Below are positions 1 to 64,000 of a DNA stretch of 64,000 nucleotides, piece by piece (the first letter of the stretch is position 1; each line of letters begins with the position of its first letter). The position numbers were made by a program, and so were the translations under genes. The notes below the pieces were generated by a model. That model was not told where the DNA came from. It did no database searches and saw only the letters and a program-made list of their open reading frames with translations. Source of the stretch: Gongronella butleri (lineage: Eukaryota > Mucoromycota > Mucoromycetes > Mucorales > Cunninghamellaceae); assembly GCA_025201375.1 (NCBI GenBank), contig JAIWZP010000018.1:124001-188000 (forward strand), read 5' to 3'.

Positions 1-2760
1 CCAATGGCGCTGGCGGCTCCCCGATTCCACGAGCGAGCTGTTGTGCGACACGTCAACCACCGTCAAGCTGTATTCGTCCGTGTTTTGCGCGTACCACGGG
101 TGTGCAAAGGTCGTGTACTCGCATTTCTGCTGGTACCCGTCGTCCTCGGGGACGCATTGCACGGAGCTGGCCTCGGGTGCAGGCAGGTAATGCGCAAGCG
201 TCGCATCGAGGCCCTGGCCAGACACAAGACGCACCGTGGACACGCCGTCAGACACATTGTAGAATTGATTGAACAAAATGCGGTTGGGCGACCCGTGCGC
301 ATTGAACGCCGGCGCCGCCAGGCAGCTGATGAACACCACGAGCAGCGCAAGCGCGAGCGCACCCACAGGTCGTGCTTTGTCGTGACTCAAATGCGACCAT
401 GGCAGCAAAAGAAGCGAAAAAACGGCAATTGGCACTGACATGGCCACGTACACTAAAAAAGCGAAAAAAAAAAGAAATTGAGCTGCTTTTTCTCGCCTTC
501 TCTCTTTTTTCCCTCTTTCTCCCTCCTTTTACGTACCCGAGAGTTCCGGCGTGCCATCAGGCGAAACATGACGCAGGCCATCCATAGTGGTGAAGCAGAC
601 ATCTGCAAGAAGGACCAATGGCAAGGCTAATTGGATGATAAAAACAAGAGGTGCGCGCGCGGACTTGATCCATGGCAATGACGCGATGGTGTGCGCAGAC
701 GCGCGATCGTCCAGGTACCATTGGTAGGCAAGCGACGCGAGCAGCGCCAGGACCGTCGATCCGAGGATGTAGATGGCAATGTACCCGAGGGCAATCTCCT
801 GCTCACCGAGCACCTCAGCCCAGATCACAAACGCCCACGAAACAACGACCAGGCCATACAAACTCGTGTTTTCGTCCAAAAGTGCCTCGTGGACAGATTG
901 AATCCGCGACAGCACCCATTGCGACATGAACACCGCCAAAACAGACGAAAGCAGCAAGCAGAACCCAACCAAGTAAATGTTGCCATAGGTCACCTTTGCG
1001 AATGGACGAAAATTAGCGAATCAGGTTAATCAAATGCCTTTTTTTTCAACTTACGAATGGCTTGAGGTGGAGCAGCGCAAACACAACGAGCGCGTCGACG
1101 GCCAGGATGAAGAGCGAGGCAAGGAGAGTCGCGAGGATGCCCTGACCAAGAGTGGTAAGCGAGCGGATGGACGCGGCGCGCTTATTTTCAGAGCGGCGCA
1201 GGTGCCATGCAAACCAAGCGAGCCAGACGAGCGGCACAAGAACGAGCGACGTAATGTTGATAATTTTGCTCGTGGTGAACGAGTAGACAACCATCGAATG
1301 GCCCAAAATGTCAAAATAGATGAATCGGTCGTTGGACGCGTCACGCACCATGCTTTCGGACGCATCGACCTCACGCACCCAATTGAGCGCCATGTGGCCC
1401 ATGTGCTGAAGACTAGAAGGTGACGTGTGCGCAAGATCGTCGTTCTTTGTGTGATAATTCGCGCGCGGATTGTAAAACGCAATATCCACGCCAGGTACAC
1501 CGTGCTGCGTGTATGTTGTAAAATCCGTGTCACTTCATTCCGTCGCGTAAAAAAAAGAAGAAAAATGAAAAAAAATGAGAAAAAAATGGAGGGAAAAAAA
1601 AAGAAGAAATGGGAGAAAAACGTCATCATCCTCTTTTTCCCCGTACTTGCTGTCCCCCATACCTGCGGATTAGACCCGAGCGAAGCATGTCGTTGCCAAA
1701 GGGTGTCGCATGTAGGTAACGCGCGCCAGATGATGCCAGAGCTTGCACCGACGCGTAATTTGTCGCGCGGAATAGCAAAGCGCGTCCGCCGCTGCCTGTG
1801 CCCTCTTTTTTTTAAAAAAAATTAAAAAACGCGTCAGAACGCTCAGTGTACAAGAGCAAAGAAGGGCATTGTGCACGTACCAAGATCCAAAAAGAGCTTG
1901 ACGGTCTTGAACCAAGGGTGCTTGACAAACAATTGAGCGCCAAGAAGCCCGGCCTCCTCCATGTTGTTGAAAAAGAAGATGATTGTCTGGTCGGGCGGGT
2001 GATTCACAAAGTAGCGCGCCAATTCCAGCGCGGTGGCCACGCCCATGCCATTGTCCGTCACGCCATGGCTTGTCGACACGCCTAAAATACGAAAATGGGT
2101 GAGAAATCGCGTTCTTTTTTATTTTTTTTCCAGGCCACCTCTTTACCATCATAATGAGCGTCGATCAGCAAGGCGTCATCGAGGGAGCCCTTTTGTCCGT
2201 GCAGCCGGAGAAGCACATTGCGCGACTCCAAGTACCAATATTCACCTAAAAAAGGATATTTTTGCTCAATAAGTCGGCGCGCCCGATTTTTTTTCATTTT
2301 TTTTTCATTTTTCCTTGCCTTTAACAAAGCGATTGGATTGCGTGACGAGGGTGGTGTTATCGCTGGTGATGACGTCGGCCTTGATTTTGTTGCTGTGGGC
2401 GACGGCGGCGAGATCTTCGACGTGGCCGGCAATCCATTGGTACATTTCCGCGTTGCCGACCTGATTGCCCGAGTGGGGCATGGCAAACCGCGTGAGGTAT
2501 TCATTGTACGCGTGCAGGCCCGCAAAGTCGTTGGCCTCGTATGCCTCCACGTCCGACAGCGCGCGTGGCAGTGCCGACCGGCACGCATAAATGCCCAGCA
2601 AAAAGACGACCACCGCCGCAAACACCGATGCATAAGATTGCCACGAACGACGCATGTGCCCGAGCTGCCGCCGCGACGACGCCACCACATGCTCTTGCCC
2701 GTCCTCCGTGTGGCTCGACGCCTGGTTGAGAAGAGGAGTGCGTTCCGTGGGTACAGCCAT
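1..2760 (-). CDS. M28-family membrane metalloprotease (vacuolar Pff1-like), 3' end cut by window edge
   Basis: Zinc aminopeptidase-like ectodomain carried on a multi-pass membrane protein, like fungal vacuolar membrane protease Pff1. Coding exons, read right to left: 2760-2319, 2245-2147, 2081-1881, 1795-1663, 1532-1055, 993-537, and 452 to the edge; phases agree at each junction. An N-terminal membrane anchor lies near residues 36-57. The M28 zinc and catalytic residues are visible in order: IDAHYDG, TSHGVTDNG, NNMEEAG, FLDLGGSGG and YHTKNDD. Several hydrophobic helices follow in the C-terminal half. The start is MAVPTERTPLL; longer in-frame starts upstream run through low-complexity DNA. 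The first intron appears to use a GC donor (AAAG|gcaagg). All ligands are present, so the enzyme is probably active. Vacuolar location is inferred from the family. Confidence 0.88.
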
Positions 2761-4130
2761 AGTTTGTGGGAACGCAGAAACTAAAAAAAAAAGTAGTAAA
2801 AAGGAGAAGAGAGCGCATTTTTCAAACCCCCCGCCTTTTTGGTGTGCTTCAAAGATTTGAAACGCCGCTCTTTGAGACTTTGTCGATCGCAGCACAACCT
2901 GCCCTATGAGGTGGGTGATCTTTTTAGCGTGGTTGCAGGTCCACCTGACATGCATCTTGTCCCAAGACATGGCTGGTTCTCTTTTCATTCATTTTGATTC
3001 AAAGCTTTTCGGGGCCAAAATGACAGATCTGAATGAGAAAAAGAGTCAGAATTCGTATTTTTGAGCCAGCAGACGCACCAATTCCTGTTTCAGCTGTCGC
3101 AGCCCAAGGTGAACTTGAAGGAGACGACGCGGATGCGCCGATGGCCACTCAATTGAAAGTTTCTGGCCGCGCACCCAGTAAAAGAAAATACGCCCCATGC
3201 CCCTGTCGCTCGTTTTGCTCGGGTCACTGGCCGCGGAACCCAGAAAAACTGGCTGGTCTCCGCCATTTTTTGAAGGGCTGCATGATTGTCGGGAGCACAA
3301 ATAATTTTTTTTTCTTACGCGTCGCCACCTTTTTTTTTTGCTGCGACCTTACAATGCTATTTCAGCTGTCCGATCTTGGTAAAAGGCAGGCAAAAAAAAA
3401 AAAAAAAACCATTTGGATCACATTTTGTGCAAATCGCGCTGAAATAGCCATTTCTCGGTGAGATCTCTGTCGACCGGGTTGAAAATTTGTGGAAAGATGG
3501 AGAAAAAGAACGGCTTTCTTTTGGTAGTAACGGCATTTCCAGGCAATGCTTCGCCATGAAGCAACAAGCAAAGTTCTCACGGTTACGCAGAGTAAGCATT
3601 AAAATGTGAATTTCTCAGCAATGAACGGATGGGTTTGCGATTTTTTATGTCAACGTGTAGCGCAAAGCAGGGCACATCCGGCAGTATCAGGATCATGACA
3701 TGGACTAGGCACGAAAAAGGTGGAAAAGTCGGAATGGGCGCACAGGACGCCTTTTTTTCATCACCCTGTTTCTTTAAACCCTTTTTCTCGATGAGGGTTC
3801 ATCCTAGCGTCATGAAACCAAGTGCACCGGATAGAGGAGAACCGTGCGCATCTTTTAATATGCAGGGCATCAGCATAGCTGGGCAAAAGTAACACTTTCT
3901 TTTGGCATGCACTTGCATGATTCCTTAAAAGTCGTTTATGGGGTTCATGACGACGTTTATGAGTGTCATGGACACGTTTATAAAGACAGATATAAGAATA
4001 ACAAAAATAATTTTTATTGAATAAAGTAAAAGAGCCAACCCTTTAGCCGTCTTTTCGACGTTGCCCGGGCACGACCGCGTGCAGGCGGCTGGCATCGCGT
4101 GCCCGCTTCGTCTTTTTTATCGGAAAACGA
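2761..4130. other. Gene-free DNA
   Basis: No convincing gene is seen. The open frames here (for example 3046-3300 on the minus strand and 3033-3461 on the plus strand) have no recognisable domain and run through homopolymer tracts. A/T runs of 8-16 bases are frequent. The stretch includes the promoter of the M28 protease gene; no clear TATA or other motif could be assigned. Confidence 0.5.
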
Positions 4131-4140
4131 GAAGCCCTCC

Positions 4141-4475
4141 GTCGAGGGGAACAAAAAACGGTTCCGCAATGTTTTTCCTTGATTTGATGGATGCGAGGAA
4201 TCAAACCTGAACTTGTCGCCACCTGGTCACTTCCGGGAAAAGGCTCTCTGCGCTATCACAAAAAAAAAAAAAAAAAAAAAAAAAAAGAAACGGGGTTGGT
4301 TGTCTACATTCTCTTTTTGTCCGGCGATAAAAAAGGAATCCCCATGCTGGCCGGCATGAGTGAACAAAAAATCGGTTCCGCAGTTTTTATTGAAGGGTGG
4401 ATGCAATGGAATCTAACCAGAACTGTGTCGCCACCTACTCGTAAACCTTTCCCGGAAAGTGGCAAAGAAAAAAAA
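4141..4475. repeat. Diverged direct duplication of about 100 bp, with a 26-A tract between copies
   Basis: Two related segments, about 4141-4240 and 4361-4465, share an ordered set of words: gaacaaaaaa, cggttccgca, gtttttattga or its variant, ggatgc, ggaatc, gaac and tgtcgccacct. They are separated by a long A run (about 4260-4286) and about 75 bp of other sequence. No coding capacity or RNA fold is evident. The A tract after copy 1 could suggest a retroposed fragment, but that is speculative. Confidence 0.55.
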
Positions 4476-4869
4476 AAAGAGAAAAAGAAAAAAAAAGGGC
4501 GAAAAGGGCGACGACCTCTTTTTATTTTGTTCCCACCAGCGGAGCTTCTGGCCAATCATATCGCAGATGATGTCTTCGCTGGCCAATCAAAAGCCCGCTG
4601 CCAGTTCTCTACCTATGGGTACTGTAAAAAAAAAGAGAGAAAAGCGAGCGAGAAAGAGAAGAACAAAAGAAAGCAGGACGCGGTGTCCTTTGAAAATATT
4701 CATGCAGCTTGTGCTCCGCGCGCCTGAGGTGCAACTTGCCCAATCCAGCAACTGTCAATCGGGGTTTGCTCGACTTGCCCCTTTGAGCAGACTCGGTCAA
4801 GAGCTTATTTCATGAACACGGCCTGGTCTGCTTTAACAACTGTACTTTTTCTGAGCTGCTGCGCTCCAC

Positions 4870-6480
4870 AGCGATAGTGCGGGTCACAAAGAGTCGTTAG
4901 CACCTTTATTTCAGCACGTTGAGCCGCGATGGGCTGTGAAATGACCTAAAAGGCACGTTTTCCCGGTTTTGTGGGTCCATCCTGTGCTCCTGCTGGCTGA
5001 ATCGCCGCTCCACCATGGCTGCTCTAGTCGTGAAAACGTGTCGAGACTGACCATTTCCCTGGTTTCTTGGGTTTGGGCTCGATGCGACCGGAACTGAATG
5101 CGCAAAAATAAAATAAAGAGCCATCCGCCCGTTTTTCTGGCAAATTGAGCTCGGCCATCCTCTTTGAAAAGTTGCGCGTGACCTGTATGTGTACGACGAT
5201 CCCCGACAGGCACCGAGATCCGAGGTAGAACGGGCGCGCAAAACACGAAAAACGCGAAATCAACGAAAAGTCGTGAAAAAGCAAGAGCACGGCACCGAGT
5301 ATGCTCTTGGATGAGCTCATTCGTATCGCCTCATCTGCCCGCACTTCATATACGAATTTCAGCGCAAACGGATCGTGGAGGCGCTCGTGAGCACACACCA
5401 AAGATTTGGCCGTGGTCGAGCCGCCGAGCGAAAATTCCAAACTTGGGTCTCCAGAATTCCACCAAACTTACACCAAAGACCATGCGCATGACGAAACCAA
5501 CGAAAAGCCAATAAAAAACAGCAATCCATCTATTGGGTCACGAGCAGTGGCCGATTTTCGAATTTAATTCAATCGCGAATTGCACGGGAAAGACACATCC
5601 AAAGAGCAGCGCCGACGCGTCCGCCAGCAAGTCACATCCATGGCGCATGAATTTGATGCGGCGAGAAGCGGATACCACGGTGTATGACGCGGTTTTTCGC
5701 GCGTCAAAAATGTACAGCCAAACGTTGCCTCTTATTAAAATCAGCCAGAACTCTTTTTTTTTTCATTGATCACGCGTAAGTATGTACGCAGCAAGTCGTG
5801 TTCTTTTTGCTGGTACGTTTCTCTGGGCGCTGAGGCCAACTTTCGCTGACTTTACCTTGAAGCGAAAATACAGAGCAAATTGCATTTTACGCCGAAACCA
5901 GCCAATGAACTCGTGTTTTTGTTTGATGTTCGTCGGTTAATAATATGCGTTTACCATGTGATTGGATGGCGTGGCGATCTGACGACTTTAAACTGACCGA
6001 TTTCAAACCCACGACTGTATCTCTGGGAAAATCCATGATTTTTGAAAATGGCGATGGCGCGTCACCCAGTGGTCGCAGAGAATCGTAGGTGCGCTCGTTC
6101 GAAAGAGAAGCCTTTGGACCTGTCGTTCAAAGAGATAGTTTCCTTGTATGTAGGTTGTAAATCTATCGACAAGTTGACCAAACTAATAAAATGCGCGCTA
6201 GTCGCGATGGCCTCAACAACCTTTTAAACATTCTTCGTTTTTAGCACCCAGCATGTGGATGTACAGAAGCTTGCAACTCTCATTGACCAATTTTAAAACC
6301 GGTCAGGTCACTGAGCATTGACCAATGCATTGTGAAAGCGTACAAATGAGCCATTTTGTGATTTCCTGGTGTCTCTGTGATTCGACCCTTGTCATATTTG
6401 GCCCGTTTGTTTCACTGAGGTATTGAAATCACTGCTCCAAGTCCGACATCTTTGGATCAATCCATTGATTTTTTTCTTGA
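4870..6480 (-). repeat. Degenerate interspersed repeat, copy D (minus orientation)
   Basis: The minus strand of 5860-6050 matches plus-strand segments near 19967 and 30977 and minus-strand 37110. All begin gattttcc and share a block ending in cgcca(c)gcca. The conceptual translation starts MDFPRDTVVGLK and keeps SSDRHAIQSH in register with the other copies, then stops. The matching second half, about 5300-5510, aligns with 36420-36600. No intact gene is present. Boundaries are approximate. Confidence 0.7.
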
Positions 6481-6696
6481 AAATTCGAAATGAGAAGCCA
6501 GAAATGGCGCTATAGTTCAATTCGACGCTTCGCAGTGTGACGACCGAAAGGTCTTAAATCAAGGTCAGCCTGTCCATTGTTGTTCCAAGCCCACCTCTGC
6601 CACCCTATCAATCTGGGGGCAGGAATGATAAAAAAAAAAAAGCCAAATACATGCCAAATAAGCGCAGGGTGACCCTGAACCTGTCTTTGATTTTTT

Positions 6697-7326
6697 TTAT
6701 TTGGACTGAATGACTGGCCTGGATGGCGGAGAGAGAAGGGAAGACGACAGTGTACGCGTGTATTCGGGTATCGTGTGGGTGGATGCATTTACAACGTCAG
6801 GCAAGCTGTTTTGCTGTTGCTGTTGCCGCTGATGCCGTGTCATTATGAGGTTTTGCCGTTGACGTTCGCTCAGGGAATGGAGGAACGTGGGGGAAAAGAG
6901 GGTCAGAGGGCATTGGACAATGGTATTGGGCATCACATGAAACAGATGACGCGCGTGGTGGCCCGTCACGCTCGAATAGGCAAGGCCCTGATGCTGATCA
7001 TGGATGATAGAGGCACCGTCAATGACCAATGGCTCTGTTGGTTGATATGCCGGGTAGTGTGCGTCGAGTGTCATGCGAAATGACACTTTGGACGTGTTTG
7101 GATCGTAATCGATAGGCATGGCAGCCACCATGCGGTGTGGGCGATGCTTTTGATGCACCCAGAGCCGCAGGCGCTCGTTCTGCTGGCAGAGATGCCGTTT
7201 GTAGATAAAAAGGGGCACGCGCTCATACAAAGAATGCGACACTTTGCGCAATTCATACAACGTTTGCATATCATGTCGTGCAAAGACAAGCTCTAGCAGC
7301 TCCAATGGCATGCAATCCAAGAACAT
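6697..7326 (-). CDS. F-box-like protein, 209 aa
   Basis: A single-exon frame starting MFLDCMPLELLELVFARHD. Residues 1-40 (MPLELLELVF followed by LYELRKVSHSLYERV) fit an F-box: proline-hydrophobic start, a leucine-rich helix and a second helix with an R-KVS type motif. The middle (about 60-100) resembles no family I know. Residues 160-170 hold a short Q run and the C-terminus is rich in S, T and P. F-box proteins usually present substrates to an SCF ubiquitin ligase, and the substrate module here is not recognisable. The protein is short for an F-box protein. GC-rich third positions and the clean frame support a real gene. Confidence 0.68.
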   Translation of the reverse strand: MFLDCMPLELLELVFARHDMQTLYELRKVSHSLYERVPLFIYKRHLCQQNERLRLWVHQKHRPHRMVAAMPIDYDPNTSKVSFRMTLDAHYPAYQPTEPLVIDGASIIHDQHQGLAYSSVTGHHARHLFHVMPNTIVQCPLTLFSPTFLHSLSERQRQNLIMTRHQRQQQQQNSLPDVVNASTHTIPEYTRTLSSSLLSPPSRPVIQSK

Positions 7327-7714
7327 GAGGTGTCAAAAGAGAATTGAAAGAAAAAAGATGGATGGAGCAAAGAAAAAGAGTGTGGGGGGAGGTAAGGGGC
7401 CGTGATGTAATATAAATGGTGTTTAATGACGATGATATCATGGAAAAAAAATGTACAGGAGGGTGAGAGGGGGGAGCCATCGGCCGGCGGCAGGGATTGG
7501 GGGGAAGAGGAAAGGGGGAAAACATGCACTAGATATGAAATGACACAAAAAATTATCGATAGGGAAGCGAGGACAAGACAGGCGTGAGAGGCGGAGGCGG
7601 AGAATGGAATTCCAAATTTACAGAAAAATCAAGAGGGGGATAGAGCGAGATTTGGGGGTGTTGGACGGCGATGCCGGCCATGCTGTTCATGGTGATTGAT
7701 TTGCGAGCCAGGTT
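7327..7714. other. Intergenic space between two minus-strand genes
   Basis: Holds the upstream region of the F-box gene and the downstream end of the MRG gene. It is purine-rich on the plus strand, with a TATA-like word (taatataaat near 7409) about 80 bp upstream of the F-box start codon on the minus strand. No gene is seen. Confidence 0.4.
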
Positions 7715-8871
7715 TCAGGACGCCACGGCCTCGTAATCCTTGACGGCCAAGTCTTTTTCGTGGTCAGCAATGAATCTGTCGCGTAAGAAAAAAAAAAAAA
7801 AAGGAACTGGCGTGTCAATTGCATAAACATTGGCAGAAAAAAAATGGCAAGCATACTTCAAAATGTCGACGAAGGCGGAATGGAGATATTTCGTCGTGGG
7901 CAGATCGACATTGGATTGGCTGATGAGCAATGGCATCTCGACTACAAAAAGAGGGAGGAAACGAGATGAGCCACAGCACAGGTTATCGCCCGAAAAGGGA
8001 GCAAAAAAAAAAAGGGGGGAGTGCAAAATCTTACCAAACAGGCGCAAAAAGTGCTCGAGGCCATAAATGTCGGTCAGGTCCTTATCAGGGTACGTGTCAT
8101 GGATGTCGTCGAGTTGTTTCCGTTCGGATCGATAGAGCAGCGAGTTCAACGACTGATTGAAATAGAGTTTCAAGCCTTGGATGGTCTGGTCCATCATTTC
8201 GTCATTGCCACTGCCAAATAGAAAAAAAAAAATTAGCCTTGCTCACTGACCAATCACAACCTTTCTTCTGTCTCTTTCCATTTTGCCTCCCCACAACGCC
8301 CATTTCTCTTTGTTTTCTCTCGCTCTTAGAAAAAAAAAAACACGCGTCACCCTTTCTTTTCGACTTTTCCGTGTCATTCTCGCGTGTTTGCCCCCCTTTT
8401 CCATATGACATTGCGCGCTTACCTGTGCTTGTCGGCTATATAGCGATTTAGGATATCGGTCACTGTAACTGTTGACGGCAGCCGGACGACCTTTTTGTGT
8501 GAGTAAAAAAAAACGAAAACAGCGTGTTAATGGCGTGTCGATGGCGTGTCATGGTGCGTCATTCAGGTGAATTTAGCCGCGTTTTTACCTGATGTGATTT
8601 GTTGATGGATTCCCAATCATATACGAGCAGTCCTTTGAGCGTTTTTGGCATTTCTAGGCGAAAATCCGGCTCGTTTGATTTATCTTCCTACGAAGCAACA
8701 AATAAACAAGGGCAAAAACAACAAAAAATGAGCCATTGCGGCGCGGGTCAATAAAAAACACGCGCTTTTTTTTACCTGCTTTAGAGTATCCACACTTGCG
8801 TCGCGTGTTCGCTTGCGTCCACGCGTATCGACGGTGTCTGCTTGCTTGGCGGCTTTTCGTTTTGTTTGCAT
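7715..8871 (-). CDS. MRG-domain chromatin protein (Eaf3/MRG15-like) without a chromodomain, 194 aa
   Basis: Six exons (8871-8776, 8687-8589, 8490-8423, 8210-8035, 7941-7857, 7775-7715) sum to 585 nt, exactly 195 codons including the stop. A basic start (MQTKRKAAKQ...RGRKRTRD) leads into an MRG domain: LPSTVTVTDILNRY, LKLYFNQSLNSLLY, DIYGLEHFLRLF, EMPLLISQSNVDLP, and a C-terminus ending YEAVAS. MRG proteins are subunits of NuA4 acetyltransferase and Rpd3S deacetylase. In Eaf3/MRG15 a chromodomain that reads H3K36 methylation precedes this linker. No chromodomain-like frame is visible between 8872 and 10400 on this strand, so the protein is either MRGX-like or has a distant first exon. The basic linker suggests nuclear location. 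Confidence 0.85.
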
Positions 8872-10032
8872 AGTGGGTGCGAAGTACGGAAGCCGAGGGA
8901 ACAAGTGGGCGAGAGAAAAAGAAAAAATGGGAGGAGAGGGCTAAGGCACACGAGATAAAAAAAAATAAAAAGTCTATCTCTGCGACACCATTCGTTTTGA
9001 GCAAAAAAGAAACCACAAACAAGGTGCTGCGATCGTCGGCAAGGAGAAAGAAGAGAGATGGAACCGTGTTGTTGGAAACAAAGAGAAAGAGAGAAACAAG
9101 AAACAGGCCCAAATGCCTATTTTTTTTTTCCTTCTTTTGCATCGCCCGCCATTGGTTGGATTTCTCTCTCCGCCTTCCCTGCCTTTTTCATACCTTGTCT
9201 GGTGATTGACGCGTCCTCTTTTTAAAAACAGCGAATTGTTCACGGTCAGCCTTGTTGAGAAAAACATGTAAACGCGTCCTTTCGAGAGATTGGGGCAATT
9301 TTGACGTGTATTTGATTCTTTGAGCTTTCTTTTTTTTTTTGCGGGACGGAGCGAATGGACCCTATTAGATGGGTAGGCCATAAGTCACGTGCTTCGCGAT
9401 GGTCCAAAGGCACGGATCCAGCCGAAAAAAAACAAAATAATCGCATCAGCCACGCACTGCAATTGCTTGCTCTATCAGATGTTTCAACCCGTCTGCGACC
9501 TTTTCACCCTTGCTGTGTCGTCACGTCTTCCGCCGACGGGTTGTCTCACCTGATACAGCCGATAGAATTGTGATTTGCAGCATCAATTGCGCGCTCATGG
9601 TTGGTGCGTCCACTTTTTCGATACAAAACACGTTGCTGTGGCGCCCGTCGGAGACGCATTATAGGAACCGGAGCAACGGGCCTCGAGGCACGAGCGCATT
9701 GTTGCTGCGACGCGGTCGTACCACGGACCGTACAATTTGCCGCGGCTGGCCAATGATTGGCTTTTGACGTGAGCATCGGCTGATGTTACCCGCTCCATGG
9801 CAAGTGCAGCCGATGAGTGCTGCACAAGGAGGAACAAACGACGCGACGATCGCCACTCAATTGATGCGGCTGTAGCCGAAAAATCTTGGATTTTGTAGAT
9901 TTGTGTGTTAAGTCGCACGCGCATTCCGCCCAATTGGGACACGGGATCAGTTGCAAAAGATGGCCCTGATCGGGAACACCGTCGTGCGCGGCAAACTGGC
10001 CGAGATCCACGGAACCGTGCCCAACATATTGT

Positions 10033-10033
<1 letters not shown>
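8872..10033. other. Gene-free DNA
   Basis: No supported gene. A minus-strand frame at about 9595-9850 contains four cysteines (RSCLEARC...CFV) and a weak hydrophobic start, but it cannot be joined to a plausible complete gene. Several A/T runs are present. Confidence 0.4.

Positions 10034-10099
<66 letters not shown>
10034..10099. repeat. Poly-A tract of about 66 bases
   Basis: An uninterrupted run of about 66 A on the plus strand, the longest homopolymer in the window, followed by CAGCAAAA-type repeats and (aat)n. It lies outside any gene I can call. The true length may differ because long homopolymers are prone to assembly error. Confidence 0.9.
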
Positions 10100-10100
<1 letters not shown>

Positions 10101-11003
10101 AGCAAAACAGCAAAACAGCCAAAAAAATAATAACAATAATAATATCTTGACCGTCTTGTCCCTGAGGTTTTTTTTTCTGGTGGCAATCAGCGCGCAGCTG
10201 CTTTTTCGCAACCACGGTATATTGAGACAAGGTTGGCAGTACTCCTGATACGTGAAAAAAAACTTTTTTTTTATGCTTTTGACAGCAATCTCTGTCTCCC
10301 CCACACCGCAAGGACGTGGGGATGCCTTGATTTGGCAATTCTCACATTTGCTTATCTCCTGTAGTCGGCTTCCAAGGCAATTGTTTGCTATCTCGTTTTA
10401 GAAAAAGGCCACTCATCGTACCAAAACTTGTAAATTAGCATTAGGGGGTGCCTATGACGCACACGCGAGAATCATCCATCCACATAAAAAAATAAAGAAA
10501 TTGAGCCATTGAGATACGAGCGTTGCCTTTGAGAGAGTGGAGCAAAAAAGTGACGTGATGGCTTGCTTGGTCCAAGGGGTGAGAAAAAAACAGGCGGGTG
10601 ACAAAGAGATATGCCAAAAAAAATTGGTTTTATCTTGAGGTCAATCTCGGCGACTCGTCATTGGTCTTTGCCATCAAAGCTCCGCTTATCGCGGCTTGAA
10701 CCCCAGCGTATGGATCTGACCGGACCTGCATTCAAAGCTCCCAATTGGCAAAAGAAGAAACGTGCGACACGCCAAAACTCGGCCTGCTTTCGTCCCTGCG
10801 TGGCGATTGCCATGATAGCCGTACTCTTTTTAGAAACGAGATAGGCACTTAAAGGAAACAAGGCAATCTTCGAAAAAGTATATATGCCCTCTCCCCCCCT
10901 TTTTTTTTTTTTGTCTTTTTGTCTTTTTTTTTTTTTTGCTTTTACTTTGTAACTTTTTTTTTTTTTTCGTCCGTCCGTTTATACACACACACCACATTTT
11001 TCT
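10100..11003. other. Gene-free DNA and promoter side of the trehalose-phosphatase gene
   Basis: No gene is recognised. Just upstream of the start codon at 11004 there is a strong pyrimidine zone (10895-10970) and a short (ac)n run (10982-10993), preceded by aagtatatatgcc near 10876, which may be a TATA-like element. Confidence 0.4.
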
Positions 11004-12609
11004 ATGAGCATGTCCTCCCGAGTGAACATTTACGTGCAGCAGAGCTCGTACGGCCAGCAATTGGCGCATTGTGTGTCTAGTTTTGCCCAGGAACATGCTG
11101 AATGGCGCTCCGTGGTGTCTTTTACGCACGTGTCGCCGCATTGGAGCGCTACGACACTTGACAAGGCGTCTGCGTCACTTGTGCCGGTGCACCGCCAGCG
11201 CCACTACGACGCGCGGCTCGTCAAGGACGCAGCCGTGTGTATTCTGCTCTTGCCGCCACATGAACAGCGCCAATGGCTTGAAAGCTACCTCGATTACGAC
11301 GACGAGTGCCCTGCCACCGTGCCCAAAGTGCCCAAATACATCCTTGCCGTCGATCCGTCGTCGTTTGCTGCCACCCAGCTGCCACCGACCCCGCCATTGC
11401 TCCCCGTTGAGCGTTTCCAGCTCATGTCCCTGCAAGGCCTGGATCAAGTCCCAGCAACGTTGCACTCCATTCTCTCCCGAATCGTCGCACAACCAAAGGT
11501 ACGTCACCCCCCCTTTTTTTTGTTTATCAACAATGAGATTGAGGACGCGTGACCCCTCATTTCCTTTTCCTTTTTTTCTTTTTTCTTTCCCCCCTTTTCC
11601 ATAGATGGTCCAGCCCAAGCCCGCCGCTCCTTTGCAAATGGATGTCCTGATCTCCAAATACCAACACGCCAAGCGTCGCCTCTTTCTTTTTGATTATGAT
11701 GTAAGACCTTCCTCCCCTTTTTTTTGATTTTTATCTCGTTTTCTCCAATATATGCTCATTTTCCTATTTTTTTTTCTCTTTTTCTGTTGCCAGGGCACAA
11801 TGACGCCCATTGTGAGCCGGCCGGAGATGGCGCTACCAAGCAGTGCACTACTGTCGCACCTGAGCACGCTCAGTCAAAATCCCGCCAACACCATTTGGAT
11901 TGTCTCTGGTCGTGATCAAAAATTCCTGCAGCAGTGCTTTGGCCATTTGCAAGCGATTGGCTTGAGTGCGGAGCATGGCTCGTTCATGAAGATGCCCGGC
12001 GACACCCATTGGATCGACATGCTGCAAAACGTTACCATCTCTTGGAAGCAACAAGCGCTTGATCTCTTTGCCACCTATACCCACAACCTGCCTGGCACCG
12101 AAATTGAAGAGAAAAAATCGTCCATTACATGGCATTATCGCAATGCGCACGATGTAGACCTTGCGTAAGTTGGATTTGACGCGCCGCAATCTTGCATTTT
12201 TGTTCATTTTTAAGGCTCGATCGACTGACTCATTATTTTTTCATCCTGTAGAACACGTCAATCTGACCTGTGTCGGCAACAATTGGTCAAGATTCCGGGT
12301 GTGGACATCCTTGTTGGCAAAATGAACCTTGAAGTGCGATCTTTGCTCGTGAACAAGGGTCATGTTGTCAATCGCATTCGCAACCAAGTCGCCAACAAGG
12401 ACGCCGACCTGATCGTGTGTGCCGGTGACGACCAGACCGACGAGGACATGTTTAAAGCTCTCGTCGATACCCCGTCCGCCTATGCGATTCTCGTCGGCCC
12501 CGCGTCAAAATCCACACTCGCGTCCTCACGCGTCGATGATAGCCATGTGATTGTCGATATGTTGGGCCAGCTGGCTGCCGCGCCCACCAACACCCACGCC
12601 AGCCTCTAG
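11004..12609 (+). CDS. Trehalose-6-phosphate phosphatase-type HAD protein lacking the GT20 domain, 439 aa
   Basis: Four exons (11004-11498, 11605-11700, 11794-12164, 12252-12609) sum to 1320 nt, 440 codons with the stop. Residues 190 onward form a trehalose-phosphatase (HAD) domain: motif I LFDYDGTMTPI split by an intron after YD, motif II IWIVSGRD, and motif IV AGDDQTDEDMF. Trehalose-6-phosphate phosphatase removes phosphate to give trehalose, a fungal stress protectant. Fungal Tps2 carries about 500 residues of GT20 glycosyltransferase fold before this domain. Here there are only about 180 residues (MSMSSRVNIYVQQ...) that do not look like GT20. The short protein could be a free-standing phosphatase or a regulatory paralogue. 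No other trehalose gene is in the window. Confidence 0.85.
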
Positions 12610-13454
12610 ATCCCCCCTCTCCTACAATTCCTCTTTTTTTTTTTTTTATTCGCTGATTTTAGCCAAATGTTGTAAATTTGTACAAAGCCAATGCCAGATA
12701 CCTCTTTTTTTTTTATTTTATCCTCTCCACTTTTTTGTTTTTATTCCTCATGCTATTAAAAATCTCGCCTTTACGAATCAATTCCATTTTCTTTTAACGC
12801 GGTTGATATCGCAACAGGCAAGTCTGCACGAGGAAAGGCGTGGCGATCGCCCTTTTGTTGTGCTGATGGCTCAGCATCGTTGCTTATCAATTGCTGTCTG
12901 ACAAGTGCCATGGCCATGGATCCCGTTGATTACTTGATTTCCTTAAAAATGATAATGGCCATGTCACCAAGATAAGCTCAACAATTGACGCGAAAAAAGC
13001 GCACACGCTCTCTTTTCAAAAGAGCGTTGCCTGGTGGTGAGGGGGATTCTCTTTGCATTGTTCCTCCCGGATTAGGCAAGATCACGTTCCGGGCAGGACG
13101 CGTCCGTGTGCATCTGCAAGCATTCCTGGTTGCTGCTTTGTTTGCACAGCGTGCAGATCGTATCATTGGGCAAACCCCCTTTTTGTCTTTTCTGAAAGCT
13201 TTCTTGTTTCAATCCAATAGGCAAGATGCATGTTTTTACATGGCACGTGATGTGTCTTTTTTTCATGGATTGATGGATGAAATACAACAAATTTATTTTT
13301 TCTTTTTTGTGTTTGCGTTTTTTTAAAAAAAAAAGGTGCATCGTCGACGATGACTAATAATACAGTAGAACAAGGGCGGCAGTCTACGCTAGTTGAATTG
13401 CTTGGATCCGCAGCCATTAGGGGGGCCGGGGCGATCGTCTAGTCGCTGGCAAGC
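12610..13454. other. Intergenic DNA between convergent genes
   Basis: No supported gene. On the minus strand, 13072-13180 encodes a small cysteine-bearing stretch (TICTLCKQSSNQEC) ending in a stop, and 13417 could start MAADPSNST. These could not be joined by good splice sites into a recognisable protein. Confidence 0.4.
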
Positions 13455-16103
13455 TTAATAACTAGAAAAAAAAAAAAGAAAAAAAAGTGGAATTGTTGGC
13501 GCAGTTCGTTCCAATGGAGGATGCAATAGTTATGCTAATCATATCTTACCGAGTGCGCTTTTCCTTGGGGGCGTGGCACGCAGTGTCAACTTCCCAGGAG
13601 AGGGTCTTTTTGGCGCCAGGTTCCTCATTCTACGAAAAAAATTAGAAAAATGACGAGTGAGACGGTCTGTTTTGTCATGCGACGCTTCTTTTTTCGCTTC
13701 TTACCACTGTGAACCACGTAGCTTCATAGACCTTGCCCCTATTGTGATGAAATGATGAGTGAGAAATGAGCTCATCAAACAAAAAATGGGATTTTGACTC
13801 ACTTGTGCAAAACCTTGGAACCTTCGGGGTACTGCGTGGTGCGCTGCCAAGTGGGAGCAGTGCAAGCACCAGCCGCGCGGCCAAAGAGAGAACCTGAGCA
13901 ACCGAGAAAAGAAAAAAAAAAAGATGGGCATCAAAACGTGAGATGTGCGCCCATTTGCGCGCCGTTTTGCGAGGGAAAACAAGGGGACGGGGGGTCAATT
14001 ACGCTTGGTAGAGGCGGAAGAGCATGCGGCACCCTTGGTCCAGACGCCTGCCGCGCCGCCGGGAGTGTCGCCCTGGGTCCACCATTGGGCGGTCCAGACA
14101 TAACCATTGTACGAGACCTGGTTGCCGCTGGTGTAGACATTGGTCGAGGACCAGGCGGCGACGGAGCCACACGAGCCAGTGCCGGACGTGGGCGTGCTGC
14201 TGGCAGACGACGTTGTGGTGGATGCCTTTGTCGTGGTCGTGCTAACAGTGGTCGTTGTCGCAGCGGTGGTGGTGGTGCTGCTCGTGGTCGTCGAGCCCGA
14301 GCCCGAGCCAGCACACGCGCTGACTAGAAAAAGGAAGAAAAAAAAAAAAAGGAGGGGGCGCGTCAGCGTGTGGTACAAGCCTATTTTGCGGGAATTCATG
14401 CAATGATTCTTACTGGGAATCCAAGTTTGGAACGAGTCATCAGGAGGGCCCGAGGCGTACCACATTGCCTGCCAGATGTAGCCACTGTTCAATGAGAGAG
14501 AAAACGAGAAGAATGATCAGCCACACCTGTACAATTTTGCGCGGAATTCACTTACTTTGCCGAGACCTTGGAGCCGCCAGGGTAATTTTGACCAGATTGG
14601 TACGCAGGGGCCGAGCACGCGGGGTAGTCAAAGGCCTTTCCACACGAGCCACCGGCAGAGAGCGCTGCCTTGATACCTTGATTAATGTGACCATTGGCAA
14701 CGGCTTGCGACGCGTCTGGAAAAAAAAAAGAGAAAGGTCAATTCTGGCTCAATTGCTCCGATAGGATTGCCTTACCCCAGAACATGACACCACCAAAGCT
14801 GGGGAAATTCTGGCGCGTCGACACGGCAATGTTGCTCAGAGTGCTCAGGGGCACGTAGCCGCCACCAGCCGCCGACGAGCTTGCCGGAGCACCAATGTAC
14901 ACCTTGATGTCCTTGTTGGGCGACTTGTTGCGTGCCCAGTAGTCCCAAACACCATAGTTCCAGCCAGTGGTGTTGTACGTTTGGAGACCACAGGGATTGT
15001 TGTCTTTTTTGTTTCAAAAACGAAGTAAAAGTGAGTAAAAAAAAAGCGCGTTATTTTCGTAAAAATGGCTTACAGAATTGCACGTAGATGGCATCCAGCG
15101 AGTTTTGGCTGATGGTGGTGCCAAGGTTGGCATCAGGATACACGCATTGAGGTGCCGCGGTGATGTAGTATTTCTTGCTGGCACCGTTGAAATGGGAGCG
15201 CAGCTGGGTGATGAAAGAGCCATAGTCTGCAATGGAAAAAAAAAAGGAGGGTCACGCAATGGATCAACACAAAAAAAAACGCGTCTTACAGCTGCCGCCA
15301 CCGCCTTCAATGTCGAGATCCACGCCATCGAGAACCGCGGCGCCAAAGGGACGCGTGTTCGACGAGCCGCCCATGAACAAATTCCAGAGCGTGTCGGCAA
15401 AGCCGGATGCTTGCGCGTCCGAGCTGAAGCCCACACCACCCGTTGCGCCACCGAGCGACAGTGTCACGGCCTTGCCTTGCGATTGACAATACTGAATATC
15501 TGACGCCAAAGCCTGGCAATTGGCCAAATCCGTGCCGGCAAACGTGCCATTGTCCTTGCTGTTGCAAATCTGCGTTTCAAAAAGAAAAAAGAAAAAAAAA
15601 AAGACACGCAAGTCAGCGACATTTTCATGGTATTGTCATCTACAAGAGACTTGCATTGGCCAAGTTGATGACGGGCAAGCCGCCTGTGCCAAAGAAATTG
15701 GTGACAAACGCCATGGGAATAATGTCAATGCTGTTGTCAGTGCAGTATTGGCGGAGAGGACCCTGCCAGTTGGCGGGATCGCCGGCATTGGCAGCACCAT
15801 ACGAATTCTGACCCCAATCTGCGCAATAGAAAAAAAAAATAATACAAATAGAAAACGTCAGTCGATCGATTCAAGAAATAAAAATCCACAAGATGCCCAC
15901 TTACAGACAGCAAGATTATCATTGCAGTCATTCTACGAGAACAAAAAAAAAGATGATTCGTGAGTAAAACAAAAAAAAAAAAAAAAGCGCGTTTTTGCAC
16001 GCGCCGACGCGCCCATTGCTTGCCAATGCGTCCTTACTTCGAAGCCTTGGACAGCCATGGTCAACATGGAACTGGCCAGCATAAATAAAGAGAGTCCCTT
16101 CAT
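13455..16103 (-). CDS. Secreted class III chitinase (GH18) with C-terminal carbohydrate-binding repeats, 560 aa
   Basis: Thirteen exons, from 16103-16038 to a final 7-nt exon at 13461-13455, sum to 1683 nt (561 codons). A signal peptide (MKGLSLFMLASSMLTMAVQG) precedes a GH18 domain starting NLAVYWGQN with catalytic motif DGVDLDIEGG near residues 168-178 and a C-terminal MFWDASQAV. Behind it are three CBM5/12-like modules: CGKAFDYPAC...YIWQAMWYA, GSCGSVAAW...YVWTAQWWT, and CTAPTWQRTTQYPEG...VYEATWFTV. Modules one and two are parted by a Ser/Thr linker that is probably O-glycosylated. The enzyme hydrolyses chitin, likely for wall remodelling. Exon 2 is 28 nt, exon 11 is 34 nt, and intron 3 uses a GC donor (AAT|gcaagt). 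The third module looks degenerate. Confidence 0.93.
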
Positions 16104-17024
16104 GATAAAAAGTGAGATTGAGCTAGCGTAAAGAATAAAAAAAAGAAATTGAAGGCTGCAACGAAGCAAATTGACACGATCTTTTTATAGTCGTTGCTCA
16201 ATTAGGCGACCAAGGAAGGCCCTTCGCCAATAGCGTGTACCCCACACACCGATCTGGGCTCCAGCAGAAATTGAAATGCCAACAGATTTGCTTTCATAAT
16301 ACACACAAATAAAATTGACGGATAATACAGCCCCTTGGCCTCTCTATCTTTTTTTTTTCTAAACGTAAAAAATGAGGGTATCATGCGGCATTGTGCTACC
16401 CTGTCTTTAGCTTACAGGGTCTGACAAAGACTTATTGGTGATTTGTTCCCCCGCACACGTCTTCCGTCAGCAGGCCTTCCCGCCCCCTCCTTTTTTTGTA
16501 CTTTTTGTGCTTCCCTGCCATATCCTCATTCCGTGAACGCGTCTATTTTCTATGCAGCGAGCCGCGCTCACCATAAAAAGTCAACGACAACGGCCGTTTA
16601 TTCTCAGTAAGTTTGCCAAAAGACACACCAAAAAAAGGAAAATAGGGCACGCACGGAGCAAAAAAAGTCCAAAAGGGTGTGTAAAGAGGGGGGCGGCCTT
16701 TGCAGGGTGAAATTTATTATGTGTTGCCTTACCTCAGCGAACCTTGTCTTTCATAGTGGGCAATTTGATGACAAGGTGCACAAAGATACGCGCGCAGACG
16801 CCTGGAAATGGTAATTCTGCGTGATCGAATGAGCGCGACGCTTGCATTGTTGAATGGGGGATGGGGGAGAAGCATGATTGTTGGTTTGTGGGTCGCCCAT
16901 TGTCGTCCCTGTTGTGCTTGGGTGCACTTGTTTTAATTTTACGACGTCATATGGTCTGGTTTTTTTTTCTTCTCTTTTTATTTTTTTGTTAGGCCGAGCG
17001 TCGCGACGTGACGAGAACAGGACC
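16104..17024. other. Divergent promoter region between the chitinase and 2H phosphoesterase genes
   Basis: The chitinase (-) and the 2H protein (+) are transcribed apart from here. A possible 5'UTR intron of the plus-strand gene ends at about 16992 (ttttttgttag before the start at 17025). No coding sequence is recognised. A TATA-like stretch near 16185 (tttttatag, plus strand) lies about 80 bp upstream of the chitinase start. Confidence 0.4.
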
Positions 17025-18024
17025 ATGGCCAGCATGGTGACCAGCAGCACGGGGCATCAAGGCCAACAAGGACATGGGAGTTGCAACAGCGGCGCCAGCG
17101 GGGCGGGGCGGCCACGTGATCACGCGACGAGTACGCCTAGATCTCACCCCACCAGCGCAATACACGCGTCGTCATCCGCGGAGCCAGCGCAGCGGCGGCA
17201 TCAGCGACCAAGTATTGCCCCATCCACGCGACCAACCCATTTTTTATCGATTCCCATTGTGTCACAGACCCTGCATGAAGCGTACAGCCGCCTGATGTCG
17301 CGTCCGGCCTTTGCACACCTGGACCCATTGATTGTGATTCCAAGTGCCAATCTGCACCTGACGCTGGGAGTCTTGCACCTGCCAACATCGCATGCTGTCG
17401 ACGCTGTGCGTCAATTGCTACACGGTCCATGCCTCGCGAGCATCCAGCAACACGTCATCGCAGGCACGCCCCTGACCGTCGCCCTTCAGGGTCTGGATGT
17501 CATGCAGCAAGATGCACGTAAGACACAAAAGAGGAAATAAAGGGCCACCATTGTACAGGTCTGCACGCTTTAAGGTTCGGCTTACATGAAAACTCGTCTC
17601 ACTTGCTCCTGAATCTTGCCCTGAATATAGGCAATGCACACGTGCTGTATGCCAAGATCGCAAAGGACGCGAACAATGGCATCCTTGCTGACCTGTGTCG
17701 TAAGCAACTGACAAATCCCGGGGAGCGTGTGAGAATTAAAAAAAAAAAAAAAGAGGGGGCCATGCATCCCGTGGCGTTGCTGAGACGCGGTTCGAAAAAG
17801 AAAAAATTACGACGAGCGATTCTCGGCGAAAAATGTGCCCTGAGACATTGGCCCCTTTTTGTGTTGCATCACCTCATTTTACGTCATCTTGATTCTTCTA
17901 GACTCAGTCAGAGAGATAATGCAGCAAGCCGCGTACATGGCGGACGAGCGCAAGCCTTTCAAGGTACTGATGGTCGGACACATCGCCGCGCACCCATGTT
18001 CTATGGTGAAAAAGAAGCTCATTT

Positions 18025-18061
<37 letters not shown>

Positions 18062-18322
18062 TTTTAGATGCATGTAACGGTGGCTAACACGGTTTACGGA
18101 AACAAGGACAAGACGCACCCGAGGCGCCGGCCGCAGCGCATCCCTTTTGACGCGTCGCAAATCCTTGACGAGCACGGAGACGCCACATTGGGGCCAGTGA
18201 TACTCGACCGGCTGCACTTGATGCGCATGGGCCGCCGCGGCCCATCGGGCACGTACCAATCCGTGGATTCGGTGTCGCTGATCAACAAGTCACCTCAGGA
18301 TGGCCACGATGGCATGAAGTAG
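17025..18322 (+). CDS. AKAP7/ASCC1-type 2H phosphoesterase (2'-5' RNA ligase-like), 292 aa
   Basis: Four exons (17025-17517, 17631-17699, 17902-17963, 18068-18322) sum to 879 nt, 293 codons. After a disordered start rich in S, G, Q and H, the protein has HFLSIPIVSQTLHEAY, the first H-x-T motif LHLTLGVLHL, a connecting segment LYAKIAKDANNGILADLC, and the second motif MHVTVANTVY on exon 4. Two H-x-T motifs define the 2H/LigT fold found in ASCC1 and AKAP7, which act on RNA ends or cyclic phosphates. The KH domain of ASCC1 is not seen. The start at 17025 follows a pyrimidine-rich acceptor, so there may be an upstream non-coding exon. The precise substrate is unknown. Confidence 0.85.
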
Positions 18323-18399
18323 GGATGTACAGAGCCGCATGTCATGCCTCTATTTTTTTTTTTGTGTGTGTTTTTTTCTTGGTACGTGCTGCTACAACA

Positions 18400-21340
18400 G
18401 TGTGTGTTAATTTTTGTGTACAATTCTGCTTCACCGGATCCGTTCGAAAGAGAATGAAATTCGAGCTTTCTTCGTTGCAGCAGCGCCATGGCCAACCAGC
18501 AACCGAGAAAATGTACAAAAACATGATTTTCATGATTTTGCTTGGGAATTTACACCACAAATAAAGTGTGTCATCCGTGCATGCATTTCTAGCCTCTCTT
18601 TCGATCGGTGCCATTTTCACCGCGATCCAACAAAATATTTGAGAACGCGTCCTGAATTTGTGGTCAAGAAAGATTTTGGATTCATCTGCGCAAGAGCGCA
18701 ACGACCCGATCGTCGACTCCTGATTTGAACGTCTTGTCAGTCAAAAAGGAGACGCGTCGATTACTTAACTTATGTACAAATGTGAAGCTATCCAACCATG
18801 ATGATTTGAGTGGTGCATAATTCTGTATTTGTAATAATGTCGAATTCACCTGCACAACGATTCAGTCAACCGCTGGTTTTCAACGTCATATTGAAACAAG
18901 GCACGGCAAAATGGTTAGACAGGGTAAAGTTTGAGAGGCAATCAATCATGAGTTGTGTTGGTCATCTATGAATTTGTGATAATTCTTGAAAACGGTGCAT
19001 GTCTCAAAAACGGCCCGATCAACCTCTGTTTTTTTTAATTTTTTATTCCAAGAGAGATGTTGAAATAGAAAAGTGGCAAAGTCTGGCGACAATCGAATCA
19101 TGATTTTGCCGCGAAAAGATTTTTACAAAAACGCGCTAAAGCCAAATATTCAGCAATGTCGTGGTCCCTGACAAACCACACGATTGACCTTTGGGTTTTT
19201 ATTTTTTTCTGAGAAGAGAGGGGCAACATCCACTACATGTAAAAGTTTCGTGGCACTGCGGTGAATCCTTGGTGACGAAATTTTTTTTTTCAAATTTAGA
19301 AAAAAAAAAGTGGATCAGGTCAAAATGCATCTGGAGGGTCCCCCCGCTTTGAGAGGTTCAAGTTCAGACAGTCATCCAAATCCGTTTGGCAACCTACACA
19401 TCAGGGCTTTGAGAGTCATGTAAGCAGATGCATTGGCCCCCTCTTGCTAAGCAAATCTGCAATAAAAATCGGGGGTCGATCAAGCCGTTTTCGAGGAACG
19501 AGCGATTAAAGCCAAATTTTAGAAATTGAAGGTTCTGGATCAGTTTTGGTCGCACGCCGATGAAACTGGGTTCACCCTGCAGAGAATCAAATTCTGCATC
19601 TATTGTCACCGCAGCACGCCGTCCTTTGTCATGCCCATTGCCAGGAAAGCTGAAGTTGAAATGTTTGATTGCGTGTTGCAAGTGTACACAAGTTGTGCAT
19701 CCGCCTTGCCAGGCGGGGGCAAAATGACACTCTTGAGCGTCTCTTTCGACCTGCAAGTTTTGAGCATGGTTGAATAGCAACATGACGCGCTAGAGACAAA
19801 ATTGTGAATTTATGGGGAAATGTTGATTTTCTTGTCAACGGCCGGATCAGCTCCCGGTTTCTACTTTTGTTCTGAAAAGAGAGAGACCGAAATACCCATA
19901 TGTCAAAGTTTCGTGAAGCTGAGGGTACTCGATGGCGCCCCGTGTAGAATTGCAAAAAGTAGGATTTCCACCGATTTTCCAAGGGGTACAGTCACGGATT
20001 TTAAAAGGGTAAAAATTGAATCCTCGGTTCGCCGCGCCATTCAACCACATGGTAGAATGCATACATTTACTGATGAAAATGTCATAATACCCAAGACTCC
20101 ATTGACTGGGTTTCGAGTAAAATGCAATTTGCTTCGTATATTAGCCACAAGACTATCTCGATGAAGACTGGCCGCAGATCCTCGAAACGCGGCTCACTAG
20201 AAAGAGCACGACCTGCTGCGTACGTGACTATCGATGATCACACCAAAAAACGAGTTCCAGACGGAATTGACGCAAACAATTCGTTTGCGTGGCAACTTGG
20301 GTGCGTGAAAAATCGCATCAGCCTTTGATTTTAGCGCGCCTGTTTCAAGTCAAATCCATGCACCTGGAGCCTCTTTTGCTAGTGGACGCGTTGGCGCGGC
20401 TCCAAGGATGCGCCCCTTCGTGCCATTCGTCTGCAAAGTTTAATCTGAAATCACGACTTGCTCGCCAGCCAGCAGGTCAATCTCCCTCTTTTTTGACATG
20501 GTTCGTGGTTTCTCCCTGCGCTTCCTCTTGTGTGCAAGTTTGGAGGGATTCTGGAGACCTATTTTTTCGATTTTGATTTTGGAGCTCTGAGATGGCCAAT
20601 TTTTGATTCGCGCTTGGCGCGCCGTCAGCGCGCTGCAAGTCATCCCATTAGATGCTTTGCCCCCCTGTTTGCTAGTACATCTGGAATAAAAATTACATGT
20701 TGACCAGACCGTTGTCGAGCAAATCGTCATTAAAGATTTTGTTGGAAACGTGGATTTTCTTTGCCAGTTTTGGCCATCCAGCGGTGAAACTGGTCTCATT
20801 CGATAGAGATTCAATGGTTGCGTTCAACATGTAAAAAGCGCTGCTGGATGTTATTCCGGTTGTAGAGAAAATCGAGGCTGAAATTTTTGTTTAATGTTTG
20901 ATCAACTTTTGCAAGCGGGCAAAGTTCGACCATCGGGCGAACAAAATCTAAAAATGACGCCAAGCGCGTCTCTTTTCGATCGGTGCCATTTTTTCTGCGA
21001 TCCGCAAAATAATTTTGAGAGGCCGTAATGGGTTTGCGGGTATGTCAAGATATTTCGAATTCATCTGCACAACGGCTCATTCGACCTCTGGTTTTCAACG
21101 TCTTGTTGAGACAAGGCACAGCGAAATAGTTAAAGAACAAAAGTTGAGAAGCCATAAATGCAAAGGCCCTTTGTGGGGATTTGGTGAGATGGTTTTTTTT
21201 TCAAACTTATAAAAAAAGAATGGGACAGGTCAAATGCATGTGGAGAGTCCATCGCTTTGAGTCCTGAGAGTGGACATGGGACTACAGCAGCGATTTCAAG
21301 AGTTTGTGGAGGGACAAAAGGTGGACGCGTGGAGTTTTTT
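18400..21340 (+). repeat. Degenerate interspersed repeats, copy A (two partial units, plus orientation)
   Basis: Holds at least two rounds of the family's right-hand module (about 19400-19800 and 20640-21130; both carry a block reading ...atctg-aataaaaat...gtcga.ca..ccgtt.tcgag) and one left-hand module (19965-20600, starting gattttccaaggggtacagt). The same words recur at 5.3-6.0, 30.9-31.7, 36.4-37.1, 46.6-47.1, 49.7-50.3 and 63.5-64.0 kb. The 20640-20830 stretch is a clean reference for the interrupted copies near 46.6 and 49.7 kb. The reading frame DFPRGTVTDFKRV is alignable with other copies but is not intact. Limits are approximate. Confidence 0.75.
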
Positions 21341-22522
21341 TAAGTGACCCTGACTGGTTGGATCCCAAAGCGCGCATTTGAGCTGAGTTTAGGGCCAGCT
21401 ATCCACTCGATAGGTCCAGCATGTAGCTCCGCAGCAGAGGGTCCAAGACGCGGTATTCGCCAGCTTCAACCGCACGTGCCCCACGTGCACCGAGCAAGAA
21501 GCAACCTTTTTGGTGCAACATCATGCATCGATCCGTTTTGCCCTCGAGCATATTTTTTTTTTATCACTATCATACTTCTCAAGTCCGTGCTCCGGAGAGT
21601 TAGACACAAAAGTTATTAACTGGGAGTAAAAGTCGGCAAAAAAGATTCTCTTGCGCGTTGATCTGCAAAAAATGAGCGTTCTTGGGCTCTTTTTTTTTTT
21701 TTTTTTTATCAGCGGTGACAGCGCCGGTGGTCTTCTTTTGAGGAATTGCGATGTGGATGCGTGTGAGCGTGCTTCTTGTGTGAGATGTCGATCCATTTGT
21801 TACCTTGCCCGTTCCAGCGAAACCTTACTTTTATGGGGCCATGGTCAAAAAATCGCCAAATCGGCACTAGTGTCTGGGTCAAGATTCCTTGGCGGCGTGG
21901 GCGCACCGGATAAATGGAATCAGCAGCCAAGGCAAAAGAATCTGGCCATTGATGACTTTTTGCCGTTTCTTTTTTTTTTATTTTTTTGTTCGCGGCATGC
22001 ATAAAAAGACGATGCTCACGGGGAGGCTGTGCGCGCGCGACCGTGTAATGTCAGATCAGGCTATTTTAGAAACGAATTTCTTCGGGATCGACATGAAAAA
22101 AAGGCGGCGGGTCAAAGTTTAAAAAGTTTCCAACCCTTCCACACTGTAACGTGGATTTCAAGAGGCTTCCTAATGCGTGCTAGCGGCCTTACGCAATTAT
22201 GAAGTGCAAATCAGGCGCCGCCACACGGAAAGGAAAGCACGCCATGCGACCAGATGGGAGATGAATGGGACGGGTGCGCTTTTTTTTTTTTTTTGTTTCC
22301 AGAGTGATTTATTGACAATTTTACAATGCGTGGGTGACACATGACATGGATAGGTCATGCTGGTTGCAAATGGACCCGCTCGCGGGTATCCATTGAGTAA
22401 GCGAAATAGGGAAAAGGAGGGACTGTGTGGATCTACGAGGGGGCTGTACATGCGAAAGGGAAAGAGAGAAGGAGGGAAAAAAAAAAAGGATGGACGGCTT
22501 GACGCGTCGCCAGACGCGCTTT
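21341..22522. other. Gene-free DNA downstream of the glycosyltransferase gene
   Basis: No gene is recognised. The frames at 21651-22004 are driven by T runs. The 3' side of the glycosyltransferase gene lies here, with a poly-T run near 22281. Confidence 0.4.
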
Positions 22523-24524
22523 TTAGCCAAGACTCCACCATGTGCTGAGCGTCTCAAACGCAGTGAAAGCATGGGGGCTGGCGCAATTCACGACGTGGTC
22601 CTTATTTTCCAACTAGAATTGTAAAAAAAGCAAATCACGTCAGTCATCCATTTTCCAAGACTCGCACACAAAGGAGAACACGTGCCCTTCCCCTCCCCCC
22701 TTTTTTTTCTCCTTACCCTTGGCAAACTGATGGTGGATCTTGGGTTGTTTGCATGGAAAGCGGCGATTTTGCCAAAGCCCTGGCGGCTGATGAGGCGATA
22801 ATCCGTGTACGAGAGGAGCCAATTGTCGATGACGGCGCTGTTGACGCCTGCGAGCAACTTTTGCGCGTCTGAATCCGAGTCGGTGATGTTGACCTCGAAT
22901 TTTGTCTTGACGGTCTTTGCCTCGATGTGCTCGATGGGCAAGCCTGTGACGACCATGCTTGTGTCGTCGTCCTTGATGTATGTGTCGCGCAGCTCCTTGT
23001 TGTAATTCATGGCGACAAATTGCTCGCGCAGCTTTGTCGAGTCGGTGAGCAAAAAGTAGACGACGCGCTTATGTTGGGGGCCGCGCTGCGCGTCGCGCAA
23101 TTTGTTGGCGCACGAGAGGAAGTAATCCCATTGTTCAAACGAGTTTGTGTCGGCCGCAGGATTGGCCATGGCTGTGTCGTCGGTACGGATCTGCAGGCCA
23201 ATGCTGAGGACGCTGTCCATTTGGAACAATTGCTTGTACGCGTTGATGAAGCGACGCGCCTCGAGCTTGGGGTGCACCAAATAGTCGACAATGCAGCGCC
23301 AATGGTTCGTTTTGGACAAGCCCATCTTTTTCAGCTTCTCTTCATAGTGATCCGAGTAATCAAACGTGCGGATCACATAGCCGCGATTGGATTTCACCTC
23401 AACATACTATATGGCACGGACAGAGAAGGAAACGGAGAACACAAGGGGGGGTGACGCAAAGGGAAAAACAAAGAGAATTAGACTTTTTTTTTCAATTGAT
23501 GACTCAATGAGAAATGGCTTACCGGTTCTGGCCAGAGTTGATTAAAGTCTTGCGATGGTCCATCTGGGAACATGGTGTTGCGCGTTCTGTCCCAGTTGAA
23601 GTTGAGCATGTCGACAGTGTGGTAGCCGCGACCAGGCTTGCGGTAAAGATCGCGCATGTCGTCGGGATTGAATGTCCAATCGATGCGGGGCTTTTCAAAG
23701 ATGGATTCGAGCGCTGCGGGATTGCCTTCTTGCCAATTCATCAAGAACCCACGGTCCGTCATCATGGCGTAGAAAAAAGTGGACACGATGCCTGTTTTCA
23801 AAGAGAACACGAGGATCAATACATGATTTCTTTTTTCTCTTTTCCTCCGTTTTCTTACCAATGAATCTGTCGGCAAGGCCACCACAGCCGCGCGAGCCTC
23901 GATGGTGGGGATCTTCTTGGCAAATATACGAGGCAAAGCGTGGGATGTCCTCGGGCGACTTCAAAGTTCCAGCTTTGAGGTGGGCGAGTTGCTGCAGGCG
24001 CTGTTCCTGCTGCTTTTGGTATTGCATCTGCCACGGGCCACAATCGTCATTGTACACTTGCAGGTCGGCCGAGAAGCCGTGCACTGGATCCCACATATCG
24101 CAATAGCCATTGAAATCCTTGTCAGACACGTAATTCAGCACCTCGCGCAGCGTGTCGTCGGGATTGGGTGGGGTATAGCCGCTGGCGTCGCTGGGGAAAA
24201 TCATGTTGTCAGCCGTGAAACGACAGGTGCTGTTGCGGATTTGTGTCGTGACCCTGCCGTGTGGCCGGTCGCCCGAGGAGGCATCTGCCGCCGCACCACG
24301 ATACGGATCAAGGTGCTCATCCGTCACCTTTGGATGCATCTTGTTGTGCCTTACGGCTGACAACAATGAAAAAGAGTGGTCAACGATCCTTTCTGCCCAT
24401 TTGCCCTCCCCCCTTTTTTCGTTTATGCCTTACAAGGATAGAGCACCGCGTAAGTGGCCATGAGCACAACGGCCAAAAGGCTGACGGTCGAGAGCCATTT
24501 GGCCATTGTGTACCTCATTTGCAT
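22523..24524 (-). CDS. Type II membrane glycosyltransferase-like protein (fucosyltransferase-like), 545 aa
   Basis: Five exons (24524-24434, 24356-23859, 23791-23523, 23406-22717, 22612-22523) sum to 1638 nt, 546 codons. A short cytosolic start (MQMRYTMAKW; M at 24518 or 24506 are alternatives) precedes one membrane anchor (STVSLLAVVLMATYAVL), as in Golgi enzymes. The lumenal part contains RGCGGLADRFIGIVSTFFYA followed by MMTDRGFLMNW. That Gly-rich loop plus 'TDR' strand resembles the donor-site region of plant-type and related fucosyltransferases. Later LSIGLQIRTDDT resembles the 'V-xH-IRxGD' type strand of the same fold. The C-terminus is FETLSTWWSLG. It probably glycosylates proteins or wall polymers in the Golgi. 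The enzyme class is inference from motifs only. Confidence 0.65.
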
Positions 24525-25449
24525 CTTTTTGATGTCCCCGTGACTCGATAATGGTAAGTAAGTCATATATGATGATGGTGAAAATGACGATGGAAAGAAA
24601 AGGGGTGGACGAGGGGGGAAAATGGAAAGAAAAAAAGAAAAAAAGGTGTTTAAACAGGTCTTGCCCTTTTTTATCACGTTTTGCGCTAAAATTTTATATA
24701 TTTAGCAGAGCGGGGAGGGGCACGTCGATCATTTCTGGCCTTCAATTATGCCACTGCAAAACGGGTCTCAAATATAAAGTTCATGGATTGGCGATTGATT
24801 GGGCAAAAAACGATGGGCACAGCCTAATTGGGATGCAGAATGTGAAATGAATACATCATCATTGACCGGTGGTCGAATCAACGCTTCCCATTCCCTTGTT
24901 TGACAAAAGGTACCCGCTCCCAATGGCCAGAGGGAGGGCGAGGGGCGAGAAAAACAAGGAGAAACGCCATGTTTTTCCCTTTTGCTGAAAAAAAAGTGGG
25001 TTTCTTCCCAACACAAGCTGAAAAAAAAGACAAAATCACAAGGAAAAAAAAAAAGAGGGCATCAAGAATTTTCTGGGTTCTCCAAAGGACCGCTGCATAC
25101 AAACTAGGCGCTATCCTTTTTCGGCCATTGTTGGCTCTCAATGGGCAAAGGAGATCGGCCTTGCTGCCCACACGGGTCCCCCTCCTTTTTTTTTAAATGG
25201 CTCCCCTTGAAATTGTAGGCCACTCGTTACAGTCTGGCTGCATTGGGAAGAAGCCAAGATTCTGGAAGGCCAATCTACGCCGCATTTATGCGGGACGGGT
25301 GGGCGAGCCAGGCCAAAAACGTCTTAATGCGCTCCTTTTTTAAGTCGATGAGGGGAGATTTTTGCTTTTTTATTTCGTAATCGGTGTAATTGTATCAAAC
25401 GCTGGGAAGGAGAAAGAGATAAAAAAAAAAAGGATTGCGTTTAGCCAAA
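24525..25449. other. Gene-free DNA between two minus-strand genes
   Basis: No supported gene. The region includes the promoter of the glycosyltransferase gene (a TATA-like tatatattta lies near 24697 on the plus strand) and the 3' side of SEC13. Frames such as 24878-25196 are interrupted by A/T runs and have no domain. Confidence 0.4.
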
Positions 25450-26982
25450 CTAGGTGGATTCTTCCATTTCTTGAATGCATTGCCATTCGCCATTTTGATC
25501 CTCCTTCCACAAGGTGACCTTGTTGTCACCACATGACACTGCGAGGACATTGCCGGCTAAAGACCAGCTCACGCGCCAGACGACGTCAGCAAATTTGTTG
25601 TTGAGCAGCTTCTTGGTCCATTTGCCACCGGGCTCTTGCGTCCAGATCAAGACTGTCTTGTCTTGTGAGCAGCTCGCCAAGTAGCTTCGTGCCAGACCCA
25701 CCTTGGGTGCCCATGCAACGTCGCGCACCCAGTCAGAGTGCCCGTCCAGCGCTTCTTCTTCCTGCCACGACTTGGCATCGTCACTTTGTGGGGGGGGGAA
25801 ATCGAAAAATACGTGTCAGCCGCTCGTGTCGACGCGTTGTTTTCTCTCTCATTTGCTCGCTCCATGACCCAATTGCCTTACCGCCACACCCAAATCTTGA
25901 TCAAATTGTCGCAGCCGGCCGAGATCAGCTTTTTGACCGTGGCCACCTGGCCTGCATTGGCCTGGACGAGGCTGCCGGGCAGCGTGGCCGGCGCCCACGT
26001 CACCGCATTGCATCCAATGCCGTGCGCATCAATCACATACGTCTCCCATTCACCGTCGTCTACAAAAAAAAAAAAAAAAAAAAAAAAAAAGGTGCAAAAG
26101 GGCAAAAAGTGATGAACATGGCGCTCAATGCCATTTTTTTCTCGTGTTTCCCGGGCGAATCGTACCTCGGTATTCTAGTACGGACACCTTGCCGTCAGAT
26201 GACGCGCACGCCAGGATGGCACCAAGCTCATGCGGCGCCCATGACACCGAATTGACTAGAATACATATAAAAATTGAGTCTCGACGCGCCAATTGGGCAA
26301 AAAGCATTCATCAGCCTTACCCGAGGATGTGTGCACGGCGTGTTCTTTGATCTTTGTCCAGGTATTATTCTGCTCCTTCCAGATGAAGACGCGTCCGTCA
26401 TAAGAGCACGACGCGAGAATGTTGCCAAACTTGGGGTGTGCCCACGCCACCTGCCACACAGGCGCGTCGTGTCTAGCCCAAAAAAAAAAAAAAAAGATCA
26501 GCCTCTAGGACGCGACGCGTTTGCGAGTACAGAGCGCCAATGCGCTTTCCATGGCGGCCATTGTCATGGAAACCCCCTCAAAAATGCGTATTTCGAGCCT
26601 TACCCTGACAAGGTATCCATCAATCGCTGCGTGTCGCCCTCCACGTCGAAGATTTTGATGGTCTTGTCTGATGAGGCCGTCGCGAGGCGGCGAGAATAAT
26701 AGTCGAGCTGGGCATCATGCTACAAAAAAACACAAAAACAGGAAAATGGTGAGTATTTGCGCAAAAAAAGACAACCAAGGGCAAGGTGTCCACATACTAT
26801 CATATCCTCATGATGCGTTTCGATGACTTGTGTTCCGGGTTGGGCCTGGAATGCACCCAAAAAAGGGGGGGAAAAGTGATGTGAGTGGTTTTTGGCTATT
26901 TTTTTGTCAGCGTGCCGGTAAGCGCGGTGCGTGTCACTGCTTTTAAATGCAAAAAAAGTGTCATTGGAAGCGTCTTTACCAT
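25450..26982 (-). CDS. SEC13: Sec13, COPII coat and nuclear pore WD40 protein, about 306 aa
   Basis: Seven coding exons (26982-26980, 26845-26798, 26719-26604, 26472-26321, about 26256-26167, 26059-25882, 25783-25450). The first is the start codon alone, giving [19 protein letters not shown] after splicing, which matches the usual Sec13 beginning. Six WD blades follow: [50 protein letters not shown], a long fourth blade with the GCNAVTWAP insert, [21 protein letters not shown], and [18 protein letters not shown]. Sec13 pairs with Sec31 in the outer COPII coat and with Nup145C/Nup96 in the Y-complex. Length and blade number fit the family. It is divergent from RPN5, with only about 250 bp between start codons. 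Confidence 0.93.
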
Positions 26983-27236
26983 TGTGTACTCAAAGAACAA
27001 GGGACCAAGTGTGAGGTGAGCAAGAAAGAGATGCGACAGACGACGAACAACGTGTCAGTGCTCGAAGAAGAAGAGGAAAGTCCGGGCCGGACACGATTTT
27101 CCTTTTATGGAAACACCGCTCAACTTACAAAGGGTGAGCAAACGTCATCCATTCACGCTTTCTCTTTTTTTTTTCCTTTACGTACACGTTTCCCTTTTTT
27201 TTTCTATATTTCCCTTTCTTTTTGATCCATCTTACC

Positions 27237-28956
27237 ATGTCTGAGGGCAAAATCGAGAAAATGGAGAAGGATTTCACTCCTCAGGTTGATGCACTTATTC
27301 CAGAGACGGAACAGCTTGCACAGGTAAGAAAAAAAGCGGGCCGATCCCCTTTTTTTGTGTCCAAACACGCGAATTTCCTTGGAAACTGACGCTTTCGTTC
27401 CCTTTTTGTCATCGTCTTGCAGGCTGGCAAGTTGAATGAGGCCATCGACCGCCTCATGTCTCTTGAAAAGCAGGCGCGCAACGTAAGTGGGCAGTGGTGA
27501 TGGGCATGTTTTGCCCAGAAGTTCACGTTTTCCGCTGTTTTTCTTGCTTTTCAGGCTGCCGATCCTCAGTCGACCGGTCGTATTCTCGTGCAAGTGATCA
27601 AGTTGTGCCGCGACGCGGGCAATTGGAAGCTTTTGAACGAAGAGATTGTGTTGCTTTCCAAGAAGCATGGCCAATTGAAGGCGGTAAGGCCGTTTTTTTT
27701 TTTTTTGTTATTTTTGGCGCCATTGGACACGTATGAGACTAATTTTTTTTCTCTTTTTAGGCGACAACTAAGATGGTGCAGGAAGCGATGACGTACCTTG
27801 AGCAGACGCCAGACATGGCGACGAAGCTTGAATTGATTGACACGCTGCGCACGGTGACGGACGGCAAGATTTACGTGGAAGTGGAGCGTGCGCGGATCAC
27901 ACGCATGCTGTCCAAGATCAAGGAGGATGATGGCCAGATCAACGAGGCCGCCGACATTTTGCAAGAGCTCCAGGTCGAAACATTTGGCTCCATGGAGAAG
28001 CGCGAAAAGACCGACTTTATTCTTGAGCAAATGCGCCTTTGCCTCGCCAAGCACGACTACATCCGCACCCAAATCATCTCCAAAAAGATCAATACCAAGT
28101 TCTTCCATGAGAAGGACAACGAGGTACGTTGGAGAAGACGTGACGCGAGAAAATGGCGCATTTTTTTAATTTTTTTTATATTTTTACAGGACCTCAAGCT
28201 GCGCTTTTACGAGCTGATGATCCAGCACGCGCTGCATGAAGAGCAATACCTCAACGTTCACAAATACTACAAGCAGATCTACGACACGGAGAGCATCCAG
28301 GCCGACAAGGCCAAATGGCAAGCTGCCCTGGAACGCACCGTGCTTTTTGTCATTCTGGCCCCTTATGACAATGAGCAATCGGATCTGCTGCATCGCATCT
28401 ATCAAGACCCCAAGCTGTCGGACCTGCCCTTATATCAGTAAGCAAAGAACACTTTTTTTTTTTGAGGGAAAAAAAGCAAAATTCTTACACTTTTTTTTTT
28501 AGTGAGCTTGCCAAGTGCTTTGTGTCCATTGAACTGATGCGATGGCCGCGCATGGAGGAGCTGTATGCCAGCACGTTGCAGCAGACCGAGGTGTTTTCGA
28601 CAAAGACGAGCCAGGGCGTGCAGCGTTGGAAAGAGATGCATCATCGCGTGATTGAGCACAACATCCGCGTCATTGCCAAGTATTACACGCGCATCACCAC
28701 CAAGCGCCTTACGCAGCTGCTGGACCTCAACGACAAGGACGCCGAGGAATTCTTGTCCAAGCTCGTCGTGTCAAAGACCATCCACGCCCGCATTGACCGC
28801 CCTGCCGGTATCATTTCCTTCCAGGTCAAAAAGGACGCCAACAACATCCTCAACGATTGGTCCCGCGATATCAACAAGCTCCTCAATCTCGTAGAAAAGA
28901 CATGCCATCTCATCTCCAAGGAGGAAATGGTCCACAGCATCGCCAAGGCCAAATAA
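27237..28956 (+). CDS. RPN5: 26S proteasome regulatory subunit Rpn5 (PSMD12), 446 aa
   Basis: Six exons (27237-27323, 27423-27482, 27555-27683, 27761-28123, 28190-28437, 28503-28956) sum to 1341 nt, 447 codons, matching the family's usual ~445 residues. Helical repeats in the N-terminal two thirds ([60 protein letters not shown]) lead into a PCI domain with [20 protein letters not shown] and [17 protein letters not shown]. Rpn5 is a scaffold subunit of the proteasome lid. All introns are 66-85 bp with T-rich ends. The start lies in a pyrimidine-rich leader; no PACE-like element was identified with confidence. Confidence 0.95.
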
Positions 28957-29277
28957 ATAAATAAATGAAAAGAGGGTGCCTGTTTTTTTTGTGTTTTATC
29001 CAGCTCAATTCCCTTTGCAATGCGTCTTTTGGAATCATGGGGCCTTGAGCGCCTAGATTTGGGCAAACATGAGTCGTGTCACGAACGCGTCATTTTGATC
29101 TTTTTGATATTTTGTGCCAATTTCAATGCCATTTTTAAGCCCTGTGTCCCGCGTGTCTCCCCTCCACACCCACTTTAAATGGAATTGTTGGTTTGATGTC
29201 AAGAGCGGCTCGAGTGAATTTTTTTAATTGTTGAAAAACTACAATTTGACAAATGATGAAGAGGGATTGGTAACTTT
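28957..29277. other. Convergent 3' ends of RPN5 and RPL24
   Basis: A 321-bp gap between stop codons of converging genes. It has an (aaat)n-like start just after the RPN5 stop (28955-28968) and T-rich DNA before the RPL24 stop. No gene is seen. Confidence 0.5.
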
Positions 29278-29990
29278 TTAAGCCTTCTTGGCAGCCTTAG
29301 CAGCCTTGGACTTGGCGATGGCGGCCTGGCGGGCGGCAGCGCGGGCGTCGGGCTTCTGGTTGCGCTTGGCGCGGATGGCCTCCCAGCTGGTGCCGGCAAT
29401 AGCGCGCTCGTGCTTGACGTTCTTGCGGCTGCGCTTCTTGGCGACCTCCTCCGTGATACCCTTCTTGTTAAGACGGCGGTAGATGGTGGTCCAGCGGATC
29501 TTACGGGGGTTCAAGCGTTGCAAAAAGTAAGACTCGGCCTTGCCGTTGATGAAACGGAAAGTCTATAGAATAAAAAGAGCAATTGAGTCCATCTGCCTTT
29601 TTTAAAAGGAACCACAGAGCATCGTGGCCGGCTCAAAACTTACACTAATCGATTGGAAAAAATAAAGTCAAGCAATGGAGCAATGGCAATGACAAAAAAA
29701 GGGAGATGAGTGTGTGTGTTCGAATCGAATCGTTAAAAAAGAAATGGCGATGAGCGTCAAGGAGGAATGGGGGATGTTGCTTACCGGCTGTCGACGCGCA
29801 CATAAGTCTTACCCTTGGCAGGGTAGATCTTGAAACCGGAGAAGGAGCAGATCTCGAGCCTAATTGTTACAAAAGAAAGTGAAATGGGCGGTGAGATACA
29901 CGAACGGCCGATGCAACGCGTATGGATGGATGGAATGGACAGATGGATTGATGGATTGATGGATAGATGGATGGCGTGTACTTACTTCAT
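29278..29990 (-). CDS. RPL24: 60S ribosomal protein eL24 (RPL24), 121 aa
   Basis: Coding exons: 29990-29986 (ATGAA), 29859-29785, a one-base exon at 29644, and 29562-29278. The product is MKLEICSFSGFKIYPAKGK, then YVRVDSR, then TFRFINGKAESYFLQRLNPR, then the basic IRWTTIYRRLNKKGITEEVA and an Ala/Lys tail. It is clearly eL24. It is shorter than yeast Rpl24 (155 aa) because the C-terminal tail ends early (AKAAKKA). Exons 1 and 2 give 80 nt and exon 3 must start in frame, so exactly one more base is required; the sequence attag|T|gtaagt supplies it. Intron 1 contains a TGGA/GGAT tandem stretch (about 29925-29975), similar to intron 1 of RPL33. Confidence 0.93.
29644..29644 (-). other. Predicted one-nucleotide exon of RPL24
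   Basis: On the minus strand, tcgattag is followed by a single T and then gtaagttttg. This is an acceptor and a strong donor one base apart. The T completes the codon CG|T (Arg) between exon 2 (ending AGC CG) and exon 3 (starting ACT TTC). Without it exon 3 would be read out of frame. See finding. Confidence 0.7.
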
Positions 29991-30239
29991 TGTGGATGAG
30001 TAAAATAGGAGGAAGAAAAAGGGCCTGTCAATCGACAGCTGGGCTCTCCACCTTAATTTTTTCGCAATTCAGTGTCCGGCGGTCCGGCGGCAACCACACC
30101 CTCTTTTTTTTTTTTGCCCAGTTGCTGTTTTCGGCACACTGCTTGCAAAAACCCAGCTCTCTTCCCCCCTTTTCTTCCGCGCTCATCATTGACACCTATC
30201 CCCTCCCTTCAATGACATTCTATGCAAGATAATTTTTTC

Positions 30240-31990
30240 ATGTTTCTTGCATAGGCTGGATGCCAATAAATACATCTGGATTAAAATGTCATACCGGGAC
30301 ACATTTCGGCTCATTGCAGCGCGCCTGATTGGCGACGAACAAGCCAAAATCTGGCTAAAAAGCGACTTCATGAAGGAATCAGTTGAGAAACCTGAAGCGA
30401 ATCGCCCTCAAATTTGATCAAAGTGACGGCGCAGACGAGGCATTATTGACTTAAATTTTTTACAGCAATTGGATGAGTAGATTCAGACTTGAGCTACGCG
30501 GTTGTCAAATCAGGGGCCAATTGTATGCGTTCATCGTCATCATCTGTCGATGGAAATATACAGCATTGTAATTCAAGTCTAACTTCATGTCTGAAGCTAC
30601 CTGACTACGCCGGTGTCACTGTTGTAGCGCTAGTGAATGGCGTGCAATCACAGATTTTCTTGAAAAAAGAACGAAATATCGATTTTTTTGCGATTAAATT
30701 CTCAGAGTCGCATCTGAAAGTGTTGAGTGTGCTTGCTACTTTTCTCTTTTGAATACCAAATGAACTACCGGAGGGCGACAAGTGCAAATTAGAAACAAAG
30801 CGTTCACAATTTCCGCTATTTTACTGTATTTTGGTCTTCTGATAATCCTTTTGCATTTTACGTGGGAATCGGCTGCTTGTACACGCAATTCCGCGCATTC
30901 TCATTCAAATGAGCGCTATCAGGGGGCATTCCAACGACTAGGTGGCAGGTAATCACCATTTTCAAAAATGGCAGATTTTCCAAGGGGTGCAGTCGAAGAT
31001 TTGAAAAGGGTCAAATTTATGTCGTCAGATCGCCACGCCATTCAAACGCATAGTACGCACGTCGCATTCACCGACAGAAACACAATAAAAACCAGGGATA
31101 CATTGGTTGGATTCGGTGAAAATCGCGTTTTAGGTCTTATATTCGCTGCAAGGTCATCTCGAAGCAAATTGCATGTATCTTCGAGAAACTTATATCAACA
31201 GAAAGAGCATGGCTCACTGCATACGTGGACATCTGTGATCGATGAAAAAGTTGATTTTTTGACACTTTTGACGCGGGTCCAAAATCATAGGCAACTTTCG
31301 ACGCGTGAAAAAGCGCGTCAAGCGTCAAGTGACGCGCGTCTGTTCTACATCAGATCTGTGCACCCGGGGAGCCTCTTGCAAGTGGACGCGTCGGCCGGGA
31401 TTAATTGACGCGTTTTTCCTGTGCAATTCGCCTTTGAAATATATTCTTAAATCGCACATTAATCGTCAACCAGCAGATCGACTCCACTCTTTTTCCGTAT
31501 TTTTCGTGGTTTCTCCATGCGTTTCACCATGTGTGTGAGTTTGGCGTGATTCTGCGTACTCATATTTTCGATTGCATCCCGGCTCCTCAAAACGGCCTAT
31601 TTTTTGATTTGCGTGTAGCGCGCCCGCAACGACCCATGCCAGCTGCACGCTTGTTCTACTTGGTGTTCTCTCTGGCCATTTCACGTTACAATGTGTTTTG
31701 TGGTATTACAATACGCTGAATGTCCATCTGCTGCCAAATTTTGCTAAATTTAACATTTTATTGGGCATCTCTGGACAAACATATACAAATGGTCCCCAAA
31801 TCGAAACAGGTGAGAAGAGAGGCAAATCTGCATTTCCAGCACGCCATGGTGATGGTCGAGCTACTAGGGCCCCATTTTATATTAGATGATTTTTTCGTTC
31901 TTGCATGTCGATTTTCTCGCCTCCCCTGCAGTGCAATGTTCAACCGCGCCACCGTACATACCTAACAATTGATGAAGGCATCTCAACCCT
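30240..31990 (+). repeat. Degenerate interspersed repeat, copy B (best-preserved frame)
   Basis: Contains the left module from 30968 (gattttccaaggggtgcagt) with an open frame to 31408. That 146-codon frame begins MADFPRGAVEDLKRVKF, keeps SSDRHAIQTHSTH, and matches frames of copies near 19.97 kb (+) and 37.1 kb (-). The second half (31470-31640) shares the gtggtttctcc.tgcg and gtgtgagtttgg words with 20510-20550 and with 36560 on the minus strand. No start context, intron or domain supports a working gene, so it is treated as repeat. Confidence 0.7.
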
Positions 31991-34344
31991 CTTGCTCGCC
32001 AAGTATTGTGGCGATCCCATCCACGTTTTGCGGTTTTAATGATTTTTATTGCGATTTTTGGACAACTTTTTGATTTCAGCTGCTGTTTGATGACTCGGAG
32101 TCTAGGCTCAAAATGAATGCCTGACGCGACATTGATAACCCGGGCTATAAAAAGCTAATGTGAACATCAGGTGCTTGAATAAGCAAAATTAGTGTTTTGT
32201 GCTGTTTGTGCGTCTACTCGCTCCATGGGTGTTGTGGATCCCATTCCACGGGCTGAGATGTGGCAGTGTGATGTGCTTTGCTCAGGGTGGAACGGAACAA
32301 TGAAATGATGGTTGCAAAGCCCATTCTTGCCTCTCCCCCCCCCCTTTTTTTTTATATTTGCCCTGCGCCACGACCGGCTTCGTCCGCCGACCGGAGCGCG
32401 CAACTTCGCTCCATTGAGCCTGTCCGTGCCCTCGGTCGCTCTGCCAGGCGGAATTGAGAGGCAGGGGCGATGTGCATGCAGTAGCATCCAAAAGGTGTCC
32501 ACGCATTTTTTTCAATCTGGCACGGCCGTGGGCATTGTGATAGCCGTCTTTTTTTTTCATTCCCCAAGCGAGCAAGAAAAGAGCCATTGGCATCACCATG
32601 GGAGGGCAGCAGGTGCTCGCGTGGCCGCCAGTGGACCCTTGTCCCACTTTCCGATTTTTTTTGTTGTTTTTAAAAAGCAGCCCGCGGTACACCGCGATCA
32701 CGCACTTTTTGGGTTGGATCGTGATTCAGGGCAATGACGATCACTGGCCCACTTGGTCCCCCCCCCTCCCCCAATGCACGCGCTTTCTGACATTTCCACC
32801 CGGCGCCCTGGCCGTGCCACCTGACAGGACACTTTGTTGGCCATATTGCAGCCGGAATGGACACGGTGCACTACATTGTTATCGTCTCTGGCACTTTTTG
32901 CTCGATATGCAGGGATTTTATTGCCACGATGACCAGAAAAAAAGGGGCTATTGCATGCGTCTCTTTTTTTTTTATGCTTTTTCTTTTTTTTTTTTTTTTT
33001 AGCTGAAATGGCTCAACGGAGAGAGTGCGCGCACTTTTGCGCGTGTCCGCCACAACGGGTGCGGGGTCGGGGTGCGGTGATGACTAGAGCGGCACGGCGC
33101 ATGGTGTCACCGCGCCCTCTTCGGAAGCTGGGGAAGGCGAGAAAACAATGGAAAAGGTCAAAGTTGCCAGATTGAAGCATAGACCAAGTGGATTCCACCT
33201 CTCAACAAAAAAAAAAAAATTGGGAGTGGAACACTTGTCAGACCAGAGAAAAATGACCAAGGAACAGGGAAAATGAGCGTGTGATCTTCTGATGTGTCCA
33301 CACTGTCACATTTTTGGCGATTGTCGTCATGAAAAAAGAGGAAAATAAGGGGGTGAAGCAAGGTTGCCATTGGGCTCGGCAAGAAATTTCTCCTGTCGAG
33401 GTTACAATTTCGAATAGGGGCGCACGGTGACACGACGGAGCAGTAAGAATGAATCATCATGTCCCCAAAAAAAGCAATGTGCATCCCACGGAAGCGCTTC
33501 TCTTGTGCTCCCCCTTTCCCCTCAACGCTTTTTTTTTTTCTGCACGTCCTACGTCAATCATGAGCCTTGTCGCCACGTGGAATGGGAATTGCAATAACAA
33601 TGTTGACCGGAATGGGCTTCAATTCTCATTTGTAAGCCCTTCCTTGTTGGTTTTCGACCCCGTTTTTTATTTTATTTATTTTTTGCTTTTTGCTTTTTGC
33701 ATTCATTTTTTATGATTTTTTTTTGGATTCTACGGCGGAAGGGAAAGATCAGCGTATCAGGAGTGGCATCGAAACGGCGATCCTGAATTTTTTTTTCGAG
33801 GGAAAAGAGGCAAATGCCACTGGAAAATTGCCTGTTAAACAATATTGCGAAAAGGCGGCCGACGGCTCCCGATTGGCTGTGAGTACAAAGAAAAGAGGTT
33901 GGTGAGTCAAAAGGGTCGGAAGGCGATTTCCTTTTTGGGCACCCTTGCCCTGTACCCTTGTTGGCTTTGTGTGATGTCCCTGTTTCTCCTCTCGTCATCA
34001 AGAGCACGACGTTCCGATTTTTCTTCGTTCATATATATGAAGCGGCCCTGACGCATCTGCCCTTTTTCGTTCCCCTTTCAATTGTAACTATCGATCCACA
34101 GATCCTTTTCTCCCCCTCTGTCTTTTTTGCAAAAAAGCGATCACCTTTCCTCTCGATCTTTTTTTTTTGCACACACACCAACTCTCACCCCACTTTTCAA
34201 TTGTTTATTTTTCCATTGTCACACACCCGGACCTTCAACTTGACCACCTCTCAGTAACAACACCCAGCCCCTTTTTCTCTTGCATCTCTCTTTATCCCAC
34301 TTGTTTTATCATTCCATTGATCCCCCCTTCTCTCATTGCACACC
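31991..34344. other. Gene-free DNA and promoter of the DUF8032 gene
   Basis: No supported gene over 2.3 kb. Long T runs lie at about 32345-32353, 32966-32974 and 32984-33000. The last 300 bp before 34345 are pyrimidine-rich (ctctctttatccc type), typical of leaders in this window. Frames here lack domains and cross homopolymers. Confidence 0.45.
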
Positions 34345-35980
34345 ATGGACATTCAATCGTTCCACAGCATGGACACATCGTCGACGTCGACGTTTGGTCT
34401 GCCCATGGCGTCGTGCAATTTCGATTCTGTGCTCATCCAACGCACCGATGCGACGGTGTCGCTGCATGACCTTGTGCACACACCCACCAAGGTCGAGCCG
34501 CTGCTTGATTCATTGTCGCTGGACCAATTGCACTCGTTGGAGCAAACGCTGCGCAAGATCAAGAAGCGCAAGGCACGCCAAGAGGAAGCAAATGCACAAG
34601 AGTCCTCGACACCTTGCAACAAGAAGAAAAAGACCAATGGTCCCCCCTCGCGCGCCGTTGCAGGCCCACCACGGGTCGAGATCCGCGATGGCATCGAATG
34701 GGTCTCGTTTGTCTATTCGCACAACCGCATCATCAATCAATACGAGATCCGCACCGACATTGACAACATTTGCGTCGAGGACATTGACCCGAGTTTCCGT
34801 GACGAGAACTGCGTAAGTAGGAAGGGGGTTCCCTATTGGGGAAGACGGGAGCGGGAAGCCGTGGGCAAAAAAAAGAAAAAAAGAAAAAAAAAGTAAAAAA
34901 ACAAATAGAAAAAAATGGCGGATGAATGATTCAACCGTGTTCTTTTTTGACTTACACCCATTTCTCTTTTTTTTTTGATGACCACAGGTGTATCCTCGTG
35001 CGCACGTGCCCCGTGCTGCTTACCAAGGCAACCGCTGGGACTATGAGACGCAGTGCAATGTGCTTGGATGGAAGCTGTCGTGGCTGAATCGCGATCTTGT
35101 GGGCAAGCGTGGGCTTATCCAGCGTGCCGTGGATTCGTATCGTAACCGCAACCCGACGATGCGGTCGCGCCGCGTGACCCGCCAGGCCAAATTGTTGGAC
35201 GGACAGACACGCAAGCCTGAACAACAACAACAGCAGCAAGAAATGCAAAACAATGATACCAATGTCCTTCCAAAGGGCAAAGTCGCCGCGGCCACGATGC
35301 ACGACGACGACCAAGTTGCATTTCAGCTGAATCTTGCGCTCGACCAGGTCGACATGGACGAGATGAGCGAGTCTTTCCGTCTGACCAACGCGCTGTACCC
35401 GGAACGCGTCCATCAAGTCGCGGATGACGAAGAGTACCTCACAAATGTGCTTGGTTGGAAGCTTGCGTGGCTCAATCCCAAGCTGGTGAACAACCCTGTG
35501 CTGTTGCAGCAGGCATTGGACGTTTACAACAGCAGCAATCAGTCACCATCCATGTCGTGTTCCTCGGGCACCACGGAATCCCTCGATTTTGAGGATTGCT
35601 TCTCCTTGCAAGACGACGAGCTATTCCAGGGCATCACATCGCCGTCCACCTCCGATCATAGCAGCACCAGCAGCACAAACAAGAGCATCTCCATTCCTTA
35701 TTCCGACGATTTTTGCGATCAGGCCAGCACCACCACCCACTCCACGACGTCATCGTCGCCGTCGATGCTGCCCACCCCACACACGTCGCCGGCCATGGTG
35801 ATCCCATCGTCGTGCATGGACACCTTTGACATTTTCGAATCCTTGTTGAACGATGCCACCGTCATGCCCATGGTCGACCCGCAGCCTGAGGTGCCCTCCA
35901 CCGTTGGTCTCCAATATGAAGGCTTCGACCAAGACTTGCTCTTCAAGATGGAGCAAAATGCCGATCTCTTCAACTTTTAG
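34345..35980 (+). CDS. DUF8032-type protein with a duplicated helical motif, 486 aa
   Basis: Two exons (34345-34812 and 34988-35980; 1461 nt, 487 codons). After a basic stretch (RKIKKRKARQEEA; NKKKKTNGP) the core reads VEIRDGIEWVSFVYSHN, YEIRTDIDNICVEDIDPSF, ENCVYPRA and RWDYETQCNVLGWKLSWLN, then GLIQRAVDSYRNRNP. I recognise this as the fungal DUF8032-type domain; its function is unknown. A second partial copy of the last part follows about 120 residues later (YLTNVLGWKLAWLNPKLV...LLQQALDVYN). The rest is Q-, S- and T-rich with acidic ends. Basic patches and low-complexity flanks suggest a nuclear, perhaps transcription-related, protein; that is inference. The true start is MDIQSFHS; the codon three triplets earlier is TTG. 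Confidence 0.82.
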
Positions 35981-36199
35981 ACGCGTCCCTCAAATCTCGT
36001 CTTTTGTATATAATCTCGCTTTTTTTTTCGTTCTTTTGCCCCATTTATTCCCATCGTACATAGCCAATTAAACTTTTACAAGCATTTAGATCAATGTAGA
36101 TCTCTTGATTTGCCTTTTTACCCCATCCTCCTTTTCATAATGTTTGTGTCTTGCATCAAAATGTGTTTTTCCCCGCGATTTTGTCTTTTTTTTTAACCT

Positions 36200-37380
36200 C
36201 ATATTTTCCATTTGCACATGTGGTCACTGGAAAAAGGTTTGCAAGCATTTGAGATCAGCGTCGATCATCCAAGTACAAATTTGGGATCTTGTAGACTAGT
36301 CTCGTCAGAAAGTATTTCAATATTTTTCATTTTTTTCACAGCAACTCAATGTCACTCACCATCCAGATGCTGTAAACGTCCCAAACGCTGTCCGGGCACG
36401 AAACAGCGAGCTAGAAACCTCGAATGGGACTTGTTTCGCAGCGATCAAAAGTCATTGCGGACACGCTACGCGCAAATCAAAAACTGGGCCGCTTTGAGCC
36501 TCCAGGAAGAAATCCAAAGCTTGTGTACGCAGAATCGCACCAAACTTGCACACAAGGTGCATCGCATGACGAAACGACGAAAAAGTGCAAAAAAGGGCGC
36601 GATCGATGTGCTCGTTGGTGAGCAATGAGCGAATTTGGTCTAAACTTTACATGCAATTTTCACCACAAAAATGCGTCGATAAAGCCCGGCCGACACGTCC
36701 ATTTGCAAGAGACTCCCCAGATGCATATATTTGATGTAGAACAGATGCGCGTAACTTGACGCTGGACGCGCTTTTTCGCGCGTCGAAAAATGCCTATGAC
36801 TTTGGGACCACGTCAAAAGTCCAAAGTCAATTTTTTTATAGATCATCCATGTCCACTTACGCAGCAATCCATGCTCTTTCTAATGATATTTGTTTCTCGA
36901 AGATACAGCTACTTTTCGTGATGGCCTTGTAGCGAAAATAAGAACAAAAATGCGATTTTTGCCGAATCTAGCCAATGGATCTCTGGTTTTTATTGCACTT
37001 CTGTCGGTGAATGCGGCGCGTCTACTATGTGGTTGAACGGCGTGGCGGTCTGGGGACCTAAAATTGACCCTTTTCAAATCCTCGACTGTTCCCCTTGGAA
37101 AATCCGTGATTTTTGATCACCGTCCTTGCGCGCCATCTAGTGATCGGAACGCTGCGCGGGTAGGATCATTAGAACGAGAGCCTTGTAAGCGCTGGTCCAA
37201 AGAGCGCTGGCTCTTATATGTCAAAAGTCAAACGAAAAAAGACCAAAAAACAGTAAAAACACTTTATTGGAGATTTTCTCGACAAACGCTTGGTTCATCT
37301 TTATTTAACAGCATTGTAGAAACACGCGGTTGACAAAAGCACAAAAGTCTTAGTAGTGAGGACAGTGAAGCTACTGCCAC
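36200..37380 (-). repeat. Degenerate interspersed repeat, copy C (minus orientation)
   Basis: The minus strand from 37110 reads gattttccaaggggaacagt and matches copies at 19967 (+), 30977 (+) and 6030 (-). The frame MKRVNFRSPDRHAVQPHSRR, with AFTDRSAIKTRDPLARFGKN after it, runs to about 36880. The second half (36730-36390, minus) carries gtgtgcaagtttgg and gcgtagcg words shared with the other copies. It has no intact gene. The aatgcctatgactttgggac segment near 36790 equals the cataggcaactttcg area of copy B in inverse. Confidence 0.72.
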
Positions 37381-38277
37381 ACCATGAAAAACAAGGCTTT
37401 CAAATGCCAACACGCTTCAAATTCGAGATTTCTCACCAAAGAGAATTTTTTTTTACAATCAAACATTGACCAGCCCTCCCTGATGGACATCAAAAGGCTT
37501 CATTGCGATCTCAAGGTTGCACATGATAGACGTAAAATCGGCATTTTTGGTAGTATTCTTCATTTTTTCTCGTTTTTTCCCCGTTTCTCATCTTTATTCG
37601 TAGTAAATAAAGACTCACCATCCTTCAAAGCAATGTAGAGATCTTAATCCATCTTTTTGCCCCTTTCGTCCTTTTGCGACAAAGCACTGTTGCGCGCTTG
37701 GGACGCGTAAAAAGGGCTAAAAGGTGGAAGCAATGCCTTTTTGGCCCCCATTGCCCAAATTCAAGATTTTCAAATTCCGCTGAATTTATGGCTGCTTGCC
37801 ATCATTGTTCATTGCTTTTGATTCTCACTTGTTCTTTTGTTACTTTTCTGCCCGACTTGTTGTCATTGCAGCCTTGTCTCTCTTGCTTGCTTGATAGACA
37901 CCGTTGTTTCTTGTCTTTTCACGGTCACTTGCGTCATTGAAAGTACTGTTCCGTTCTTTTTCATTCGATTTTGTCGCTGGTGCATCCTTGTTTTTGCGTT
38001 TTTTTTTGTGATTGGCGTTGTTGTACGTTTTGTTATTGCTAGGGACGGCAATCCACCCACGTTTTGTTGCTCACGTTGTTTTTTCTCCTCATTTGTTACT
38101 TCAGCAAGCACCAATTGTGTTCAATTTCGCCTTTCAATTCGTCTCCAGCACGTTTTCCAGCCCTGGTTTGACAGCGTACTCATTTCGCCCTAGCAACACG
38201 TTTTTCTTGAGCAAAACGAGCAAAAAGGAGCCAACTCAACAACACAAGCGACCCACGGCCAAGGTTTTCGATAAAAA
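37381..38277. other. Gene-free DNA and leader of ADA2
   Basis: No gene. It begins inside a fading repeat edge and ends in the ADA2 leader. T-rich tracts dominate 37830-38110. No TATA-like element stands out within 150 bp of the start codon at 38278. Confidence 0.4.
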
Positions 38278-40344
38278 ATGACGATTACGCACCGTGCGAA
38301 ATCCGGGGGCAGCGCATTGACGGCGCCGTCGAGCGATTCCGGCGGGCAGATTGACGACAAGGAGCCTCCCAAATACCATTGCGACGCGTGCAGCAACGAC
38401 GTGACGAACACGGTGCGCATTCGGTGTGCAGACAAGAATTGTCCTGATTTTGATCTGTGTGTGACGTGTTTTTGCAGCGGCAGCGAGCCTGTCAAGCACA
38501 AAACGTGGCACGAGTACCGCGTGGTGAAGCCGCACAGCTTTCCGATCTTTGATGCCGACTGGGATGCGGACGAGGAATTGCTGCTGATCCAGGGCGCCGA
38601 AAAGAACGGGATTGGCAATTGGCCTGCGATTGCCGCTTATGTGGGCACACGGTCCAAGCACGAATGTGAACAACACTACCTGGATGTGTATGTCAACAGT
38701 CCACACTGGCCGGTCCCGCGCATGGACTGCGTGTTTGACCAGAGTGAGGCGGAATCGCGTGAACGCAAGCGGCGGCGACTCGAAGCGTCGCGTGCACCCA
38801 AGAAGGCCGCGCCCATCAACACCAAGCCGATCACGTCGGCACCCACGTTCCACGAAATTCAAGGATATATGCCCAAACGCAAGGAATTCGAGACCGAAGT
38901 GGAGAATGAAGCGGAACACTCGGTCAAAGACATGGTCTTTATGGACGACGATACCCCGGAGGAGGTCCAGCTCAAGGTCATGGTCCTCGACATTTACAAC
39001 AGCAGACTCGATAAGCGCATGGAACGAAGAAATGTCATCTTTGATCGTAATTGGCTCGAATTCAAAAAATTGCAGGCCCAGGACCGCCGCAGGCCAAAAG
39101 ATGAACGCGATGTGTACAACAAAACCCGCCTCTATTGTCGCTTGCAAACCGCAGAAGACTACGATACATTCTGCCAAGGATTGATTCGTGAACAGCAATT
39201 GAGGGAGCGCATGGCCACCTTGGTTGAATGGCGCCGTGCAGGCCTTGTTTCCTTTAAACATGGCGATCAGTACGAGCGTGACAAGCAGCAACGCCTCAAT
39301 CACCTCAAGACCGTCGCCGCATTGAGCAATGATCGCATCAATGGACCATACCAGCGTGGCGCCGCCCTCCGTGCTCAAATGGCCGCCCTCACACCTTGTC
39401 CTGGCTCAGCTTATTATAGGGACAATGGCCATTCACCCTCCATGCCCTATTCTCACGCGACAAAACGCATTGGTAACGACGAATTGGCCGATTTGGATGG
39501 TCTGCATCTGTTGACACGCGATGAGGCCGATTTATGTGCGGAATTGAGCATCAAGCCGCGACCGTACCTGGTGCTCAAGGATACACTACTAAAGACATAT
39601 GCGCGCCAAGGGTATCTCAAGTACAAGCAGGCCAAGCACATTTTAAAGATTGACAGCGACAAGGTGACGCGATTGTACGACTTTTTTGTCGAGCAAGGAT
39701 GGATCAAGCATTGGCAAGATCCGGCCATTGAGATGCTCTTTGCCCCGCCCCCCGCCATCAACGCGCCCACACCCTCCACAGCGGCCGCCGCCATGCTAGC
39801 CACCATCCCGCCCATGCCCTCGTCTTCGTCGTCCTCTGGCGTCGACGATGCTTCTTCGACAACAGCGCAAATGCCTGCTTGGGACGACTCGTTATTGCCA
39901 GATGCGATGGATCCCGCCACAGCAGCGGCCGCCATGGCCCAGCTCACCTCCTCCTACGACACCAATGTGCCGCAGCCTTCGTCGGAAGACGCGCCATCGG
40001 CCACAACGGCGACCACGCATCCTTCCGATGCCATGATGCTCATGGACGAAAACAACGACGATGCCCTCAATGCCGCCATGATGGACCCCAGCATCCAGGC
40101 CGCCCTTCTCGAGGATGACCTGCTCGCCCCGCCCACCGATCCATCCCTTGTCCCCGCCGTCGAACCCATGGCCACAGACGAAATGCATGAAAATACCACG
40201 GAAAACGCAGAAAACAACATCGATCTCCCTAATCCCAATCCCAATCCCATCGACGACGCGATACCTGACCCCACCACACCATCGGCCACCGCCGACGCCG
40301 ATGACATGCTCATTGACGACGACGACGACGAAGATGATGTCTGA
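38278..40344 (+). CDS. ADA2: SAGA transcriptional adaptor Ada2, 688 aa, intronless
   Basis: A single uninterrupted frame. Residues 32-80 are a ZZ zinc finger (YHCDACSNDVTNTVRIRC ... CPDFDLCVTCF ... HKTWHEYRVV). Residues 92-140 are a SANT domain (DWDADEELLLIQGAEKNGIG, then NWPAIAAYVGTRSKHECEQH). A helical middle region contains YNSRLDKRMERRNVIFDRN. Residues about 408-480 form the C-terminal SWIRM domain (ELSIKPRPYLVLKDTLLKTY, LKIDSDKVTRLYDFFVEQGW). The last ~200 residues are low-complexity and end in an aspartate run (LIDDDDDEDDV), an extension beyond typical Ada2. The protein links Gcn5 acetyltransferase to SAGA and ADA complexes. Lack of introns is unusual among its neighbours. Confidence 0.95.
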   Translation: MTITHRAKSGGSALTAPSSDSGGQIDDKEPPKYHCDACSNDVTNTVRIRCADKNCPDFDLCVTCFCSGSEPVKHKTWHEYRVVKPHSFPIFDADWDADEELLLIQGAEKNGIGNWPAIAAYVGTRSKHECEQHYLDVYVNSPHWPVPRMDCVFDQSEAESRERKRRRLEASRAPKKAAPINTKPITSAPTFHEIQGYMPKRKEFETEVENEAEHSVKDMVFMDDDTPEEVQLKVMVLDIYNSRLDKRMERRNVIFDRNWLEFKKLQAQDRRRPKDERDVYNKTRLYCRLQTAEDYDTFCQGLIREQQLRERMATLVEWRRAGLVSFKHGDQYERDKQQRLNHLKTVAALSNDRINGPYQRGAALRAQMAALTPCPGSAYYRDNGHSPSMPYSHATKRIGNDELADLDGLHLLTRDEADLCAELSIKPRPYLVLKDTLLKTYARQGYLKYKQAKHILKIDSDKVTRLYDFFVEQGWIKHWQDPAIEMLFAPPPAINAPTPSTAAAAMLATIPPMPSSSSSSGVDDASSTTAQMPAWDDSLLPDAMDPATAAAAMAQLTSSYDTNVPQPSSEDAPSATTATTHPSDAMMLMDENNDDALNAAMMDPSIQAALLEDDLLAPPTDPSLVPAVEPMATDEMHENTTENAENNIDLPNPNPNPIDDAIPDPTTPSATADADDMLIDDDDDEDDV

Positions 40345-40565
40345 AATGATCTTTTTTTCTTCTACTTTTCTTCTCTTTATCCGAACCCCCCGCGCCGCCA
40401 CCCACCCCCCCTCCACGTGTGTCTCACCCCCCAAAACTCAATTAGTGTAAAAAAAATCTTGGCTCAAATCTTTCAGAAAATAAAAATAGGCCGCGGCCAA
40501 TTCTTTTTTTTTTTTTTTTACACGCTTTTTTCTCTTTTTCTTTTCATCCGATAAAAAAACAAAGA

Positions 40566-42110
40566 ATGCCAATGGAACCGGTCTCCTACGCTAGCCAGGC
40601 AACGCCGCTCTCGTTGCTACGCGAGCCACCATCGTCGTCCGATGCGCCAATTCCTCGCTCCAGTCTCATGGACATTTTGCAAGACACGCATACGCTCTTC
40701 CCCATGGAATGCGACCACCACACCAATGTGCTCTCAAGGGTACTCGTGTGTGTCTATGAGTTTCAAGGTAAAAAAAAAAAGAAAAGGATCGCTCTCATCC
40801 AGGTTTGAGAAATCAAAAAAGAGGGGGCCGTGAGCTGCATATTTTTTTTCACATCCGCGCCTATTCCCCTCCCCCCTTTTTTCCCATCCCATCGGGATCG
40901 ACGGACGTGGGCTTTGTTTGTTTATCATCTCATTCTTTATTTTGACTCTAGGTGATAAGGATCATATTGTGTACGCGTATCAGCAATTGTTGTCTAGCCT
41001 TCATCTGCTGCGCCCAATCTCATCCTCGCCCATTGTCATTTGTCCCGATAACTGGCGGACCCATTTGGGTAACAAAAGGTAAAAAATAGAAACACGCTCG
41101 AAGAAAAAAAGAAAATTACGCATCGGCTTGCCAAAAAAAGCGCTAAAAACAGAGGGCGATGTTCCTCCATTTCTTTTTACTGTTTTTTTTTATAAAGTTG
41201 CTACCAATCGTTTCTGGCATTTTTCGATCGTGAAATCCAGCAACATGGACTTGACGCCACTGCCAAACATTTTTTGAATCAACTGGCACCGTCGCTGCAC
41301 GCGCAATTGCAACCCGTTGTTCACCTGACCCTTGGCTTGGAACATGGACTTGCTCCCATGGTCAGCGAAGGGTTGGCTTATTTGTGTAGCACGTTTGATG
41401 CCGCCCTGCCCTGGCTCAGCGACTGTGGTGGCACAGGACATGCCGCCAATAGGCAACCACCAGCGATCGGCACAGGGCGCACGTTTTCCACCAACGTGGC
41501 TCAATCCAATGCTACTGCCGTGTCACCTTCCAATGATTCTAGCCTTGCCACCGTGCTCTTTGACCCGATTTGCGCAGACCCGCGCTTCAATGGCACGATT
41601 GAAGGCGGCAGGTCCATGGCCAGTAAGATTAAACAACTGCTCAAGAGCCACAGCGTGCTTCTGCAGCAGTATTTGTTGGCCTGGATGAGCGAGCAAAAGT
41701 CGATCGATTGTTTAATCGACGAATTGACGCGTGCGTGCCTCGGGCTCATTGAGGCCAACACCATGGACGAGCCGACACACCATTTGCTCGCTTCCATGGT
41801 CGCTTTGCGCACCCTGTATCGCACGCAATTCCTGCCCGACGACCTCATGCACCAATGGCTCCTCACACAGGCACTCGTCATGATGTGCACCTTCATCATC
41901 CAGGGCAGACGCACCGCCTTTTCCCATGTCGACAGTGCCTATTTGGAATACACCAATTGGGACCAATGCATCCATGCATTCTTCGCCTTCCATTCACCCC
42001 CCGTCTATACCTTGGCCATCCGCTCGCTCTGGAAACTCGACGATCCGCAATCGCTCTCCATGGCCAATGCCCTTATCCATGCCCTAAAGCAACATCCCAT
42101 CGTGGACTAG
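40566..42110 (+). CDS. Questin oxidase-like protein (DUF4243 family), 413 aa
   Basis: Three exons (40566-40767, 40952-41078, 41198-42110) sum to 1242 nt, 414 codons. The spliced N-terminal part reads DHHTNVLSRVLVCVYEFQGD, then LRPISSSPIVICPDNWRTHL, then CYQSFLAFFDREIQQHGLDA, then VVHLTLGLEHGLAPMVSEGL. This HH-N order, the 'NW...LG...Y..F..FF..EI' block and 'H..LG.E....P....EGLA' are the marks of the questin oxidase family, which includes Baeyer-Villiger-type enzymes of aflatoxin and emodin-derived pathways. No polyketide synthase or other cluster gene is nearby, so a secondary-metabolite role is not supported here. Function in this fungus is open. Confidence 0.8.
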
Positions 42111-42241
42111 CTTTTTTTTATTTTATTTTTTTCCACCCACTTGATTCCCTCTTGCCTCGTCTCATTTGATCATCTCTCTTTTGCACCCCCCCTCTGTACC
42201 ATAATTGTCATAAAAAAATATGTATTCCATGCGAATGATCC

Positions 42242-43229
42242 TTATTTACAATAGCGGTCTGCCTTCATTTGTGCGCGTCGATCGAGCATTGCCTCGTTGA
42301 GACGGCCCTCTGACCGTGCGCGTTCCAATGCGCGTGCATCTTTGCTCGTCAGCTTCATCTTGCCGCCGCCCCACGACTGCGTTTTGCGTCTATCGTCATA
42401 AAAAAAAAAAAATGAGCAAATCGAGCAAAACCGCCCCCTTTTTTTTTTTCTTTTTCTCGGTGCCTTACACATTGTCGACCTCGGCCTGGTTGGCGTCGAA
42501 TTTCTCCTTTGCCACCTTTTTGCGCTTGTACTTGAATTTTGCCTGGCAATACACGCGGAAAGTCTCGCAAAACCCGATTTCATCGGCATCGGCGCGGATC
42601 TTGAAGCCATTGGCGGTCTCGTCCACCATGAGAAACTTGTCGTACGTGTTTTGGAGCGCAATGCCCGCGTCGGTGACAATGGGCCGCCATTCCTGGAGCC
42701 CGCTAATCGCCTCGACATCACAGTGCACGGCGCCAATTTTGTCGCTTCCCAAGTATTTGCCGAGGTACGACTTGAACGTGAAGCGGTCCGTCGTGCCCAG
42801 CAGCCGCGCGCCCACAAACACCTGGTTCACAATCAATGGCTCGTCGTGCACCACGTCCTCGGGCATCGGATATGCAATGAATCGGTCGTTTTCATCCACC
42901 GTGAAGCAAATGGGCGGGTCGCTCGGGTGCGTGATGAACACGGGGCCCACAAGATCATCTAGACTGTCGGCGCGCACCCATCCTAGATCCAAAAAAACGA
43001 GCATGAGCACAAAAACATCCCCAATTCGTTCCATTTTCGCGGTTGTACCGTCTTGGTTCGCGTCCAGGCCGTCCTTGTCATGGTGCTCGTGCTTGTGTTT
43101 TCTCTTTTTCTTCCTGTTGGTCATAAAAGTGTCAGTGGAGGGAACGCTCCTGGTCCATGGAGACGCTTACTTTTCTTTATTATCGCCCTTGAACGACAAT
43201 TTGCTCTTTTTCACAGGTAGATCGGCCAT
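42242..43229 (-). CDS. FRG1: FRG1-like actin/RNA-binding nuclear protein, 261 aa
   Basis: Four exons (43229-43171, 43113-43049, 42982-42469, 42389-42242) sum to 786 nt, 262 codons. The start MADLPVKKSKLSFKGDNKE and following KKRKHKHEHHDKDG are typical basic FRG1 beginnings. A fascin-like beta-trefoil follows with FKSYLGKYLGSDKIGAVHCD, AISGLQEWRPIVTDAGIALQ, NTYDKFLMVDE and RADADEIGFCETFRVYCQAK. The C-terminus carries the basic FKYKRKKVAKEKF and MKLTSKDARALERARSEGRL. FRG1 proteins are nuclear and linked to pre-mRNA processing and actin bundling. The gene name is used by homology. Confidence 0.92.
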
Positions 43230-43974
43230 GGATGTATTGCAAAAAGACGAAAAAAAAAAAAAAAGAGAAGAGACTTGGATACCGAGGGGCAAGCGCCAAC
43301 GTCTGATTCTGCAAGCCTCTTTCATTGTCCGCAGTGCGGCGTTTTAAATATACATTTGAGTGGTCAAACGCGTAAGAAAAAAAAGAGAGAGAGAGAGAGA
43401 AAAAAGGATCAAGGAGACGTGATGAAGGCATCTGATGATGTTTTGTTCTCCCACAAGGCAAAGATCTCGGCAATTGAGTCATTAGGCGTTTGGTTGATGC
43501 TATTCATAGCGCCATGTATTTTTAATTTGATCCAAATGATGTCAGGGTCTGCCATGGCCCCCCTCTTTTTGCTTGTGCAAATGATCCAATTGCCGACGCC
43601 GCCCGCATCATCATCATCATCATCATCATTCATCACTCCACCATTGTCCAACGATTCCCCATCTGTGGTGAGGGTAGATTGACATGTTGGCCTTGGTGAG
43701 GATGAGGTCCATCCCCCCTTTTCTGCCGTGGCGTTTGCTTTCCCTTGGTCATCTGGCCATGGAACAAGCTTCTTTAACAACCCTCAACATTTTGCACTAG
43801 GCACTAGGCGTTTTTCTTTGTCTTTTTATTCTTTTTGTCTTTTTTCTTTCTCTTTTTCTTTAGTTTCATCCACCTTTATCATAGAATCCATTGTCCACCA
43901 ATTCGACCATGACATGGACCTCATGCTTTGCAAAGTAAAACATCATTGAAAGGAACAAAAAAAAAAAAAAGAAA
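43230..43974. other. Divergent intergenic region between FRG1 and the tetraspanin gene
   Basis: No gene is recognised. It contains a (ga)n tract near 43384-43400 and a (cat)n/(atc)n microsatellite at about 43607-43632. The minus-strand frame over the latter (a poly-D run) is a microsatellite artefact. Confidence 0.5.
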
Positions 43975-44839
43975 ATGAAAGCGCTCATTCACGTTTGCCC
44001 CTATGCTAGGTGTAATAAAATCATGCTCACGCTGACAACCTGCCTCGTTGCAGGCCTCGGTATTGTCTACATGGTTCTTGCCATCATCGGCGGCACGAAT
44101 AATTTCAAGGGAGCCACGCTCTTCCCATCCGCCGTTTTTCTACGTAGGGTCGCTTCTCTTTTTTTTCTTTTGGACGGGGAGAAACAGGCGCTCACGAGGC
44201 CCCTTTTTTTGGCTTTTATGCCTAGTTGCCGGGATCCTCGGCGCCATCATCTTCATCACGGCCATCCTTGCATTTGCGTCGCTGCGCTACCCCCGCCGAT
44301 TATTGATTTACGCGTCCCTTTTCACCATCATCATTGCGTTTATTCTGCAAAGTATCATTGGCACTCTCATCCAGCGCAAGGAGGATAATCCCTACGGCTA
44401 TGTCTGGGACAAATGGCACAACAACAATGAGAATTATCGCGCCCACTTGCAGGATGAAGTACACTAATTCACAAAAAAAAAAAAAAAAAAAAAAAAAGGA
44501 AAAAAACTTACTTTTTCGGTGTTCCAACGCTAGTTCCACTGCTGCGGCTATGCCAATGTGTTTGACGAGCCTGTCATCAGCGGCTATTGTCCGAGCTACG
44601 GCTATTTGCAGTCGAATCCGTGTTTTTACGCGCTGACCAACTATGTGGATAATCATTTTTACCAGGCGCATTCGTTCATTTTCTCAACCCTGTCCATTGA
44701 TTTCATGGCCCTGACCAATGCCATTATGATGATCTGCATGCTCAAACGCAAAGAAAAGAAACGCTCCACGGCGTCCACAGAAATCCCACTCACGGACACG
44801 GAACACCCAAAAGCGTACCACGAAATTATGCATCCATGA
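43975..44839 (+). CDS. Tetraspanin, 235 aa
   Basis: Three exons (43975-44143, 44226-44458, 44534-44839) sum to 708 nt, 236 codons. There are four hydrophobic helices: TCLVAGLGIVYMVLAIIGG; LGAIIFITAILAFAS; LLIYASLFTIIIAFILQSII; and FSTLSIDFMALTNAIMMICM. The large extracellular loop starts after TM3 with RKEDNPYGYVWDKW and has the hallmark CCG motif in DEFHCCGYANVF, formed across the intron 2 junction, plus further cysteines in GYCPSYG and NPCFY. Tetraspanins organise membrane microdomains; in plant-pathogenic fungi one acts in appressoria, but no such role can be read here. The C-terminal tail is short and ends YHEIMHP. Confidence 0.85.
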
Positions 44840-45059
44840 AAAAAATGATGAAAAAAAAATGTATTGCAAAAGACTCGCCCCTCTCGTGCGAGAACGCTAT
44901 CAATAAAAGAAAGAAAGAAAGAAAAAAAAAAAAGAGAGAGAGAGAGAACATGCTTTTTTCATTGTTTCTACGTATTCATGGTATCTAAAAATGTAAAATG
45001 GTAGGAGATGATAAAAATCTACAGAGTGAGTCTTAAGGGAGGGCGCGAGAATGGCCGTT

Positions 45060-45844
45060 CTAGGTAGCGCTGATGCGTTGCGGCGTGGCGACGGTCGTGG
45101 AGGCAGCGGCGGCCTTGCTCTTGTTAATCGCATCCAGCGATTGCTGGTTAAAATACGACAGGTACGAGTTCCATGTGATGGAGAAGCAAGAATTCACCAT
45201 GGGCCGATACAGCATGGGGACAAATGCCTGTGTAAATAGACTAGCGAATGGCCAAAAGTGATATGCATTGTACACGCCTTGGACATAGCTCTAGATCCAT
45301 TTGAAAAGAATGAGTCACGGCCATTTGCTTAGCAAGACATTCGTTTTTCTTATCATTTACCGTGTCAAACTTTTCACGGATCTGGTCCACGTTGCGGCCC
45401 TCAAGCACAGAGATGCCAGTCATGAAGATGGCAAGGATGGTGGGTGTGAACAAGAAAATATCGGCGGCGGAGCGTGCGGCGGCCGTCTTCCACCGGTTTG
45501 ACAGCTTGATGTACTTGAGTTGGAAGCGGAACCAGGAGACAACGGTCGGGCCGCCGATCGCAAAGCCATACGTGAACATGCGCGCCGACCGCCACGGATC
45601 ATGATCCTTGCCGCGTCGCTCAATCAATTGCTGCGCAACCGTGTCGCCAACGAGCTGCAAGGTGCCTGCCACATCCATGAATCAAAAAGAAAGGTGAGCC
45701 TTGCTCAAAATGTGGAAAAAGGGGTGGGAGGAGAGGTTGTTCCCCCTTTTTTTTACTATTTTTCTTTTTACCAGACTGAATAGCATAAGTGCGGATAGGG
45801 CGCTCAATGAGCAGCTGCTGATACTTTTGTAGATACACCTGCAT
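45060..45844 (-). CDS. Mpv17/PMP22-family membrane protein (Sym1-like), 202 aa
   Basis: Three exons (45844-45772, 45665-45361, 45290-45060) sum to 609 nt, 203 codons. The start MQVYLQKYQQLLIERPIRTY is followed by AIQSGTLQLVGDTVAQQLIE, the family's first helix with the DxxAQ motif. Later parts are RMFTYGFAIGGPTVVSWFRF, then SVLEGRNVDQIREKFDTSY and VYNAYHFWPFASLFTQAFVP. The family signature 'W.xWP.xQ..NF..VP...R' appears as YHFWPFASLFTQAFVPMLYR. Four membrane helices are predicted. Sym1/Mpv17 proteins sit in the mitochondrial inner membrane and some relatives in peroxisomes. The name SYM1 is not assigned because the two cannot be told apart here. Confidence 0.9.
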
Positions 45845-46518
45845 GCGTTGGTCGGATCAGACGGCGTCGTTTGCTCGGCTTTTCGAGCAAAAGAGTAAAA
45901 TAGAACAAAAAGAAAAGATAAGCGCTAAAAAGGGAGAATGCCAGGAGATCAAAAAGATTGTCTTTTTAACCCCTCAAACGGGTAAAATAATAATCCAGGG
46001 TCCGACGGGCAGGTCCAATTTTGCCATGGGTCAAAGTTGACGCCTGCGCCCCTTGTGCCACACGAATGACTCCCGATGACCGTGGAGAGTCGAAATGACC
46101 CGCCCCAGGGCTGCATGCTCATTGGAGCGCCGCCTCGGCTTGATTTGTCAGGCACACGGTCCCGCCGCCTCGCGTGCGACCCATGAGACGCAGCAGTGAT
46201 ACCGCGTAAATCGCTTGTTTGCCCACTTATGCCCCCCTCCTTTTTGTCATTCAAAAAGTGCACTGACCACCAGCATGTCGAGAACAATCGTTTTGAGTGT
46301 CTTCTGATGCTAAGACGCTACAAGACCTGAAAAAAAAACATTTGCAAAGAAATCTGATTTTCACTATTTTTGCTTTTTTTTTTTTTTTTTTGCTAGGCGA
46401 TCTTTGCAGTTCGTGGCATTGCATTGAGCACGCCTCGGCTCTCGGGCGTTCATTTTGCTGCTTTGGGTCGCTCGCTACGTACCCAGCTTCGTCACCCTGA
46501 CCACCAGCGATTTAAGCG
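45845..46518. other. Gene-free DNA
   Basis: No gene is seen. The region carries the promoter of the Mpv17-family gene and grades into the scarred repeat island that begins at about 46519. Confidence 0.4.
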
Positions 46519-47370
46519 TACAGTATCATATCATATGATAGACGGCCATCATCATGGTGAGACACAATGACAGGTATCAAATCATTCCATTACAGTAGAT
46601 GCTTTCCCCCCCCTTTTTGTAAATCTGGAATAAAAATCGAGAGTCGACCAGGCCTTTGTCGAGCAAATCGTCATTAAATACTGTATTTTGTTGAAAAAGT
46701 GGATTTTCTCTGCGAGTTTTAACCATTCATCGATGAAACTACAGTACTGTACGGTACAGTACTGGTCTCATTCGATAGAGATTCAGCGGGCACTTTCGAC
46801 AAGCTATCATAAAAGTGCCGCGCGTCGTTCTACCGGTTGCCGAAAACATCGAGGTTGAAATTTTTGATATGTTTGAACTGCTTTCACAAGCATACAGAAG
46901 TCACGCATCGGGCAAACTCGCAAACAAATATGATACTGTATTCATGAAATGACGCGGGCGAGCCCGTCTACCGGTAGTTCGAACTTCGAATAATGCAAAT
47001 TTCGTTGCGATCGCAGAAGAATTTAGATAACCTAGAAAGCGCTATAATTTTATGATAAAAATGTTGACATTTCGGAATTACTGTACGATTCATCTTCTGC
47101 TGCACAACGGCTCAACTGGCCTCTGGTTTTCAACATCATCCTCCTCATGCTGAAAAAGACGAGACAAAAGGGCTACAGTATGATACATACTGTATCATAA
47201 TACGGAGTATGATACATTGATACTGTACATACAGTAATTAAGATGATACCTACAGTATACTGTAAATACAGTACGGTACAGTACTGTACAGTACAGTGGT
47301 ACAGTAATATGATAAAGGGGTTTATTTACAGAGGCGAACATTCGATATTCGGCTATGAGTCTACAGTATG
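46519..47370 (+). repeat. Interspersed-repeat copy riddled with TACAGTA/TACTGTA heptamers
   Basis: The backbone matches the right-hand module of copy A (20640-21130): ctggaataaaaat, gtcgagcaaatcgtcatta, ctggttttcaac and others. Into it are set many TA-CAG-TA or TA-CTG-TA words (for example 46519, 46591, 46679, 46740, 46755, 46934, 47089, 47174, 47188, 47221, 47230, 47251, 47258, 47267, 47277, 47282, 47287, 47300 and 47364) and TATGATA/TATCATA words (46524, 46529, 46534, 46929, 47051, 47179, 47193, 47208, 47308). At 46588 the clean word cattagatgc reads catTACAGTAgatgc. Interpretation is in the findings. Confidence 0.8.
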
Positions 47371-48167
47371 TCTCTATGTTTTTCAAACTTTGTCGGTCTA
47401 TCGTGCTTCCAGAATTTTTTTTACAGCCTGCTCGCCCACTAGTGAAACTTGGGTCACGGCATAATAAGCTATGATATGGCCAGTGCTCGAGACGAAACTG
47501 CCCGATTTTTTTTGCACTCGAAAATGCCAAAAATTTCCTGTTTGTACTGTTTCGCATCCATCCGTCTATCTGCATGATTGATCCCGCTCAAAAATTACCG
47601 CGACGAATTCAGCGCAAAATTTGCAGCAAAAAAGCTTAAACGCCCAAAGCGCTACGACCACTTTTGAAAAATTCAGGGGTCACTCAGGGGTCATTCAGGG
47701 GTCACACATTTCATTCTCAGAAAATTCTGGGAAATGTCGTCGAACTCCGCGTGATCAATGCATCCCAAACAGGTAACTCCGACGATTTGCTATTGGCTGA
47801 CAAAATGGCAGGTCGCCCCAACTCTCGAAAAATGCCCAAAGGATGACGCATGAACGGCGATCGACTGAGAAAAAGTGCCTACTTCGGGCAAGATTTTTTT
47901 TGCAAAATTTAAGGTTTGACACTTCCAAATTAAGGTGCGTGGATTGCATGGAATTTTTATTTTTTTTGGTATGATATGCACATTAGTCTCAGATTTTCTG
48001 GAACTCAATATTTTAAGATTAGATTTTAAAATTGAATTTTACACATATAAAAAATGGAATTGCACATCTAAAATGCATTTCAGATCAATTATTTAAAATT
48101 TAAAATTGAATTTAAGTTATTTAAAAATTGATCTCGTTGTACTGTTTATGTGTAAATTGCAATAATA
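47371..48167. other. Gene-free, increasingly AT-rich DNA
   Basis: No gene. 47680-47705 carries three near-identical copies of ggggtcactca/ttcag. From about 47930 the base composition becomes strongly AT-rich, leading into the ORF at 48168. Confidence 0.45.
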
Positions 48168-48431
48168 ATGGAAAGTATAAATGATAAATTTAAAGCAAAT
48201 ATAAAAAGAAACATATTAGTTAAAAACATGAAAAAGTTCAACATTCAAGAATATAAAATAAAACAAAAAAATGGAACCTTTGAAATTTTTATGAAGATCA
48301 TGGATTCTAATAAAAGATTAAAGAAAGTGTATGAATTTACGCCTTATATAAAGAAAAATAAAAATAAAAGAAAATTGCATTTTGATGATGTTGAAACAAT
48401 AAAAATATTAAAAAAAATGAAGATAGAATAA
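48168..48431 (+). CDS. AT-rich lysine-rich ORF of unknown origin, 87 aa
   Basis: A complete frame, MESINDKFKANIKRNILVKN through FTPYIKKNKNKRKLH to ILKKMKIE and a TAA stop. Nearly every third codon position is A or T, and the protein is about one quarter lysine with many I and N. All confirmed genes in the window use mainly G or C in third position, so this frame is unlike its neighbours. It sits in an AT-rich stretch (about 47930-48560) just left of the foldback transposon. No domain is recognised. Possibilities are a fragment of organellar, plasmid, viral or other foreign DNA, or chance: in such AT-rich DNA a frame of this length is not impossible. Function unknown. Confidence 0.35.
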   Translation: MESINDKFKANIKRNILVKNMKKFNIQEYKIKQKNGTFEIFMKIMDSNKRLKKVYEFTPYIKKNKNKRKLHFDDVETIKILKKMKIE

Positions 48432-48643
48432 TATAATTTAGTTAAAAAATATTGAGTTAATGGCTACTATAGGCCTAACGTATAGTTGATGGTTCTATAA
48501 TGAACTTTTTTATGTGAGATCTATCAGCATATTGGAATTTTTTTTTTATTATTTTGCACATTTTTGTGCGCTGATGATGAGTGGACTGCAGCCTGGTAAA
48601 ATGACCGATGCAAAATTTTAAAACCCAACGATCAAGTACAGTA

Positions 48644-49060
48644 CAGTGCCCGGACAAAAAAAAGTTTCGCTGTGCATAATTCTCTGCAGTGCAAGGTATC
48701 AATTAATCGCGTTAATCTCTGCTGTATTGATCAATAATGGCTCCAGTGATATGAAATTTTGCAGGAACAATGATTTAAAAGTAAAAAAGCAATTCTAAAA
48801 TTATGAAATGGCTATGCCAAGCGGGTATTGAAATAGATCAAAAAAGGGATACCTGACGCGTCACGCGACGCGACGCGTACCTACGCGTATACAATGGCCT
48901 GTGGAGATGAATTGACGTTATGAACACCATCTCCAATTTTTTTGCAACGAGTGCAATGATGCCTAATTGTATTTTAAGAATCAATTCCATGTTACATGCA
49001 TTGCATCGGTGCTGTGATCGAATAATGTAAAATCATCATGTGACACGCTTCACGCGTCAG
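48644..49060 (+). repeat. Left arm of the foldback element
   Basis: Inverted partner of 49230-49650. Reads CAGTGCCCGG inward to cacgcgtcag. Relative to the right arm it lacks three bases near 49002 and one near 49033, and has t for g within the last 15 bases. Confidence 0.9.
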
Positions 49061-49229
49061 TTGCATCTGGAATAACAATTGCCATCTCTGTTATCTAATT
49101 TTAATCCCTAGTTGGCTTAAAACCATTGTACTTATTTAATTTGAAGGACTAGAATAGACTGTTATCGATTGGTTGACCAGTAGGAGCACTACGACCATGT
49201 TACGAAGGAAATCGCGACTTTTGACGCGT

Positions 49230-49650
49230 CTGACGCGTGACGCGTGTCACATGATGAATTTTACATTATTCGATCACAGCACCGATGCTGCAATGCATGT
49301 AACATGGAATTGATTCTTAAAATACAATTAGGCATCATTGCACTCGTTGCAAAAAAATTGGAGATGGTGTTCATAACGTCAATTCATCTCCACAGGCCAT
49401 TGTATACGCGTAGGTACGCGTCGCGTCGCGTGACGCGTCAGGTATCCCTTTTTTGATCTATTTCAATACCCGCTTGGCATAGCCATTTCATAATTTTAGA
49501 ATTGCTTTTTTACTTTTAAATCATTGTTCCTGCAAAATTTCATATCACTGGAGCCATTATTGATCAATACAGCAGAGATTAACGCGATTAATTGATACCT
49601 TGCACTGCAGAGAATTATGCACAGCGAAACTTTTTTTTGTCCGGGCACTG
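49230..49650 (-). repeat. Right arm of the foldback element
   Basis: Reverse complement of 48644-49060 with two small indels and one substitution. Its outer end reads ccgggCACTG and is followed by TA. Confidence 0.9.
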
Positions 49651-49679
49651 TACAGTACTGTACTGTAACAACGCGCTGC

Positions 49680-50570
49680 TACAGTATTCATCCCATTAGA
49701 TGCTTTGTCTCCTGTTTGTTCGTATGATAAATCTTCTGGAATAAAAAATATCACAAATCGGTAAGAAGGCGGCGGTTCTCGAGAAAATCGCCATTTACTA
49801 TAAGAAATCGTTGAAAAAAGCCGCTTTCTCCTCCGTCAGTATTGATCAGATCGCGGTGCAACTTGTTTCATTCGAGATTCGACAGAGATTCAGCAGCTGC
49901 ATTTGACACGTTGAAAAAAGCACTGTTGGTTCTTTTTTCTGTCGAGTTGTCGAGAAAAGCGAGTTTGAAAATTTATCCAGTGTTTGATCGACTTTTGCAA
50001 GCATGCAAAGTTCGTCCTCCATCGGGCACACAAACAATCTGAAAATGACACGCAAGTGCGTCTCTTTCGATCGATGCCATTTTCACCGCGATCCACAAAT
50101 TATCATATATTTATTTCGAGACCCTGTGCTATGATACGGTATCATACCGGTACGTAGGTAAATGATATCATAAAAAAAGTCGTGAAAATAACGGCATTTT
50201 GCAGGATTCATCTGCACAAAAAAACCAACAAGCTGACCTCTTCTGGTTTTTATCATAAAAGTTTGTATCATATGATACTGTAATAGGAAATGTAAAGTAC
50301 ACTCGTCAACAGCAGCCCAATCATTTCGTGAACACCAAGGTGCACTTCTTGACGAAAGGCTGATCGGTGATCGCCCTTGTGCCTTTTATTTTTTTGTAGG
50401 GTATGGTACTGTATGTACTGTATGAAAAGAGAAGCCAATGAAATAGCAAAGTGGAAGTGTTTTGCGGTGATCCAATCATGATTATACAGTACCTACCACA
50501 AAAAACGAAAAACGCAAAAGGTACTGTATCATACTGTACTTTGGCTTTGAGCAGTTCAGAGACGCGCTTT
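49680..50570 (+). repeat. Second scarred interspersed-repeat copy
   Basis: Matches copy A right module (20630-21130): catcccattagatgc, ctggaataaaaa, gagattcagcag, gcgtctctttcgatcgatgcc, gattcatctgcaca. Heptamers TACAGTA/TACTGTA occur at 49680, about 50276, 50404, 50413, 50486, 50523 and 50533, and TATGATA/TATCATA types are frequent (for example about 49733, 50131, 50142, 50266, 50271). Compared with the copy near 46.6 kb, the scars lie at different sites. Confidence 0.75.
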
Positions 50571-50744
50571 TCAGGTGTCATTCGCCCGACAATCAAAGGC
50601 GCGCGGGAAGAGCGCAAAAAAAAAAAAACCAAGACGAATGAGCTGTATGCGACGTGCGGGTACACCATGGCCTCGAATCATAGATGTAACGACAGGGTCG
50701 GTCATTGGATCAATCAATGTCAGAACTGGTTCATGTGATGCGTT

Positions 50745-51040
50745 TCACAAACCCGGCATTGGGGTGCGGGACGCCGCCCAAGGAGTGCTCTTTTGTGACA
50801 TTTTGGCCTCGTGATCAAGCTTGAGCTCGGGGTCCATGAACAGCGCAACAGATAGCAAGACACCCGAGCCATGTATGCCCTGAATCATGTCTAGCCAGCT
50901 TTGCTCCTCGAGTTGGCCATTGCCGCATGCTGTCATCGTGAAGCGCTGCGCCGAATTCGCGACATGGAGGATTGTTCCACCGGGTTCAGGGGGAAAATTC
51001 AGGCCCGCGCCCCAAACGACAACTCCGCCCTGCCCTATAA
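50745..51040 (-). pseudogene. Orphan 3' exon-like fragment, unknown family
   Basis: On the minus strand, an acceptor-like ttttattttatag at about 51040 leads into an open frame GGVVVWGAGLNFPPEPGGTI, continuing through RFTMTACGNGQLEEQSW and LSVALFMDPELKLDHEAKMS to a stop at 50745. It reads like coding sequence (no low complexity), but no 5' exons can exist upstream because the kinesin gene begins 110 bp away on the other strand. I do not recognise the family. It may be a gene end orphaned by rearrangement at the edge of the transposon island, or a short gene starting MTACGNGQ. Confidence 0.3.
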
Positions 51041-51149
51041 AATAAAAAAAAAAATCAAGCGCGGATCCAAGTTGATTTGCTTCTCTTTTCCCACTTTTTT
51101 CTTGGTCGTTGCCCTTTTTTTTTTCGTTCCATCCTCGCGTACCTGAAGG

Positions 51150-54720
<3,571 letters not shown>

Positions 54721-55401
54721 ATTACCCCCTTTTTTAGTTTTGTGCTTTAGAATCTGCCTCTCGTTTTATTTTTTCCCATTGTTGTATTTTGTTCTCATTT
54801 TCTTTCTGTTTGATTTCCATTCTCGTATTTCGGTTGTACCAGTAAAAGACGAACCTCTTTTTCTAAGCGTCCTGATTAAAATGGGCCCTTGCTTGGGTCT
54901 CCACAATATAGAAATCCCGAGAAATCACCAATTTCGAAAATTGGAATTTCTGACAGGGGTACAGTATGCGCCTGTTGCTAGTCAAATATATGCGTCTCAG
55001 ATCTGACTTGCGTATGGCCACGTCGGCGCGGCTCAAAAGACGCGTTCTGGAAACGTATTTCCGTTTATTATTATTATCTTATTATTATTATCAATTTAAT
55101 AGCTTGAAAAAAAAACATCTAAAAATGCTGATCGCTCAGCAACGTGCGCGTGGCACATCACAACGATTCGCGACGGCGGCACGCTGCGTTCCATGCGATA
55201 TTTCAGGGTTGCCATTTCACTACAAGATGAGGCATCCTAGTGCCTGGTTGGCCGCTATGTGATGAATAATCGCGAAATACGATGTTTTGTGGCTTTCATT
55301 CATTTTGAAATTAGCCAGGCTGTCCGGAAATTGGACCAGTGGATGTTTGACGCGGAATTTGAGGACAATGGGGTCAAAAACGGGTTCATTTATTCATAGT
55401 T
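54721..55401 (+). repeat. Gene-free DNA with a faint interspersed-repeat remnant
   Basis: No gene. Around 54900-55330 short words (aaattggaattt, gacaggggtacagt, ctgttgctagtcaaatatatgcgtctcag) recall the repeat family but are too diverged to align with confidence. A (tta)n run lies at 55066-55095. Confidence 0.4.
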
Positions 55402-55848
55402 CTAGTCGTCAATGGGCCTACAGACGATGTTTTGGCTGTGTCTGCTCTCAAAGGAGCACATTGTACCTGGCGGGCAGCATCCGCCATTGCCGCAGCAGCT
55501 CCAAGTGCGCGGGCAGCAGCCCTTGTTTGCGCACCCCATCATTTGGGTCGGGCAGCACCCAGTCTGGATGCAAAATGTGCTTGGTGCGCAGCAGAGCGCG
55601 TTTGGGCAGCATTGCGATCCATTGGGGCAGCACGAGTACCCTTGGCAGCTGAGGTGGCCTGCGTCGCACATGGGGCCGGTCGGTCGTTGCTGCCGCTTGG
55701 CCATGAGCGAGTGCATGGGCGTTCCAGAAAATGGGATCACCGTGGGTGGAAGATAGCCGCCGCGATCCTCGTCGGGCACCATGTGCAATTCGGGAGTCGG
55801 CGCCACCATCCAAGGAAGGAGCATCATTAGAACCAACGTGAGCTTCAT
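55402..55848 (-). CDS. Secreted cysteine-rich protein with CC-type repeats, 148 aa
   Basis: Single exon. A signal peptide (MKLTLVLMMLLPWMVAPTPE) precedes a region with YLPPTVIPF and MAKRQQRPTGP, where KR could be a processing site. The second half is a dense array of cysteine pairs: MCDAGHLSCQGYSCCPNGSQ, then CCPNALCCAPSTFCIQTGCC, then GCCPRTWSCCGNGGCCPPGT. The spacing resembles granulin/CCP-like secreted modules of fungi, rich in disulfides. It is probably exported or wall-bound. There is no GPI signal, because the tail ends VCRPIDD. No enzymatic motif is present. The start at 55848 is chosen because it begins the hydrophobic signal; the upstream frame crosses an A run. Confidence 0.78.
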   Translation of the reverse strand: MKLTLVLMMLLPWMVAPTPELHMVPDEDRGGYLPPTVIPFSGTPMHSLMAKRQQRPTGPMCDAGHLSCQGYSCCPNGSQCCPNALCCAPSTFCIQTGCCPTQMMGCANKGCCPRTWSCCGNGGCCPPGTMCSFESRHSQNIVCRPIDD

Positions 55849-56516
55849 GGCGAGGCAGTGGGCGGCGTGTGTCCAGGACAAAAACAAAAAAAAAAAAAAA
55901 AGGACAAAAAAAGACATACATACTAGGTGATTTATAGCAATTGGTGTGGGGTGGTGCCTCCTATTTTTTCACCCTGCATTCCGTGGTCACAAGCTCATCT
56001 GGCTCGCTCGCGTCGCGAAGTTGGGCTTGCTGCATGTCCTCCTTCCCCACAAATAGGGAGATGCCGGCCTTTGAGCCAAGGAAGACGCCATAGAAATCGA
56101 CTCGCTCATCCCCAATGGCCATCTCTTTCTCTCACTCGTTCACTGTTATGGTTACTTGGATGGCGTCTTTAAGGCGGGAATAAAGCGTGTTTCGAAAAAA
56201 GCACGATTCCTCAGTCCTGAGCGCGTCATCAATTGCCCGACTTTTTTTTTTTTTTTTTTCGTGTCGTCATGCAAGCAATGATGTCTCCTGAACAAGCACG
56301 TCTGCGTGGGAAATGGATGATGAGGATTGGACAAGCAGTGCGTTTTATTATGATACAAGGGGGGATTGCGTGTGCTGTCGCGAGAATTGAGGGGTAGTGG
56401 GCCGCGTGTTCGTCAGTATTGGATGGAGAGTTTACAAGACGTGGTCGATGCAGAGTGAGGAGGCGGAAAAAAAAAAGGTTGATGTGCGTGACACAAAAGG
56501 GGATGCATGGATGTTT
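55849..56516. other. Gene-free DNA between two minus-strand genes
   Basis: Promoter side of the cysteine-rich protein gene and 3' side of RPL33. No supported gene. A poly-T tract lies at about 56241-56260. Confidence 0.45.
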
Positions 56517-57124
56517 TTAGATGTTCGAGGGGTAGAGCATCTGAAAAAGAAGAAAAAAAAAGAAAAAAAATGAGCAAACGAGCAATGGGATCAGGGCCAG
56601 TGAGCCCATTAAAGGCAACTTACGACGCGGATGGACGAGCCAAAGGACTTGGGGGGCAAGTTGTTGCGGAAACGAGCCTTGACGACGCCGCTGGTGCCGT
56701 GGGTGCGGGCAATGCGGCCCCAGATGACGCGGATCTTGGAGCCGTTCTTCTCCTTGTTGGCGCGGTACACGTAGGCGACGCGCTTGCCGAGGTAGAATTG
56801 CGCGTCCTTGGTCGTTTGGACGCCCTCGACCTGGAGAAGCGACACGTTGGGGTTCTGGCTGCGCTTGGCACGTTCGTAGCCCAAAACGCGGCCCTTGGCG
56901 TAAAGACTATGGCAGAATTAAAAAAAAAAAAGAGAAAATGAGCCCATCGCCATGCCAACTTTCAGAAAAAATGGAGACGCATCCATCCATCTATCATGAC
57001 ATGGCATCCATCCATCCCATGGAGCCCCTCCACGCATCCATCCGATGGTCGTGTGGTCTCTCAGTATGGAATTGAATCGTTCTCAAGCTCGTTTGGGTGG
57101 GTGTACGTACCGATCACCAGCCAT
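56517..57124 (-). CDS. RPL33: 60S ribosomal protein eL33 (RPL33/L35A), 106 aa
   Basis: Three exons (57124-57111, 56906-56624, 56540-56517) sum to 321 nt, 107 codons, close to yeast Rpl33 (107 aa). The product reads [80 protein letters not shown] and ends RVMLYPSNI. It is a core component of the large ribosomal subunit. First and last coding exons are only 14 and 24 nt. Intron 1 contains a CATC/ATCC tandem-like stretch (about 56981-57045), similar to intron 1 of RPL24. The 3' exon encodes just the MLYPSNI tail plus stop. Confidence 0.95.
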
Positions 57125-57359
57125 TGTGTAAGAAATAAGGGAAAAAAGTGGGGGTAAAAAAAAGGAAACTAGCAAAGAACCAGGCCCATGCGTCTGCCTT
57201 TCTTTTTTTTCATGTGGCAATCTCAAGGGTCCAATCACAATGCAAGTGGTCCGTTCCCGCCCAGCAGAGTGAGTACAAAAAGGCAAGCGGCCATGGCCCA
57301 CAAATTGATTATTTTTCTTCTTTGTTCTTTTTCCCTTTTTTTCTGCTATGTGTTGAGCT

Positions 57360-57882
57360 ATGGCTACCAAGGACGACGCCAACGACAAGGAGGCCACTGC
57401 GGCTTCCACGATACCAATTCCCAAAGCGACGACGGCCACGGACACTGATACCACCAATTTGGAAGAGAAAAAACGAACAACGTCGCTTTCTGACGTCCAG
57501 GACCCTCACTCGCCACCCCCACCCGCCTACCAACCAAGCATACACCATCACCATAGCCTGTCGCACCATCGTTATTCGCAACTTGTGCCTTCTTCCTCTG
57601 GTAATTGCTCTCTTTTTATCAGCAGTGAAGCGTTTTGCCACTCACTCTTTTTATTTTTTTTTATTTCTTCCTCTACAGTGTATTATTATCAGCCCACGCC
57701 GTTGCCACAGACCGTCATTGTGCATGATACGCCCTCCAGATCCAAAGATGCCTGCTGCTGGGGCTGGTAAGCACGGCATTGGAGCAATGGTGTGGAAAAA
57801 GATGCTCATTTTTGTCCTTTTTGTTTGTTTTAGTGTTGCCGGTCTCATTCTTTGCTTTGGTGCCAAAGAATTCTGCTTCTGA
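57360..57882 (+). CDS. CYSTM-like small cysteine-rich membrane protein, 125 aa
   Basis: Three exons (57360-57600, 57679-57766, 57834-57882) sum to 378 nt, 126 codons. A hydrophilic start (MATKDDANDKEATAASTIPI) and a proline/histidine region (SPPPPAYQPSIHHHHSL) lead to YYYQPTPLPQTVIVHD. The C-terminus, joined across intron 2, reads KDACCWGCVAGLILCFGAKE, then FCF. A short Cys-rich hydrophobic tail behind a Pro/Tyr-rich region is the CYSTM layout, tail-anchored proteins linked to stress tolerance. The His run is unusual. It is divergent from RPL33, with about 235 bp between starts, a shared promoter region. Confidence 0.68.
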
Positions 57883-58097
57883 TCAGCCTGCATGAACGCA
57901 TCCTCATCATCTCTCCTTTTTTTATTTATTTTCATTGTGCGCATTCCCCCGTTTGATCCAAAATTGCAATAAAACGACATGTTGATCATCCTCCAATCCA
58001 TGCATCCAATGGCATTTACGTATCTAGAGCTTGACGAGTATTGGGCAATGGAGCAACGCTTGACAAGGTTTCAAAGGCACCATGGCGTCCGCCCGCC

Positions 58098-58139
<42 letters not shown>

Positions 58140-58424
58140 ATGATTGCGGCATGGACCCCCACCATGCAGGAGGCAGCAAGGAGGTTCATCCTTGTCCCCT
58201 GGACCGTCAATGGCAACATGTCTCGGCATCTCGGTCAGGAACAGAAGAACCAAGAAAAAGAGACACGCACGCCATTTTTTTTTATTCCAAAGAGCGATTA
58301 GAGTGAAAACGGGACGGTAAAATTACAATTGGGGCGTGCCATGGACTACGTCGTGATTGTAGGTGTCGTGGATGCAAGCCCATGCCGCGCACAGCGCCGG
58401 CGACCAAGTGGATGAAATCATTTT
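57883..58424. other. Convergent 3' region
   Basis: Space between the CYSTM-like gene and APN2. It contains a T tract of about 38 bases at 58100-58137. No gene is supported; frames here are translations of the T tract. Confidence 0.5.
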
Positions 58425-60404
58425 TTAGCGCTCATTCCTTGGCTTTTCGTGTTTCCATTGAAAGTAATCGCACCGGAATTCGTCGCTGTCCTTTTCGGTC
58501 GACGGGCCAATGGGTCTGTTTCGAAAACACAAGAAAAAAAAAACAAAACAAAATGGGCGTTAGAAAATGCCGCGACGCGACGCGCTTTTTTTTTTTTTAT
58601 AATTTTCCCCCTTACAATGAGCAAAGATAAAAGTGTCGGCCCTTGTTTGGCCCCTTTTTGTTGACGGTGTATTCAATGCACGGGGCCTTGTGGCGTGTAC
58701 AAGTGGGCACGGAGCGCGGGCGGAATAATTTTGCCCAATCCTGCTGTTTTTCGTGCCGATTGTCGATTTCGTGGATCATTGCCTGGATATCATCGTCCTC
58801 GGGTACATCTGCCTGTGGCATGTCGTCGCTAAGGGAGCTCTGGGACGTCGTGGTGCTTGTAGGTGCCGAATTAGCGGGTGTGGGCGGCGGCACGGACGAC
58901 GGTGGGCGTGTGGTTGCAAAAAACGAGGCGACGGACCGCTGCGATGAGGACAAGCGCTTGCCTGGCACTGGGACGTTGGTACTGGGCGCCTTGCGCTTGA
59001 GCGACAAGTTAGCTGGCGCAGACGTGGATGACGGTGAGGGCATAAGCGGCGTGGAGGGTATCGGCGCGTCAGATTTCTTGCCAAAGAAGCTGCTTAACTT
59101 CTTTTGTCTGAATTCACTATAATTGGCGGCAAGAAAAGGGCACGTGGATGCCGGTGAAGTGGCGTCGGCGGCCGTGAGCAAGGATCGCAGCGATAAATCG
59201 CCATTTTCGCGTGTATCGTGCAAATCGACGTACACAGGGCAATGGTCAGATCCGAGGATTTCTGGCTGGATGTCCGCCTTGTCCACCCACGGCAAAAGGT
59301 CGCGCGACACAAGCACATAGTCGATTCGTGTCCCGAAATTCGCAGGTCTGCTCATAAAACGCGAAAAAAAAGTGTTTGGGTTGAGTGAAGGAATCCATGG
59401 CACCTTTCACCCCTCCCCTCCTCACTTACCGAGCATTGGTCAGCAGATTCCAGCCTAAAAACAAACAAAAAAAAGAGATAAGGGGTATCCTGACGCGTTC
59501 AAACACGTGTTTGACGCGAATCGATGCGTTTTGACGCGTGTTGACAACGCGCTCGTGGCAAAAAAAAAAACTTACATGTGTACATGCCCTTGCGATCGGG
59601 GAACGAGCGACGGCAGACGTCGACGAGTGGTCCTTTTGGATCGACGAGGTTGTCGAGCCATTGGCGATGTGGCGGCTCCATAAAATCGGTGACGCCCCAA
59701 TCCTTGTTGCTTCCTTCGGGGTCGGCGTGGTCGAGGGTTGAGCGCACGGCATTGATGTCGCCCACGAGGATGACGGCGCGCCCATTGGCGAGCAATTGGT
59801 CGATCTTTTGGAGTGCGCACGCGTGATAATCCATTTTATAATCAAAGCGCGTGTCGTCGCCGCCACCATTGGGGAAATACACGTTGAAAATGACAAAGAG
59901 ACCAAAATCCATGATGAGACAGCGACCCTCTTGGTCGAGCAGCTCGGCAGGCGTGTTGAGCGCGTCCAAAAACTCTGGATCCAGGCCATGTGTTATACGA
60001 TCATCGACACCCACGGGCTGCAGTGGCTGCCTGACGTAGGTGGCCACGCCAGAATATCCGTGCTTGCTCTTGGGGAACGAAAAGTAGCCGTCGTATCCAG
60101 GAACGAGCGCCTGGTCCCTTGTAAGCTTTTGTCGCTGCGTCTTTACTTCTTGTAAACTAATAAAAAAGGGATGAGCTCGCCATTTTCTCTCTTTTACCTT
60201 TTTCTCCTCCATATTTTCTCTTTCCACCTACCAAATAATATCCCCCATGAGCGAGTCAAGCAAGAACTAGCAAAAATAAAGGCCATAAGGCAAAGAAAAC
60301 ATATAAAACACTTGATCGCTTACCTTGTACGACTTGTTGTCCGACCAAGGGTGATATTGCAGCGTCGTAGCGAGGCCATTGACGTTCCAAGTGACGATCC
60401 TCAT
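58425..60404 (-). CDS. APN2: AP endonuclease 2 (Apn2), 514 aa, with zf-GRF and two PIP-box-like motifs
   Basis: Six exons (60404-60324, 60266-60232, 60156-59576, 59454-59430, 59347-58616, 58515-58425) sum to 1545 nt, 515 codons. Catalytic residues of the exonuclease-endonuclease-phosphatase fold are present: TWNVNGL, ICLQEVKTQ, VGDINAV, FGTRIDYVL and GSDHCPVYV. The C-terminal half holds QKKLSSFFGKK and QRSVASFFATT, both fitting the PCNA-binding PIP-box pattern Q-x-x-(L/V)-x-x-F-F. A zf-GRF finger follows, starting CTRHKAPCIEYTVNKKGPNK and ending FRCDYFQWKHEK on the last exon. Apn2 cleaves abasic sites and trims 3' ends in base excision repair. Exons 2 and 4 are only 35 and 25 nt. Confidence 0.94.
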
Positions 60405-61758
60405 CAAGATGTTGTGCAGAAAGACGACAAACAAGCACAAAAAAGAAAAAAAAAAAAAGCAATATGCGCAAAAGAGGTGTCAAAGAAAAAGGCGCGCTCT
60501 TTATTTTGCTGCGCCTGAACACTCCGCCCGCTGCGTGACCGCGCCCCGCACAAAACGCCCTGTGCAAACGCCTTTTATGTGCCCAATTGGTCATTTTGTC
60601 ATTTTGCACACAAATTCCCTGCCACACCCACGCAATTCACACGGTCGATGCCAAAGTAAACAAAAAAATTGCCCTTTCTTCCAGGGCGTGATGGGCAACG
60701 AGAATGGGTGCGACAGAAAAGGGTTGACACCACCAAATCATGCGGTTGTGCTCATTTTCAATGCTTTCTTCCCAAATTAAGAGGTGAGACGTGCCAAAGA
60801 TTTGCATTGTTCAGTGGCACTGAAAAAGAAAAAAAGGCACTCTTGGGTCTGAGTGAAGCGTGTAGCGTCCAATGGCAAGATTTCTGTCAATTATTGCCCG
60901 TCTTTTTGCCCAGTCAGGAAAGGGAATTCCTCTTTTTGGTTGGACCTCCGACCATCGTCGCTGATCCTACTCGGGTCACATGACACGCGTGCAAGAAAAA
61001 AATAAAAATAAAAAAAACAGTTACGGCAGTGCATGAATTATGACGTGTGCTTTTTCTCGATTTTTTTTACACTTGCATCGCGTCATCCGACCTCATGCAG
61101 CTGTCCTCATGGACATTTGTGCTGCTTACACCCCAGTGTTCAAATATAGGATGGGGCCGGCATGGGCCACGCCCCATTGTCAGTTGACGGACCCAGCGCT
61201 TTGGCCAAAAGCCGCAAACACACGCCTCACGTGCAACAATGGCACGCGTCCACGGGTGTTCATTGGGTGGGATGGGTTGTCAAACCATCAGAAAGCTGCG
61301 TAACACCATTACCGGGAGGCCATGGTCGTACTGTACTCGACATGTATGTTTTGTTCACACAAGGGGGGTCGCTTTTGTTCTTTTTTTCTTTTTTGGACGC
61401 GGAGAGCAAGGAGTGAGAGTGGAGGAGTGTGCATTTCTCCTTGGATTTTTTTTCTTACATCATTGGGCATGCACAGGGAGGTTGATGGTTGCAGCCAATG
61501 GGAGTCAAAGTGCGGAAATCAGGCATTGATGAACAAAGGGCTTGTCTCCTTTCTTATCTGTGAAACGGGCGATTTTCATTGGCCAATGTTAAGATTGAGA
61601 TAAACCAAGAGGATCCATTGGCTGGATTTGGCGCTGATAAGAGGGAGACTTCCCGGAAATTGTTATTTATGCTTTGATGTTTTTGTTTTCTCACCTGCTT
61701 TTTTTTTTTTTTTTTCCTTCGCTCTTTTTCTTTTTCTTTTTTTTTCACCTTCTATGTA
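60405..61758. other. Gene-free DNA upstream of APN2 and of the kinase gene
   Basis: Divergent promoter space of 1.35 kb. No gene is recognised; frames around 60669-60983 and 61239-61529 have no domain. The kinase leader (61690-61758) is T-rich. Confidence 0.45.
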
Positions 61759-63234
61759 ATGTACACGTTTTACACTCCCAACCATGACCCATCCTTTTGC
61801 ACCGATTCCAAAAAGAACAAAAACATGACAAGCAACAATAGCACCATCTCGCCGCGACCTGTGCCACTGCACATTGATACGCATTCACTGGGCATCCGCC
61901 TGACGTCGCCGCCCAATGATGCCACGGACGTCATCGGTGCGCTGCCACCCGCGCCTTCTGATGCATCAATGGCTGGGCCTTCTCACCAGCATCCTCATCA
62001 TCATCAATATCATCATCATCATCATACACCACACCCAACACCGCCGCCCTCTGTGGCCACCTCGCCCAACCAAGGCGCACCGACGTTCATGTCCATGAAT
62101 GCCGTTCAATCGCCATCCATGTCCACGTCGTCTTTTTCGTCGTCGTCGTCGGCGTCATCCTCATCCTCACCTTCGCCTTCATCGTCTGCAACATCGACGC
62201 CTGCGCAGACTTACCAGGTCACAAGGCGCAAATCGATCCTCAATCGCAAATCTGGCAGCAATGTCACGTCGCCCGTCACTTGTCAATCGTGGGATCACTT
62301 GGCATCACCCGCAGCCTCTTTTCTTGCCAGCTTTGCGTCGCCTGGTGCGTCATTGGGCGGCATCAATGCATCTGCACCTCTTCTCGAGGAGCAGACCGGC
62401 GATGAAATCGACGATTATGTGATGAATGAGATCATTGGCTATGGAGGGTCGTCGACTGTTCGCAAGGGCTACAGCATCAGCCATGGCCAGCACGTTGCCA
62501 TTAAAATTGTCAAGCGCAGCCATCAAGACGCTCTGGAGCGCGAATTGGCTGTCTGGGCGCCATTGTCACATCCGAACATTTTGCGCCTGCACAAGGTCCT
62601 CGAAACCGACAATGCCACCTATGTCGTGAGCGATTATTGCCCCGAAACGCTGCTGCGGCGCCTGCAACGCGATGTCCATGGCATTCCGCAAGAAACTAAA
62701 AAGCGCTGGTTCGGCCAATTGCTTTCTGCTGTCCATTATTTGCACGACCAATGCCACGTCGTCCACAAGGACATTAAGCTCGACAATATCCTGCTCGATC
62801 AGGACGACAATATCAAATTGTGCGACTTTGGCTTGGCCATGCATCGCCATCACATGACCCCGCCTCATCTGCAAGTCAACAACAATGACCCCGGCCTCTG
62901 CAGCCTGAAGGATGACAAGGACATGGCCCACCAGCCCATCCCGGGCTCGTTGTGCTACTGCTCGCCCGAGCAACTCGCCGCACGCCAAGAACTCACGTGC
63001 CCAAAGACTGACGTCTGGGCCATTGGTGTCGTGTTGTACGCCATGTTTGCCGGCCGCCTCCCCTTTGATGACGAGTACGATTTGCGCCTCCGCCAGGCCA
63101 TCCTTGACGCCAATTATACCATTCCGGACGCCTTTTCCAACGACGTTGCCGATCTCGTCCGCCATTGCCTCGTCAAGGACCCTGCAAACCGCTTTTCCAT
63201 GCAACAAATTTTCGCTCACCCTTGGCTGGCTTAG
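61759..63234 (+). CDS. Serine/threonine protein kinase, 491 aa, intronless
   Basis: A long disordered N-terminus (residues 1-215) has a His-rich stretch (HQHPHHHQYHHHHH) and a Ser run. The kinase domain (about 217-491) has a glycine loop IGYGGSSTVRKGY, catalytic lysine in VAIKIVK, catalytic loop VVHKDIKLDNILL (HKD in place of the usual HRD), DFGLA, activation-segment end CYCSPEQL (SPE in place of APE), DVWAIGVVLYAMFAGRLPFD and a closing RFSMQQIFAHPWLA. All catalytic residues are present, so it should be active. The subfamily is unclear; it resembles the CAMK/SNF1-like branch. An alternative start is the Met at 61825. Substrates are unknown. Confidence 0.88.
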   Translation: MYTFYTPNHDPSFCTDSKKNKNMTSNNSTISPRPVPLHIDTHSLGIRLTSPPNDATDVIGALPPAPSDASMAGPSHQHPHHHQYHHHHHTPHPTPPPSVATSPNQGAPTFMSMNAVQSPSMSTSSFSSSSSASSSSSPSPSSSATSTPAQTYQVTRRKSILNRKSGSNVTSPVTCQSWDHLASPAASFLASFASPGASLGGINASAPLLEEQTGDEIDDYVMNEIIGYGGSSTVRKGYSISHGQHVAIKIVKRSHQDALERELAVWAPLSHPNILRLHKVLETDNATYVVSDYCPETLLRRLQRDVHGIPQETKKRWFGQLLSAVHYLHDQCHVVHKDIKLDNILLDQDDNIKLCDFGLAMHRHHMTPPHLQVNNNDPGLCSLKDDKDMAHQPIPGSLCYCSPEQLAARQELTCPKTDVWAIGVVLYAMFAGRLPFDDEYDLRLRQAILDANYTIPDAFSNDVADLVRHCLVKDPANRFSMQQIFAHPWLA

Positions 63235-63479
63235 GCTTTCCAAAAAAAAAAAAGACTTGGCCCTTCTCTTTTGCTACCCGTGTCCAGTGTCTATTATTAT
63301 ATACCCTTTGTACTTAACACACACCCTTTTACGTCTGACGATGCACCCCCCTTATTTGTCCATATTCACACGAAACAAACTCTAAAAATTGAACTTGTCT
63401 ATTAAAAAAAAAAAAGCTTTGCCGAAGGCAGAAATTCCAAAAACCACAATTTTGCATTTTAGCGCCCCCTTTTGTGAAT

Positions 63480-64000
63480 TGATTCTCTTGTCTGCAAGGT
63501 AATTGGATCGAGCGAGTTTGCGTCAACAACTGTATCATTTACTAAGGCCTGACTTTTGAATATTAAAAAAAAAAATTCCTGTAGCGAAATCGATTTTTCG
63601 AGCTTTTTTCGTTTTGCATGACAACTTGCTTTGTATTTCCAAGCGAATTCGCATAACGAACTGCGCGAGCACATCCCGTTGTACGATGTTATTGCTTGTA
63701 GCACGTCATCACCAACTTTTAGTGCAGTGAAAAGAGCCTGTTTGTTGAAAAATAATTAAACTTTGGTATTTATGATATCTTCAAGTTCCTGATGATGAAA
63801 TCGGCCAAGCAAAAGGTCGAAATGATGTCCAAGGGCGTCTCTATCCACCAGGGAAACGTTTTTGCTCGTTTGCATAACAATTTGGGAAGCCAGGGATTAA
63901 AATCCTGGCAAATACAAGGAAATGTCAAATTCTCAACAACGACCTGATCAACCTCTGCGTTTTCACTTGTTTTTGAAAAGAGGGCAACCGAAATGACCTA
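63480..64000 (+). repeat. Interspersed-repeat copy entering the right window edge
   Basis: The end of the window (63935-64000: caacgacctgatcaacctct, then gaaaagagggcaaccgaaat) matches 19835-19900 and, more loosely, 19190-19240 and 21070-21125. The rest (63480-63930) is AT-rich and without a gene. The copy continues outside the window. Confidence 0.6.

Follow-up and report, generated by a model that had tools for sequence, protein, structure and literature searches.

Probable excision footprints of several Tc1/mariner families and a probable CWG-TA-CWG target preference in the Gongronella butleri genome

A 64,000-nucleotide stretch of the genome of the fungus Gongronella butleri (contig JAIWZP010000018.1; hereafter the window) carries a field of closely spaced TA-NNN-TA heptamers between positions 46519 and 50538. 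The heptamers very probably mark a dense accumulation of footprints left on excision by several Tc1/mariner families, one DD34E clade of which targets CWG-TA-CWG. TACAGTA and TACTGTA occur 36 times in the window (both strands), compared to a mean of 1.26 and a maximum of 5 in 100 dinucleotide-preserving shuffles. The initial annotation had placed about thirty of these words in the field and few elsewhere, in agreement with the 31 found here and the remaining five at 4620, 13361 (given there as about 13371), 30822, 54960 and 61329. In the scar-rich parts of the field (46501-47400 and 49641-50560), TATCATA/TATGATA was found 19 times and TACCGTA/TACGGTA 3 times, compared to 5 and 0 occurrences in the 59.3 kb outside 46001-50700; each of the other 29 TA-NNN-TA classes appears at most once in the scar-rich parts. 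Genome-wide, with strands summed, TACAGTA occurs 16,213 times versus 6,355 for the reversed word, TATGATA 9,529 versus 1,031 times, and TACAGTACTGTA at 463 sites versus 2. The genome-wide count proposed in the initial annotation thus gives an excess of TACAGTA of about 10,000 by the reversed word, itself a frequent control, or about 15,000 by a dinucleotide expectation derived from a scar-rich sample. A chance origin of the heptamers is ruled out by the window shuffles and the genome-wide word counts. One scar class, one element and a single hotspot had been proposed. The TACWGTA class is real, but TATSATA and TACSGTA had been missed, which brings the scar classes to three; the element families are likewise several, and the single hotspot does not stand. 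Scars of all three classes are spread genome-wide and not limited to the field, and the host repeat is one of their locations.

The first scar-rich stretch (46519..47368) contains 20 TACAGTA/TACTGTA words together with TATCATA/TATGATA and TACGGTA, with chains of scars sharing TA at 46519 (CAG,TCA,TCA,TGA), 46740 (CAG,CTG,CGG,CAG) and 47267 (CAG,CGG,CAG,CTG,CAG). A diverged interspersed host repeat is present on the plus strand at 46578..46917, with 68-79% identity to other copies, and at 47376..47968, with 69-83% identity to copies adjoining MITE loci. A second copy (49688..50103, plus strand) is mostly clean at TA sites that are scarred in the first, and a further copy lies at 20640..21011 (plus strand). 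Between the first two copies, the CAG...CTG-ended element that had been noted at 48644 extends over 1,007 bp (48644..49650). It is a non-autonomous element of the MITE or foldback type with the ends CAGTGCCCGG..CCGGGCACTG and inverted-repeat arms of about 390 bp and more, and 40 near-full-length copies were scored genome-wide at 97-100% identity. The element is flanked by TACAGTA on both sides: a scar at 48637..48643 (plus strand) forms the left half of its target CAG-TA-CAG, and the word at 49651-49657 opens the scar chain TACAGTACTGTACTGTA (CAG,CTG,CTG; 49651..49667), which forms the right half. The second scar-rich stretch (50266..50538) holds 6 TACAGTA/TACTGTA words and TATCATA/TATGATA. 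An 87-residue frame in an AT-rich insert matched no Pfam family and had no homolog at a threshold of E 0.01, and scanning the window against Rfam and for tRNAs gave no match.

Alignment of the repeat copies argues that the heptamers are scars. A repeat word said to be clean at 20646 and 49694 and scarred at 46588 could be followed in the alignments: the TACAGTA at 46591..46597 (plus strand) has a clean homologous TA at both other sites, the former in the copy at 20640..21011, and reads TACTGTA in two further loci (L025 and L023). In an unbiased indel screen of diverged repeat copies, 28 of 30 sites with a TA-duplicating 5-bp indel were TA-CWG-TA (19), TA-TSA-TA (8) or TA-CSG-TA (1). The same screen gave no TA-duplicating 6-bp indel; five of seven TA-duplicating 10-bp indels and the sole 15-bp indel were chains. 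A homolog exactly 5 bp shorter was observed for 33 of 67 single-unit scar sites, compared to 3 of 51 TA-NNN-TA words outside the scar classes and 9 of 122 arbitrary 7-mer control sites. Among 238 homolog states at 28 scar sites, 191 hold at most four bases, 16 are scarred and 31 are other. One site (L011:3720) reads CTG, TCA or CAG depending on the repeat copy. Three scar classes (CWG, TSA and CSG) are distinguished because of the indel screen and because homologs are mostly free of scars. Judged by these alignments, the heptamers behave as Tc1/mariner-type excision scars, as the initial annotation had proposed: TA-NNN-TA stands in place of a single TA, and NNN is an end triplet with an ambiguous centre, as in Sleeping Beauty-type footprints.

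The annotation had placed the transposase source elsewhere in the genome, and a candidate was found there: a 1,334-bp CAG-ended DD34E element (L023:5406-6739) whose ends are CAGTGCCCGG and whose transposase frame is open, with Sleeping Beauty as the only PDB match of the transposase (E 2.9e-29). Its transposase and those of L044, L045 and L047 match PF13358 (DDE_3) and PF01498 (Tc3-type HTH) above cut-offs. The catalytic triad D145, D242 and E277 is invariant, and 34 residues between D242 and E277 give DD34E; the spacing was counted from residue numbering, with L047 (early end) and L048 (late start) covering the triad partly. The autonomous element and its MITE have CAGTGCCCGGACAA terminal inverted repeats in common, and 44-47 bp of the MITE end match at C28:217699-217745. 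TA flanks both sides of 25/25 MITE copies, and at the L020 site a homolog lacking the insertion shows a single TA, which indicates TA duplication. By domains, triad, TA duplication and terminal repeats, these sequences are assigned to the Tc1 (DD34E) group of the Tc1/mariner superfamily. The near-identity of the MITE copies suggests recent activity. CCG-ended elements (L044, L045, L046 and L050) appear to fit the CSG scar class, so that matching end triplets were found for CAG/CTG and CCG. TSA is the second commonest scar class. A search for TGA/TCA-ended elements among inverted repeats, repeated words and the DDE_3, DDE_1 and Transposase_1 families, which left aside the L031-L033 and L034 family ends and C19:365849, returned none. 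PF01359 (Transposase_1, mariner proper) gave no match in this or in any control genome. Three pogo-group DDE_1 matches are all interrupted by stop codons; two have CAGTAGG-type ends and may be past contributors of TACWGTA. For family C, the putative ends CTGGATTTGTCC were read from one end only, and contig ends cut several loci.

The chains had been taken to imply repeated insertion, which holds in part. When TAs were reused at random, with scar density kept at its local value in bins of 250, 500 and 1000 bases, the simulations gave 98, 91 and 86 chains of at least two units, and 85 were observed; chains of this length therefore match random reuse, and chain counts were rejected as proof of hotspot reuse. 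Longer chains exceed the simulations, with 33 of at least three units versus 27, 22 and 19, and 8 of at least five versus 2.3, 1.5 and 1.2. This small excess is restricted to long chains, and slippage could account for some of them. CWG was not enriched in long chains (p 0.79), which counts against simple self-feeding by CAG-ended elements, as this predicts enrichment. Evidence for insertion into old footprints, absent from the initial annotation, comes from the element flanks.

Replication slippage might also have produced the whole field as degenerate pentanucleotide repeats (TACNG)n, with no transposition. The chain period is indeed five, and a few long pure tandems exist, such as (TATGA)5 in L016 and four consecutive CAG in L043. 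We consider this very improbable: 452 of 558 chains are single scars, formed where only one TA stood and slippage had no unit to act on, the field is strongly enriched for just three of the 32 TA-NNN-TA classes, and mixed chains such as CAG,TGA,CGG in L022 stand where homologs have one TA. The TA-to-TANNNTA comparison largely refutes slippage for single scars; pure long tandems may have arisen by it. That the words serve as binding sites of a regulator or belong to a functional repeat, for instance a centromeric one, can hardly be right. They are clustered, odd-palindromic and numerous, but most homologous repeat copies have none at the corresponding position, and the words are gained or lost as 5-bp insertions at TA, with several classes at common sites.

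Target choice is the stronger result. Of 130 ends of the CAGTGCCCGG family scored across the genome, 122 adjoin CWG-TA. MITE copies in the sampled loci, a MITE-centred and not random sample, have CNG-TA on both sides in 25/25 cases, CWG on 48/50 sides and full TACNGTA on 46/50. For the related, CCG-ended CCGTACCC family CWG-TA was found at 15/15 listed ends and for two unrelated families CWG at 1/9 and 3/7, all among sites whose base three before TA is not A. In the background, CWG occupies about 7.7-9.5% of TA sides, and both sides of 84 among 8,256 TAs. As p-values for CWG at ends assume independent ends, though ends are paired and copies related, we rely on the raw fractions. The CAGTGCCCGG family thus appears to land almost only between adjoining scars.

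These flanks might instead travel with the element, whose true ends would then be CWGTACAGTGCCC, every insertion bringing TACWGTA on both sides. Flanks present in all 25 copies and the single TA in empty homologs of the L020 insertion would fit this reading. It is nevertheless improbable. Whether the middle base is A or T depends neither on copy identity nor on side: left/right, 46 complete pairs read A/A 12, T/T 17, A/T 6 and T/A 11, and it differs even among 100%-identical copies. The scars are therefore probably older than the insertions, and the flanks not inherited with the element. Some sides carry CGG (L015, L026), the outer TA is absent in L024, and the flanking chains vary from one to about five units. 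In L015 and L023 the flank is a neighbouring element's end and two elements have one TA in common, which would follow if the CTG-TA of an element end were likewise accepted as target. Such abutted ends are no scars, and they favour another alternative, in which the eight bases CWGTACWG are preferred for structural reasons and the match to footprints is a coincidence of no evolutionary meaning. The outer TA is present on 46 of the 50 MITE sides, and 184/216 sides (85%) of unoccupied CWGTACWG sites have it anyway. Against this, CWGTACWG is found mostly in scar chains (81/108 unoccupied sites with TA on both sides), and the CAG-ended family leaves exactly CWG. Only 5/108 sites have no outer TA, and recognition of the scar and of the eight bases are therefore indistinguishable here. 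We regard the coincidence as a possibility of some weight, though not the likelier course; it bears on the evolutionary reading only, and targeting holds under either.

For the favoured explanation, by excision and targeting, Sleeping Beauty chemistry offers a model, in which the transposase leaves 3-nt 3' overhangs. If both flanks carried the same triplet with pairable first and last bases (CAG, CCG, TGA, TCA), the joined ends would pair and yield a palindrome of odd length, mismatched at its central base. CAG ends would then give TACWGTA, CCG ends TACSGTA and TGA/TCA ends TATSATA. The clade preferring CWG-TA-CWG would comprise the CAGTGCCCGG family with its MITE, the CAGTGCCCTAGC family and the CCGTACCC family. 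Since CWG-TA-CWG lies mostly inside footprint chains here, the clade would land on scars of its own or other families, and every visit of a CAG-ended member would add one CWG unit and one target. Besides the chain numbers and the lack of CWG enrichment in long chains, the TSA class, for which the search gave no matching element, and the unrelated family with CWG at 3/7 ends speak against the explanation. Tentatively, and at somewhat less than even chance, the clade may be specialised on the excision repair product, scars being self-built, safe landing sites and each chain a record of visits. Seeder families would enter ordinary TAs and leave single scars, adjoining or repeated scars would form CWG-TA-CWG, where the specialist clade would insert, and departing CAG-ended members would create another landing site. 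If true, a mobile element would here be engaged in niche construction on the scale of single base triplets.

Once a transposon has left a footprint, its history at that site is usually taken to be over. With thousands of readable scars of three classes in one genome, past excisions may be counted per site and family. The target rule, if confirmed, would mean that a DD34E transposase has, in nature, a strict target of eight bases, useful for studying or steering integration, and landing on old scars would be a way for elements to avoid genes. We found no description of such a rule for the CAGTGCCCGG / CCGTACCC clade in open-licence papers.

Among known systems, the Tc1 family (PF13358 and PF01498) has the same domains, DD34E spacing, TA duplication and inverted repeats, and the CAGTGCCCGG / CCGTACCC clade differs in its unusual target preference. 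The Sleeping Beauty excision footprint is described as TAC(A/T)GTA (PMC3432063), and its origin by NHEJ in PMC7827188. The heptamers are identical, the ends are of the CAG type and the catalytic domain is related in sequence, whereas here thousands of natural scars of several classes lie across a fungal genome. As described in PMC7913693, Sleeping Beauty and its relative ZB favour ATATATAT targets, compared to CWGTACWG for the Gongronella butleri clade. In Triticeae, Stowaway MITEs at a site in intron 4 of beta-amylase were repeatedly gained and lost and inserted in or beside an older footprint at one TA, as reported in PMC1925063. Both cases involve Tc1/mariner-type MITEs that enter within or beside an older footprint, but the Stowaway case concerns a single site compared across species, and the part of PMC1925063 considered here gives no genome-wide target rule.

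The heptamers TACAGTA and TACTGTA occur 36 times in the window, against 1.26 expected, and 31 of these lie at 46519-50538, which bears out the excess noticed in the initial annotation. When all 32 classes of TA-NNN-TA words were tallied in the two scar-rich stretches (46501-47400 and 49641-50560), CWG (CAG/CTG) reached 30, TSA (TCA/TGA) 19 and CSG (CCG/CGG) 3, and each remaining class at most one. Across the surveyed genome (33.0 Mb, 110 contigs; the window is C21:124001-188000), TACAGTA is likewise above its control, with 16,213 occurrences compared to 6,355 for the reversed word. TATGATA was found 9,529 times compared to 1,031 for its reversal, and TACAGTACTGTA at 463 sites compared to 2 for the control. 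In a 262-kb sample, consisting of the window and 20 loci centred on copies of the non-autonomous 1,007-bp element with CAG...CTG ends (the MITE, at 48644-49650 in the window), the three raised classes gave 440, 210 and 36 occurrences against a dinucleotide expectation of 7.4, 13.8 and 6.9. A few other classes rose mildly (e.g. TAAAATA, 107 against 33.2; TAATGTA, 53 against 16.5), to which the MITE copies, unmasked in this sample, may contribute. The field of CAG-type scars described initially is therefore real, but it is not a single one: it involves three scar classes and several families, and is spread genome-wide.

To examine the proposal that these words are excision footprints, copies of diverged repeats adjoining the fetched MITE copies, the host repeat of the window among them, were aligned (about 64-84% identity in the alignments seen). 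A TA of one copy often lies opposite TA-NNN-TA of another. A screen blind to the scar words, tallying TA-duplicating indels among the aligned copies, gave 30 sites at 5 bp, namely TACWGTA at 19, TATSATA at 8, TACSGTA at one and other words at two, and this share of 28 of 30 for the scar classes upholds the proposal. Among 5-bp indels, AC (9) and AA (6) followed TA as the most often duplicated dinucleotides. At 4 bp, nine TA-duplicating indels were observed and at 6 bp none in the same screen; five of seven at 10 bp were two-unit chains, and the sole 15-bp case is the chain CAG,TGA,CGG. A homolog exactly 5 bp shorter was found at 33 of 67 single-unit scar sites and one exactly 10 bp shorter at 6 of 10 two-unit sites, compared to 3 of 51 sites for other TA-NNN-TA words and 9 of 122 for arbitrary 7-mers; for longer chains, a shorter homolog was found at 1 of 3 three-unit sites and not at the one four-unit site. 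Among 238 homolog states at 28 scar sites, 191 hold four bases or fewer (122 exactly two, which do not always read TA at this divergence), 16 carry a scar and 31 fall in neither group; the derived state is thus in most cases the scarred one. The scar at a given position can itself differ between copies, as at L011:3720 (CTG, TCA, CAG). Within the host repeat, three 11-bp tandem units (TCAGGGGTCAC type) lie at 47671-47708, and since 11-bp indels are common among the copies, this unit varies in number. The repeat also holds an AT-rich insert of ~574 bp (47959-48532) that is missing from 13 homologous alignments; neither a Pfam match nor, at E 0.01, a homolog was found for its 87-residue frame (48168-48428).

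Passages of published work describe Sleeping Beauty footprints as TAC(A/T)GTA (PMC3432063) and as 3' overhangs joined by NHEJ (PMC7827188). On established knowledge, the central scar base would be a mismatch between two like overhangs, which would account for the odd-palindrome form of all three scar classes. The initial annotation placed the transposase source outside the window, and a candidate was located at C28:217705-219038 (L023:5406-6739). This element is 1,334 bp long, has CAGTGCCCGGACAA ends, contains an open reading frame for a transposase and shares a TA with an adjoining MITE copy. Its frame matches DDE_3 and HTH_Tnp_Tc3_2 in Pfam, and Sleeping Beauty was its sole PDB match at E 1e-5 (2.9e-29). 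An alignment of seven frames gives the catalytic triad D145, D242 and E277 (DD34E). Genome searches returned 74 matches for PF13358 and 3 for PF03184; PF01359 gave no match, nor did it in the control genomes. Before the search, CCG/CGG and TGA/TCA ends had been predicted from the scar classes. CCG-ended elements were then found (L044, 1,630 bp; L045; L046; L050), and none with TGA/TCA ends among the inverted repeats and repeated words examined. A DDE_3 family with CTGGATTTGTCC ends occurs in identical copies (L036-L040), several of these loci apparently being stopped by contig ends; its position is perhaps subtelomeric. Another DDE_3 family (L031-L033) is flanked on both sides by long arrays of ~20-21-bp tandem repeats, and its ends could not be placed. 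The window also contains a diverged inverted repeat (arms of ~700 bp, 30899-31633 and 36451-37179, ~5 kb apart) and a kinase frame (61759-63231) closest to Mucorales proteins, among named matches Absidia and Chlamydoabsidia (56-59% identity over 69%); judged by this one protein, the host is probably a Mucorales fungus.

All 25 MITE copies in the fetched loci and the window, including three diverged ones (76-81%), are located at CNG-TA ... TA-CNG. The flank is CWG on 48 of 50 sides and CGG on the other two, compared to a background of 7.7% of TA sides and of 84 in 8,256 TAs with CWG on both. The complete TACNGTA is present on 46 of 50 sides; two sides in L015 and one in L023 instead abut a neighbouring element, and one side in L024 lacks the outer TA. 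Genome-wide, CWG precedes 122 of 130 ends matching TACAGTGCCCGGACAAAA. Among the matches listed, all of which have a base other than A (C, G or T) at the third position ahead of the TA (background 9.5%), CWG was observed at 15 of 15 ends for the CCGTACCC family, 1 of 9 for CCGTGGCTCTCA and 3 of 7 for CTGGATTTGTCC. Transposase identity to the CAGTGCCCGG family is 69% for CAGTGCCCTAGC, whose two examined copies (n=2 only) both have CWG flanks, 47-50% for CCGTACCC and relatives, and 26% for CCGTGGCTCTCA, so that the preference follows the clade. For this clade, landing on scars is established statistically. Paired CCGTACCC ends ~1 kb apart (C15:67712-68726, C32:144477-145491, C56:759239-760254, C66:157515-158528) are probably MITEs of that family, shorter than its 1.35-kb autonomous form. 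The scar-landing group may have a further member in a short element whose ends resemble CCGGTGTTGTG (L010:4275, L018:9075, L022:6830) and which has CWG-TA flanks in L010 and L018.

Opposite an insertion in L020, both L024 and L010 have an unoccupied homologous site with a single TA, so the L020 lineage gained either two scars and then the element, or the element jointly with its flanks. Among 46 complete pairs from the first 100 matches listed, the left/right middle bases were A/A in 12, T/T in 17, A/T in 6 and T/A in 11, and they differ even between 100%-identical copies. Flanking scars that belonged to the element would be inherited with it, yet the middle base varies, which argues that they are not part of it and speaks for two scars having come before the element in L020. 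Unoccupied neighbouring CWG pairs in chains are direct in 29 cases, CAG-CTG in 20 and CTG-CAG in 13, a moderate difference from occupied pairs (29, 6 and 11). The chains had been taken as signs of repeated insertion at a hotspot. Local scar density accounts for how many chains reach two or more units, and the claim made here is therefore not that every scar is a preferred target; what stands is a small excess of long chains, with a CWG share no higher than among single scars. In view of both results, a feedback by which an element would multiply its own targets is no more than plausible.

The finding is real and goes beyond the initial annotation: several families and three scar classes are involved, the scars occur genome-wide, a source element is present, and the target rule makes use of the scars. 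In the open-access literature, which the search covered, we found no description of an element with a footprint chain as general target. The nearest precedent is PMC1925063, where Stowaway elements at a single site are bounded by TA...GTA footprints.
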